Source: Polytrichum commune
Taxonomy: Eukaryota; Streptophyta; Polytrichopsida; Polytrichales; Polytrichaceae
Direction: 5' to 3'
Assembly (NCBI GenBank): GCA_950295325.1
Contig: OX485805.1
Location: 20,447,501 to 20,511,500, forward strand
DNA: 64,000 nt
Made by a program: the position numbers and the translations under genes. Every line of letters begins with the position of its first letter. Positions within the stretch are counted from its first letter, which is position 1. This document shows positions 1-64,000 of the stretch, one piece after another. The notes under the pieces were generated by a model that was not told the origin of the DNA, did not search any database, and was given only the letters and a program-made list of their open reading frames with translations.

Positions 1-1626
1 TTCATTGAGAGCGGCTCGTCTGAGTTTCTCGACGGCAACGATAACAATGGAGGACCTCCCGGTATCGCCAAGCTTTGCGAAACCTTGCAGGTAGTTTGCA
101 ACCCGCCGCGTTGGTTGATGAAATTAGGAAACTTTCCTGCTCCGTAGCGTTGGAGCAACAACGCACCATTGTTCTTGACCCATGTCACAGATATCTACAC
201 GAAATCGTACTTGGATTTATAAACCACTCTGAGAGGTCGAAGTTTCGAGTCGATAATAAGAATCAGGGTTCCTGTCCCTCACAGTACGTAACTTCATGTC
301 CTTCTTGGAGATCCTCTGTACATAATAATGTAAGTGGGTGGATATAAATTTGTAGAGAATTATCACTTTGTGCTTTGCGCAATGTGGTAAGGGTGTACAT
401 TTTGAACGTTGCGGGCTACAAACTGAACATGAACAATTCCCTAAACGCTTTGTGCACCTCGACTTGAGCATACGTAGTGCGTTATGAAGGTTACTTAGTT
501 TGTGTTATCCATGGAGCACGTGCTTTGCCCGTCTTTCTTATAGGTTTCAGGTGGCCTCAAATGAGGTTCACAGTGCGTGCACGATGCCCTGTTTTGTGTC
601 TTAAGAGACTTGCTGGATGCGGAGATAACCTTCTCGGGATCGCGTGTAATGCAGATCCTGACGTCTTCTTATGGAGGAACAGAGGGGGAACTCCTCCACG
701 TGGTGCGGAACTTTGTTCTGGCACTCAACGTCGACGTGGACTTGCTGTGCAGCACTGGAGGGAATTTGTGTAAAGAAGCGTGTGCGAAGCATCTTCTAGT
801 CCACAACTTGCGTGCTACAGGTTATAATGCGGCTGTCTGTAAGTCCAAATGGGAAAGCTCTTCACGCCTTCTCGGAGGTAGTCACTATCCTCCCTTCCAG
901 TGTGTCTAAAAATCCCAAATGATTTGGTTGTAAAAATGGCGAAAGCATTGCCTGGTTGAGTAGTTCAAATTTGAATGTGTTTCTTTTCACTTCAATTACC
1001 TTCGAAGGCGTGTTATTTATATTAGTGCTTGGGTCGTAGTTTATGCCAATTAAGTGGAGTACACGTTTTTTAACGGCAGCCTAATTTCTCCAGATGAAAT
1101 ACATGCCGAGGGATACGAATACATCGATGTTGAAATCAGGAGTGAGGGCCACGAGCGTTATATAATAGATGTCAACTTTCAAGACCAGTTTGTGCTTGCG
1201 AGAGCAACTCCACACTACCTCACGGCATTGAAGCTGCTCCCCACAGTCTTCGTGGGGACGACAAAGAGACTGGAGCAGATACTTGAAATTATGTCGGAGG
1301 CGGCCAAGCTCTCTCTTGAGCAAAATTCCATGCCGCTTCCCCCATGGCGCACTCTAGCCTTCATGAGCTCCAAGTGGCTTTCTCCTCATGAACGCACAAC
1401 TGATAGCCATCTCTTGTCAAATTCCCTCAAAGACACTTGTAGCCGGAGTCGGAACAACTCAAGTCAATCAATCACACCTGAAACCAAGCAGTGTGGTGGT
1501 GTACAATTTCGACAGACGAATATTGAGTCACTAGTCCACGAAGTGGTGAGAGGCTCGACGCTCAACGCCCTTGGACGGGAAAGACCTGACCGAGCACCGC
1601 GTGTGAAGCGATTCAGCAACCTGTAA
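1..1626 (+). CDS. PDDEXK_6 (DUF506) family protein, 3' part, three exons
   Basis: Host gene, truncated by the left window edge. Proposed exons: 1-90 (frame 1, ends CAG|GTAGTT), 574-877 and 1094-1626, giving introns of 483 and 216 bp. The last intron (GT at 878, CTCCAG ending 1093) restores the frame exactly; the 573/574 acceptor is less certain. The joined protein shows the family blocks in order: GYNAAVCKSKW, EGYEYIDVEI, a YIIDVNFQDQF strand corresponding to the PD-(D/E)XK-like core, VFVGTTKRLEQI, then PLPPWR and KWLSPHE. These are the conserved features of plant DUF506 proteins, whose biochemical role is poorly known (the fold is nuclease-like). The last codons overlap a strong donor-like CTGTAAGT at 1621-1628, so either the stop at 1624 is real or another exon follows. 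Family is sure; N-terminus and end are not. Confidence 0.85.
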
Positions 1627-3915
1627 GTCTTTAGATCCAGATCAGGGCTTCCTACAGGACATTCTTGAAGATAGATACAGATTTTACTTGCGGCAACCTC
1701 GTTTTAGACTGGAAGCAATAACACATACTACCAGTTCATCGAGACAGGAGGTTTAATTTCTAGGCCTCACGGTACTGAGCTGAATTGAGACCTCCTTGAA
1801 GGTGTTTTAGAATGCTCCGTGGACATTCTGAGCTACATAGTAATGCCATGTAAAGAAAACATACATATATATATATAATATTGTCGGCACATTTTCTGAG
1901 AGCTGTGCCGACCTTTGTAAACAATCTAAACAGGTGGCATAAGCAGGTCACAGAAACTGAATATGTTATTTTCTGGTGACATGAAGAAATATTTCTGAGC
2001 TTCAGAGCGAGTCGTTTCATGACTTTGAATCCTTACTTGTGACGCAGCATAACCTCTTGATGTCTGAAAGTGAACATGAATATCTCTTGATCTAAGTACT
2101 CTTTCCCTTGGGCATGCTGTTCGATTTCGGAAATGCAATCATCACCTGTGTCTCAAGCTCGGTTCTTGTCTAGTTTCTCTTTAAAGGGATGATAATCCAA
2201 GGATTTGATGACTTTCTGGCTACAAGTACATAGTGAGATTAGAAAGTTGCAGGAGGCCGCAATGCAACAATTGTCCTCGACGAGGTATGCCTTTTGCAAG
2301 CAGTTCGTTGGAACCTTTGAGAATGTGACTCGGTATACACACTATCTTCACATCTGTGATGCAATTCTTGGTGGGGTGGCGTGAATCAGTGATCTCCATA
2401 TCTCATGTGGGTTGAAATGCCTTCAAAATCTAAAGATTTCTTCTCAATTTTGCAGACAACAAACCACTATGAGGATTTCAATTCTAGGAGATAGTAATCT
2501 CCTTGTATTGGCATGGCCCGCAGGGAATCGCATTGAGATGCAATAGCACTCTGGCAATCACCATCTCGTTACCATCTCCCATTTTTGATTGTATAATTCA
2601 ATTGTGCAGAAATGCTCTCGTGGTTCCAACAGCTTGAGAGGTACTTGTGTACTAACAAATCGCATGGGATATGATGCACATATACCTACTCCAGCCAAAC
2701 AGAGTTATCAAATAGGTTCTCAATCGAGACTGGACTTTTAGTGTAAACTTGACTGAACAATCTTCGACATAATTGCAACATGCCATTGCCATTTATGCCC
2801 CATAGTTAAAAAAATTCTTGGAGAGAAACTGTTCTATCTGGGTACCCAATGGTTGGCGTAAATGATAGAGGCATCATTGGAGGGTACATATTTGGCACTC
2901 ATTTTGCAACCATACCACTACCAACATATGAGTCCTAAGCAATTGCCTTGTGTCGGTGAAAGATTAATGTAAATCTCCCACCGTGGTAGGTTATAGATGT
3001 CCTAGTGGTCACATGACAACTTACCCGAAGATTGTACACGATGCATTTGCATTTACACATTACTTTAGACAAAACTTTAATAATAACCTCGTGACAAATT
3101 AACAATTTTGAGGGTTGGTTTATTTACGCGGTGTTGTCGATCCGGTAATTAAGTGCCGGTCTCCTTTCTTCATGCCAAGGGCCGGGACAAAGATCTCGGT
3201 GTCCTTCCGCCTCGTAACTCGGGTGAGGTGGCCAGTGTGTTTGACGACATCGTATGTGGAGTGTCCTATAAGTTATTACTACACCCAATGTGGATACATA
3301 TATAGGCAAATATCTCCGGCTCGCTTTTGGGGTGTGGGGGAGTGTGTTAATAATATGTAGCGAGTTTATGCGGGTTGTTTTAGTGGTGTACGATCGGTGA
3401 TGAGGAGTGGAGGGTTTCCAACTTATACTCAAGATTCACAATATGCGATCTAGTGTTTGTACTGGGAGGCTCTGTCCCCTGAGAAAGAGGACATGAATTC
3501 TTGTTTGTTTGCATTTTTATCTAGTCAGTATAATGAGGTGGGACACACACAAGGCCTTCACCTCTCATTACAACATTCATTATTTGTCATGTTGCAGTTG
3601 GAGCTGTATCGAGATGTTATTCTGCCAACATATATGTGTATATATATATATATCTAAGAAGAAGCATCATGCTAGCTAGCATCTTCAAGTTGTGCAAATG
3701 GGTCGTAACATTGTTTTAACACTTTGTTGACAGGTCCCTTGTTTGTTGTCATCATCAGTAGTTGCACATGTGTATTTTAATTATGCCAAGGGGGTTGAGA
3801 AAGTATCGAAGTTAGTGTGTTTTGCATGTTGTGAGAAATCATGTTAATGTAGATGCCAAAACTCCCTAGTCCAGCCAAAGTTGAGCTACAGTGGGCTGGG
3901 CTAATTCAACGTCAC
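1627..3915. other. intergenic stretch, no gene recognised
   Basis: About 2.3 kb downstream of the DUF506 gene. It holds only short open frames without recognisable motifs, and small AT dinucleotide runs near 1861-1880 and 3638-3655. The part around 3120-3330 is more GC-rich but shows no family I know. Confidence 0.5.
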
Positions 3916-4301
3916 GTCTCTTCATTTGGCCCCAGGCTAGATCACATCATCATTAGGCTGGGCCCCGCCCCCCCTCGCCTCCTTCACTGGCTGGTCATCC
4001 TACCTGCACCTGCGTTGGAACTCTTCCTTGTTGGGAACCAATGTGACAATGCATGGTCAAAATTACAAATATTCAAGGTGACATCACTTTCATTTTTTCC
4101 CAACTTTATTGATGGAGTTCCTTCACATGCCAAAGGAGCTTAATGGCTTCAGTGACCGGGTATTGTCTCATTGGTTCCCAATGGGGAAGAGTTCCCATGT
4201 AGGTGCGGGCAGGAAGGACCAGGCAGTGAAGGGGACGTGGGAGGGGCGGGGTCTAGCCCAACCCAATGAAGATGTGATCAAGCCTGGGACCTTCATGAGA
4301 C
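3916..4301. mobile_element. fold-back (long inverted repeat) MITE-like element
   Basis: Arms 3916-4052 and 4161-4301 are reverse complements over nearly their whole length, around a 108-bp loop. Shared blocks include CCCAGGCT.GATCACATC near the outer edge, CCTTCACTG in the middle and GGGAACCAATG at the inner edge. The arms are clearly diverged (small gaps and substitutions). No coding capacity and no clear target duplication were seen. Typical of a fold-back/MITE element; superfamily not assigned. Confidence 0.65.
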
Positions 4302-4349
4302 ACCTATATTGGGTGGCCCGTCGTTAAATGTGACTCCAAGAACATTACA

Positions 4350-6285
4350 ATCAAACCTTGGTAATATGACACCTCGATTATATGATGCGTTTCCTATTAG
4401 CCAAACTTTCTAGTGTTAATTTACCCTGACGATAATATGACTATGACGATCGTAGTACAATATTTTTTAGGCGCGATTTGTCATATAATAGAGGCAACTA
4501 AGGTGTGTAGGGGTGGGACCCACAATAAGTATTTGCCTTGGGATCGGGAAGTACATGGAGAATCATCAACTACTTAATTTAAGTTAACTCAAGTTAACTG
4601 TTGTAAACCTTGGTTTCAAAACAAACATTGTACTTTTGGGTCCTCGGGTTTGGGTGGAGGTTGAAGGGTTTAGTTGTTGCTAGATCTGTAAACTATAATG
4701 ATGAAGTTGTTGGTTTCTCTTCTTGGTTCAAAATTTGTCCTCATACCTGAATCCCACTCCTCTTTAGATTGGAAATTTTAGTCCTTGCCAACTTGTACTC
4801 CTAAATTTGCCCATTCCATTCTTCAATTTCTTGGCTTTGGAGGTGACGGCAGTCTTGAGTGGCACATGCTTTTAATTTCGGTTAGGATTTCAACAATGAT
4901 TATGTTGATGACCATATCTACACATAAAACAACTTACACACAATGTGGTAAGCATTGACCTCCTCCGCATTGATTATGACACCAGAAGGTGTTTACAATA
5001 TAAATGAGATGGGTTTATTTATTGTGCCCAACCAAACAAGACACTAAGCGCAAAGAAAAGTTCATGGGCGTAAAATTTAGAAGGACCGTCCCACTCTTGT
5101 TGTAAATATGACATGTGGTGACAAGTTGAAACTTGTGATTATTTACAAATTTCTATGCCCAAGATGCTTTTGAAGGTGGTTGCCAATAGATTATGTTGTA
5201 GTGGTTTGCAAAACGTATGGCTTGGATGACATAATATGTATTTGACAGCTGGTTGATGAGCCTCAATATACATTTCAAATCTCTAAAGTGGAAGCTACTT
5301 TAATTATGGACAATTTAACTACTCATTCCCTTCAACACACTGGTAGGGGTGAATCATTTCATTTTAAAACCTTGTAATTGAGCAATATTATTATCGCTTT
5401 CTTACCACCTAATGTTACAAGTGTGGTACAACCCTTGGATTAGGGGAATAATTGCTACACTCAAATCTCAATGCAAGAAGAAACATTGGAATGGGTTCTC
5501 TCTCAATTTGATTCTTCTACTACTCATCATGACTTGAGAAAAATAGTGCCTAATGTAAGTCAAGCTAATATGTGGTGCTCTCAAGTGTGGAGAGAAACGA
5601 ATTCCAAATCATACAAAACAACCGGATGATGTCCAAGATTTTACATGTACATCATGTAGATTGGAGTGCCGATTTTGCCATGGATGGTGAACGTGAGAAA
5701 TCAATAATGAAAGGAGCATCAAATGAATTGGCAAATCTCATTTCCTCTTTGGATCTTGGAAGTGAAGAATTGCCTATTGAAGAATATGTGCAATTGGCAT
5801 GAGAAAAAAATGTTGATGCAAAGTACAACATGGTTGAGTTGGTGGATTTGGCATGGGGTGGAAATACACATATGGGTTTAGATTTGAATGAAGAGCCAAT
5901 GGAGGGGATTGATGTGGATGACCAACCAACACCAATAGTCAAGCTTCTTGAAGCCTGTGAGTGTGCCCAATTACATCATCATAAAACAATAGATTCTTAT
6001 TTTCGCAATGTGTGATATGGTGAAGACATCATCATGGGACTATTTATTCAAAAACTCTATATTGTGTGGTATTGTGAGCATATTCCTTTAATAAAATTGT
6101 TCTTTCATACTTATGTATCTTCATTGTGTATAGAAAATGACATTTTACATTGAAATAGGTCATTTTCTTGAAAAACCTCAATAGTATGACATTTGAGGCC
6201 AAAATGTCATATTATGCAGGATACGACATTGGATAATTTGACATCTTTTTGCGCGACCAAATGTGTCATATTATAGGGGGAGTAC
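4350..6285 (+). mobile_element. decayed pogo-like (Tc1/mariner superfamily) DNA transposon
   Basis: A transposase remnant (see 4940-6015) lies between inverted terminal regions. The left end has TAATATGACACCTCG near 4363 and TTTGTCATATAATAGAGG near 4478; the right end, read in reverse complement, has CTATAATATGACACATTTGG and AAATGTCATACTATTGAGG. Repeated TATGAC motifs inside both ends look like subterminal transposase sites. The exact outer bases and a TA target duplication could not be fixed. Confidence 0.65.
4940..6015 (+). pseudogene. pogo/Tigger-type DDE_1 transposase remnant
   Basis: Reading across frames, this stretch keeps the hallmark blocks of DDE_1 transposases: KVHGRKI-like and DKLKLVIIYKF blocks near 5060-5150, LIMDNLTTHSL near 5305 (second catalytic Asp) and AFLPPNVTSVVQPLD near 5397-5440 (third catalytic Asp, the DDD signature of pogo-like enzymes). 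The first Asp position reads Asn in a YNINEMGLF block near 5000. The C-terminal part continues in one frame at 5572-5802 and 5830-6015 with an acidic tail. There are several stops and frame changes, and no N-terminal CENP-B-type DNA-binding domain was found between 4350 and 4940, so the copy is dead and probably internally deleted. Confidence 0.75.
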
Positions 6286-8388
6286 AATTATACACAAAAG
6301 GGACATGTGTTTAAAAGACATTAGACTACGTGCTCACGTCATAATTATCCTAACTTCAATAGTCAACATAATTGGGTGGGGTGCTAAATCCAACACCCAA
6401 CCCAGAAGCAACACCTATAATTGCCTCCTAATCCTGGACATAGAACACACCTTAAACTATCCAAATGTCCTTGACACAAAGTGGAGGTGGATTCGGGAGG
6501 CACCCCTATGGAGTGGGGTTAGGAAGCTATTGTTTTGCAAGCACATTATACATAGAATACATAGATTTTTCATATTTTATTTTATTTTATTTTAGTAGCT
6601 TACCTTGATTTGCTAAGGCATACATGCCAAATTTGAAAACTAATATATATAGCACACATTAGAAAAAGGGCTTGGTTTAAGGCTAGCCCACCTTAACGCA
6701 TGCTATTTAAGGAACATCTTGGTAGGCAAGTGTATGATTACTTGAAATTGAATCGTACACTGAACCAAATCCTAATCCAAATTGAAATTGTGCCTAATTT
6801 GCATGGGTGGGTTTGCCAGTAAAATTGCATACATAACTTTATTATCATACAAATAAAACCATTATCATTTCGAAATTTATAGGAGATTAGACAACCTGCT
6901 AGTTATATTAGAAATGAATCAACGGATCCGCCTATAAAATTGAAGCAACCTAAAAGTTCATATCTTCAAAATATGTCCATATTTACTTAAATACAAGTTC
7001 AAAGTTCAAACCACCATTCCTTTTACGTAGCATCCACAAATAATCATAAAAAAATATCCTGATTTGGCACATGATAAGTCTACATATCCTAGACACATGG
7101 AAATAGAAGAAAATATCTTAGACCCACATTGTCTATGGTGAATCCCTTGAGTTTTTGAGCACAAAATAATCACATGGAATTTAACAAGTCATATGAGAAA
7201 AAACAAGCATGTTGATGCAATCGTGAAATCATTTGAATGACTTTGCTTCACAAAGTTCTTGCCCCGGGTGGAAACTTCCAAATAATACGCAGTAGTGTGC
7301 GAATGATAATCAAGGGTTTGGACCAAATTATATATATTTATGATGAGCGAGTTCCACTTTATTAATAAGAGGTTAAATTGGTACATTTTAATATTTATTA
7401 TGATATGAAAAATTTCTACATCTTGTTGCATGCCTTTGTGATGATTTCATGTTCTTTTTGGACAACCTTTCTTGCTTGTTCATTATTCTAAAACATTATA
7501 TACATATAAACATATGTATATATATATAAAACATGCACAATATATGTATGTATATTATATATATATATCATTTATATGTATTATATATATACGAATGATT
7601 ATGGAATATGGTCGAAATTCTTATAGCTCCTATATGTACACACCTATTTAATGATTATTATTTCTATTCTACTTAGGAATCATTGCTGAACATACTATGC
7701 GCTTCTATTTTTGACAAATGAGATATCACTCCATTAGAGTTTGTGTACTTTCAATGTGTGCTCTCTAAAAGATGCTTTCAAGACTTTAAGTCACCTCCAT
7801 TAGCATGAAAAGTTTTGAGAAATAAGCATAGTTTAAGAAAACGGAATTCTTGCTTAAAGTTTGTCAAACAACCTCCATACTTGTTGTAAATGAACAATAT
7901 TTGTTGTTATAAGGAACTAGTTGAACTTTTGGGGGTTTCAAAAGATGTTGAAACTGCCATGATTCATTATATAATATAGAGTGCATGGGTGCAAAGGAGA
8001 AAATGGAAGTAATTTGTAAAGGTATGTATATCCAAGGACTAAAACCAACTTGAACTTGCAACCAATACAATGTACTATCGCTATACATTTGGGACCTACA
8101 AATGTATGATAGTCACATACATACCTAATGTTAATTTAGGTTCCATGTTGGTTTTAACCACATCAATTTTCAACCCTTAAACATTTTTGTAACCGAATTT
8201 GGGGCTCTCATCACATACAATATTATGATATTGTACAACTTGAATATAAACTATGATATGACTTTTGGATAGATGATGATAGCTTGTTATTTGCAAGGGA
8301 CATGGACACAAACTAGTTTTTGAAAAGAATGATAAAGATTTCATATTATCCAGTGTAAAGAGAGAATAAACAACTAGTATTGAACCCA
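6286..8388. other. AT-rich intergenic DNA with microsatellites
   Basis: No gene recognised. There is an ATTTT-type run at about 6570-6598 and an impure TA/TATG microsatellite at about 7499-7593. A short stretch at 6960-7000 (AATATGTCCATATTTACTTAAATACAAG) recurs near 58725-58752 inside a P450 intron, so it is a dispersed repeat of unknown type. Confidence 0.5.
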
Positions 8389-8950
8389 GGGTGCAAGCAT
8401 GGTAAAGTGGACCAAAAAAGTGCTTTGGTATACTAAAACCATCATTTTTTTGGTCAAAGGCCTAAAAGTAGTAGCAAAGAGTTATTTAAATTGGAATTTT
8501 TTTTATGATGACCTCTATTGTTGTGTTAAATACTCAAATGTAGAATATCAGTTGAGATCTTCAATACTTAGCATCAAAAGTGATGCTCAAAAACAAATGG
8601 TTGAGTCTGGTTTTGGATGTAGATTTCATGACCTTAATTACTTTGAAGTTAGAATTTTTTTATATTCCTTGAATTCATTATCTACTTGAGGGCATCACCA
8701 CAAAACTTTGTAAAAAACCATCAATTTAATGTAATTTAATCATATTTTAAACAAATTTTAGATAGTCACTTATTCAATATCACCTACTTGCACGCCACTT
8801 GCACCGTCTTCTAAAATAGGTAGACTTTTCTTGGAATTCTTTTTGTCATCATAAATTGCTTGGCTTTGTAGATCAAGATGTTTTTAAAATGTCTATAACA
8901 CGATATTAAACATTATGGGACTTTAGGGTAATTTTGGGACTTTTGTGATG

Positions 8951-9015
8951 TAAGTCGGGAACTCATTGAGAACCCATTGGGAGCTTATTGGGAACTCACA
9001 GGGAACATGCTGGGC
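8951..9015 (+). repeat. left subterminal GGGAAC motif cluster
   Basis: GGGAAC or close variants occur several times in about 65 bases (GGGAACTC, GAGAACCC, GGGAGC, GGGAACTC, GGGAACAT). They are in inverted orientation to the GTTCCC cluster at the other end of the unit, as expected for transposase-binding subterminal repeats. Confidence 0.6.
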
Positions 9016-9325
9016 AGAACACATGCGACACAAATACTGTTTGATTCCAATGGTTGTTTGCATTAGCCATTTGGGTATCCAATGACATGCAGCCACTGGG
9101 GACCTTAGTGATGGGTCCCCACTAAGTGCCATAATGGTGAGACTCATAATCATAAATAAATTGTCATACAATATGGGAATTGCACCCACAAATGTCCTTC
9201 AATGAAACACTGGATCTATGCTGGGAGATATGTAAATTTTTCATGTTGTGCTAAGTATAAAATCTTGCAAATTGGCTGATCTGGAAGTACTCTACATTTG
9301 TACATTGGCATTCGTAAAGTATGAA

Positions 9326-10189
9326 TTACTGATTGGCCAAGGACTCAAAGATGTTCTCCAAATGAGGCTTGATTTCTAAAGATTGTTCCCACGTAACTTT
9401 CTCCATGAACACCATGTCTGGGATCCTGCTCTCGATATATGCCAATTGTTGAGAGTCAAACCCAATATTTTGTGCCGCAAGCACCACCATCTCAAGGTTG
9501 TATATGCGATCGCTAAGCAACAGACACTCCGTATATCTCTCTAGAGCAGTGGTCATGGTCGTTTGTAGTCTCATAAACTTACCCGTAACTTCATCAATCT
9601 CCGCAGCTAAGTAGTTAAACTCCTCATGAATTGTACGCTCTCCCATTGGGGGCTCCATCAGGCCTCTTTCCTCATCATGACGTTGTGCCAAATGACATGA
9701 TTCCAACATCACTGTGATTGGGAGGTTCTCCTCCCTATTGTCATAGACATGGTTCACCATTGCTTCTGAATGAGGATGGAGTAGGTCATCTAAATGAGGT
9801 AGGATTTCTTGAGTGGCTTCCCACAAAGTGTTCTCTATCAAGTACAAATCTGGTACACATTGTTGGAGGAACTCCACTTGTGGGATGGTGAGCCCTATAT
9901 CAATAGTTGCATGCACCAATCTCCCAAGCATGTGTGCATCCATTCCAACCAAGCGGCATCCTTGATATCTATCTAGCGCAGTGGTCATATTCGTTTGTAG
10001 TTGCATGAACCGTTCCGTGCAGACATCAATTTTATTGGCTAAGTTGATAAACTCGTCGTCCATACTTCTCATTTCCATTGTAGGGTCTAACGGGCGATCC
10101 GGATCAGCTGTTTGCAATCTCCGGATCCACTCCCCAAATCCAGTTGGCCGGGGAGCTGGGGAGGGGGCGGGACGCCCATCCACGACTTC
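9326..10189 (-). CDS. hypothetical protein exon with two ~98-residue internal repeats
   Basis: Open from 10294 to 9326, but the most likely exon starts at 10189, where the reverse strand reads ACAAATCAG|GAAGTCGTG, a good splice acceptor in frame. It then encodes about 287 residues. Two copies of a ~98-residue helical-looking unit are plain: one with FINLANKIDVCTERFMQLQT and LDRY, the other with FNYLAAEIDEVTGKFMRLQT and LERY; both end in a TLWEATQEILPHLDDLL / VTWEQSLEIKPHLENIF block. I recognise no family. It lies downstream of, and in the same direction as, the exons at 10697-11182 and 11731-12105, and is probably the 3' exon of that gene. Function unknown. Confidence 0.55.
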   Translation of the reverse strand, partial: EVVDGRPAPSPAPRPTGFGEWIRRLQTADPDRPLDPTMEMRSMDDEFINLANKIDVCTERFMQLQTNMTTALDRYQGCRLVGMDAHMLGRLVHATIDIGLTIPQVEFLQQCVPDLYLIENTLWEATQEILPHLDDLLHPHSEAMVNHVYDNREENLPITVMLESCHLAQRHDEERGLMEPPMGERTIHEEFNYLAAEIDEVTGKFMRLQTTMTTALERYTECLLLSDRIYNLEMVVLAAQNIGFDSQQLAYIESRIPDMVFMEKVTWEQSLEIKPHLENIFESLANQ

Positions 10190-10282
10190 CTGATTTGTAC
10201 GAACACATGTGATTAATGCAGCAACATATAAGGGCAGATTAACAGGGTCCACACATCTGTAGCTACCGTGGACGTGTTTAGG

Positions 10283-10565
10283 CAAGACATACATGCTTTA
10301 TACATTGCGACCAGTCATGCCAGTGTTTGGGCAAGACACGTAGGTTCCATACATTGGGAGCTTCTGTGTGAAGTATTGTTGCAAGACAAACAGGAACCAT
10401 ACATTGCGACCAGTCATCGAAGTGGTTGGGCAAGACAAATAGGTTCCATACATTGGGAGCTTCCGTGTGAAGTATTGTTGCAAGACAAACAGGAACCATA
10501 CATTGGGAGCAATCATGCACTTGCGATTGAAGGACAAATAAGTTCCATACATTGGGAGCATGGTT
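10283..10565. repeat. ~50-bp minisatellite, about six units
   Basis: Units start with CAAGACA(A/T)A at about 10284, 10332, 10382, 10431 and 10481, with a last partial unit near 10533. Each contains TTCCATACATTGGGAGC or AACCATACATTGCGACC, alternating, so the higher-order period is about 99 bp (33 codons). It lies in the presumed intron between two exons of the minus-strand gene. Confidence 0.8.
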
Positions 10566-10696
10566 GACATCTGTACCGACTTGGCGGAAAACAATGCATT
10601 GGGTAGTGGAAGTGTTTGGCCACCTTGTATATATCAAGTATTCCATTAACAACTGGGTACAATATGTATTCCCGCACACATTTGACACATGATGGT

Positions 10697-11182
10697 TCAA
10701 CTTCTAGCATATTTAGGGTACAAACGGAAGATTTGTCCATCACAGGGAAGGCTCCCCTTTAGGGCATCTAAGGTGAGGCTAACCATTGGCGGACCGGGTT
10801 GAGGGGGTGTGATGTTGGCAAGGTCAGCCAATCCAGCCTGCAATAGATGGACACCTCTTGAATTAGGGCCTCGTGACTCGATAAGAGCAATTTGATGCTC
10901 GCGGGTAGCAAGGGGTCGCGGGGGGGTCATATTGACGTCAACAACCTGCGCGTTCAAAACAATCGTTGGTACTGTGGTAGTGACGGGTTGTGGGTCATAT
11001 GTTTTGCCAATGCTCGCCAATCCAGCACGCAACATTTGAACACCCCTTGAATTAGGGCCCCTTGATTCAATAAGAGAAATTTGGTACTCGCGTGTAGAGG
11101 TGGAGCGTACGATGGGCAACGTATCAGAAGGGGGTGCAGACTCTTCCACTGCGGGTTCCATGTTGAGATCAACACCCTGCAC
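10697..11182 (-). CDS. hypothetical protein exon with duplicated ESRGPNSRGV unit
   Basis: Same strand as the exons on either side. It carries two copies of a roughly 75-residue unit: each begins with (G/V)VD(L/V)NM.P, has ATREHQIALIESRGPNSRGV (or STREYQISLIESRGPNSRGV), and ends with LL.AGLA....  and PQP. Acceptor-like CAG precedes both units (GTGCAG|GGTGTTGATC near 11172; GCGCAG|GTTGTTGACG near 10940), which suggests that the unit was duplicated as an exon. No known domain. The open frame runs past its likely 3' splice end. Together with 9326-10189 this gives one predicted gene with two different tandem duplications. Confidence 0.5.
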   Translation of the reverse strand: MQGVDLNMEPAVEESAPPSDTLPIVRSTSTREYQISLIESRGPNSRGVQMLRAGLASIGKTYDPQPVTTTVPTIVLNAQVVDVNMTPPRPLATREHQIALIESRGPNSRGVHLLQAGLADLANITPPQPGPPMVSLTLDALKGSLPCDGQIFRLYPKYARS

Positions 11183-11730
11183 GGTGACAAAGGGACAAGC
11201 ATGCTCTGATTTACTAATTTACATTTTTGTCGCCATACATACATATGATTTGCAACTGAGCCTGATTTTATGCCCCACACACACTGGTGCAGCTGAAGCA
11301 CAATTCCATACACATTCACGAAAATTTATACAAATGAGCCTCAATTGGAAATGAAATGTGTGTTTGATATTACAATAACATGTACACAATAACATTGTCA
11401 AAGTGTGAAATAACTTAAAATTACCATAGGGGATCCATGAGTCCATTGCGAGTGGTGCGAGTGGTCTTCAGAGTGACAGGTCTTCACTGGTGGCATCTCC
11501 AATGTCTTGCTCGATTGTGAAATGTGTTTCGCCGCGATTAGACTGCGTGAATGCCCCGATGTCGGGCAGACAAAAGCAGAGGGCGTGGAACTGGAAGGTG
11601 TGTACCCAGCAGGAGGAAACTGGAGATACCATAAAATACAATGTTACATGCCATACAATACTACTTATTTATTTCCTACTTCTAGTGGAGCGAGTTCTAG
11701 AGGTTGCAACTCAAGGTCCATTGAACCTAC

Positions 11731-12105
11731 TTATTTAGGTACTATTTCCATTGGCTTGAGTTCTACGGGTTGCAACTCGGGTCCATTGAACTTGTTGGAT
11801 TGCATAACTGCCATCTTGACTGCATCGTTATGCGGTATAGGTTGTTGCCCAAATCTATGTCTGACCACAAAATCGCGTGTGTCAGACATTGGTGAGTAGT
11901 ACAATGATTCAAAGAAAGGGAGGAGAACCTTCATCATGTCTGCGTCATGGACCCGATTATTTATGAACGAATTCGGAAATATACCACACTCGTCCGGATT
12001 GCAAACAGATTTGTAAGGGCAATCATCTACTAGAATGGTGTTTGACTCTGCAGCTGTAATCCTCCCAGAATCGAAAGATATAGGTGGCCACCAAAACTTC
12101 CTGAC
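11731..12105 (-). CDS. C-terminal half of an FCP1/NIF-type (HAD) phosphatase domain
   Basis: The reverse strand reads PLFLKSLVRKFWW, then ESNTILVDDCPYKSVCNPD, CGIFPNSF, LLPFFESLYYS, DFVVRHRFGQQPI. These are the C-terminal motifs of the FCP1 homology/NLI-interacting-factor phosphatase fold: the KP-F-K-L...W block, the (L/V)DD.PYK..NP motif with the acidic pair that helps hold Mg2+, the IFP block and the FGQ.PI tail. A likely acceptor (GTTGAG|CCTTTG) sits near 12106. I found no upstream exon with the catalytic DxDx(T/V) motif in the 12.1-14.6 kb reverse strand, so as seen the domain lacks its nucleophile. Either that exon was never captured or it is not recognisable. The fragment may be host sequence taken up by the transposon. 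Confidence 0.65.
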   Translation of the reverse strand, partial: VRKFWWPPISFDSGRITAAESNTILVDDCPYKSVCNPDECGIFPNSFINNRVHDADMMKVLLPFFESLYYSPMSDTRDFVVRHRFGQQPIPHNDAVKMAVMQSNKFNGPELQPVELKPMEIVPK

Positions 12106-12170
12106 CAAACTCTTCAAAAACAAAGGCTCAACAATTCAAATTCTATGTCTGAGATGATGGTTGGCCTGTT

Positions 12171-13860
12171 ATGCAATACAAAGTGCTTAGCACGCATGAG
12201 GAGTGGTTGCCCAAAGACGGTGTGAAGATGTGGAAATCCAATATAAAAGGGGAGCCCTGTCTTCCATCCGGGGACCCCTTTCCTGCACCACCGCGCGGTA
12301 TGGCAAAACTGGAGGAAGTGGTTGTGGGACTGCAAGGGTTCATTGACTGTTGGCAATCAATATGTGACCATGACACGACAGGAGCATATATGGGTTCACA
12401 CATGCATATTTTGCAGTACTGGATAGGGGTGAAGGAGCTCGGGGGGTGCACTGTACTAAACATGTACGAGTATACGTGAGTGCACAGGAGGGGTATTGAT
12501 TTGGACCTTGTCATATTACGTATACATATGGTATACATGTTATAATTTATAGTTACGTACATATATGGAAGGCCTTTAAAAAGTATACAATAATTGTACT
12601 TGTATGGTAATGTTACTATACTACATATCATAAGTTTTCATATTGGATGAAATCGTTTGGAAATCGTTTGGTAATGGTTTGGTAATCGTTGGGTGGAGTA
12701 TAGGGATATAATTGACTTGATGGACCGTCCATCAAACGTGGAGATTGGTTTATGTTGGTATCAAAAAGGGGCTAACAACAAGTGGACATATGATCTTACT
12801 GATCATTTGATGGTAGACTTAGAGACAATAATTGCATTGGCTATAATGACATATATTGGTGAATCAAATGTTTATGAGTTACATCCGTGAGATGAAAAAG
12901 TTTTCAACGACTTTGCTGATGAAAGGTAGGATATTTTGTTATACATATTATAAGGGTTGATTATTGTTCAAAAGTATATTTGTATACTTATGTTAATGAC
13001 TATATATGAATGGATGTTTTTTGTGTATACATATTGTCACTTGTATATTTATTGTTGCAATTGTATGTGTATTACTTCATTTCACAAAAAATAATTTGTA
13101 TATAGGGGGTTTTTAGAGTATGCAGTGAACGCACGTGATTCTAGGTTTTAATGAAAGGTGCACCCCCCGAGTGAAGGAGGCATTAGAGACACCTCTCAGA
13201 AACGTATACACTGCTGGGCATGCATTATGGGAGGGATTCTGGCCACGGAGTAGGGTCGAAGCAGATGCACATCCATTCATGCAGAATGGAGAGCTTCGGG
13301 AAGAACACCAACCGGACGACCATTATGTTGGTCCAGCAAACCTTCGTCCTGCAGCTGCTTTCCGCATTGCGGATAATGTGCACGAGGGGCATATGCTAAT
13401 ATTGCGTCCCCAAGAACAAGATATAGGTAGACCCATTTGGGTTTGCCGTGCTTTGTCTGGACCCAACTTGGCGGTCACGGGAGAGCATCCACGTCAAATA
13501 CTTGTACAATGGTTCACTCCCACTTCAACCGCCAGAGACCTATCAAAGAAATGGAATGGCTGGGACTCAAATCCTAACTTCAAGTGGAAACGTGATTTGA
13601 AGTACTCCGTTCCCGACTGGCAGCCAATCGATTGCATTTTGGCAGCTTGGCCTCTGCCAGAACATGAAGATGTGGAGCCCTTAAAGGTTACAATCCCAAT
13701 AGAGCAAATTGGATTTGCCAAAGATAATCTTCGACGTTGTTCAACAGCTGAGCGTGGGAACAGGGTGGGTGGGGTGGACGTCGAGGAGCCTAGTGGGCAA
13801 CAGGGAGGCGGTGGACATGGAACTGGTAGACGTAAGTCTGGGGGACGCGCATCCCGGTGA
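12171..13860 (+). CDS. three-exon hypothetical gene, divergent from the NIF-like gene
   Basis: Three coding-looking pieces on the plus strand. First, 12171-12472 starts at ATG (MQYKVLSTHEEWLPKDG...) and ends at a good donor (TATAC|GTGAGT). Second, about 12693-12926 (MDRPSNVEIGLCWYQKG, LMVDLETIIALAIM) has one in-frame stop at about 12888 before DEKVFNDFADER and a donor AAAG|GTAGGA. Third, about 13135-13860 carries a compact region (GRPIWVCRALSGPN, ILVQWFTPTSTARDL, KWNGWDSNPNFKWKRD, VPDWQPIDCILAAWPL) followed by a Gly/Arg-rich tail. The spacing of W, V and aromatic residues in exon 3 is like small beta-rich reader modules (BAH/tudor type), but this is only an impression. Exon joins are approximate. 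Function unknown. Confidence 0.5.
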
Positions 13861-14244
13861 TCAAAGACACCGGAATCCAAGGGCATACGGAATTAGAGGA
13901 GCAAGTGTGAAGATCCTAGTGTTTTGTGGTAGGTGATAGGGCGGTCCTTTTTGAACCGAACGAAGGATTTATTTGTTGATACTTGCAATATTGCTATATG
14001 TGCACATTGCAACCAATGACATACCTCCATGTGTGGTGTACACGCATTAATGTAATGTATACAAACCACAATGTAGGGCTTTTGAACATTAATTTCCTCG
14101 CATTTTCGAGAATGTGTCATGCCCCAAGCTACATATGTGCTGTGTAATGTTGTACTTTGCCAACTAATAATGAATATTGTGAGTATTGTGTGTAAGCGGT
14201 GTACAATAGTCAACGTTATGTCCCAAACACGGGCATTTGTACGA

Positions 14245-14445
14245 AGAAGTTCCCGATGAACGTTCCCACGTTCATCACGTTCCCAACTGAGTTCACACAC
14301 ACGTTACCATGTTCCCAATCTAGTTCCCCTACACGTTCCCATGTTCCCACTGAAGTTCCCATAAACGTTCCCATGTTCCCACTGAAGTTCCCATGAACAT
14401 TCCCGGGGTCCAGATGGCGTTCACATACACGTTCCCACGTTGAAT
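14245..14445 (+). repeat. right subterminal GTTCCC motif array
   Basis: GTTCCC occurs about a dozen times in 200 bases, most often as ACGTTCCCATGTTCCCA and GAAGTTCCCAT, spaced irregularly by 9-20 bases. It is the mirror of the GGGAAC cluster at 8951-9015. The open frames across it are by-products of the repeat. Confidence 0.8.
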
Positions 14446-14763
14446 TTTGGTCAAACTTCACGTGTTTTGCAATTTTGGGACTCCCAAAAGTCCCATAATG
14501 TTTAATATCATGTTCTATGGTTTATTTCTTCACAAAATTCAAAGTTAGTACATAAAATTGAATCACTTTCACTTAACACTAGGCAAGGATCAGGAGTTGT
14601 CCACTTTACCGTGCTTGCACGCCCCATTATAGGTGAACATGCTAAAAGAGTTTAAGGGCAATTTGTTAGAAGCACTCCACAATGTGCATGAGTGTTGGTA
14701 GCTAGATACATCTTCTTGTGTGGATACAAGTTCTCTGAGGATCCTCAAGGATGTCTTGTCTTA

Positions 14764-15052
14764 GGGTTGGTTCACATAGGGTCCCAAGTTCTAAGTCCCA
14801 ACTATGACATGGACGCGACTTTTTGGAGGTGAGACTTGGAACTTGTGTTGCATGTTGGGTCGAGGTGTACCTCCTCAACTCTCAACCCAAGTCCCATGAA
14901 TATTTTTACATAAAAGAATGAAGATCCGACTTTAATGATATTTAACCATATTTTAGTGATTACTTGCGGCTCACAAGTTAGGATTTAACCTCCATGTCGA
15001 GACTCGCTAACATGAGTGGGACTTGAGACTTGGGACCTGTGTGAACCGACCC
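14764..15052. mobile_element. Tourist-like (PIF/Harbinger) MITE, 289 bp
   Basis: Starts GGGTTGGTTCACATAGG and ends with the imperfect reverse complement (CCTGTGTGAACCGACCC); the inverted repeats run for about 38 bases, including CCCAAGT and AAGTCCCA. Flanked by the direct duplication TTA at 14761-14763 and 15053-15055. The 3-bp TWA duplication and GGG ends are those of Tourist MITEs. Confidence 0.8.
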
Positions 15053-15055
15053 TTA

Positions 15056-16815
15056 CTTAATCTATGACATTGCAGTTCTGGAATGTTATGTGGGGCTCGG
15101 ACTTCTCCTTGATGAGCGATTAGGACTTCCTGCCAGAAGCACATCTTGGTGTGAATTAATGTCAGTAGATCATTGTAGATATTCATTGCTGGTATATTAT
15201 TAAAGTTGGGTCAGATAATCTTGAGTGGGAAAAACCAAACCCGGTTGCAAGAATGCAGGGTACGTAATAACGTGTATGTAGACGAGTTTCATCAGATGAT
15301 CGCTTTGCAACTTTTGAGATCTGAACTGGCTCAAACTCAAGCTTCTTCACCCATCGTGACTAAACCACGCGGAAATTCATAGAAGATAAACTGGGTGACG
15401 TCAACAAGACTGGTTCGGTGGACGATCAGTTCAAAGTTGTTGCGGCTTTTGGGATATTAAGCAAGCTAGCAGGCGACTCAGGCAAGCTTGATGTCGAGTC
15501 CAACTACTAAAGTCACGGAAGAAATTGACACGAGTGGAAGGGAACGCCTCCAGGTGGTGAAGCTGTCATTGTAGTGTGCATGGGCTGCACATCAGAAAGT
15601 AAGTAAAGTGGAGTTACTCAGTCCCCTCGGGCGATTCTTGTTAGTTTCGCCAACACTCCACCAAGGTGCATGAACATCCTTCACGAACGTCTTGACCTTA
15701 TCTTGCCTTACACGTCATGGTGAATCTGACCCTTCAGGAGCAGTGAATGTGAACCTTGCTGTTCAAATCTCATAAGCTTGAAGATTTTTCAATGGGGAGG
15801 CTATAAGCTTGAAGTGTAGTAGTATGGAGGCCTGATATTAGCCAGATCTTGATGTAGTAGTTCTCATTTTACTCACTGACATGCCCCTAGCCTTTGGCGC
15901 AAGGGCAGGCGCCCATCACATCTATTTGACCCATTTCCCTCTCTCATCAGACACAAGAGACGGGGGAGGACCCCTTGATGTTACAGCAACGTATTAACTT
16001 TAGTCTCCACCAATTTCGCGTGGTTGAATGCGTGTGGACATGATATTCATGTGTACCAACTCTGTCATGCAGGCCGAGAATTAGACCAGGTGCATACCCA
16101 TACATATATAGATATATACAGATAACACGTCCCTTCACATCTCTTCCTTACCGGCACTTTATCTCTCCTGTCAAATTACACAGAGCGACAGACAGAATTC
16201 TAGCTAGCTGGGGCTGTCTTTGACGTAATGAACTAGCAGAACCTTCGTAGTGCTTGAAAGTGAGTGCACGACGATTCATCATCCACATCATTCAGGCGTA
16301 CTTCAGTCCTTGTGATTGTGCAGATAATCTAAGTTTCTTTAACTCGTGTATCAGTGCACTGATTATATATCTCAATTAGTGCATCTACTATTCAGAGTTG
16401 TATGCAACGTTGTAACTAGTTTATGAGAACGTAAGATCTTACCAAGCAAAGTCATTTAGGTTTTACAATGTTTGAACAACATGTTCAATTGTTGGTAATA
16501 AAAATTGAACTCTTGAGTAAGACGTTGTTGTGCTGTGTCACTTTGAATAGTAACACACACTAATCGGGATAATCAATGCAGTCATAGAGATGGTTTTTTT
16601 TCCACATCAGCTTCCGTTCTGTTGGTTCAGTTCACATCGTTTCGAATCTCACCGATCTACAAGTAAAGGCACTTAGTTCCCACACCATAAGCTTAATTTG
16701 TGTTTTGGATCTGGTTGGTGTTGGATTGGTTGCTGTTAATGGCTATGGTTCGTGATATGGTGTTGAAAATCATTGTGACCCAAGTGCATCATAGAGGCAT
16801 CCATTTCTAGCATTC
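15056..16815. other. intergenic, no gene recognised
   Basis: No convincing open frame. The 15.2-16.7 kb part has scattered short coding-like pieces and could be old retrotransposon debris, but I could not name a domain or find end repeats. Confidence 0.4.
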
Positions 16816-16818
16816 TAA

Positions 16819-17216
16819 GGGCGAGTTTCCATGTAGGCCACTTGCCCACTAGATTCTAGAAAATAGTGGGTCGGAGGTGTTTGTATGTATTTAAGCGCAA
16901 GCTACCATCCAACCATATTTTGGCGGTCCCCTAGAATGTGGAGGGCTATGGACATGGGCCGCTAGATTTTTATGTGCCCATTAAAAAATCTATAACTTAT
17001 AAGTGCCGGTCACCAATGGTTTTGAAGACATGTTTTAGAAGAAGGAGGTTTTAACCAGGAGGAGGAGGTTAGTAGGTGGGCCTAGATTTGAGAAGATGGG
17101 AGTAGCTAGTTGACACGTACGAACCCTGCCCCACCATATCCCTCTGTATTTAGACATGTTCGTCCTTATTTTACACTAGAATCTGGTGGGCGAGTGGCCT
17201 ACATGGAAACTTACCC
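16819..17216. mobile_element. Tourist-like (PIF/Harbinger) MITE, 398 bp
   Basis: Left end GGGCGAGTTTCCATGTAGG and right end (reverse complement) GGGTAAGTTTCCATGTAGG; inverted repeats continue through GCCACT.GCCCAC.AGATTCTAG, about 42 bases. Flanked by the direct duplication TAA at 16816-16818 and 17217-17219. Confidence 0.85.
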
Positions 17217-17219
17217 TAA

Positions 17220-19735
17220 GCATCTGAGCATATATGCAGATATTGAATCAACATGGAATCAATTTAATGTGAAAGGAAAATACTAGAGGAATCCAAATCT
17301 ACCCAGATAAAAGAGGAAAAAAAGAATCCACATTGACATATGATACGGACCTAACCTCTAACTCCGTCACCCTCAAGATTCTAAAATATGTAAATGGTGT
17401 CACATACTAATTGGGTTGTTTCAACTTGTAATTGTGACATGTTTAGAACTCACATGTGTTTATACATGTCTATCTATACATTGTGGAATAAATTAGATTG
17501 TAACATACTTTGGGTGCCTCTATCATATTTTGTCGGACCATAGGAGATGAGCTCCATATGGTTGTGGGAATGGGTTCAACTATAAAAACATATTTATAGG
17601 AACGGATGATCAAGTTTTGTTCTAAACTTCTAAGCATGTAGAAAAAATTTCGGAATAAAAAAAGAAAAGAATAAGTGCCATGATCTTGTTTTCCCCGACA
17701 TGAATAGGTGGACATTCTCACTTACCTTGATCATGTTTTACTAAGCATCAATGTAAGGGTGCTCCTGATTTTATAGGAGGTGGCCACCATAATGATATTA
17801 TGTGTAGTGAGGTGTTGATCCTACGGTGGGTCTGTGGTACAACTTTTTGGTCTCAGAATAGTCATTTTAGGATTTTGATAGGATGTGAATTCATATCGAC
17901 ACTCAAAATGTGAAATGGACACTAAAGTAAGTCATTAGTGACCAATTATCCGAAATGAGCTAAGGGTGAGACATTTAGTTCATATGAAACAGTTTCCAAG
18001 AGGAAGAGTCTTTTGGGCAGGGCAATAGACATGTGACCAAGTCGAAGAGACTTATGAAATCTGGCCCCAAGAGGCAAGGAAGCTAGTTCAGGGGATATAG
18101 AGGAGAAGAAAGAGAGGAGAAAGTAGTTCCTCTCGAGAAGAGAGTCTCCCTCGTTTTTTAGTTTTTGAGCGAGTCTGGCTTGGGTGTGAAGCCCTTTTGA
18201 ATGTACATTTTACTTTGCATAATATCATAAGCGTGAAGTTATATTATTACTTGTGTGTGTGAGGATTAAATATGTTGTGTTGGTGCTGGTCGTGAATCGT
18301 TTACACCAAAATCGTACTTTCTTGGTTCGGGAAGAATCCAGATTGAATTTGTGATACCTTATTCCTGTGAAGGGAGTGAGTCTTGATGTGTGGTTGTTTC
18401 TCTCAAGGGAATTGAGAGGAATTGCTTGTGGGAATGTTGAGTCTCTTCTGAGAAGGAAGAGATCCTTCCGGGTTCATTGGAGTGAATGGAATTCCATGAA
18501 TTGTCCTGAAAGCCTCTAGTTGTAATAAGTCGTGTTGTGAATGTATCTAAGTACGAGGAAGTGCTTTAACAATGTAATCCAGTGAAAGGAGTTTGTTTGA
18601 GAAGATACACGGACTGTGTCTCGAATCCTGTCAAAGTAAATTGGGATAGTTTGTAAGTGTCCCTCTGTCTGGTGCATAGAATGTCAGAGGGAGATGCTGT
18701 CACCGTGCTACTGCAGTTGATGTTGCAACATATTCGTAGGTTTCAGAAGTGTGAACACCTACTTTAGTCGAGAATAATTGTCCACCCATTGAAGTGGTCT
18801 TGCATAATCAGTCTGAGAGAACCTCAGATATAGAATTCTGATATCTGTTTGAGTTTGAATATGATGGTGCGGTGGATTTCTCCTGTGAAAGGGGTGATGT
18901 AACTACCCTTAATCTTATGAGCACGGTGAGAAGTAATATCGAGTGGTGTATCGTCTCCCTTGGTAGTGAAGTGAATGAATCTTGTGAGTGTGAAGTTAAT
19001 TCTCTCTGGGTGTGTTCGGCCATGTGATTTGGCTGTGGCAATCTCGAGCTATCTGATGTGAAATCAGAACAAATGCTTAAGCACCAACTTCCCACCCAAT
19101 CTGAAATTTCGATCAGTGCGCACGTTGAGATCTAACTTCTGTGAAGAGAGATTGAAAAGTCTGTGAGAATTAATTCGTTCAAACTATAATCTTGCACCGA
19201 AAAGGAGAGGGAAGCAATCTCCTGTTTGTCTCCCCTTCGCAGAAAAAAGGGTGGCAGATTGTTACCCTGGTTCGTTCATCAACATATGAATCAAGCACCT
19301 TATCGGAGAACGATCGAATACCACCGGACGAGTGATTCTTCCCGATGAAGGTGGATTGTAGTTTGAGAAGCAAGAAAGTGACTGTGATGGTCCTCTTTTT
19401 CTACTAATGAGGATAGTTCTCGATGTGAGCTAGTGGAACTTCGGAATTAGTTCCATGAATTCTCTAAGAGTGCACTGGTAGAAACGTGGAGACGAAGGAT
19501 CAGTTCAATTTCACAAGGAGAAGATTGCATGTGAAAGGAATGATGCGCCTGGCGAAGAAGAAGAAGGTGCCGCGTGCGAGTGGAGTCTGCTGACGGAGCC
19601 GACGCAGCTGATCGCGAGGAAGAAGCCGTGAGTGAGAACTAAGCCGCCCATTAACCCATATGGTTTGGGTGAGGCTAACAGGGCAAGCATAAAAGGAGGA
19701 GTGGCCAGCATCACCTTCGAGAACTTGACGTTGAC
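17220..19735. other. intergenic, no gene recognised
   Basis: No gene. Between 18.3 and 19.0 kb the phrase CCTGTGAA(A/G)GG(A/G)GTGA recurs, which suggests an old internal repeat. No terminal repeats or named domain were found. Confidence 0.4.
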
Positions 19736-19900
19736 TTGGTTACTGGTGACTGGCTACTTGTTACTGGTTACTGGATACTAAGACTATGGCCCTCTCTATG
19801 AGACGTGACTTGATACTGGTTACTTGTGACTGTTACTGGTGACTAGACTATGGCCGTGCCGTGCAGACTATGGTCCTACCGATTAGACTCTTACGGTCCC
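19736..19900. repeat. degenerate TTACTGG / GACTATGG minisatellite
   Basis: The words TTACTGG, GTGACTGG and ACTAAGACTATGGCC are repeated irregularly with a 10-20 base spacing. GACTATGG continues in a looser form to about 20215. Confidence 0.6.
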
Positions 19901-20639
19901 GGTCCGGTTCAGTTCGCTTCGCTTAGACTCGGTCACTAGGTTACTGTCACACGTTAGACTTTTGTTAATTTTAATAATTTATTTTAATGCATTCAATTCC
20001 ACTGTGAAAGTGTTAAGTCTAAAATTGACTAAGGAAATAATTCATTTCTGTGGTCTTTATCTAATTAAATCAATCACTTAACCATAGGAGGAGTCAAGTG
20101 TGAACATGATATCCTTACTAATTGTGGTGTGGCCTTTTGGTACTTGGTTACTTTACTGAAGAGACTATGGTTCACTCAAGGAGTTCATGCCTTGGGTTTT
20201 CTAAGACTATGGCGTCACCAAATGACAATTGCTGAGCTGTGACTCCCTGAATTGCAAAACACATTATAAGAGTGATGTTACTGATGAGAGTGGGTTGTGA
20301 GGGAGTGACTGATCAATTGCATGTACTGCTGTGAGTGACCTTCAACCTTAATTGAATCAATCCTAAAACTCGCTCTAGAAGTCTTCTTCCCTGTGTTTGT
20401 TGTCCTAAATACATCCTAATTCTCTTGTAATCTATCAATTAACTCAATGGTGATCCCTAGATGCAACACCTGACACTCATTTGGTCTTCCCTGTGTGGTT
20501 TTCTTAATTGGAACCCAATCTAAAAACCTATCTACAGGGTCCATAAGGGCTTGCTTATTGTCTAGTTTGCGCTTATTGAGGACTAGGTATGTAAGATATT
20601 TGATGGCAATTTGGTGTATTTGTTTCATTAAATTTTGAT

Positions 20640-23330
20640 GTCAAGTTTGGGTATGTGTATTTATTTATAGTGATGTTATGGAGTGGGTATGTATTGCTCT
20701 TGTAACCACTCTTGTGATGGTGATGAGGTGGTTTGCTTTCTAGCTAGTACTTTGGGAGTGTGTCTATGATGGGGTCAAATTTATAATGTTTCTTTCTCCT
20801 AGCTTCTAGGTGGAATCTATTGTGGCAAATGGTGAATTTGATGAGTTGTAGTGTGTGGGATGGCGTTGAAGTTATTGGTGGTGGGCTATCTTTGTGTGGG
20901 TTGATTATGTAGAGAATATATGGTCTAAATCAAGCATGCCATGTACATTGTGATAAGTTGCATGTGCATCTTAATATCTAGTCGGGAATTATATTGTCTT
21001 GTGGTTTATTGCAGTGGTGTCTTGCATTTGCTAGTGTGTAGCATCTAGTGTGTTTCCTTGATTAAAGTGTGTGGATGATATGATGGATTGCCATGTTGTG
21101 TCTTGCTATTCTTAGTCCTTTAATATATTTGTTGGTGCAGTGGGATAGTAAGTGTGGCCATGTGTCAATTTCATGTTTTGGGCATAGTGTAGAATTTGGA
21201 TTGGGATGAGAGGTTGGCCAACATTTTTTTGAATATAGTAATAAAAATAAAAATACGTATATATTAATTTATTTTAAATTGATTGTGAGCCCAAAATGGG
21301 CCCACATGTTTGTTTTAACTCTTGTAAACCATTACAAGTGATGTTTTAGTGTTTTATGATTATTTACAAAAATATAAAAAGAGTGAAGCTTGAAAGAAGA
21401 TAGGTTTAAGCATTAGGTTCATTTGGAGTGGATTGATTAAAAGTGTAGTAGTAAAAAGAAGCTCCGTAGTTGGTGAGCGTAGTAGGTAGAAACCCAAGGA
21501 TAGTTAAATGATTGAATTAGGACCTTTGGTGTTTGTTTTAGGAAAAGGGCTCAAGAGATAAGATGAGAGCCTACAAAGTAGGAGGAGATTTCGAAGGCTT
21601 ATCGTGAGCCTTGAGGGTGCTCACCTCCTCAAACTCACTATTTAAGACCTCGTTTTTCCCTCACTCCTCTTCTCTTTCCTTCGTGCCCCTTGGCTCCTCA
21701 CGTGTTATAAGTGTGGGTGCGTGGGAAGCAAGATAGGAGCACGTGTGTGTGCATGGGTGTAAGGTTAGGAGCCAATGCTAGTTGGCTTTGAAGAGGGCTT
21801 GACCTCTTGTTAGTAATAGTTGGGCGTGAATGATTTAAAGTTCAATTTATGGCTTTGTTTGAGTACTTGGATTTATATTGATTAGCCTTATACTTATGCG
21901 GATGTGCAAAGTATCTTAAGGGAACAACGTAGAATTGCGACCATATATTTTTTGGCAGTAGAAATATTATTGCATATTCATGTAAAGGACTTCATTACCT
22001 ATCCATGGATACCAAGAACTCATTTTTTGGACTTCATATGAATTTTTGAGAGCCAAAAAACCGAGACTATGTTCAAACTTCCAAAAACTAGTGAAAAAAT
22101 GCAAATTCAAAGGGAACAGCGTAGAATTGCGACCATATACTTTTTGGCAGTAGAAATATTATTGCATATTCATGTAGAGGACTTCATTACCTATCCATGG
22201 ATACCGAGAATTCATTTTTTGGACTTTATATGAATTTTTGAGAGCCAAAAAACCGAGACTATGTCCAAACTTCCAAAAAAATAGTGACACACTCTTATAG
22301 TTTTTGACTTATGATGTTTAGACTTAAAGTATTGGATTCATTAGGTAGGAAGGGGTGTGTGTAACTTTTGAATGTATTGGTGATTGACCATTGAGATAAG
22401 TGTTTTTAAACACTCGCATTCTTTTGGTTGAAATAATTATACATTGAAATATCAAGAAGGAGTTACTACGTGTCATTCTAACATTTTCCACTCGGGCTAA
22501 GACGAAATTAAGGGTGGTGAACTTTGGGTGACATTGATTTTTAAAAATAATCTAATATATAGTGGTTGCCTATGTGTTTTGCGTATCAAAATTTTAGTGT
22601 TTGCGTGATGTGTGCATTGGAGATGCCTTTTGTTTTCTAGAAGCGGTTTGATAGCTTTAGGTGGATATCTTGGTTGGAGATTCATTTGTCAACATACTTA
22701 AATTTTTTATGGTAGTTGCAAGGTCAAGTTTTTTGTGCTCTTTCTTTATATGTGTGTGTAGGTTTTGGATTGCTCTAGAGTGTGAACTTGTTGAAATTCC
22801 AATTAGCCAATATTACCAATACGGGGGTTGCATGCTATGTGAATGTAGGATGTGGGGGTGGATGTGTCTAGGGTGGCACAGTCATGGCAAGTTGATCTAC
22901 AATGTTGTCACTCATAATTCTAGTATGTACTCTAGCTTTTTGTATGGTAATTTCATGTGTGGACCATAATCTCGAGTGGACTATGGTTGATACGAAAATT
23001 TTGTCCAAGTGATGACTATGGGTGATGGGTGTTTGATGTGGTTATTTATAAGGTATACACTATCAAGACTATCCGTAAATATGAACATTCTTGTGGGTGA
23101 TTTTGTTGTGTTTCTAAGGCTACTAGGATGCCATACAAATATGCTTTGAGTATGTTTGGAGTTTGGGGAGTTTTTTTGCAATCCGGAGGCTGGAAAGTTT
23201 TTTGGATAAAGAATCTCACTAATGCATGAATGTTCAATAATGTGGATTGGTTTAAAAGAGGACTCTGGAAGTTTAGGCTTTTGAATCTCAACCTTTTGAA
23301 GCATTTGATTGTTGGATGCCATCCCCACAT
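20640..23330 (-). mobile_element. old, interrupted copy of the dual-endonuclease LINE family (3' part)
   Basis: The reverse strand at 20.65-21.22 kb reads blocks that line up with the C-terminus of the LINE at 31.3-33.5 kb: DTWPHLLSHC (there DTWIHVLLTC), LRIARHNMA (LRVKRHNKA), CTCNLSQCTWHA.FRPYIL (CTCSTQRCHCNARFRPDIL) and LQLIKFTICHNRF (IQFIEFTYCNDRF). At 22.98-23.33 kb it reads MFIFTDSLDSVYLINNHIKH, matching the RNase H block AFIFTDSLNVLYLLNTQIKH. About 1.25 kb of unrelated DNA (roughly 21.22-22.45 kb) splits the copy. It has many stops, and the endonuclease Asp and Glu are replaced (RPY, IKF), so it is dead and clearly older than the 31-37 kb copy. Confidence 0.8.
21918..22293. repeat. 192-bp tandem duplication
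   Basis: Two adjacent copies, 21918-22109 and 22110-about 22293. Both start AAGGGAACA(A/G)CGTAGAATTG and differ at only a few bases. The pair lies inside the foreign segment that splits the LINE copy. Confidence 0.9.
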
Positions 23331-24243
23331 AGATTATATCATTTGAAGGTGAATAGTTACTCCTTGAAAGTTCAAGAGATCCTTATGGCTTTCAAGTTGT
23401 TGTACATAGCCAGCCGTTCATATTAGTAGTCGAAACAAACTCATTTGTTGACCTTGGGAGGTCAGTAAAACTTGGTTAGGGCCATGTCCTACGTTTTTGA
23501 GGGGTACGGTGCCAGTCGCTTCCCGCTAGGTTGATTGGGAAGGGGTTGTCTTGTGAAGCCGAAGGTGATTGAAGCAATTGGCTCTTGCTTTGCTTTAGAG
23601 CTCGGCAATCTCAAAGGTGTTGCGTCGATTGCTAATTGATTGCAAGGAGCCGATTGATCTTATTTTGTGATGGACCTCAGAGATCGCACATGAATTGATT
23701 GCTAATCGGAGGAGTTGGTAGCCAAATAAAGTTGGAGTTGATTGAAAGAGCATTGATTGCTGTTCAGAGTTGATTGCAAATGCAGAGCAGTGATCGGGGA
23801 GATTTTTGGGTATCATAATCGGTTGAGATCCCAGTGCTTGCAAGTCCAACCGGTTAACATGTTGACATCCCCTGGGTTTCCTTTACTAAATTGGGGTATA
23901 TTCGTCTATAGATTCCTCTAAAATGATAGATGCTTTTCCTGCAGTCTTGAACTTCAACCGGTTATTTCTCAAACTCAACCAGTTCATCTGTAACTAACTG
24001 CCAGTTCTCCCCGATCACAGATTCAGAGTTGATTGAAGGAGCTCTCGAAGGAGCTCTCGAAGGAGTTGATTGCTCCTGAAGGTGCTCATTTTGTGAATTT
24101 TGGTGAGGCTCTTCGAATTCGATGAGGAGTTGCGCTTTGGAGGATTGGCACTTTCCAATTTGGCTCAGCTCGGTCGCGGAGGCCGAAGCCCGATCTAGAA
24201 GGTGAGCACACATTCATTGTTCGATGGCATTCTTTGGTAAAAC

Positions 24244-24286
<43 letters not shown>
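24244..24286. repeat. (TTG)14 microsatellite
   Basis: About 14 uninterrupted TTG units followed by a T run. Confidence 0.95.
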
Positions 24287-24288
<2 letters not shown>

Positions 24289-24289
24289 T

Positions 24290-26177
24290 TAAAATTATGG
24301 ATGCGTTTAAGATCGGGCTCTCTCATCGTCATAGCATTGGAGCAGACGGTTTGAGGATGAAACAAGGTGGACAACACATTTGAATGGCATGAAGCCTGAC
24401 ATGCGATATGTTGCATGTTTGCTCACTCACTTGCTTCTTTGCTTGCTCACTGAGGTTTTGCAATTCGATTATGGCTAAGAGGGTTTGATCGCACATGATT
24501 TAGTTGATTTTTTTTTAATTTTTAATTTTTGGTTGCTATGATTGGGTTGTTGGAAAATTCCTTTGATGTGGTAGGGTTGTAGTAAAGTTTTTGCTATGAC
24601 TTAAAATAACCAAAACCCAAGGTACAAACTCTCGAGGAAAACTTAATTGACGTCAGTTACATGCATTTGTCACATTACAATTCATTAATTAGACCAAAAA
24701 AAGAGGATGTTATTCCACTCTAAAAACACTACTGACAGGTCTCTCACTTCTCTTTATCTCAGGGTTCTCTCATGACCAGACCTCTCTATCAATATCTTAT
24801 TTAGTCTTGTCTTTGAATGTGGTTTGTAGTTTTAATTCCCTCATGGTAAAGTGTAACAATAGTCTTTGGTAACCATGATCTCACTGAGTGTGACAATTGT
24901 CTTTATAACCATGGCCAATGCATCTTCAAATCATAACAAGTTCCTTCATTAATGGGTCAATGCTAATTCCAATGTAAGATTTTTTTTTCATTTGTGACTT
25001 CCATGATTTAATTATCACTTATAATTATTAGCTAAATCCAAGGTCAAGCTATAGTCCTGGCTACCTTGCACAACTACAGCATTGACAACAACAACTAGGG
25101 TTACCACACAAGACCATAGTTTTAGTTGGTTAGCTTACAATTCACTCTCATATATCATAGTTCCTAGATTGGGCATCAATCTAAGAAGCTTACTTAACTT
25201 TAGGACAACTCATGTCTATATCTCCTTCATAATCCAAAGTTTGTCCTATCACTATTACAAATGTTGACTTACAATCTATAATCCTCACAATTACCCAATT
25301 GTTCAAAACTCTATTATCATCATCTTCAGTTGGTGAAAGGGTTCACTACATCCTCTCCTTTACACTCAAGAGTTCCTAACTCTCGAACAATGGTTTTGCT
25401 ATACTCTTAACCACTTTGAATGTTCGTTGGACATTTAGCCAATAGTTTTATTTAATTACTTGCAAACTGATTTAATTTGACTTTCTTTAACATGGGGTAT
25501 TGACGTGGATTTACTACATATGACTCTAGTTTTGTGTGCATTGCAGAATAGGGTTCAAAATGTAGCATGGCATACTTGAACATTGTGGAAGAAGACTTGA
25601 AGTGTTGGTGTCCTTTGTGAAAGTATTGTATAGCAAGTGTTGTATGACAACATACCATTAGTAAATTTTTTATTTTATTTTATTTTTTTGTTGGAGTTGG
25701 ATGCCTCCAAAAGAAGCAAGACATGTGTCCATAAAGCATGACAAACATGGCTTTTGGATGACCAATTTTAATCAATGCCAACATGCAAAGTAGGTTCCTT
25801 TCATATTTCTTTGTGCACGTTAAGCCAAAAAAAATTCACACCAATATAGTAGAGAGTAGATGGATGATAAGGTGTTTTATTATTAAAAAAATAAAATTTC
25901 TCGCATGTTGTTAAGGCCCTAATAAAAACTGAGATTGAGTCATAGCCACAGATCAAATCGCTCGAATAGAATCAATAAGTGTGCAAAATCAAAGAGGCTT
26001 TGTTTTGCTTGTTCTACTACAACATCGGTATACAAGTGTTGAATGTTGTCAACACTAGGAGTCTTCTATCAAGTCATTGTCCTAACCACGACTATCTTAG
26101 TCGTAAATTGGCACAAGAACATTAGCTTCAAACCTAAGTGCTCGATTCAAGTTGAACAAAGTATGAGGGCTCCTCTC
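24290..26177. other. AT-rich intergenic DNA
   Basis: No gene, inverted-repeat element or domain recognised. The preceding 23.35-24.24 kb is likewise gene-free, with short repeats of TTGATTGC and GGAGCTCTCGAA. Confidence 0.4.
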
Positions 26178-26180
26178 TAA

Positions 26181-26746
26181 GGGGCGCTTCACACTATGGC
26201 CGAAGGTCGAGAGGCTGTCGATTTCCACCAATCAAATTGCAAGATACCAAGAGTTCGGCCTCTCGGCCTTTCACACTAAGGTCAAAGTCCAAAGGCCGTC
26301 GTAATTTAAAATGCTCACTTTTTGATGAAGGCGGCGAACTCTCAAAGGAAGTTTGGGTCAGATGGGAATGGAAACCCAAACTATGGTCGAGAGGCCATCG
26401 GCTGTTTTTCATTAAAAAATCAATCGTTGGCAAGATCTTGCTCGTTAGATTGGAGGGGTTGTTTTGGGCAACAAATAAATTGGGATGCTCCTTTGGGTTT
26501 GGACTTTGGACTTGGCCTTTGGGGGCTTCACACTATGGCCGTCCGAGTTGAGAGGTTGTGGGAGTTCATGGCCAAAGGTTTGGACTTTGGGCTTGGCTTT
26601 TGGAGACTTCACACTATGCCCGGCTGAAGGCTCCACTTACTATATTGTGTTGGTTATTTTCAGCCCATTTCTTTGGGCTCTCAACAAAGTTTGGCCACTC
26701 AATCCCATGACCTCTCGACTTGGATGGCCATAGTGTGAAGCTGCCC
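26181..26746. mobile_element. MITE with GGGG ends, 566 bp
   Basis: The left end GGGGCGCTTCACACTATGGCC and the right end (reverse complement GGGCAGCTTCACACTATGGCC) continue as inverted repeats through TCGAGAGG, about 36 bases. The TTCACACTA(T/A)GG motif is also repeated three times inside (about 26270, 26526 and 26610). Flanks are TAA (left) and TTA (right). They agree with a TWA target if one base has mutated, or with a TA target if the end A is counted as part of the element. Confidence 0.75.
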
Positions 26747-27790
26747 TTAGCCTATCATCCTCCACCTTATCTTATTTACTTGGAGAGCCTTCTAGAAGTT
26801 GCGATCAAGATTAACAAACTTTGACCTATAAAACCTTGTTGTAAACATAACCCCTAAGAAATTTGGTTAACGCATGTCAAGAGTTACTGCAGATGTAGAC
26901 ACTGCAGTGTTGGGAACCACGATAAGGTAGAAATACCACAACCCATGAAAATAAGGTGATTCACATTGAAGATCTGGTATGACAATCATGAGATAATTTT
27001 CCAAGATAGACGAGAAGGATTCATGAAGAATGCAAGTTGTTTCATATTTTTATGCCCTATACAAAAAAAACGCTACAATTTTTCAAAGTGGAAAGTTGTC
27101 CAAACCCCTACTTGTTCACTAGATTCTCCCTACACTGAACATGGTAATCCGCATTTCTATACAGAACATCGCCTAAATTGGTTACCTCATGAGTACATTA
27201 ACACTTGACTCTCATTAGCTACACTAAGTGTACACGCATTAAAGTTGTTGCCGAGCCATGATCAGTTTTAGAAATGGCACTTCACCATTATAACGGCGGT
27301 CTAGTGCACGGCTAGAGGGTGGTTAACGGGTTATGGTATGTATTTCTACCTTAGTGAACGAGGAGCTAGCTCGATGCTAGAAGAGGTGTCTAGGGAGCTG
27401 CAATACGAGCACTTGATGATGACAAGGGAAGGGGAGAGTGTCCATTTAGGGCTAGCTGCAAGCATTAGGGTTCCAAGATTGGTGTAGCCGAGAGGAATTT
27501 AACATGGGGATTGGTCATTTAGAGATGGCGTGTCACTCACAATTGTGGTGTTGAGGGCAATGGTTATGCACGTGAGGGTAGACATGGATGCTTAGATAAG
27601 TATTGCAGTCCCTTTACCACTCCAGCTATTCGTAGAGAATAAGTTTTCCAACGCCTATTTTAAGATTTCAACGGAAAAATTATGTGTTTCCATAATAATT
27701 TTTGAGATTTTAACAATGAAATTGTCAAAATACTGGTTTGTTTTCCTTTAAATAGTTCAATTAGTGTCGAAGTGGTAAAGGTACTACCAC

Positions 27791-28098
27791 TAGTAGACAA
27801 CTATGCCAAAAAGAACCGCAGCCGACTTTGACCAGCTTGATCTGCAGTCACTAAACGATTGCATATTTGTATTTTTGTTTTAGCGATAAAAAATTTGGGG
27901 ATTTGGGGGAGTGTAATATACCGTTGGATAGGTCTTGAAAATACCTTTCCGACCGTATGTTACACGTCTAGAGAGTTTTGGCATTGCATTCATAAAACGA
28001 TAAAGAAAAATCTGTAGTCGTTTAGCAACTGCAGATCAGGTTGGTCAAAAAACGCAGTTGATTTCGGCTGCGGTTTATTCGGGCATAGTTTTCTACTA
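27791..28098. mobile_element. MITE-like inverted repeat, 308 bp
   Basis: The left arm starts TAGTAGACAACTATGCC and continues AACCGCAGCCGA...TGATCTGCAGT..CTAAACGA. The right arm is its reverse complement, with about 80 bases matched imperfectly. No reading frame of note and no clear target duplication. Confidence 0.65.
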
Positions 28099-28236
28099 AT
28101 ATATGGTATGGACTTCTATTGTGGACTTGAAGGCGATGTTCTCGGTTGATGCCATTTCTCGTAGGGCATAAAATTTCATTGTACCATAAAGTTTTTCTTT
28201 ATAAGGAAAGAGTTTGAAGAGATATGATATTTCTAT

Positions 28237-28345
28237 GTTTATATTATTTTTCACAAAACTCAAAGTTCGTACTTCTTGAATCGCTTTTGTACCTTTCCAA
28301 GAATCAAGAGTTGTCCACTTTTATGTACATGCACCCACATTGTAG
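28237..28345 (+). repeat. solitary end matching the 6.2-kb unit's right terminus
   Basis: CTATGTTTATATTATTTTTC...CACAAAACTCAAAGTTCGTAC...AATCAAGAGTTGTCCACTTTTATG...CATGCAC follows 14515-14623 in order (CACAAAATTCAAAGTTAGTAC, AGGAGTTGTCCACTTTACCG, TTGCAC). It is either a decayed relative or one leftover end of that family. Confidence 0.6.
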
Positions 28346-30039
28346 TTTTACATTATAATTACGGACATGTGTAGATCATTTCAACATATCATTTCCCAAT
28401 CTTTGTAGTTGTTGTTGTAGTAAGAAGTAATTTTTTGCATTATGATGACATTGAATGTTCTTAGTGGTGGATTCTTCTTTTTAAGCGGTATTACTCCTTT
28501 GGAAAGATGAATTCATAGAAGTGCAAAACTCAATTTCATGATTTTACAAACCAATTTAGCAATAGGTTCTACCAATTACATTGAAATCACGAACCAGGTT
28601 CACTACATAGACAACCAATTTAACTTGAACCTTCCACTAATTTCACTACATGTGAACAATTTCATGTTTGGTACCCATATTCACAACTTCACAAAATCAA
28701 TTTCATGAACCGTACAACTTTATTTCACATCACTCACGTGATGTGAACAATGTAGTTGGAACAGTACATCACTCACGTGGCCAAGTCTTTTCCAACAATC
28801 AATGTCACAACCACACTACACTCTCACATCCACGAGATTGGCCACTCCAACTACATTGGGTTTGTGTTGCTTGCTTTGATGTACATCAATCAAAGACCAT
28901 AATAATAATAATAACAACTTCGGTCTCCGAAGGAGACCGACGTGAATTAAGTGTCTGTTCGATCTACCTTCAATCCCAAGCCCACATGACAGTGTCGAGG
29001 TCACCTTCAAACCCTCAGCAACTTAGACGGTGTAACCCGCTGCTGACCGGTTTACATGGACACTACACTTATCTAAATTAACTTTTGAAGGTGTTTCCTC
29101 TTGGATAAACCTCTAAGGAGAAAGTAGCCTAAGCTTTCAAGCTTGTGTTCCCCGAAATCCTAATGTCGAGGTTAAGTGTTATGAATGAAGAAAGTGTTCT
29201 TTTGTAATCAATAACAACATTCTTCCATTCATTTATAAATCCTCAACCAAAGTTCACAATCACATTACTTTGAGAGTTTTCATTTAACCATTCATTGCAA
29301 TGCCTTCAAAGTGGAAGTTGACTACTTGATGGTCTTTAATTTCTTCTTTTCTCGAATGATGGCTTTGAAATCCTCTTAATGTCTTCATTCTTCTAAAGTT
29401 CCCTTTTGTCTGGTTTTCCTTTGTATTCTCTACTCATGAGAGTTTAGTTCTTCATTCTTGAATATCTCTAAATTCCTAGGAAGGATCTTCTCTAATCTTC
29501 CTATTCTCTTTAGTGCTTCCGTCTTGGATTCCTTACGCAATCTTCTTTGTCTTCACGATGAGCTTCGGATTTTGTCAATCTCTTAGCATCTTCACTTTTG
29601 ATATCTTGACATCTCCTTAGACCCAAAAGGTATCTTAGATCTTGGTTAGAAAGTTCGTTTAAACCTTTACTCCTCAAAAGGGCTTCAAACTTGCGGTCTT
29701 GGTCTCGGGCTTGCGGTCCTCTGGTCCCGCGGGCCCTCAGTCTCCAAATCTTGAAGAAAACTTTTAATGTCTTCAAGTCTTTTCTTGTAGTCCTTGATTT
29801 CGTAATCTCTTGAAAAGACCTTCAAATCCTAAAGTCCTCTCGGCCTCTGGTACCGTGGTCCTTCAGTCGCGCGGGCCCTCAGGTTTTAAGACCGGCGTCG
29901 CGCCTCCGCGATTCTTCGAACTCGTTCGTTGCGGATCTTAATTTAAAGACCGGCTCCGATCAATTCCCCGGACCTTCGGTCTCGTGGGCCTTCAAGGTCG
30001 CGGGCCTTCAACTCGAAGACTGGCGAAAACGAACTTGCG

Positions 30040-30176
30040 GACTTTCAATTCGAAAGCCGGCTTCGAGCAATCTTGCGGACCTTCAAATTAAGGCCGGCTT
30101 CGTGCAATCTTGCGGACCTTCAAATTAAGGCCGGCTTCGTGCAATCTTGCGGACCTTCAATCAAGGCCGGCTTCGA
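30040..30176. repeat. 37-bp tandem repeat, about 3.5 units
   Basis: TGCGGACCTTCAA starts at 30074, 30111 and 30148, each followed by AAGGCCGGCTTCG; degenerate units extend to the left. Confidence 0.85.
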
Positions 30177-30237
30177 TGACGCTCACGTAGGAATGTTGAA
30201 ATGAATAATGAGGTGCTATAGGCGTCCGTAGTGCCCC

Positions 30238-30246
30238 CTTTATATA
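30238..30246 (-). promoter_or_regulatory. TATA box-like TATATAAAG
   Basis: The reverse strand reads CCTATATAAAGGGGGCACTA, a near-ideal plant TATA box. Downstream lies the GC-rich repeat block, so if active it would transcribe toward 29 kb. No product recognised. Confidence 0.45.
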
Positions 30247-31269
30247 GGTTTTGAAATCTTATAATTGGTTGAATTAGCGGTTAGGTGTGGCCCCTAATGC
30301 CAAATGTCTAATTAGGCTAATTTTAGTCTGAATTAAGGCTGCAGTCTAAATTTAGGTCTGTCGGATCTATTTACAGAACTCACACGTGCTAAATATAGAT
30401 GTTAGTATGGAGAAGATTGGTTAGGTTCTTCTAATTTCCTAGATGTGCCTAGGTGTGTTCAGTTACCATTCATGAGCCATCCATCCCAAATCTCATCCTT
30501 TCATTGCTTAGATGGTTAAAGCGGTTAATGTCATCCAAGGGATGGAAATCCCTTGGCATTGTCTTTCATCCACACGCGTTAGTAAGTACGTGTCCACTCA
30601 TTGTTGGTTAACTACTAAGTGGTCACTTCCTATAGTCACTAAGTGCTTGTCTCTCATCCAAAAAGTGACTACATCATCACTAATTCCCCCTACCTACTAA
30701 TCCGGCCGTTCCCTAAGTACTAGGACGCGTTCCCACCGCTTGAAGGTCGTTCCCGATGGCATCCGGTCGTTCCCTAAGAACTAGGACGCGTTCCCGCCGC
30801 TTCCGTTCCCGGGCCACGTGGCCGACGTCTATTGCCTCTCCGTTCGCCTCCGTGGCTCCCTTGAGCCACGTCATAAATACCCGGCTATAGAGGGTCCTCA
30901 ACCAGGTCCTCGCTTCTACCTGCTCCCGGCCTTGACGAGCTGCAGTCGCTCCCCTTGCGACACCTGTCCCGGTCTTCTCTCTCTCTCGGCTGCTCTGTTT
31001 TCCATCTCGAGGTTGCTTGCTCCCTCTCGCCCCTCCAAACTCACCTTGTCTCCGAGGTCGCCTTCTCGGAGCCGTTTCATTCACCTTGGCTACACAGACA
31101 GAGGTATGAAGGAGAAGATCTACTCCCCCCTTTCGAGAGTAGACACTTTAGACACAAGAAACCATTAATGTAAACTACGCCTAATATAATACCCCTTGCC
31201 CCTTACCCTAACTTTTAAGTTCTGAGTTATGGGGGGTCTGGATTTTGGGGGAGTGGTTGGTGGTTTTCA

Positions 31270-31292
31270 ATTCTCCTTTTATGGAGGAGAAT
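31270..31292 (-). other. perfect 8-bp hairpin in the LINE 3' tail
   Basis: ATTCTCCT and AGGAGAAT pair around a 7-base loop, about 50 bases after the LINE stop codon. Such a 3' stem-loop could be the template mark recognised by the element's reverse transcriptase. Confidence 0.6.
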
Positions 31293-31340
31293 AGACATAG
31301 CATATTGTATTGCAATGGTGTTAATATTTTTGAAAGTATT

Positions 31341-33506
31341 TTAGATGGTGGCCATAGGTATTTTGAAGTTGGTCTCTAGTGCTTTCATAAATGGGATGTG
31401 GGAAGTCGCTCTGGCACCAGCAGTGATGATAATAAGTGGTTCGATTTTCCATCCTTTGGAAGCAATGCTAGCAATTAGTGGGCTGTATTTGTTATTTTTT
31501 GCTTCAATTGCTTCTGGGGAGAATCTGTCATTGCAGTATGTGAATTCAATGAATTGTATGGTAAGGTTAGGGTCGACATCGCTGGGAAGGGCATTTTGAT
31601 AGGGGAGTCCTTTAACACAGAGGATATCAGGTCTAAATCTTGCGTTGCAGTGACATCTTTGTGTACTACATGTGCAGGGGAGTAGCCAATTGGGGACTGT
31701 GTTTTCTTGGGGGTTGTTATTGAAGGTGCCAGCATTCATGAGAGTAAAGCATCGGGATTTTTCTGATGAGATTAGGAGCTTCCTAATTTCTCCGACTGCT
31801 TTGTTATGTCTTTTAACTCTAAGTGAGTGTATATGTTGGTGCTTACATGTAAGTAATACATGTATCCATGTATCTGGTTCATTTGAGTTGTATATGGGGC
31901 ACGTGATAGTGGGAAATCTTTGGTGGCCAAAAAACATTTGTTTTCTCGCATTACCCATGTAGGTTCCTGTGCGGAATTTGATGAGGCATGATTTTTGTTT
32001 GTGGGTGATAGCGGGATTTGTCCAGAATTCGTTCGACAACTCGTTGTCTATATCTATGTTTTTTGTCCATTTACAGGTGTTGGGGGTTTGTGTGGCCATG
32101 ATTGCTAGGTTCGTTTCCCTATCATATTTTTTAATTTGTTTTTCTAAGAATCTAACTGGGCCTTTGTCCAGAACATCTTCCATTGAGGCCCATACGTCTT
32201 TTTGGTAATAGTAAGGGGTGGCGTGGGCATGTTCGTATGGGTGGGCGGCAATTCTGTGCTCTAATTCTAATCCTTCTTTTGCTAGTTTGTCTGCTTTTTC
32301 ATTGCCGTCAATGTTGACGTGTGCTCTAACTTTGTATAGTGTAATTGGTTGTGTCATTTTTTGAAGAATTTTTACCATGGAGGCTAGTGTGGTTTGGTCT
32401 GGGTGACTATTATGAAGTGTGGGGTGTTTAATTTGAGTGTTAAGTAGGTATAATACATTTAGACTGTCTGTGAATATGAATGCGGGTTCGTTGGGATATT
32501 GTGTGTTGATGATGCTTAGTGTTTCGTGTATAGCAATCATTTCTGCTCGTAATATGTTTTGATGTCCATGTAATCTATTGGCGATGTTTAGCCCTTTGGG
32601 GCTGTAGATACCGTATCCAGCTCTTTCTCTTCTCCATTCCCCAGGGGCTATTTCTGTGGATTTCATAAAGGAGCCATCAGTATAGTAGCTGAATTGGGGG
32701 TGGAATTTTAGTGGTAGGTTCGTTTGGTAGTTTGGGAGTTGTGGGGTGAGGGTGTTATTGTTTGGGGGTATCTTTGGGTAGTTTGATTTAGACAATTTTT
32801 TACTAGAGTTCACTATGATGTTTGAAGGGGTGGGTGGTGCAATTTGGGTGTGGCTTTGTAATATTTGGAGATTGTCTGCTATGTCCTTTAGTAATTTCAT
32901 TTGTTCATAGGTGCCTATGTTATTGTTTTGGTGGTGGATACAAAATATTTGTAGGATAGACGGTTCTTTTCTTGTAATATTGAGTTCGGGGGGTATTGTG
33001 GGTTCTTCATATGCAATCGTATCGGCTGCAAAGTGGGCAATAATGTGTGTGTCCAGGAATGGACCTATGTGCGGGTTTGGGTTTTTGTACCAGTCGGTAT
33101 CCGGAGATATAAGTATAGTGATTGTATATGGATCATTTTGGGCCGCCATGCGAGCCCAGTGAATGGCTTGTTGTAAGTCTGTTGCGTTGTGGGGGTGAGC
33201 GTATCCTATTCCTTGCCATTTGTGGTCAAATGCTTTCCCTAAGGATCCAAATATTATGTCACGCGAGAATGGCGAGTAGAATTGGGTGAGTTGCGTGGGA
33301 CATGTCACTGGGGATGAGAAGTATGACTGGTTGATATTGAATGTGGTTATTAGGAGATCTAATATTGGGGTTGGTATTGTGTATTGGGCACGTTTGAGTG
33401 GGTCATTTTTCGGGATTCGGTATTTGTATCTTTGATATAACCAAACCATTTCGGTTTTGAAAGATTGGGTGGGCGGTTCTAGACCATGTGTGGTATTTTT
33501 TGCCAA
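31341..33506 (-). CDS. LINE C-terminal polyprotein: methyltransferase-like patch, RNase H, zinc motifs, RLE
   Basis: 721 codons open (the first codon is arbitrary; the frame is part of a longer polyprotein). Residues about 60-170 hold a patch with FSSPVTC, FYSPFSRDIIFGSLG, KWQGIGYAHPHN, AIHWARMAA, TILISPDTDWY. Residues 272-411 are an RNase H with all acidic positions: YYTDGS (D277), AEM (E322), FTDS (D347) and GNEKAD (D406), plus VRAH. Residues 536-568 have the C...H...C and RHN signature found upstream of the RLE in R2-like LINEs; 611-620 is CTC....CHC; RPD (D627), IEF (E654) and KNNKY (K670-K673) form the PD-(D/E)XK endonuclease. The frame ends with a stop at 31341. Because this long part is uninterrupted, the insertion is probably fairly recent. 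Confidence 0.8.
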   Translation of the reverse strand: MAKNTTHGLEPPTQSFKTEMVWLYQRYKYRIPKNDPLKRAQYTIPTPILDLLITTFNINQSYFSSPVTCPTQLTQFYSPFSRDIIFGSLGKAFDHKWQGIGYAHPHNATDLQQAIHWARMAAQNDPYTITILISPDTDWYKNPNPHIGPFLDTHIIAHFAADTIAYEEPTIPPELNITRKEPSILQIFCIHHQNNNIGTYEQMKLLKDIADNLQILQSHTQIAPPTPSNIIVNSSKKLSKSNYPKIPPNNNTLTPQLPNYQTNLPLKFHPQFSYYTDGSFMKSTEIAPGEWRRERAGYGIYSPKGLNIANRLHGHQNILRAEMIAIHETLSIINTQYPNEPAFIFTDSLNVLYLLNTQIKHPTLHNSHPDQTTLASMVKILQKMTQPITLYKVRAHVNIDGNEKADKLAKEGLELEHRIAAHPYEHAHATPYYYQKDVWASMEDVLDKGPVRFLEKQIKKYDRETNLAIMATQTPNTCKWTKNIDIDNELSNEFWTNPAITHKQKSCLIKFRTGTYMGNARKQMFFGHQRFPTITCPIYNSNEPDTWIHVLLTCKHQHIHSLRVKRHNKAVGEIRKLLISSEKSRCFTLMNAGTFNNNPQENTVPNWLLPCTCSTQRCHCNARFRPDILCVKGLPYQNALPSDVDPNLTIQFIEFTYCNDRFSPEAIEAKNNKYSPLIASIASKGWKIEPLIIITAGARATSHIPFMKALETNFKIPMATI

Positions 33507-33851
33507 TTGGTATTGTTTCTATAGCCACATTAGTCTGGTTTTCGGGATGGTGATGAGGTGCCTACCATTATCTTCATATATGTGAGCGATGTCAAATTGT
33601 ATTTGGATAGTATCGGAGTTGGTTTCGATGTCATTTTCTGGGTTACATTCATTAATAGAGATATGTGCTAGTGGGATTATTGTGGTAGGTATGACATATC
33701 TCGTGTCTCTTTGTTGTTCGGTGGAGAAGTAGGCATTAATAATGTTTGAGAAGCGTTTGTGTTGTCTTTCCGTGTAGTAGTGGGTAAGTAGGATGGTGTT
33801 GTGGTTGCATGTGTTGGCATCGCAATAGGGGTATAGGTCCCTTGGAGTTTG

Positions 33852-34304
33852 TCATTTGTTGTATGTGTGGTTATTTGTTGTAGTCCATTGACATAGGTAT
33901 GACGTGACTGTTCTTTTTATTCCGTTATGGTCGGTAGATTGTTTTTGTTTGTGATCAAGTATTTTGTATATGGGATATTGTCGGGGGTCCTTAAGTATGT
34001 TGTTGGGGGAGGGGGTAGAGGGGGGATGGAAGGGTATGGGGGGAGTCGGTAGGTGAGGTAGAATGTTGTGGTGTCTTAGTATATATTTGTCTTTGAGGGA
34101 TCTAGGTGGATGGTGTCGTTGGCATGGTAGGGGGCATTCGAGATTACAGAGAGGTTGGCAAAATAGTTGATTAGCGATGTTTAGAGCACTTTGGATGAGT
34201 TTGGAAGGGGTGGAGTGGTAGATTTTGAATTCATCTAGGTTCATTAGTGTGGTGTCATTAGGCATGGTGATTTGGTCTAGTGTTGTTATATTATGTATGA
34301 GCAA
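33852..34304 (-). pseudogene. LINE linker with chromodomain-like patch
   Basis: This piece joins the thumb to the methyltransferase-like patch. Near 33890-33960 it reads YPIYKILDHKQKQ followed by VTSYLCQWT, and beyond a stop, QTPRDLYPY. This order (Y-x-I-x-K-I-L-D-H ... Y-L-x-x-W ... D-L) is that of a chromodomain. A Cys-rich stretch (CQPLCNLECPLPCQRHH) precedes it near 34130. A stop interrupts the reading frame here. Confidence 0.55.
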
Positions 34305-34343
34305 TTTGTGTAATAGTTTAAGTAAGGTGTTGGGATTTAGACC

Positions 34344-36232
34344 CTATAGCATTTGTGCTTCTTGCATCCACGCGTTTTCGAGTGGAGATGGGTGTAGGAG
34401 GAAGTTGTTTATTGTACTTTTAAGGTGGACTCCGGCTTCATGTTTGAGCAGAAATAATGTTCTAGTGATAGGTGATCTAATACAGTGGTGGTATTTAATA
34501 CGGGTAATTTCTTTGGAACCTCCGTATTTGGCAAGTATAAATTGCGTTAGGCTGGTATAAATTTTGCCAATTCGGCCTTTATCGTTAAGGGCGTTTTGTA
34601 GTTGCTCTCCAATACACCGTAGGTAGGCATTTTGTAGTGAAAATGCTTCAATTCCAAATAGGTTGTGGGGGAGTTCTGTAGTAATATTAGATGTGCATTT
34701 GGGTATTTCGCATATTGTTTTATGGAGTGCGATGATCTTTTTGTCAAGTTTTTTTATGGCTGGTATGGAGTATGGTACTGTATAAAAGCTATATGCTATT
34801 CCAGCGCGTATGACTGTATCAGCCACGTTGATTTTTTGTTTCATAGTAGCTGGGCATGCTACGAGGGCTTGACATTGTTTGATTATTTTAGCTGTAGTGG
34901 TATTTATTTGTGTTTTCCACTTGAGTGATGGTGCAAGATTTATTCCTAGGTATGTGTAGGGTTCGTGTTGGTTTAGGACTGGTATAGGTTGGTTTCTATA
35001 GTTTATGTTGGTGGATTGGATTAGGGCCTTGAAGGTTGTGGGGTTACGTTTTGATTTGTTTGGGCATCCAGTTACTGCGCATTTTGGTATTCTTAGGTCC
35101 ATTCATGCCCATTCGCAAAATTTGTCTAGTTTATTTAATTGTGTTTGTAGTATCTCTAGTTTGTTGGCGATTGCTGCAAGGTCGTCTGCATATGCTGCTG
35201 ATGAGATTTTAACTCTAGACGTACCGAAAGTATATCCATTGTTTCCTTGTTGTAGCCATCTAAGTAGGGGTTCTAGAAATATGATGAATAAGTATGGGCT
35301 AAGGGTATCGCCTTGTATTTTACCTCTTTGGATGTGGATTGGTAGGGTTTTTCCGAAGTGTTCGCCAGTGAATATGGTTGAAGATTGTGAGTATATATGT
35401 TTCCTATGAGGTTTATTGAGTCATTGGGGTAACCCAAGTCTTTCATTATGGCTAAGAGTCTGGCGTGATCAATGGAGCCAAAAGCGTTTTTGAAGTCAAT
35501 GTAAAGAATGTATATATCTTGGTTTGTGAGTCTTGCGTCTTCAAGCGCTGCAATTAGTATTTTGATTTGTCTGGAGGTACTTCTTTCTGCTCTGAACCCT
35601 TCTTGGCTATCGTGTAGTATTTGGTATATTTCTCCGTATGCTGATAAGATAGAGGTTAGTGTATTTGTGTAAAGTTTATATATGGTGTTAGCTAGTGCAA
35701 TAGGTCTGTGATTTGTTAGTTGTGATGGGTTACCTTTTTTATATAATAAAACTGTTAGGCTAGTTTTCCATGATGCGGGAATTTGTTTTTGTTTATAGCA
35801 GTGCTTAAATAATAGGAAAAATAATTTGTAAAAGCGCGGAGGCATATTTTTTAGAATTGAGTTGGGAATCTTGTCTGGGCCTGGGGCTTTGTTATTACTT
35901 AGGTTTTTAAGACAGAAGTCGTAGGTTTCTTGATCAAAGTATATGTGTAAGGGGATTTGGGGTTCTCCTCGTTTGTCCATTGTGTATCCTTCTAAGTCGT
36001 GCCATGGGTATTGTCTGACTCCACATGTACAGTGTAGTGGGTGTGTATTTTGATGGTGGTATGTGGGGACTGTTGGGTGGTTACTGATAGATTGTTGCGC
36101 GTAAATTTCTGATGCAATGTCTTCAGGGTTAGTTAGTATATTATTTTTTCTATCAATGATGGAGTCAAGAGGTGAGGTTTCAGTGTTTTTGAAGACTTTA
36201 CGGGTTTTTTTTTTGGGGTTTTCTTCATACAT
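34344..36232 (-). pseudogene. LINE reverse transcriptase (broken by frame changes)
   Basis: 36232-35273 holds NNKAPGPDKIPNSILK, LTNHRPIALANTIYKL, SQEGFRAERSTSRQ and motif A LYIDFKNAFGSIDHARL (about 35465-35510). The frame then shifts near 35390; the next frame gives QGDTLSPYLF-like residues and the catalytic YADD at 35181-35192. A stop near 35103 precedes the thumb at 35102-34344 (YTYLGINLAPSLKWK; RAGIAYSFYTVPYS). An extra Cys motif, HCTCGVRQYPWHDLEGY, lies N-terminal to the palm near 36005. All seven RT blocks can be found, so the loss of function is recent. Confidence 0.85.
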
Positions 36233-36598
36233 TTGGCTGTATTTTGATACGGCTTTTAGAATGCAGTCTTTGGTGTATTTTGTGGCGATTTTCCTGGCTT
36301 CTTTATTTGCAATTTTTGCGATGACTGCTATGGTGTCAATCCATTCAGCAGGAGATGTTATTGTAGAGGGTGGGTGCGGGATGTTGACGTGTTGGTGATT
36401 TCGAATATCGTTTAGAATGGAGTGTGCTTGCCAGTGTGGGTCATGTTGTGCTATGTATATGGTTTTTTTGATGAGGTGATATGTGTTGAAGTGTCTTTTC
36501 CATTTTCTAGCTAGTTTGTGTGGTAGAAAACCACCTTGTTGTGATGTTCTATTTGTAAGGCTGGGTAATGGGTCTGCTTTGCAGGTTTTTTCAATTGT

Positions 36599-36982
36599 TT
36601 ATGAGATTTTGTTTATAATATAATCCAATGATGTACAGGCTTCTTGCCATTGATCAGATGTTAAGTGTTGGTGATTTTCTAGTAGTGTGGTAAGTGCTTT
36701 TAGTTGTGTAGTGTTTTCTTCAAAGAATGTTATGTTGAATTTTTCTAGGTTTTCTGGTGGTATCGGGTTTAGGATTCTAGTTGGTGAGGTGTTTGTAGGG
36801 GATAGAGATCTGGCTATAAGTGTGTTGTGCGGGATGTGTAATATGACTGGATAATGGTCTGAATTTAGATTCATGTTTATGTTTGTAGTGGAGATGAATT
36901 TGTTGTTGTCTGGAGAGTGAATGTAGAAGCCATCTATTAGGCTTGTTGATGTGTAGTTATAGCCTCCTTGCAAACATATCAT
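36599..36982 (-). pseudogene. LINE AP endonuclease, C-terminal end only
   Basis: The reverse strand reads TSTSLIDGFYI and, at about 36841-36868, NSDHYPVILHI. These are the last two conserved motifs of LINE-type AP endonucleases (S.ID..(Y/F)I and the catalytic SDH.PV). A stop lies four codons upstream of the first Met, and no further APE motif follows, so the element's 5' truncation is placed here. Confidence 0.75.
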
Positions 36983-36989
36983 GATTGAT

Positions 36990-39980
36990 TTCTTTCAGAA
37001 TCTTGCTTGTAGTCTCAAAGATGTTTGTGAATGGTTTTCTTTGATAACATTTTGCACCCATGCATTTTTTATATGGGCATGCATATCTTGTGACTATCTA
37101 CTTGTTGTCTATCTGCTTCCTTCTTCTCTATGTCCCACAATTACAACTGCAAAAGATCCTATTGTGATTTCGGATTCATTTCCAAATGTTTTTATTCAAT
37201 TGAAAAAAATCCAATCCTTTTCTTGTACACAACAGTCCTGCGAAGGACATGTACAAGTACAGGGATGACGGTTGGATTATTTAAAATTTCACTAAGAATG
37301 AAGTTGATCACGTCCATGCCTAGTCAACTTATGACTTGTTATAGTGCTCAAGAAAGCAAATAAATGACTGCCAATAGTTATGAATATAATAAGCAATGGA
37401 AAATGACCTAAACCTAACCGAGGACATGTGACTAAGACTAGTCATACATGTAGGGCAACCATGACTAAATGTAGTCATTCTCTTTGTAAACCAATGATTG
37501 CATGTAGTCATCAGGAATAAAAAAAACCTAAAACCTACATGCAACGTGGAGGACATACAAATGAAACCCTAAACCCTAATACATATGCCACTTATTAAAC
37601 ACCTAAATTGTAAATCCATAACCGCCATTTAAGCTGCAATTGTCATTCACTACAACATTGGCGTGTCCACAATTTCCTGCCTTAATTGCTTATAGTTGGA
37701 GGGTTTGTGTCTAACCTAATCTTGTGAAAATTGGGTGCAAATGATATAATCAAAATGATTTGAGTTGGCAAAGAAAATTTCATGTTGAATGCTAATCACT
37801 AGTCTTATATTATCCTATAACGTCCTCACAAGTTGTCCCTTTAATTGATGACATTGCTATTCATAATCTCCCTTGCACATTGGATATCTTTTTCATTAAA
37901 ACCACTGCCTACCCTATCCCCGTGGGTTACCTACCCTATTATGGTGCGTTTTTCTTGTAATTCCGTGGTTGAGTAACCTATTTTCGTGGTTGCTTCCCTT
38001 TTTATTCTAGTGTGTTGTTCTTCAACATTCTTCCTTATGGTCCAGCGTGCTTGGTCTTCTCCTTCATCTCCTTAGTTGAAGTTTTGTTGCTTTATTGAGA
38101 TGTGAGACTTGCTTCTAGGTGTCTCTAACCTTTGAATCAATTGTTGGCTCAACATTGGTCTTTCACTGCAAGGAAAATGGCTCAAATACCTCCACTCTTG
38201 TCATCTTCCTTTGTACATGTGATATCGAGGTCCGTAGCCAATTTATTGGAGAGGTATTCCAAGGAAATGCTAGAATACCACATATATTGAGTGTTGTTTT
38301 GAATCAAATGTCAAGGATGTTGTTTGACATGTTTAAGGACTCCAGGAACGTCCCTATTTTGGGCAAGAGAGGGTCAACTCCTCATAGTGGCCGTTCCAAA
38401 CCACGGTGTGGACCTTCTTCCACTTGATGTTCCATGTTTGATCCAGTGTTATACAAAGAAAGGAGGACCTTCACACCCGAGGCAGTGGGGATGAACACAA
38501 CAACAAGATGACAGAGTGGGACAAAGAACACACCGTCGCCGAGTCAACAACCTATAGCAAAGGTGCGTAACCCTAAACCCAAAATCCTTAGAGAATATGA
38601 CTAAGACTGGTCATTAGTTTAAACAATATGACTAAGACTAATTGTTACTTTAGAAAATGACTAAGATTAGTCATTTCTATAGAAAATGTGACTAAGACTA
38701 ATCATCTAAGTCATAGCTATGATTAATTATAGTCATTAATCTAGAAAACATTATTACGACTAGTTATGCAATTAGTCATTGCTAGTGGTTGTGTATTCAT
38801 TTGTTGAATCACCCACGTGTATAGGAAAAACACCAAACATCATAACCTCAAATCTGGGAGGTAAGAAGATAATCCTAGACGATGCCAGCAATCCCTTTGA
38901 GATGTAGGGTCTCCAAGCCTCGTTTCCGAACATTGAGTAAAAATAATCCCACAAGCAAATCAAAATGTCGAAGGAGTCATGACACGATGACGGATCCAAT
39001 CATGACTTCTTGGAAGAAGAATGTCAACATACATGACCTAGTGAATCCATCTTCGAATATCGACAACTTTGGAGGCGAAGTCCCTAGACGTGCAAATAAC
39101 AAAGGTAGAGTTGGAACTCTTAACTGCAAAACGAACCCATTTGCATAGACAAAGTAGATGCCAGGCCAACCATCTTTCAGTGTAATTGTGTAGAGGAATG
39201 TGTTATTGCATAAACATGCATCTAAGCAACGAAATCAAAGATAGAAGGTGTCTAAGCAACACCCATCATGAGTGGCAAAAAAAAAAAAAAACGACAAGAA
39301 AAAATATATTATTGTGGTGAGGAGGAGATCTCAACAAACTTGGTGAGTTCCAAACTCTTAAACTTTGTAGGCCATATTTTATTATTACCCAGCAAGTATT
39401 AATCCAATGACATGGAAGACTATACTAGTGCATATAATTGAGTTGGATAGGGTTGCAACACGTGAAGAGATTAAGATGGAGTTGCAAAGATGGAGGGGGG
39501 ATGAAATACGAAAGGCTAGGACGAGCCACATATCCGTTGTTTCCCGTAGAGGAAGTAGATTTGACCGCAACTCTTTGTCCAACTGTTTGACAAATATGTG
39601 GCCAAGACCGAGACCTACACATGTGTATAGAAGAGTAAGAAAATAGTATGAAGTTGACATTGGTTGCTTTCAACATTGTAGGGGTGGAAAACACAAGGAC
39701 CGGAAAACAAAACAAAACATTGAAAGAAATGCTACAAACATCTTGGCAGAGTACCCAAAAAAAAGATAATTCTCCCCGACTTTAGAAATGAGAGCATGAA
39801 AAATGAATTGAAGAAAAACCAAAATTTTGAATAAATTGTGAGAAATGTATGATTATTTGAATTATGTTTGCAATATAATGTCTAGTCAAGTTTGTGTAGT
39901 GTATGACTAGTAATAATAATGTTTGTGGAGTGTAGGACTAGCAGTAGGGTTTAGGGCAGATATGGTTCATCATTTTCAGG
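36990..39980. other. intergenic; no gene recognised
   Basis: Short open frames without motifs. It holds the GACTAAGACTAGTCAT repeat field described separately and an A13-like run near 39280. Confidence 0.4.
38590..38800. repeat. GACTAAGACTAGTCAT minisatellite-like field
   Basis: ATGACTAAGA(C/T)TAGTCAT-like units occur at about 38598, 38631, 38667 and 38691, then more loosely to 38800, about every 24-36 bases. Single relatives lie at 37428 and 37464. The unit is partly self-complementary (ATGACTA...TAGTCAT). Confidence 0.7.
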
Positions 39981-41397
39981 CCCATAAAGTTTCATAAACC
40001 AATTAAAAGAAATCCATAATTATTGAGCTGATGTGGGAGGTCAAATTTATGAATTTTGTGGAATTGTTTTCAACAAACAATGAAACTTTCTAGGCAAGGG
40101 AGATCATTTATCCTTTTGAAAGGGGCATCTCGGATCCGAGATGCCACATTAAAAATAAAAAAACATCTACCTCCCATCAAATTTTATAAACAATTCGAAT
40201 TTTTTTCAAAAATATCCAAAAAAATTCCAAAAAAATCTCACAATCCAAAACTATTGATATATTATATGAACACAAATTGTGGAAGTTTTTAGAAGTTTTT
40301 AGAAGTGTTTGGAATTTTTGAGCATTAGTTATGAAACTTTCTGGGAAGAGGGGATCAATATATTTTTTAAAGTGGCATCTCGGATCCGTGATGCCACTTT
40401 CAAAATGATAATCGATCTCCCTTGCCCATAAGGTTTCATAAACAATTAAATGAAATCCATAATTATTGAGTTGATGTGGGAGGACAAATTTTTGAATTTT
40501 GTGGAATTGTTTTGAACAAACTACGAAACTTTCCGGGCAAGGGACATCATTTGTCCTTTTGCAAGGGGCATGTCAGATCCGAGATGCCACATTAAAAAAA
40601 AACATCTACCTCCCATCAAATTTCAAAAACATCCAAAAAAATTCCAAAAAAATCACACAATCTTAAACTATTGATATATTGTATGAACACAATTTTTGGA
40701 AATTTTTGGAATGTTTTAGAAGTTTTTGGAATTTTCGGGCATTAGTTATGAAACTTTCTGGAAAGGGGGGATCAACATATTTCTTAAAGTGGCATCTCGG
40801 ATCTGAGATGCTATTTTTAGAATGATAATCAATCCCCCTTGCCCATAAAGTTTCATAACCAATTAAAAGAAATCTATAATTATTGAGTTGATGTGGGAGG
40901 TCAAATTTATGAATTTTGTGGAATTGTTTTGAACAAACTACAAAACTTTCCGGGCAAGGGAGATCATTTGTCCTTTTGAAAGGGGCATCTCGGATCCGAG
41001 ATGCCACATTAAAATAAATAAAAACATCTACCCCGCATAAATTTTTACAGATAATTCGAACAAATTTCAAAAAAATCACACAATCCAAAAATATTGATAT
41101 ATTATATGAACACAAAATGTGGAATTTTTTGGAAGTTTTTAGAATTTTTGGGAATTTTTGGGCATTAGTTATGAAACTTTATAGGAAGAGGGGATCAATA
41201 TATTTTTTAAAGTGGCATCTCGGATCCGTGATCCCACTTTCAAAATGATAATCGATCCCCCTTGCCCATAAGGTTTCATAACCAATTAAATGAAATCCAT
41301 AATTATTGAGCTGATATGGGAGGACTAATTTATGAATTTTGTGGAATTTTTTTGAACAAACTGTGAAACTTTCCGGGCAAGGGACATCATTTATGCT
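39981..41397. repeat. higher-order satellite, ~420-bp units built of two diverged halves (left part)
   Basis: Units begin CCCATAA(A/G)GTTTCATAA at 39981, 40425, 40842 and 41265. Each has two related halves, both with GAAACTTTC(T/C)GGG.A and a palindrome centred on CTCGGATCCGAG. Spacing between the GAAACTTTC motifs alternates: about 193 and 225-250 bases. The fourth unit is cut at 41397 by the 3.8-kb element and resumes at 45222. Confidence 0.9.
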
Positions 41398-44300
41398 TGT
41401 CGTAGCACGGTGGTGATGTATTCATTAAATTAACCTGATAAACACGTAAAACGTTACAGCCGCGCCAAGTTCGTTCCCACGAAGAACCTGCGGTCGTTCA
41501 TAACACAGAGGGAGGAAATCTTTCACCAACACACACACAAGAAACACCATAAACTAAGATAACACAGATCGGATTAAGAAATCCGGGATATTACGGAAAT
41601 TATAGCACGGAAATTTCCGCTTTCCTGGTAGTGGACTGAGGTAGGGAATACAACACAAAGTATGGACAAGCTCCCACCCTAGAATAGTAACAATAATAGA
41701 CTCAGCGTCATGAATCCATAGTATAACAACTATATACACTCCATTCTAAGATTCTTTATTACAGGTCATGATTTCCGGGATAAGGTTTCTGCGATAGAGG
41801 TAGCGGATCTGACCTGTATTTCCACTATCCGCTAGATTTTTGACCGTGTCCCAAGGACAATAATTCTAGTGTTTTAGGCTAGAATGTTCAGAGAGACTTG
41901 GTAGTTGCTCATCAGGATTTCGCCCTTTGGGTTGGTTTCTCCGGGTTGTCTCCCTATCTCCACCTCCTCCTCCTAACTACTACTCCCTTAGACTGGTGTT
42001 ATGATGGGGGCAGCCCTCCCTCGGGAAGGTGTCCCACTCAGGTATCCGACACGTGCCACCCCCTTTGACGGGGGGAAAGGTGGAGGAAGTTTTGGGTCTA
42101 CAAAACCAGCCTGATCCGCTTTCCGTGATGTCACAGTTTCCACTATACCACACGCGGAAACCGAATCCTTCCTCGAGAAAGGTGGAAACGCAACATCTAC
42201 GCTCCTATCCTCACAATAGGTAGCTTGTGATGTTCCACCGGTCACACAGGATAGGACCCAGGGTATGTTGTTTTTCGTGACGGCGGGGCTAACATAGGGA
42301 TGGGGCTACCATGCCTACCATCCGCGGTGGGAACCAAGCGCCAGTCGCGGCAGGTGCATGAGTGTTCTAGATCAGTCCGTCACTGCTGATCGGTATGATC
42401 CACCTCCAGGTCACGGCAAGCGGAAGGCGTAAACCAGAACTCTTCCCCTACTATTGGACAGGTCTATCAACTGCTGCTCATTGTCGGTCTCTAGTTGGAC
42501 GGAGTAAGTAGAGAAGAATCTACCATGTGCGCGGAACTCCCCTTGCCCAATAACCCCACGGTGGGGTTCTTTCCCCTTGCTCGTCCAATCCTTTCTGCCT
42601 TTTCGTGCTTAAGATTCCTCCGCCCATCACCTGCTCATACAAGGGCGTTTCAACCACACGCACCTCGGGGTATTACTGGCCCCCTGTCCTATCACGGAAT
42701 ACTAACCTAACTAACCTACACAGTGATAGGGAATGGCGGAAAACTCGGAAACCTCAAATACGGAAAAGAGGGACCATTTGCATTACACATGAACTTAAGA
42801 CTCAATTCAAACCGAAGGTGGAATAAAGCATAAGGTCTGAATTGAACAAACGAACATTTGCATTGCAAAATGATGAGGAAAACACCGAAGTGCTCCCTCT
42901 TAAACCAAACTAACACCCACATGCCATGGTTTCCATGCTGGAAATCGCGGGCCACGTGACAGTTATGACAATCCACCTCATTGAGAGGTCAGAACCTAAA
43001 CAAAGAAAATGACAAAACACACAACTCGGGGCCAACTAACTACTTGCCCAAAACAATCCAAAATGGAATCCTAACTAAAATCTACTTCCTATCCTTCCGC
43101 TTCTTCAGCTTGACTTCCTTCTTATTCTGCTTCCGCTCCTCACGGTGGTCCGCTCTGTCCATTGCCAAAGATAGAGCACGTGGTGGTGGCATTGACACCT
43201 CGTGTCCATCGGGCCCGGGAATCACTCCCACGTGGTCCACCGTCTCCGCAACATCCGGCGCCAGTGGTGTAGACAGTTGGTTGTCCGGCGGAAATCCCGG
43301 AGCAAGTAGTGCAAACGGCGGCGGATCCCGGACAACCATCTGGAAGGCCATGGTAGGGCTCGGTGGTGTTACCTCGGCCATGTGGCAACCATCCAAGGTT
43401 TCCTTCCCAACGGTGGAGGAAACCGGGTTGGCATTGAGAACCACCACCTTAGTGGCGGAAACCGGTGGTGCCGTGAGCGCCGTGATGTCTTCCACTTGGT
43501 CCACCTCTTCCCCATGTTGGTTTCCACCTCCTACCGCGGCATCCTGAATTTCCACCACATCATGAGGGGTCAAGTCGGAGTAGCTCGATGAGGTTTTCTC
43601 TTCTTCCGATGACTCTACCGTGGTGGAAAACAACTCCGTGCAGCTAGCAATGAGGGCCTTCATTGCTTTCAAAGTTGCGTCCATCTTACTTCCTTGATCC
43701 ATGATGAAGGTAACCATCTTCGACCCGAAAACGTGACCCGCATTCTTCAATTCCGCGTCGAACATCTTGGCCTTCCACCACACATTCCCCGGGATATCCA
43801 CCATGTCATTCACCTTCTGCACTGTGAGGGTGGTATCCTTCACCTGCTTCAGGAGCGTCTCTCGCTCCGCCTTCAACTTCCGCACTTGCTCCGTGGTCTT
43901 CCGATTTTCCGCAGTAAGGTGGTCCACCTTACGCTCCAGCTCCCGTAACCGGCGCAGATCTTGGATGGCCTCTTATATTGCGGCAACCAAACTCTCCCGC
44001 GGAGGGTTGTCCACAAGTTCCCCCACCTGTTGCATTTACAGCTCATACTCCGTAATCCGGAACCGAACTCCCTCTAGGTCGCGGATAATGAAATCCACCG
44101 GATTGTCCTCCAAGGTGAAGGTGGAAGTTCCACCTCCTCCGGGTTTGGTGGCGGACCTGGTCCGCGTCGCAAGATTTCCCAACATCAGTTTCATCTTCTT
44201 GGATACGGGCCGCTCTTCGTTGCTGAAGTCCGCCACATCTTCCTCCTTCGAATATTCTTGGCCCATTACTGGGTCCGAGTCGGTGGTCTGGAGCTCCCGT

Positions 44301-45221
44301 ATGATCTGATGCCCTGTCCATTGGGTTTCCTCTTCGTCCGTGAGCAAGTTTTCGTGCGCGTAAAGGTGGAAGAGGAAAGGACCAATGTAGGAAGGTTGTC
44401 CGCGCTTAGTGTTGGTTGCCAACCGGTGCACCAACTCCCCAATGATATTTCCCTAATCCACCACCTTCTTTTCGGAGTATGTAAGAAGCAATGTGGTGGC
44501 TAAGGTGAGAGTGATGTTGTAGGGCTTCTCCGGGCTCAAAATGGATACCAAGAAAACTAACATCCTCCTTTCTCTCTCATCCTTGCATTTTTTTTCCACA
44601 AAGTAGCCATATTTGGGGTCCAATTTCTGAGAGAACTTATCCCTGGTGCAATCATCTTTCTTAGTGGGCATACCTTTCCCTCCCTGCTTAAACCCGTAAA
44701 CCCTACTCCACAATTCCACATTCCACCTATCCGGTCGGCCCCGGATGGTGGAAGCATAAACCTGGTCCACCTCCCCAGTGACCAATTCCCTCACCATCTC
44801 CTCACATCGCACTCTCCAAGACTTTTCTAATAGCCCGAGGTAGCCCATGCGCCTCAGGTCTGTCTCTAGCTCATTATTCTCTTCTCTCCTCGTGGAGGTG
44901 AAGACATGTACCTTACGGAGGGCTATCGGCTTGTCCGATATCCTCCTCTGGGATTGGGTCGCCATGGCGATTGCGGCCCGCGGTCGCCTGTGCGGTCCAC
45001 TCTGTTCTAAGGTTCCCGCCGAAATGGAATTCCTACTACAATCTTAATTTGATGATTTTAATTACTTTAAAGATTGTTATTTTTCTTTTCGCTTTGAAAA
45101 AAAAATCACCTAACAATCTACCCCTCAATTACTCTACTTATCTTGTTTTCCGTTGTCCTATCTATTATTTGAACCTAAAAAGATGGTTAATTAAGAATTT
45201 GGGAAACTGTGGGCCACGACA
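41398..45221 (-). mobile_element. 3.8-kb LTR-like element (fossil), TG...CA ends, 5-bp target duplication
   Basis: Starts TGTCGTAGCACGG and ends CCACGACA. The flanking satellite is duplicated: ATGCT at 41393-41397 and 45222-45226. No second long terminal repeat was seen inside it. Read on the minus strand it has a reading-frame remnant first (43082-44965), then a TATA-like GTGTATATAGTTG and an AATAAA signal in its last 600 bases, and then the CA end: the order of U3, R and U5. The simplest reading is a very long solo LTR that carries an ORF; a TIR-type DNA transposon is the alternative, since the two ends are also loosely inverted for about 45 bases. GC content is well above the surroundings. 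Confidence 0.6.
43082..44965 (-). pseudogene. coding remnant inside the 3.8-kb LTR-like element (fossil)
   Basis: A remnant of about 600 codons with a few breaks. The N-terminal part (VYGFKQGGKG, MLVFLVSILSPEKPYN, LVHRLATNTKRGQPSYIGPF) resembles the 'putative plant transposon protein' domain often found in plant retroelement ORFs. The later part has a coiled coil (about 43800-43930; NRKTTEQVRKLKAERETL) and ends in a Lys-rich tail. No protease, RT or integrase motif was found. Confidence 0.55.
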
Positions 45222-45560
45222 ATGCTTTTGAAAGGGGCATCTCGGATTCGAGATGCGACATGAGAAAAATAAAACATCTACCTCCCAGAAAATTTTATAA
45301 ACAAGTCGAAGAAATTTCAAAAACATCCAAAAAAATTCCAAAAAATTCACACAATCTAAAACTATTTATATATTTTATGAACACAAAATTTTGGAATTTT
45401 TTGGAATTTTTTTAGAAATTTTTGGAATCTTCGGGCATTAGTTAGGAAACTTTCTGGGAATGGGGGATCCGAGATGCTACTTAGAAATTAAACATCCATC
45501 CCCTTGATATAAATGTTTACAGAGAATTCAAGTGAATTTAGAGAAAATTTCAAATATTCA
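45222..45560. repeat. higher-order satellite, right part after the insertion
   Basis: Continues the interrupted fourth unit (TTTTGAAAGGGGCATCTCGGA...) and decays after the second palindrome near 45470. Confidence 0.85.
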
Positions 45561-45599
45561 ATAATCTATTACAATAACTTGACACAAAATCTCAAAAAA

Positions 45600-47100
45600 T
45601 GGACATTGAGATTCATACACACCCGCATTTGAAACTTCCAAAATATGCATACACATGCTCAAGGTTGTATGAATGTGAGTGTGTGTGTGAGAGAGGTTTA
45701 TTGTTGAATCTTACTTCTATGACACATGCGCACTCATGTACACACATACGCACACATACGCACATAATCTTTCTAACACACATAAACATAAACATAACTT
45801 GGTCACTGGATTTGGTGGATACATTGGGTCGTTCACTCCAAGTTCTTTGTTTTTGGCTCCTCTTTCATCGCTCTTCTCCTCTTCGGATTGAGTCTGCGAT
45901 TCGGGGTTTTGGTTCTGTGCTTCAAGCTCATGGCTTGTTGCCTCTATTATTTGTTCCTTGGTTCTCCTCCCTCTCCTACCTCCCTTCCTTCGTCCTCTTC
46001 CTCGCACCATCGCGCCTAGCCTTTGTTATTCTCCCTCCGCCCAATGTCTAGGGCTCGCAATTCATTGTTCGCATGGCTTGTGATTGCTAGCTCGTAGTTT
46101 GCATCCGGATGTTGCAACCTACGGAGGTTCCCTCTCCTCCCTCCAACATTTGTCCTTCGAACTCGCTCCTGGTTAGGGTTTAGATGGGCGTTAGAGTGTA
46201 GGGTCAATTATAAAGTTTTTCTATGCAAGTGTGCGTAGATAATTCTTAATGATTTTTTAATGAAATTCTCTACTTTCAACAAACTAATGCGCTTATTCAA
46301 CCATCTGGCTGACTATTGTTCTCATCGAATTGCAACTCCAATAGCATTTGCGTTATATCAAATATGTGTTATTTTCTATGAGATGCTCAAAAGATAATAA
46401 ATATAAGGGCAATACTTACACAATAAATTTCGTCTTCATCCTCATCTTCTTCGTTTTCATGCGGGGAGTTGTTATCATCTTCTTCATGCATTTTGATGTG
46501 CTCATTTTCTTCTTCTTCATCATCATCGTGGACTTTAATCTTATCCGCAGTATTATTGAATACATTCACATCAACCTCTTCTCTTGCATCTTTATTTTCT
46601 TCGTCCAAATCATTCAAATTTATATTTTTTTTGTGTTTCTGCTAAATCATCTATATATTTCTGCACTACAATGTTAGATTTTTTCCTCATACTGCTTGCT
46701 CGTTCTCAAACTTTTTTTGATGTAAAGTATATTTTTTTCGTCTTTTCTTTCTTCCACTCAATTGTGTACTAGTTTCATGTTGATCTACCTCTTGCATCTG
46801 TGATAGTAAATTCTAAACGCTATGCAACTCATTCCCTATAACACTCACATGAAGTTTGATGCATACTCCTATTTATATATATTAAATCTTATCAACGCGT
46901 GGTTCTATTACATTGATTAAAATATTGATTTTGAAATATACTGACACCCTATATTTTCCTTGTTATTTATTTTCGATGCCGAAACTCGCTTATTGTAATC
47001 TATTTTATTATTTGAATGTGGTCATCTTTATAGTTATTAGATGTTAGGGTTTCTTCATTTTCTTATTGTTCTAATTTAGGATTTGTTGCGAAGGCCCAAA
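45600..47100. other. intergenic; low-complexity DNA
   Basis: CA/TG-rich runs at 45660-45790 and a minus-strand acidic low-complexity frame (46387-46617, long D/E runs). A basic minus-strand frame at 46010 (MVRGRGRRKGGRRGRR) could be the start of a gag-like protein but is too short to call. Confidence 0.35.
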
Positions 47101-47487
47101 ATTGCCAATACAAATAGTCTTTTATTTGCACATTTCAAGAGCTCTCATTCTCCAATACCCTTACTTCAAAATGACTACCATTAAAGCATTTGGCTCATTT
47201 TTGCCCTTCCATTTGCCTCTTGAGGATGATCATCATGTGAAAGTTTCAAAAAATTTGCTTAGTTTCAGGTTCAATATCCGGATAGGATCCATGTATGTGG
47301 AGCAAGAGATGTATTTCACGAACGGCGATATCTTAGAGACAATTTTAATTCTGAAGAACATGTGTCAAGATGGTTATGTTTGGATTTTGGGTCCAGGATC
47401 ATTTAGGGTTTACTGATTCTCAGATGCAAACGTCTACTGTTTTGTTGACAAATGAGTTTGATGCATCTATTGTCAATGTGCCTAGTA

Positions 47488-48462
47488 TGTCGCGCACCTC
47501 TCCATGAGGAGTGCCCGAAATACCATGGGCACAAGGGGGACCCCGGAGTGACACCCGGGACTTGTGGCACCGTTGGTGAGAGGGCCCAAGTGATCCTAGT
47601 GTGGGTGAGGGCCCCAGGCGTTGGGAACGCCTCCCACCCACGAAGATTAGGAGGCACAAGGGTAAGGCCATGAGTTATGCGTAGCTCATGGCGTGGTGAT
47701 TCTAGAAAGCTCAAGAACACCTCAATTGGAGGTGTGAGCTACGAGTTATGGCCATTTGAGTAGGGCGCTGTCCCGGGACAGCGCCCTGGTACAGCAGTGC
47801 CTGGGAGTGATTCCCGGGACTGCCAAGGTTCAAACAGGCATAACTTCCTCAAGACTTGCTCAAATGGACCAAGTGAGGAGTCCATTGACATCTACGTGAA
47901 GCGTAGATGAACATGGAGTGGTTGGTTGTTATGATCAGATATCATACAAGGAAGTTATGATGGTCTGAAGCTGCTGGGGGGGGTTCTAGGCCCAGCAGCT
48001 AAAGGAAAATGTCCACTTGGCCCCAACTCTTGGTAGAGAGACAAGAGGTTGGTTGACGGTGGGGTAGGGGCCCCGCGTGAAGTCCTAGAGGCTTATATGG
48101 GTGAGGTGGTGTGGCCTCACCCACCCGAGGCCGAACGGCACGGCCTCCATGGGCTTTGGCCCATTGTGAGGCCATAGTTGCCTAGTATGGTTCGGGTTGT
48201 TGTAGTGTTGCTCCGGCAATGCGATGATCAACATAAGATGGGACTTCCATGGATGGAAGTCCACATCTAGAAATGAGTTACCGATTAAGGGGTGAATCCC
48301 GAAAGCAAAGTAGGAGGGTTGGTTCCCCTTCTACGAACTATAAGGTCCGGGGTAGGAGGAGCTAACCATTAGCATGGCGGTATGCGAAGGGTTAGCGCTC
48401 GTAACCTTTGCTAGAAACAAAAATTGGCAAGATTGTTAAGGGACCTAGCAAGGGTTGCGACA
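47488..48462. mobile_element. solo LTR (fossil), 975 bp, gypsy-type
   Basis: Starts TGTCGC and ends GCGACA, with a perfect 5-bp target duplication TAGTA at 47483-47487 and 48463-48467. Its last ~680 bases are closely similar to the LTR at 62341-63022, which is followed by a primer-binding site, so the orientation is plus. It interrupts the MULE gene. The intact short duplication and good match suggest a moderately young insertion. Confidence 0.9.
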
Positions 48463-51055
48463 TAGTATAACTACTGTCAAGATAGAACCAAGTGACAATG
48501 ATGTTCTTGTGTTGTTGGATTCAGATGAAGAGGTTTGTCATGTTGTCGATCTTTCTGATACATCATCTTTTTCTTATAAGACTAAGCCTTGCAATCCGGT
48601 TTTGGTCTATGTGAATGTTGATAAAACCCCTTACAATTTGTCGTACATGAAATTGGCTCATCATAGTACTTCGTCTCAACGTCTACCTCTTCATCATTCT
48701 TCATCTTCTTCAGGTTTTAATATTGTCGATGCATTAAAAATGACAAAGTCTAGGAGAAGGTTTAAATCCGATCTTACTGCAATTGATTTTGACAGTATAG
48801 ATGTACGTGATGTCAAGTACTTGCCACCATATTTCGATGGTGATGTTATCTTTATCTTACCTCCAATAGCTGTGGATGTTTCTAGTATGTATGGGCGATC
48901 TATGGATGACATGGATATGATGTGCGATGGACATCCTTGATGCATTACAAAAATAAAAAATATTTAAAATAATTTTGGACTTTCTTTCAGACGTTCTTCA
49001 TGTGCCAGTCATTTATAGTGCACAAATACATATTGTGATTATCTGTATCGCAATGAAGGTGTTCACAACTGCACCGAATGGATTGGATCGACTATTATCC
49101 CATATCTTGTGGGAGATTTTGCCTCAGAAAAATCAAGATTAGAATGTAAGGTATGTCGTTCAACACCAATGTGTATTGCATTGTGTCATGCTCGCATAAT
49201 ATATGTTCACTCTACATCCCCAGGGATGTCAAGATCTTGTATACATCTAGGTGTTTATAAATACCCTATATCAAATGGTACATGTCGTGAGTCACTTGAC
49301 ATGGTTTACCAATACGTTGCCAATGAGGTTATGAAAACACCCACTACCAAAATCTTTGCAATAGTAATGGCAGCGAACAAAAAATTCCTAGCAGACTACC
49401 TCCTAAAATCTCCATCAAATGGTGAAGGACATCACCTAGTAGGTTCGTCATTGGAGGTCGTCATGGATAAATTCAATATTCTTGCCTCTCCAAATTGTTG
49501 TAACTTTGTATCAGACTCAAAACGCTTTGTTCGTAGTGGAATGGGTACGATGGATAGTATCATGGCACTCAAAGATCATTCAGGCTTGAAGTACGTCAAT
49601 GATAGTAGATTCCCAGGATAATCCAAAGACAAAGTATTTATTTTCAAAATGTTAGTAGATCTTCCGGGAAGTGGTGTGGATCTTGTAAAACGTATGCAGG
49701 TGGGAGGAGATATGGAGAATCCATGGATAATGTTTGATCACGTCAAATGTTTGAAGGGCTGGACCACCCTTGCGTGTCATGTGCATGATAGCAAAAATTG
49801 TAAGGTGTTGACCATTGTGTATTGTGACATGCAATCTAAAGATGGCGTAGCTCAAACGCTCTTTTGGAAAAACTGGAACTCCGTCATGTCGGAGAATGAA
49901 GTGTCAAAAGTAATTTTCAAGGGTTTCATGGCAGATAGCGCTCAGGCTAATTGGAATGATGTCAAAAAGATTTATGGTGTAAGTGACCCAAGTTTGCCAA
50001 TGGTGGGTCGTGAGCGTACTTGTCTTTTTCATTGGTCACAAAGTTTGGATAAGGTGATGCAGAAGTATATCAAGACATTTTTGCAGTTTCAGCACAAACA
50101 ACTATGCAAGGATTATAAAGACGCGAAAACAATTGATGAAGTTGAAATTAAATATCATGTCATTTGTTCATGGTGGTTGTCATCTAGAGCTGCCCCAGAA
50201 GAAAGCATTCTCGGCTTGTCCGAGTGGTTGGAGTTTTGGCTCTTTCGTTATAGGCAATGGGGTGGTCATATGATTATTGTAAGTGCTTCATTACTATGTA
50301 TTTCAGATGTAATTTTACTTTCAAAAATCCATGATATATATTTACATATATCATCTATTATAATTTGTGTAATATTTTTGCAGGATATGACAATGGATGA
50401 ACGTGCAGAAATGCCAACGTGTAATCTTGTAGAATCAGTGCACAACAAATGGCTCCAACAGTCTAGAAACAAGATGACTTGTCTGTATGAAGCAACAGTG
50501 GACGATTTAATCCGTGCATTCATGCAGATTGCAAATTACATATCATGATTGAGAGGTGGTTCTATTGGTAAAGGGCTTGATTCTGCGTCCTTGAAATTAA
50601 AAGGTGATGCCAGGTGCGGAGATCCAAAACTACTGGTAGATGCCATGAAGTCCTATCCGGGGTTGGAAGATCTCAATACTAGGGATTGTACTTTGGAGGG
50701 GTCTGAGTTGTTCGGATCCACCAAACAAAATCTTAATCTGCCACCGGGTACAAATTGTGACTCACACCAACCCGATAAAATGAACTACTCCATACCTCGC
50801 CTTAACACTAGGGTTAGAAGGGCATGCATAGAGGAATCTTTGGTTTCTGCAGAGCATGGTGTGGCACATACCACATCAGTGTTAGAGACTGATTGTTCTT
50901 CTTCCCATTGGCATATTGCATGATTGCCAGCCAACTCTGCCAAAAGATGTTGGGCAATGCAAGCCAATATAGGGACTTTGTGCAATGCCAAAGTCGGAAC
51001 TGACAAACATGGCACACCAACTCCCATGTACAAAGGATTGAAGAAGGAATACCGC

Positions 51056-51805
51056 TGTCGTGGAGAGAGGGGTCCGCTTTAGGAAAACACGAGGCTTCTG
51101 GCTGCAACTGGTTTCGCTCGCCGGACCGTCGAATCCTCAATTGTCCTCAAAACTTCCTCAATCTTTCAAATCTTTACAAAACAAATCTATCAATAAGTCT
51201 TACTCTCTCAAAGGATTGTTGCCAACAAAGACTTGTCCGTCTTTTTGTGGACGGTCGAAGTCTCAGCTCTTTCTATGCAAGAGCTAGCAAACTTCCCTCC
51301 ATTCAAACTAGCACAACATTGTTTTCGCTCACTCTCCTTCAAGCATGTAAACACTCAAGATAAAACAATCACATGAAAACTCAATTGCATATTTTATTTC
51401 AAGTTTTCTTCTTCCAAAAAAAACACACAACAAAAACGTCGAGCTTTCAACAACAAAAAACTTGTCTCTCCCCACTCTCTTCTCCTCAACCACATATATG
51501 AGATAAGGCCTCAAATCCTCCTCTTATCCTCATCACGTGATTTCTAATTATCCATTGGTCTAAAGATAAACTAAGGATAAAACTAGAAATAAGGCTAAAA
51601 GGGTAATAAGAGTAAACTAAGAGTAAAAAAGATAGATAAGAATAAAAAAGATAAACTAAAAGTTACTAAAAATAACTATGAGTAACAAAAAAAGTAATTT
51701 AATTCTACTCCCTTTTACTTTCCTCCTTCATCTCCAAGTGAAGGAATCACCATGAAACACAAAATACGTACACATGTAAATAATGTACGTATTTACACTA
51801 CGACA
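51056..51805. mobile_element. solo LTR-like insertion (fossil), 750 bp
   Basis: Starts TGTCGTGGAG and ends CACTACGACA, flanked by CCGC at 51052-51055 and 51806-51809 (ACCGC if the terminal A is shared). It splits the MULE gene between the codons for KKEYR and STNNVEYK. It has no coding content and is AT-rich in its right half. The same terminal hexamers, TGTCGT/ACGACA, border the 3.8-kb element at 41398. Confidence 0.7.
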
Positions 51806-52737
51806 CCGCTCCACCAACAATGTGGAGTACAAGTTTTGGTTTTGCCATGATGACATCAAACGTTGTGTAAGTGGAAACAAGAAAAAATATGTGCTAGATT
51901 GGCCTGTAGTTCCCAACATATGGCCTGTGAAGATAGGTACCAATCTCTCAAGGCAAGAAGTATTGGCACTCGAAGATGTTGGGTTCCAATTGCAGCAGAG
52001 GGAGGCTCTCTCTCCTCGCCGTAGGCTTTTGGTAATTGCGATGCTCCCAATCCCTCGGACGGATTTTCATATGCCACTAAATCCGGATGCCCACCCAACT
52101 TCCAGGTTTGGCAAGTCAATGCGCCGCAATCTAGCAGCACCAACAGTAGATCATAAAAACAAATGGGAGAGCGCTAGGCTTATGGACGGTTATTATGTGG
52201 TTGGAATAACTGCCATTCCATATCCAGGATTTGGAATGTTAATCAACATCGTCTTCAAGGATGATATCACATATCGTGTCACAATTGGCGACATGCCACA
52301 TGCCACATTGCACATGCCCTGACTTCACCAAAATGTCATCTCAGTCTTTGGGAAAGAAAGGGAAATGGGTGTATTGTAAACATCTTTATTATGTGTTTTG
52401 ATTTTTGTGCAAAGTGGATTATGATAGTGACAAGTTCATTCATGCTCCAACGTACTCCTACAACGAGGTCATGCGGCTACTTGAACTTGCAGGTGTTGTA
52501 GAATGTGAGTAATATTTCAAGTGTTGTATTCAACCGCATGTTCAAGAATTTGAGTAAGTGATATGTATTAGTGTGCATTTCTTTAATAAAAACCAACAAT
52601 GGACTAAGTATCCATGGTAATAAGTTCCTTTCATTCTTCTTCAATCAAAATTTGAATACTTTATATTCCAAGAATATGAATGCCAATTTTAGAAAAGATT
52701 ATCTAAAACCGTGCCTAATTACCAAATTTGGTATCAT

Positions 52738-52832
52738 TGCTCATGTGTTACCGTTCATTGCTCATGTGTTACCGCTCACTACTCATGTGTTATCGCTCAC
52801 CGCTCACTGCTCATGACTCATTGCTCATGTGT
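52738..52832. repeat. ~21-bp tandem repeat (GCTCATGTGTTACC)
   Basis: GCTCATGTGTTACCG(T/C)TCA-like units repeat about four and a half times between the two MULE copies. Confidence 0.85.
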
Positions 52833-52879
52833 TAGCTTCCCTCGTTCGAGTAGTTCATTTCGTCATATTGATGTGAATT

Positions 52880-55460
52880 GCAATTTGCACCTAGTGGCAG
52901 ATTAAGCTTTCATTTGGTAGATCCAAAAGACATGGACCCTTCCAAAGTACAATCCCTAGTGTTGAGATCTTCCACCATTGGGTAGGACTTCATGAGATCT
53001 ACCAATAGCTTTAGATCTCCATACTTGGCAACAACCTTCAATTTCTAGGACGCATAGTCAAGGCCTTTACCAGTAAAACCACCTCTCAACCACAACCTAT
53101 ACTTTGCATTTGGCATGAATGCACATATCAAACCATCCACTATCACTTTGTATAGATAAGTCATATTGTTTCCAGATTGTTAAAGCCACTTGTTGTGCAT
53201 CATCTCTACAAGGTTACACGTCGGCATTTTTGCACGTTTGTCCATAGTCATAGCTTGCAAATATTACACAAATGATAGTAGATTATATATATCATCGATA
53301 CTTAAAAATATTGAATATTGTAAAACACACAGCGGTGATGTACATGCAAAAATCATATGACTACCCCATTGCCTACAACGGAAGTGCCAAAATTCCAACT
53401 ACTTAGAGAGTTTGATTTAGCTTTTTTCTATGGTCGCTTCAGAAAAAAACCACCATGAATGAATGACATGATATTAGTTTCAACTTCATCTATTGTTTAT
53501 GCATTCTTGTAGTCTTTGAATAGGTGCTTGTGCTGAGGTTGCAAAGATGCCTTAATATATTTTTGTGTAACCTTATACAACCTTTGCGACCAATAGAAAA
53601 GATAAGTGCGCTTGCAACCTACTATTGGTAAACTTGGATTGCCTTTACCATGTATCTCCCTGACCGCAATCCAATTGGTTTGCGCATTGTTCATCATAAA
53701 ACCCTTGAAATTCATGTTTGACACTCCATTCTCTGCTATGAAAATATTCAAACTTTCCCCAAAAAAAATTGAACTACGTTATTTTTAGATTGCATGTCAC
53801 AACACACAATGGTCAGTACCATACAATATTCACCGTTGTACACATGACACTCTAGGGCGGTCCAGTGTTTAGGCGTTTGACGAGGTCAAACAAAATTCTT
53901 GAAATTTTCACATTTCCTCCAACATGTATACGCTTATCAAGATCAATAACACTCCCTACAAGATCTACAGACAAATACTTTATTTTCATCCTACCCAAAA
54001 TGTTTTTTGCCATGAACGTACTTGAAGCTCGAATAATCTTTGAATGCCTTGATACTATTAGTCATGTCCATTCCACTACGAATAAAATGCTTGGAGCCCG
54101 ACACAAAGTTACAACAATTTGGAGAGGCAAGAGTATTGAATTTATCCATAACGACCTCCAATGATGAATGTGCCTAATGATGTCCTAGATTGTTTGTTGG
54201 AGATTTGAGGAGGTAGTCTGCAAGGAATTGTCTGCTCGTTGCCAATACTATAGCAAAGTTCTTGGTAGTGGATGTTTTTATGACCTCATTGGTAATACAT
54301 TAGTAAGTCATGTCAAGTGACTCATAGTCTGTATCATCTGATATAGGGTATTCATGAACACCAAAATATATACAAAACCTCAACATTTCAAAAAAATTGG
54401 AGTGAAAATGTATAATGAGAGTATGACACAATGCAATATACAATGGTATGGAACAACATATCTTATATTTCAATCTTGATTTTTTTGGGGCAACATCTCC
54501 CACAAAAAATGTGATAAGAGTTGATCTGATCTATTTGGTATAGTTGGGGACACTTTATTGTGATACGTATAATCATAATATTTGTTTATGCATTGTAGGT
54601 GACCGGTATTAAAAGTTCATCTAAAAGAAAGTCGAAAACCATCTTGGATATTTGTTGTTTTTGTTATATACCAAGGGTGGCCGTCATACATATTATCCTT
54701 GCCATCCATAGAACAACCATATGGACTAGGAGCACCCATAGACAATGGGACAACACAAATAAAAGTTCACTATTAAAAGAGGGTGGCAAATACTTGGCAT
54801 CGTGCACATCTATGTAGTCAAAATTAATTGTAGTAAGATTAGATTTTAACCTTCTCCTAGACTTTGTCAAGTTCAATATATTGACAATACTCATGCATAA
54901 AGAAGATGAAGAGGTAGATGGGGACAAGAAGGTCCATGGCGAGGCGGTTTCATGCATAGCGGACTACGAGGGATTTTACAAACGCATATAGAAATCAAAG
55001 GTGAAGTGGGAATTTAACTTCTAAAAGGAAATGATGATGTATCAAAAAAAATCAACAACATGACAAATATCATCATCCCACTCCGAAAGTAGAAGAAAAA
55101 TATCATGGTTCTATCTTGACATTAGCCACAATAGGTAATTGGATAATGGATGTGCAAGAATCTTTTGTTAGTACAATAGTGGGTGCTTGAACTTGGGAAT
55201 TAGAAAGACCTATAACTCTAAATGATCATAGGCCCAAAATCCAAGAATGACCATCTTTGCTCATGTTCTTATGTAGCAAGATTATTTCCCCGAATATCAA
55301 AGTTCATAGAGTACATCTCTTGCTTCATATACATAATTCCTATTTGGAGATTGAACCTCAACCTAAGTAAATCTTTTGTTACACTCACATGATTATGATC
55401 CTTTAGAAGCAAAGTGAAGGGCATAAAGGATTCATAAGCTCTAATGGTAGCCATGAAGAA
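52880..55460 (-). pseudogene. MULE copy 2, inverted and decayed
   Basis: The reverse strand matches copy 1 along its length. At 55454 it starts MATIRAYESFMPFTLLLKDH (copy 1 MTTIKAFGSFLPFHLPLEDD); at 54960-54780, MTKSRRR-like LTKSRRRLKSNLTTINF; at 54480-54340, the finger region; at 53751-53497, FKGFMMNNAQTNW and YLFYWSQRLYKV; near 53230-52880, the region after the intron. It stops before the SWIM finger. It is much more degraded than copy 1 and lacks both LTR insertions, so these came after the copies diverged. The second catalytic Asp is lost (MNNAQ for MADSAQ). Confidence 0.75.
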
Positions 55461-56625
55461 GTAAGGGGGAAATTGAGAGACATTGGAGTATGTAATTGAA
55501 CCACTATTTCTATTGACAAGATGGGGTCAATTTACTTGAATAAAAATAAAATTATATTACATAAAATGTTGAATGTGGACATAACATGATTAACAATGAA
55601 ATTTTTTTAACAATTATTTATTTATTTATATAATCCAAAATGAAATTGTAGAAATACAAGAGTGAATGAATGTCATTATTAGCACGATAAATATTATAAG
55701 GGCAAACATGACAACTAAAAAATGCCAATACAATATAAAAAGACAATACATGGCAAAATCACTGAATGGAAGGAAATTAAAAAATGACTATAGTACATGC
55801 CTTAGTCATTAAAGGCACAACTTCATCCCAAGTGTGTGAGAACTTGTATTTTTGTGAACCAATACGTGTTATGTGCAAAGCAAGTGAAGGAGAGACACGA
55901 ATTTTTAGTCATCTTTATTTTTTTGGTAATTGTTTTAGTTCAATTCTGTGTCATTCTAGTTAGAAATGGTATGTTTTATGAAAAAAACAAATCATCAAAT
56001 TTAGTTACCACTTTTGACTATGTCATAGGTATTGTGTATATCTACTCATGGAAAACATTTGATAAAATTTTGACCCATTTTGGTGGTGCAACTTACCAAA
56101 AGAAGATTTTTTTTGGTCACACGTGGTGTTCAACTTGACAATGGAGTGATCTACCCGTGTCTCCACGATCCCTCGTGGCGTGAGATGTGCCATTTTCCTA
56201 TTGACATGACCTCATCTAGAGCATTGATTTTGCCATATGTGGTCCATTTTTGCCAACTCTTGAATGTGTGGTAGTGTGGTCATGGTCATGTATGTTGCGG
56301 AAGACATGAAATTATTGTCCCACATAACTTCATAGGAGGGTTGGAGTATATTGGCACTTGAGACATGATACATGGTAACCACATTTGCAAGCACAACACA
56401 TTAAATTGTCCAGTGTTACCAAGAGGTTTATATATCATAATGATCTATGAATTTTTTCACTTATATTGTCATCTGCGACTTAGAAAATGCTTGTATAGAC
56501 CTGAATTGACCCAACTACAAAGTAATGTAATGCATGCTCCTTGCTTTTCCCCAATTACCACTCACCACTAGCAATTGTGGTACACTTTGACATAATCTAC
56601 GTATGGGCGCAATGACAACAACCAA
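55461..56625. other. intergenic; no gene recognised
   Basis: AT-rich, only short frames. It lies between the inverted MULE copy and the 3' end of the P450 gene. Confidence 0.4.
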
Positions 56626-56631
56626 TTTATT
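56626..56631 (-). terminator. AATAAA polyadenylation signal of the P450 gene
   Basis: The reverse strand reads GAGAAATAAATTGG 35-40 bases after the P450 stop codon. Confidence 0.55.
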
Positions 56632-56665
56632 TCTCAAATTCGATTGGCTATCTTGTAAGTAGTAT

Positions 56666-59600
56666 TCATATTTGTAGACGTGACTGACATCGAAGAACTA
56701 ATGGATGTTTTGGACGGATGATTATTGTCATACCGGGTTCTCCAATATCCGTGAGCATAGCTCCTTGCAACTCCGACCAATTGAAAGCATGCACAAGGGA
56801 GCCTAATGTAAAACAAAGGGCTCCCATGGCAAAGGCTTTTCCAGGGCAGATTCGCCTTCCAGCTCCGAAGCTAAGGAGGTGAAAATCATGGCCATATGCA
56901 TTCTCCTTTGTGCTCAAATTTAGATATCTATCTGGATTAAATGCGGAAGCATCTTTACCCCACATGGCCGGATCCCTATTGATGGCCCATAAATTGGCCA
57001 ACACAGTTGTGCCTGCAGGTATGTGATAGCCAGCAAGCATTGCGTCCTCTGTGTTGCAATGTGGGATGCCGAGTGCGCCTGGTGGGTGCAAGCGTAAAAC
57101 CTCCTTCACCACAGCCTACAAAGCATAAGAAAATTAATATATTTCAACACAATAAACATGGTACATACATGTTCCACATAACATTGTTTAGCCACTTGCT
57201 GAGGGGCATACATCCTGAGGCATTGCACTTGCAACCATAATAGGTTTGTCTATATCGAATCACAAAGAGAAACTTGATAAAGAAATCTCAAGCAGGAGAC
57301 ATATGATCTGCAATAATGATTCAGTGCAACCCATTTCACATTGAATTTAGATCCAAGAGCCTTCTTCCTTGCCAATATCAACAATGTGGTCCCAACTTTG
57401 GTTGCCCAAATTACTACAATCGTGCCCTTAACCCCTAAGTGCCCGAGCAACCATATATGGTTGATCAAAAATTTCGGCTCGTTTGTGTGTGGGCAGGTAA
57501 AATTCCTTTGACCGCGTAAATTTTTTTGGCGGGCAGTATGGAAGGGCAACTTTTGGATTGAGGCATTTTTGACCAAAAAGAGTAAATATTCGATTTTAGA
57601 GAGGGTCGGAAAGGCATATGTGTCCGTGATGTAGGGAATGGGTGGAGAAAGTGCTTTACTACTTCCTCAATGTTTCAGCTAATTGGACTATTGTACTTGT
57701 TTTTGACATCCAAAGAGTTCTCATTATTCATTTCTTTTGAAAAGTGTCGTAGTGGAAAGAGTAAAAAAAATCCGTATTTTTGACCGTTGAATATTAGTAT
57801 TCACAATTACCAATGTGAAGTAATTTGCAATATCAAATCGTCAAGTGTTAAAATAAAGAAAATGCATTTCAAGAATTGCAAGGAGGATTGCGAAATGATT
57901 GGGATAGCTCTATATGCATACATAGGGTCTTTGGAATCACATTTTTGTATTCTTTCACATGTTGGAGTTGTTCATGTCACCTCAAACTCCTAAAAACACT
58001 TATGAGCAAATCATACCAACATTGTGGGGAGGGGCGGCATACAAAAAAAAGAATGTATACATTTCTCCTGTTTGTATCTCACAACTCTTATGCAATCTCG
58101 GTCTCAAAATTGGTATGCATACTAATAAACAAGTTCTTTAAACATCTATACGGTTAGATTTTGGATAAAAGACAAATTCCTCCATTGGGGATTGTATTAA
58201 AGCCATGCACATATTTCTTAGGAAAAGTGCATTCCGAAAGGCTTGGGCACTTAGGGGTTAAACCCTAAGCTTCACCCTCGCTTATCTTTCTAACAAAAGG
58301 GTTGTCATAATATTGTCTTAACAATGTTAGATAGGTGTGACAAGTCACATTTGCATGATTGCTTTAAATAAAGGCAATAAATGTAACTGATATTTAAGTA
58401 AAACGGGACTAAGTCCAACTTCAAAATTATAACATGTTGAATTCTATCTTAGGATCCTACGATAGAATTGCATCATAAGATCCTTCAATAAATATGCAGA
58501 TTTAATTACAAAAATGTATAGTAGTTGTTTTGATAATGCTTTCAAAATTCAATGTTTATTTCTATAAATTTAACTTCAAAAAATGAGATATTTAAATTTC
58601 TCCATCCTAAAAAATAGTATATTATTTAAGTTAGCACTAAGGATTCACATGTCTTCCATAAAAAAATTGGTACATCAAAAGGGTATCATCAAAACCACCC
58701 ATCACCAAATGCCTATATTTTTAAAATATGTCCAAATTTACTTAAATACAAGATCTGTGAAATTTGGATCTAGAGAAGCAACACATAGAAAACCAATGTT
58801 CACAGTAGACAGAAAAGTTGAGCCTTCATATTCTAAGTTTGTGGAAGGTATGTGGCCCTATTGTGGGCAATACTAACTTCACAAACATTTTTGACCACAG
58901 TGATCTAGTGAGCTTGGGGATGTTCTCATTTCATTGGCGATTTAAATGAATCACTAAATTTATCAACAAAGTCCAAAGAGAACAAATAGATCCTCCCAAT
59001 TCACGTGTTTGATATCGATCAAGATCAACTGAACATAATTCTTGCCATGATGGACAACATGTTGAATGTTTGACTTGGATCCTTATTTGTAAATAATCAA
59101 TAAAAATGTAAGATATCTATATGCAATAGATTGGATGCTATCTAATTAAGTTCTTAAGACACTACCAACATATGAGACTTGTGCGATATATCCTGCGACA
59201 ATGAAAGAATATGCAAATCTACCTTTGTGATGAATTTATAGGGTTTCCAGCGACGTAGGTCAATTTGTTTTTTATTTTATTTTTTTCGAAGCTTGAAAAT
59301 AATGGCTTTTTGTTTTTGAGTAAGGTTTGAACCCACGTGCCTTCCTCCCAGCCTTTTGTTGGGTTTTTATCGATGCATGATGTGTTGCCCAAGTCTAACA
59401 TGCCTAGACATGATCTCTTTTAATTGTTTACCTGCAGATAGGGCAACTGGCTTGCCAAGTCCTGCTCAATGTGCTGACCCAACTCCAAATTCGAGTCTAA
59501 TTCTGATTGCAGTCTTTGCATAGCGCTGGGGTGACGTATGAGCTCCAGCATGGCCCACTCCAAAGTTGCCCCAATGGTGTCCGAGTTGGCCAGCATCAAC

Positions 59601-61372
59601 ATCTTCAACACATGACAAATATACACTTCAACAAATATTCAAATGTGATCTTTTGGAACCTGCTGCATCCTATATTATAGACAATCAATTAAATGTTCTA
59701 CTAGGTACCAGGTGTGGAGCTAAGGATGCATGTTACATGTTTTCAGTTTCCTCCAAAACTGTGGTGTCTTCTTCTTAATCGCAACTGGAATATATTGGCC
59801 ATAGCTTGTGAATGAGATATTCCTTCTGACAAAGAAATCCTCTATTTTGAAGGAGGACTTACAGAGAGCGGTTTAAGATAAACTCTGAGCCCCTAGGAGT
59901 TGCTGAACTTGATTACATGTGGCACACAAGATCTATGCAAGTTTGTGAGTAAGGTCTGTGCCCATATTGTGCGCACTTCCAACACCACAAACAAATTTGG
60001 CAACTGCAAATCATGAAAATTCTCATTTGAAGTTTCATGATTGGAGTTGACATATAAAAATTGTAAAAGGTCGTATCGATGTTCTTTCTCTCTTTGGACA
60101 ATCACATAGACCCTCCCAATTGTGTTTACTATCGAACCCAAAATGGTCTCTATGTTTTGAGCACACACTAGTCCAATGTCATTGTAGCCCATCTTTTTAG
60201 TATCTCCTCTAAACTATGAGCCTTGACATATACCACTCAAATATAGGATGTTTGTTTAAGACAATCGACCACATAAGGCCCCTCTTATATTGAAAGGTTT
60301 TCAGATCATCCTGGGGACATGCATAAAATGGAAATTTAGGACATTTGTGAAATAGGCTAGAATTCTAAGGTTGAGGACTCACTGAAGTGAGACCCTTGAC
60401 GGTCTCTTCGCTTAAGTTGCCTTCCTTCCTAATCTGCAACAGAGATTCCACAAAGTCAAACTCGGGTAGCTCAAGTGATCCGAGTTGCACCGGGTCCTCA
60501 GTTGCCTGTTTTCGATACCAGTTAAACAAAAGGGCCATCCTCTTATCCTTGTCTAGGGTGAAATCCCTCCATCTCTTCTCGAGCCCCTGCAGATCCAAAC
60601 ACCGGAGCACAGATAGGCAGGCGTCGCCAAATATGTTGGGAGCTCCAAAGAGGTAATCAAATTCTTCCACCATCTTTTTGAAATTTTGGGGTTGCAAATC
60701 TTCAGTTTTGGAACACTCGCAATGGACGAAGAGCTTGTTGAAGAGAGTGCGGCAGGCTTGGCGGATGGCGAACTCACTGACGACACTTCGGAAGTTCACG
60801 GGTTGCCCCGCGCTCACGAAACTTTCGATCACTTCCACCATCCTCGCCACTTCCTCCTTCCGTGCAGTGGTGGTGGTGGTCAATTTCCGGGGGCCAAAAA
60901 GCTCGGTCTTCATAATCTGGCGCAGCTCACGCACCTTGGGCGTGTAATGGCTCACAACCACATCGCAGTCATGCTCCGCTTGATTCAAGTACTTTGAGGT
61001 GGTGTACATGAGGCTATGAATTGGTCGAGATGCAAATTGGGCATCACTGACATAGAGAAGTTCCTTGGCCGTTTTTGCATCTGACACGACGATTGTGGGG
61101 ATTTTTCCCAAGTACACGCACATGATGTTGCCATAGCGGTTTGCGAGCTGTGCCAACAGTAAGTGTCCGCCTCTTCCCACAGAGAAGAGATTGCCAAAAA
61201 TTGGCCAAGGAAATGGACCTGGTGGCATTCTACGGTTCCGAAGTTTTGAGGTGCAAGCATAAGATATCGTAACCAGAAAGACAACTAAGACGGCACACCA
61301 TGCCTTGAGGGCTTGTGAGTCAAAGCATTCCATAACATGCACTGCCATATTGTCCATCATAGAAACACCCAT
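56666..61372 (-). CDS. cytochrome P450, A-type (CYP71-clan-like), three exons
   Basis: A haem-thiolate monooxygenase anchored in the ER membrane; substrate unknown. Exons on the minus strand: 61372-60383, 59602-59432, 57115-56666; introns of 780 and 2316 bp, both phase 0 with good borders (ACTTCA|GTGAGT...GAAG|ATGTTG; CTGCAG|GTAAAC...TTGTAG|GCTGTG). Starting from the ATG at 61372 gives 536 residues, normal for the family; the frame is open upstream to about 61417, beside an acceptor-like CTGTAG, so a further 5' exon cannot be excluded. Motifs: membrane segment WCAVLVVFLVTISYA, hinge MPPGPFPWPIFGN, I-helix LANSDTIGATLEW, K-helix KEVLRLHPP (ExxR), FNPDRYL (PERF) and haem loop FGAGRRICPG. The reading frame is intact. 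In the I-helix the usual (A/G)Gx(D/E)T(T/S) reads ANSDTI. PolyA signal at 56626. Confidence 0.92.
57432..58257. mobile_element. TTAA-flanked inverted-repeat element (piggyBac-like?), 826 bp
   Basis: Lies in the second intron of the P450 gene. Left end CCCCTAAGTGCCCGAGC, right end (reverse complement) CCCCTAAGTGCCCAAGC; TTAA stands at 57428-57431 and 58258-58261. TTAA targets and CC-starting inverted ends are piggyBac features. No transposase is encoded, so it would be non-autonomous. A Tourist-like origin is the alternative, since TAA/TTA are contained in the TTAA flanks. Confidence 0.55.
58258..59431. other. rest of the second P450 intron
   Basis: AT-rich. A segment near 58860-59030 (ACTTCACAAAC ... 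ATAGATCCTCCCAATT) resembles 59960-60140 in the first intron (ACACCACAAAC ... ATAGACCCTCCCAATT), so a repeat of unknown family entered both introns. Confidence 0.45.
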
Positions 61373-61419
61373 AAGTTGCTGCTCAACAATATGAGAATGC
61401 AGTCTTGAATCTGCCACCT

Positions 61420-62340
61420 ACAGTTATACATTTGGAAATGGCCAACGATCGACAATGGTGTGTTGAGCGGATGGTATGGGATATTATTTCATATTCACAG
61501 GTGCAATGGACTCGGCTGGTATGGGTTCAAATTAGTGTCTCTTCAGCTTAACATTGCTCAAACAAGGTTTGGAGGTTTCGTTGTCCACGTGAAGGTTCAT
61601 GATTTCAATCGCTTTCCATCATGGACAAGCACTCCTGATGTGGGCTCAAGTTACGCGATCTTGTTTTGGATAATCTGTTTTGGAAAGTGAGTGAAAGAGG
61701 CATAACTCATGCTACAACACGGTTCGTTGCGTTAAGCATTTGGATAACGGGCTCACATTCATGCCGGTACAATGTATAGGCGTACTTTTTTCTTTTTTCT
61801 TTTTCTTTTCTTTTCTTTTGGAAAGTGAGAGTAGCTGCTCTTGAAAAGTATGTGTAATGTTATTTTATTTCATTTTTTGGTTAAAAGTGGGTAGGAAATC
61901 TTGAGTGGATGTTGAACACTCCACGAACTTTTCGGGGGAGGTAGATTAGGGCAGGGTGAGCCCCCCAAAAAGAAATCTAGATGTTTTGGACTCGGCTGAG
62001 AACTTTTACATGCCCGCCCGACTTCGAAAAAATCATTGCCCCTTGCATTCTTGAAGGCCACTTATTCACAAATCCCATATTGAGTGCACTTCACCTTCAA
62101 GATCTAAAATACACTATATATGTTCACTTTCATTAAGTAAATAAGCAATTGACCGGGATACTTTTTGAAGTGAAGCAATCAATAAAGCATGTAATTAACT
62201 TGGAAGTCCAAAATATAACAAAACCTTCATAAGCATTGAGGTTATAATTGTTGTGACTTACCATTGAAAGGATCTTTGTCATTCTAAAATGGAACTAAAA
62301 TTGTTTTTTCTTTTTAGTATCATGTTTTGTCAACAAAACA
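61420..62340. other. region upstream of the P450 gene
   Basis: No coding sequence recognised. It should contain the P450 promoter (read on the minus strand), but no clear TATA box was seen in the first 150 bases. A pyrimidine-rich TTTTC run lies at 61788-61820 on the plus strand. Confidence 0.4.
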
Positions 62341-63022
62341 GTGCCCTGATACATCAGTGCTTGGGAGTGATTCCCGGGACTGCTAAGGTTCAAACAGGCA
62401 TAACTGCGTCAATACTTGTCTGAATGGGGCAAGTGAGGAGTCCATCGGCATCTACGTGAAGCGTAGATGAAGATGGAGTGGTTACTTGTTACCATGAGAC
62501 ATCATACAAGGAAGTTATGATGGTTTGAAGCTGCTGGGGGCTTCTAGGCCCAACGGCTAAGGGAAAATGTCTACTTTGGCCCCAACTCTTGGTAGAGAGA
62601 CAAGAGGTGTCTTGAGGTTGGGGTAGGGGCCCCGCGTAGAGTCCTAGAGGCTTATATGGGTGAGGTGGTGTGGCCTCACCCACCTGAGGTTGAACGGCAC
62701 GGCCTCCATGGGCATTGGCCCAATCTGAGGCCATAGTTGCCTAATATGGTTCGGGTTGTTGTAGTGTTGCTCCGGCAATGTGATGATCAACATAAGATTG
62801 GACTTCCATGGATGGAAGTCCACATCTAAGGATTGGTTACCGATTAAGGGGGTGAGTCCCGAAAGCAAAGTAGGAGGGTTGGTTCCCCTCTTATGAATTA
62901 CAAGGTCCGGGGTAGGAGGAGCTAACCATTAGCATGGCGGAATGCGAAGGGTTAGCGCTCGTAACCTTTGCTAGAATTGAAAATTGGCAAGATTGTTAAG
63001 GGGGCTAGCAAGGGTTGCGGCA
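62341..63022 (+). mobile_element. LTR of a gypsy-type element (fossil), 5' part missing
   Basis: Closely similar to the last ~680 bases of the solo LTR at 47488-48462 (GGGAGTGATTCCCGGGACTG, GCATCTACGTGAAGCGTAGA, TTAGCGCTCGTAACCTTTGC, and the end GGTTGCGGCA). The first ~290 bases of that LTR have no counterpart here. It is followed at once by the primer-binding site, so this is a 5' LTR in plus orientation. Confidence 0.85.
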
Positions 63023-63024
63023 CC

Positions 63025-63036
63025 TCGTATCAGAGC
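63025..63036 (+). other. primer-binding site, initiator Met tRNA type (fossil)
   Basis: TCGTATCAGAGC, two bases after the LTR end, is one base from the TGGTATCAGAGC site complementary to the 3' end of plant initiator tRNA-Met. Confidence 0.8.
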
Positions 63037-64000
63037 AAGGTTCCAATATTTGAGCTAGCAGTTTGAGGGAGACATGGCTATAAAAAATGCGGGTTATGAT
63101 GGTGAGCCCTTGGTTTCCAATAGGTTGTGAAGCTCAAATTGGAACAAGGTACATGTGCAAATGGAGTTTGACTATACCATTGGTTTTAATGACAATGGTG
63201 GGCATGAGGGCTGATTCGATAAAGAAAATGAAGGAGTTCTTTGAAAGGGCTCCCGCAAACCTCGAAATGTATTCAGGGGCTAAAATACCGAATGCACCCG
63301 AAAGCTTGGAAGGTGGTAATGTTGGATTGAAATTCCAATTCAAAATGCTTAGAATGTGGTGATGTTGGAATTGGTGCAAATGAGGCACCCGGGCCCTCTT
63401 AAGGCCTATGTGTGCTATTCAAACACACATATGAAGGATACACCTAAAATGGACGAGCTTTGTAAGAAATGCATCATTTTAGGTGGGGTTTCAAAAGCAG
63501 GTGGTGAATACTATGATCGAATCTTCCAAAATTTATTGAGGTCATGGCGGGGATCATTGCGAGAGCATTGAAGCGGATGGTCCCGAAGAAAGAAAAAAAG
63601 TTGGCTTCGCGGACCAAGCCAAATCTTGTTGTTGCCGTGGACCGAATGTTAGACGATGGCTTTGTGACCAAGGCTAGTAGCCTTAAGCCAAGGCCAAGTC
63701 TTTTGTATATCATGGTCCGAATCAATGAAAAAAATGTCTCATGTGTTGACAAAGAGGCAAGGCATTCCTTCATGAGCCCAAAGCTCACAAGGGAGTTGGG
63801 GCTTGCGGACCGGTAAAGCGGGCAAGCCCACCAAAGTGCGGTTTGTAAAGGGCGACCGCATGAGGCAAAGGATGCAGCGATGCATGTAACCTTTCAATGT
63901 AGGACATTGGATTTTTGACAAGATTTCATACTATGTGAAATAAATGAGGTGCATGTCATTGTTAACGTCACCTTCTTTGGAACTCACATGATAGATGTGA
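63037..64000 (+). pseudogene. gag/protease region of a gypsy-type fossil, runs off the window
   Basis: Gag-like remnant first, then near 63700-63816 a retropepsin-like stretch (VRINEKNVSCVD ... HSFMSPKLTRELGL) as in plant Ty3/gypsy polyproteins. It is broken in several places. RT, integrase and the 3' LTR would lie beyond the right edge. Confidence 0.65.

Follow-up and report, generated by a model that had tools for sequence, protein, structure and literature searches.

The element in the window (the whole stretch of 64,000 nucleotides that was analysed) is very probably a copy of a Dualen/RandI-type autonomous LINE, with two endonucleases and a PCIF1-like domain that most likely does not methylate in this lineage. 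Elements of this kind are known, but a land plant is a new kind of host for them, and what looks new is the PCIF1-like domain common to the group.

Results

A truncated copy in the window

Seven open pieces of A/C-rich coding sequence (ORFs of the window) follow one another on the minus strand between about 36994 and 31341. The motifs that the first-pass annotation had read there from the letters alone were recovered on that strand: NSDHYPVILHI in the frame 36994-36599, the reverse transcriptase (RT), RNase H, and RPD...IEF...KNNKY, preceded by C/H and RHN motifs, in the frame 33518-31341. The features of the copy are as follows.

28899..36979, minus strand: whole LINE copy, 5'-truncated, with a foreign insertion in the 3' UTR (blastn and tblastn against intact copies; 3' end from hairpin and (TTA)n tail)
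36854..36979, minus strand: C-terminal remnant of the APE, IDGF...NSDHYPV (tblastn against residues 707-1236 of the intact copy L039, whose APE is 504-748)
34665..35920, minus strand: RT and thumb with YADD, approximate limits, frameshift near 35390 (RVT_1 matches; RT residues 1060-1477 of L039 projected)
33720..33965, minus strand: chromodomain-like fold, provisional, approximate limits
32874..33620, minus strand: PCIF1/CAPAM-like methyltransferase-fold domain
33189..33200, minus strand: AHPH, at the place of the PCIF1 catalytic NPPF (column anchored by alignment to human PCIF1)
32268..32693, minus strand: RNase H (PF00075, E 7.9e-14)
31383..31901, minus strand: zinc (CCHC) motif, RHN and restriction-like endonuclease (RLE) PD...E...K; this copy has Y for the second C
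28993..31096, no strand assigned: 2.1-kb insertion foreign to the LINE, with TG...CA ends and CTGTC at 31101-31097 and 28992-28988
28899..28944, minus strand: 3'-terminal hairpin (predicted -16.2 kcal/mol) and (TTA)n tail

RVT_1 was matched in the two window frames on either side of the frameshift (Pfam, 4e-12 and 1.6e-9). Homology to intact copies starts at 36970-36979, corresponding to residue 707 of their 2625-aa frame. The window copy is 5'-truncated, because this homology begins just before the end of the APE (residues 504-748), of which only about the last 40 residues are retained. At the other end, the 3' limit had been placed near 31190 and had to be moved: the 3' UTR is split by the solo-LTR-like insertion, flanked by its 5-bp CTGTC duplication, and the element ends at about 28899, beyond the hairpin and tail. 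With its stops, frameshift and 5' truncation, the copy is dead. Only 7-bp candidates at chance level were found for its target-site duplication, and scanning the window with Rfam (gathering threshold) and for tRNAs found nothing. Nine relatives (L010-L017 and L021) form its subfamily, with 95.2-97.5% DNA identity over 3.9 kb of the window copy.

Intact copies in the genome

Using the 725-aa tail of the window copy, we searched the genome (408 Mb, seven large contigs) and found at least 62 full or nearly full matches of 87-100% identity; 62 of 6466 first-look candidates were scored and all 62 matched. The proposed search for full-length copies succeeded at three loci (L039, L040 and L041; on contigs C1, C2 and C5), where a single frame of 2625 aa, counted from stop to stop and with its first Met at residue 50, runs from APE to RLE. 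The three are 99.3-99.6% identical in pairwise comparison over more than 10 kb. The earlier claim of APE and RLE in one LINE holds for these copies; it does not hold for the window copy alone, because that keeps only the APE end.

The 2625-aa frame contains, in order, a 2A-like motif, APE, RT, a provisional chromo-like fold, the PCIF1-like domain, RNase H (PF00075, 7.3e-13 in L039) and an R2-type zinc/RLE part. The 2A motif (D-x-E-x-N-P-G-P) reads GDIEPNPGP at residues 277-285 of L039 and is also present in 13 of 120 RT relatives among the matches listed. In the two longest copies (C5 and C2) the long frame is preceded by a frame of 747 aa, for which no Pfam family was found at E 10 in the scanned 492 aa from an internal Met, the first 255 aa lying outside the scan.

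The complete element is about 12 kb. The C5 copy measures 12.49 kb, its 5' end resting on the target-site duplication alone, and the C2 copy starts about 0.5 kb further in. Exact 12-bp target-site duplications, TCCATTCTTAAC and TTTGAATTAGGA, lie just outside the (TATC)n tail in two of the three long copies, and the third, on C1, showed no exact duplication as long as 7 bp or longer. The 3' ends consist of a hairpin, followed in most copies read by short tandem repeats: (TATC)n in the three long copies, (TTA)n in the window copy, L010 and L012, and impure (TTA)n in L011, with no clear repeat at the 3' ends of L015-L017. A 32-base pattern for the 3'-terminal hairpin of the window subfamily had 209 genome matches at up to three mismatches and the backward pattern none; like the 62 protein matches, this puts the element far beyond chance. 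Read by eye, the 3' flanks showed no common target or site specificity.

Both endonuclease active sites are maintained

The APE of L039 (residues 504-748) has all seven catalytic residues and was detected by an iterated profile at 1.2e-44, a value inflated by the presence of L039 itself among the seeds, next to the Pfam-annotated APEs of relatives. Scanned with plain Pfam, L039 had no EEP (APE) match at E 1, and as a single-sequence query the L039 APE finds that of P0086 at 8.9e-12. Downstream of the RT in the same protein lies the second endonuclease. As the first-pass annotation had proposed, it is of the PD-(D/E)XK type, and the zinc/RHN/RLE part has the R2 fold.

We aligned the endonucleases of L039 and of the 120 RT relatives listed among 163 matches, from a search centred on this element, and obtained 79 full APE and 83 full RLE segments. 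D, E or D, and lysine are present in all 83 RLE segments, the lysine standing two residues after the E in 43 and on the following helix in 40, the window family included. Residue 2539 was rejected as this lysine: the position is Q in 77 of the 83, and the lysine is at E+2 or residue 2536. Since, among the 56 rows with both segments full, all seven APE residues are kept in 48 and the RLE set in 56, both active sites are maintained across the group. In eight pairs against L039, dN/dS of the RLE part was 0.07-0.11; the loci taken begin after the APE, which places the APE outside this comparison.

One of the two endonucleases could be a relic, with a single enzyme making both cuts, as other LINE groups are described with one endonuclease type (excerpts of PMC3636483 and PMC4640811). 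The completeness of both catalytic sets in 48 of 56 rows and the low dN/dS of the RLE, a measure that leaves the APE aside, speak against it, and we consider it rather doubtful.

A PCIF1-like domain between RT and RNase H

The last piece of the window copy (frame 33518-31341) matches PCIF1_WW at 3.5e-9 (Pfam), and the matching domain lies between RT and RNase H. This feature was missing from the first-pass annotation. The alignment to human PCIF1 covers residues 417-668, matches the methyltransferase-domain fold and retains two motifs near the catalytic loop, [AS]SPL and FG[AS]. Within this aligned part, with modelling from residue 1700 on, the helical (cap-binding) and WW domains of PCIF1 were not detected. 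A genome search with PF12237 gave at least 150 matches (150 scored of 697 candidates, all over the cut-off).

A first, narrow PCIF1 profile picked up 83 of 121 rows and failed to detect the proteins from Haematococcus. With a profile built from separately annotated seeds and controlled by reversed or shuffled sequences, the Haematococcus relatives were found to carry the domain as well. When ten Haematococcus proteins were searched by themselves against the PDB, PCIF1 was not among the matches at E 0.5; this counts against the PCIF1 reading but is outweighed by the controlled profile test. The domain is "always present" only in the sense of the 120 of 163 RT relatives listed. Iyer et al. (2016) reportedly treat adenine methylation in eukaryotes. 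No mention of a PCIF1-like domain in Dualen/RandI was found in the portions of the literature that our search returned; earlier notice is possible in the original Dualen paper or in Iyer et al. 2016, both outside that search. The one paper returned in which PCIF1 and non-LTR elements occur together concerns human LINE-1 and m6A.

PCIF1/CAPAM is a cap-specific adenosine N6-methyltransferase. The domain described here shares with it the methyltransferase-domain fold, the motifs [AS]SPLN and FGS.G and the position of the NPPF loop, but differs in that the loop is replaced, WW and helical domains were not detected and the domain sits inside a LINE polyprotein. According to excerpts of PMC10544176, NPPF is the catalytic loop of the human enzyme, N553 and F556 were changed to make inactive mutants, and its helical domain binds the cap; a Drosophila PCIF1 that is catalytically dead is reported there to act in gene expression and fertility.

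Across 112 aligned segments (104 from the RT set and eight from the first homology search), the loop is NPEY in 28, HPPF in three, SPPF in one (P0091) and NPPF or NPPY in none, leaving a single segment with canonical [DNS]PP[FYW]. It reads NVPA in the Haematococcus proteins, AHPH in the window family and AHPPN in a second family of the same genome (L053), and in the RT tree NPEY is scattered over many separate branches. Among the 81 proteins of the first homology search, a pattern located the loop in 48, with AHPH in 41 of these; four more proteins have it as AHSH, AHLH (two) and AHPH. NPPY strings in five first-search proteins were rejected as the catalytic loop, being located elsewhere than the motif.

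The domain is under strong purifying selection. In eight pairs against L039, dN/dS was 0.09-0.15 for the PCIF1-like core, 0.07-0.14 for RNase H and 0.14-0.29 for the linker after the core; the sample comprised eight of 30 loci plus the window copy, L020 being dropped for a frame slip, and the pairs share L039 and are not independent. Because the window family lacks the N and F of the NPPF loop, the domain is probably non-methylating in this lineage, a reading that rests on four residues, with SPPF occurring in one relative. As the loop is changed yet selection on the core is strong, it would be a conserved module without the canonical chemistry here, most likely an RNA-handling or structural one between polymerase and endonuclease. 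In the NPEY relatives, the chemistry may be kept or altered.

If the domain were instead an active adenosine methyltransferase, in this family or in the NPEY relatives, it would act on the element's own RNA, cap-adjacent or internally, and so promote its translation, its recognition in cis or its concealment from the host. The retained fold with its neighbouring [AS]SPL and FG[AS] motifs, selection as strong as on RNase H, and an NPEY loop that retains N, P and an aromatic residue on many branches of the RT tree are in keeping with such activity. The canonical loop in one of 112 segments (SPPF) and NPPF or NPPY in none, a window family with neither N nor an aromatic residue at the positions that inactivate the human enzyme (N553 and F556; PMC10544176, excerpt), and the undetected cap-binding helical domain make it unlikely.

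Relationship to other LINEs

By architecture, the closest described elements appear to be Dualen/RandI. Kojima and Fujiwara (2005) reportedly described Dualen LINEs from green algae. In excerpts of the cited papers, Dualen/RandI of green algae have APE and RLE (PMC3636483, PMC4640811) and RNase H (PMC4640811), and RandI ends in the 3' repeats (ATT)n and (CTATTT)n (PMC3747384). The shared features are thus an APE and a PD-(D/E)XK endonuclease in one element, RNase H and short non-A 3' repeats, while the land-plant host and the separate upstream 747-aa frame set our element apart. A Josephin domain, present in many Haematococcus relatives (precomputed Pfam), was not found in the long frame. The PsaD gene of the genome points to a host nearest to moss: apart from a 698-aa chain (9vfj), its best matches are 8htu, 7ksq and 6l35, structures from Physcomitrium. 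A P450 gene of the window matched, among named sequences, a single distant one from cotton.

Among solved structures the RT is closest to that of R2, the zinc/RHN/RLE part has the R2 fold, and its active-site lysine stands on the helix, as it seems to in R2 sequences. Unlike R2, the element has APE, RNase H, 2A motif, PCIF1-like domain and an upstream frame, with no site specificity seen in its flanks; an RLE as the only endonuclease, the mark of the R2 clade, was not found, an APE being present.

We inferred an RT tree from 77 rows and rooted it with two R2 sequences, its sole outgroup; it contained no Chlamydomonas or Repbase Dualen reference, and P0160 (Pleodorina) and P0190 (Parachlorella), with RT segments of at most 330 residues, were left out. 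The clade of the 75 non-R2 rows is no evidence of unity because choosing R2 as outgroup already produces it. The nine Haematococcus rows fall inside a 27-row clade (SH-aLRT 99). L039, with a long end branch and odd composition, groups with P0082, P0083, P0116 and P0186 at a weakly supported fork (SH-aLRT 83).

The first-pass annotation had left two options, a streptophyte relative of Dualen/RandI or an independent lineage. Architecture and the nesting of Haematococcus favour the relative. A separate joining of APE and RLE, apart from chlorophyte Dualen, would be compatible with the weak placement, long branch and odd composition of L039 and with a tree that, having R2 as sole outgroup, cannot tell whether the group stands as one clade apart from other LINEs; given the Haematococcus elements lying among the others, the same domain order, the common PCIF1-like domain and a 2A motif in several elements of both, we regard it as very unlikely. 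That APE and RLE come from two adjacent elements, by chimerism or nested insertion, might be suspected from the broken window copy with only its APE end, and is ruled out by the uninterrupted 2625-aa frame at three loci (C1, C2 and C5) and the identical domain order in all 76 rows with all five domains, L039 among them.

Discussion

As an autonomous LINE of the Dualen/RandI kind, with both endonucleases, the element would move by target-primed reverse transcription. One endonuclease would nick the strand from which cDNA synthesis is primed, and the second strand could be cut by the other; RNase H would clear the template RNA, the 2A motif would split off the N-terminal part, and the PCIF1-like domain, placed between polymerase and endonuclease, would handle RNA or have a structural role.

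Retrotransposons with captured methyltransferases are on record, DAM in DIRS and DCM in Ty3/Gypsy and DIRS, and the excerpted review describes transposon-encoded DNA methylases as absent from land plants (PMC6338049). Our element resembles them as a mobile element with a methyltransferase-related domain and differs in being a LINE, in the methyltransferase family, in its land-plant host and in the replaced catalytic motif.

The position of Dualen has been taken as showing that APE-type LINEs arose through replacement of RLE by APE (PMC4640811, excerpt). Young intact copies in a land plant that conserve both active sites allow tests of how the two nucleases divide the work. The PCIF1-like domain offers a common marker for recognising the group across eukaryotes, and it places a fold of mRNA cap methylation within the replication protein of a whole LINE group, strongly selected though its catalytic loop is changed. 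If the domain handles capped or methylated RNA, LINE replication would be tied to RNA modification. More speculatively, and somewhat improbably in our view, all dual-endonuclease LINEs may descend from an ancestor that captured the catalytic domain of PCIF1 and retained it between polymerase and endonuclease. In NPEY lineages it would still methylate RNA adenosine, marking or checking the capped RNA of the element itself ahead of reverse transcription; in lineages like that of this moss-like plant it would be a dead enzyme retained as an RNA reader. If that is true, LINEs would encode their own RNA-modifying or modification-reading step.

Position of the active-site lysine

In the segments of the restriction-like endonuclease (RLE) taken from the intact copy L039 and from its relatives among the database proteins (P0082-P0201), the lysine lies at E+2 in 43 of 83 and on the next helix in the other group (40/83). 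Exactly one of the two positions is used in every segment (83/83), never both and never neither. This pattern is a clear-cut example of a catalytic residue that has migrated inside a single LINE group.

Features of the window

The 3' UTR of the LINE is interrupted by a 2.1-kb insertion, probably a solo LTR, and the window holds further LINE remnants and gene pieces.

31096-28993, insertion within the LINE 3' UTR, with TG...CA ends and a CTGTC duplication
20756-21187 (-), RLE-region match at 41% identity, marking remnants of another LINE of this type that is more distantly related
22981-23382 (-), RNase H-like piece, identified by eye, assigned to that same distantly related LINE
56666-57115 (-), cytochrome P450 gene piece, identified by eye
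60365-61417 (-), cytochrome P450 gene piece, with relatives that reach 97% identity, plus a single distant match from cotton

Related elements and proteins

The genome also contains a second family, represented by locus L053 (G000:C1:40948200-40950699), which has an open frame of 2919 aa and carries AHPPN at the place of the PCIF1 catalytic NPPF loop. Among the database proteins, P0021 is labeled as coming from a Nitrosocosmicus archaeal assembly; it is 54% identical to the 725-aa frame of the window copy and contains PCIF1 and RNase H domains, and the assembly is therefore probably contaminated.

Precomputed Pfam calls (P0116, P0186, P0089, P0185, P0107, and others) place extra domains within the polyproteins of LINE relatives: a DNA cytosine methyltransferase in two, ULP1 in two, OTU in one, and, likewise, Josephin or PHD domains.

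Upstream of the long frame of L039 (contig C5) lies a first frame of 747 aa. No Pfam family was found in the 492 of these 747 residues that were scanned, and the frame could encode a new kind of ORF1 protein.
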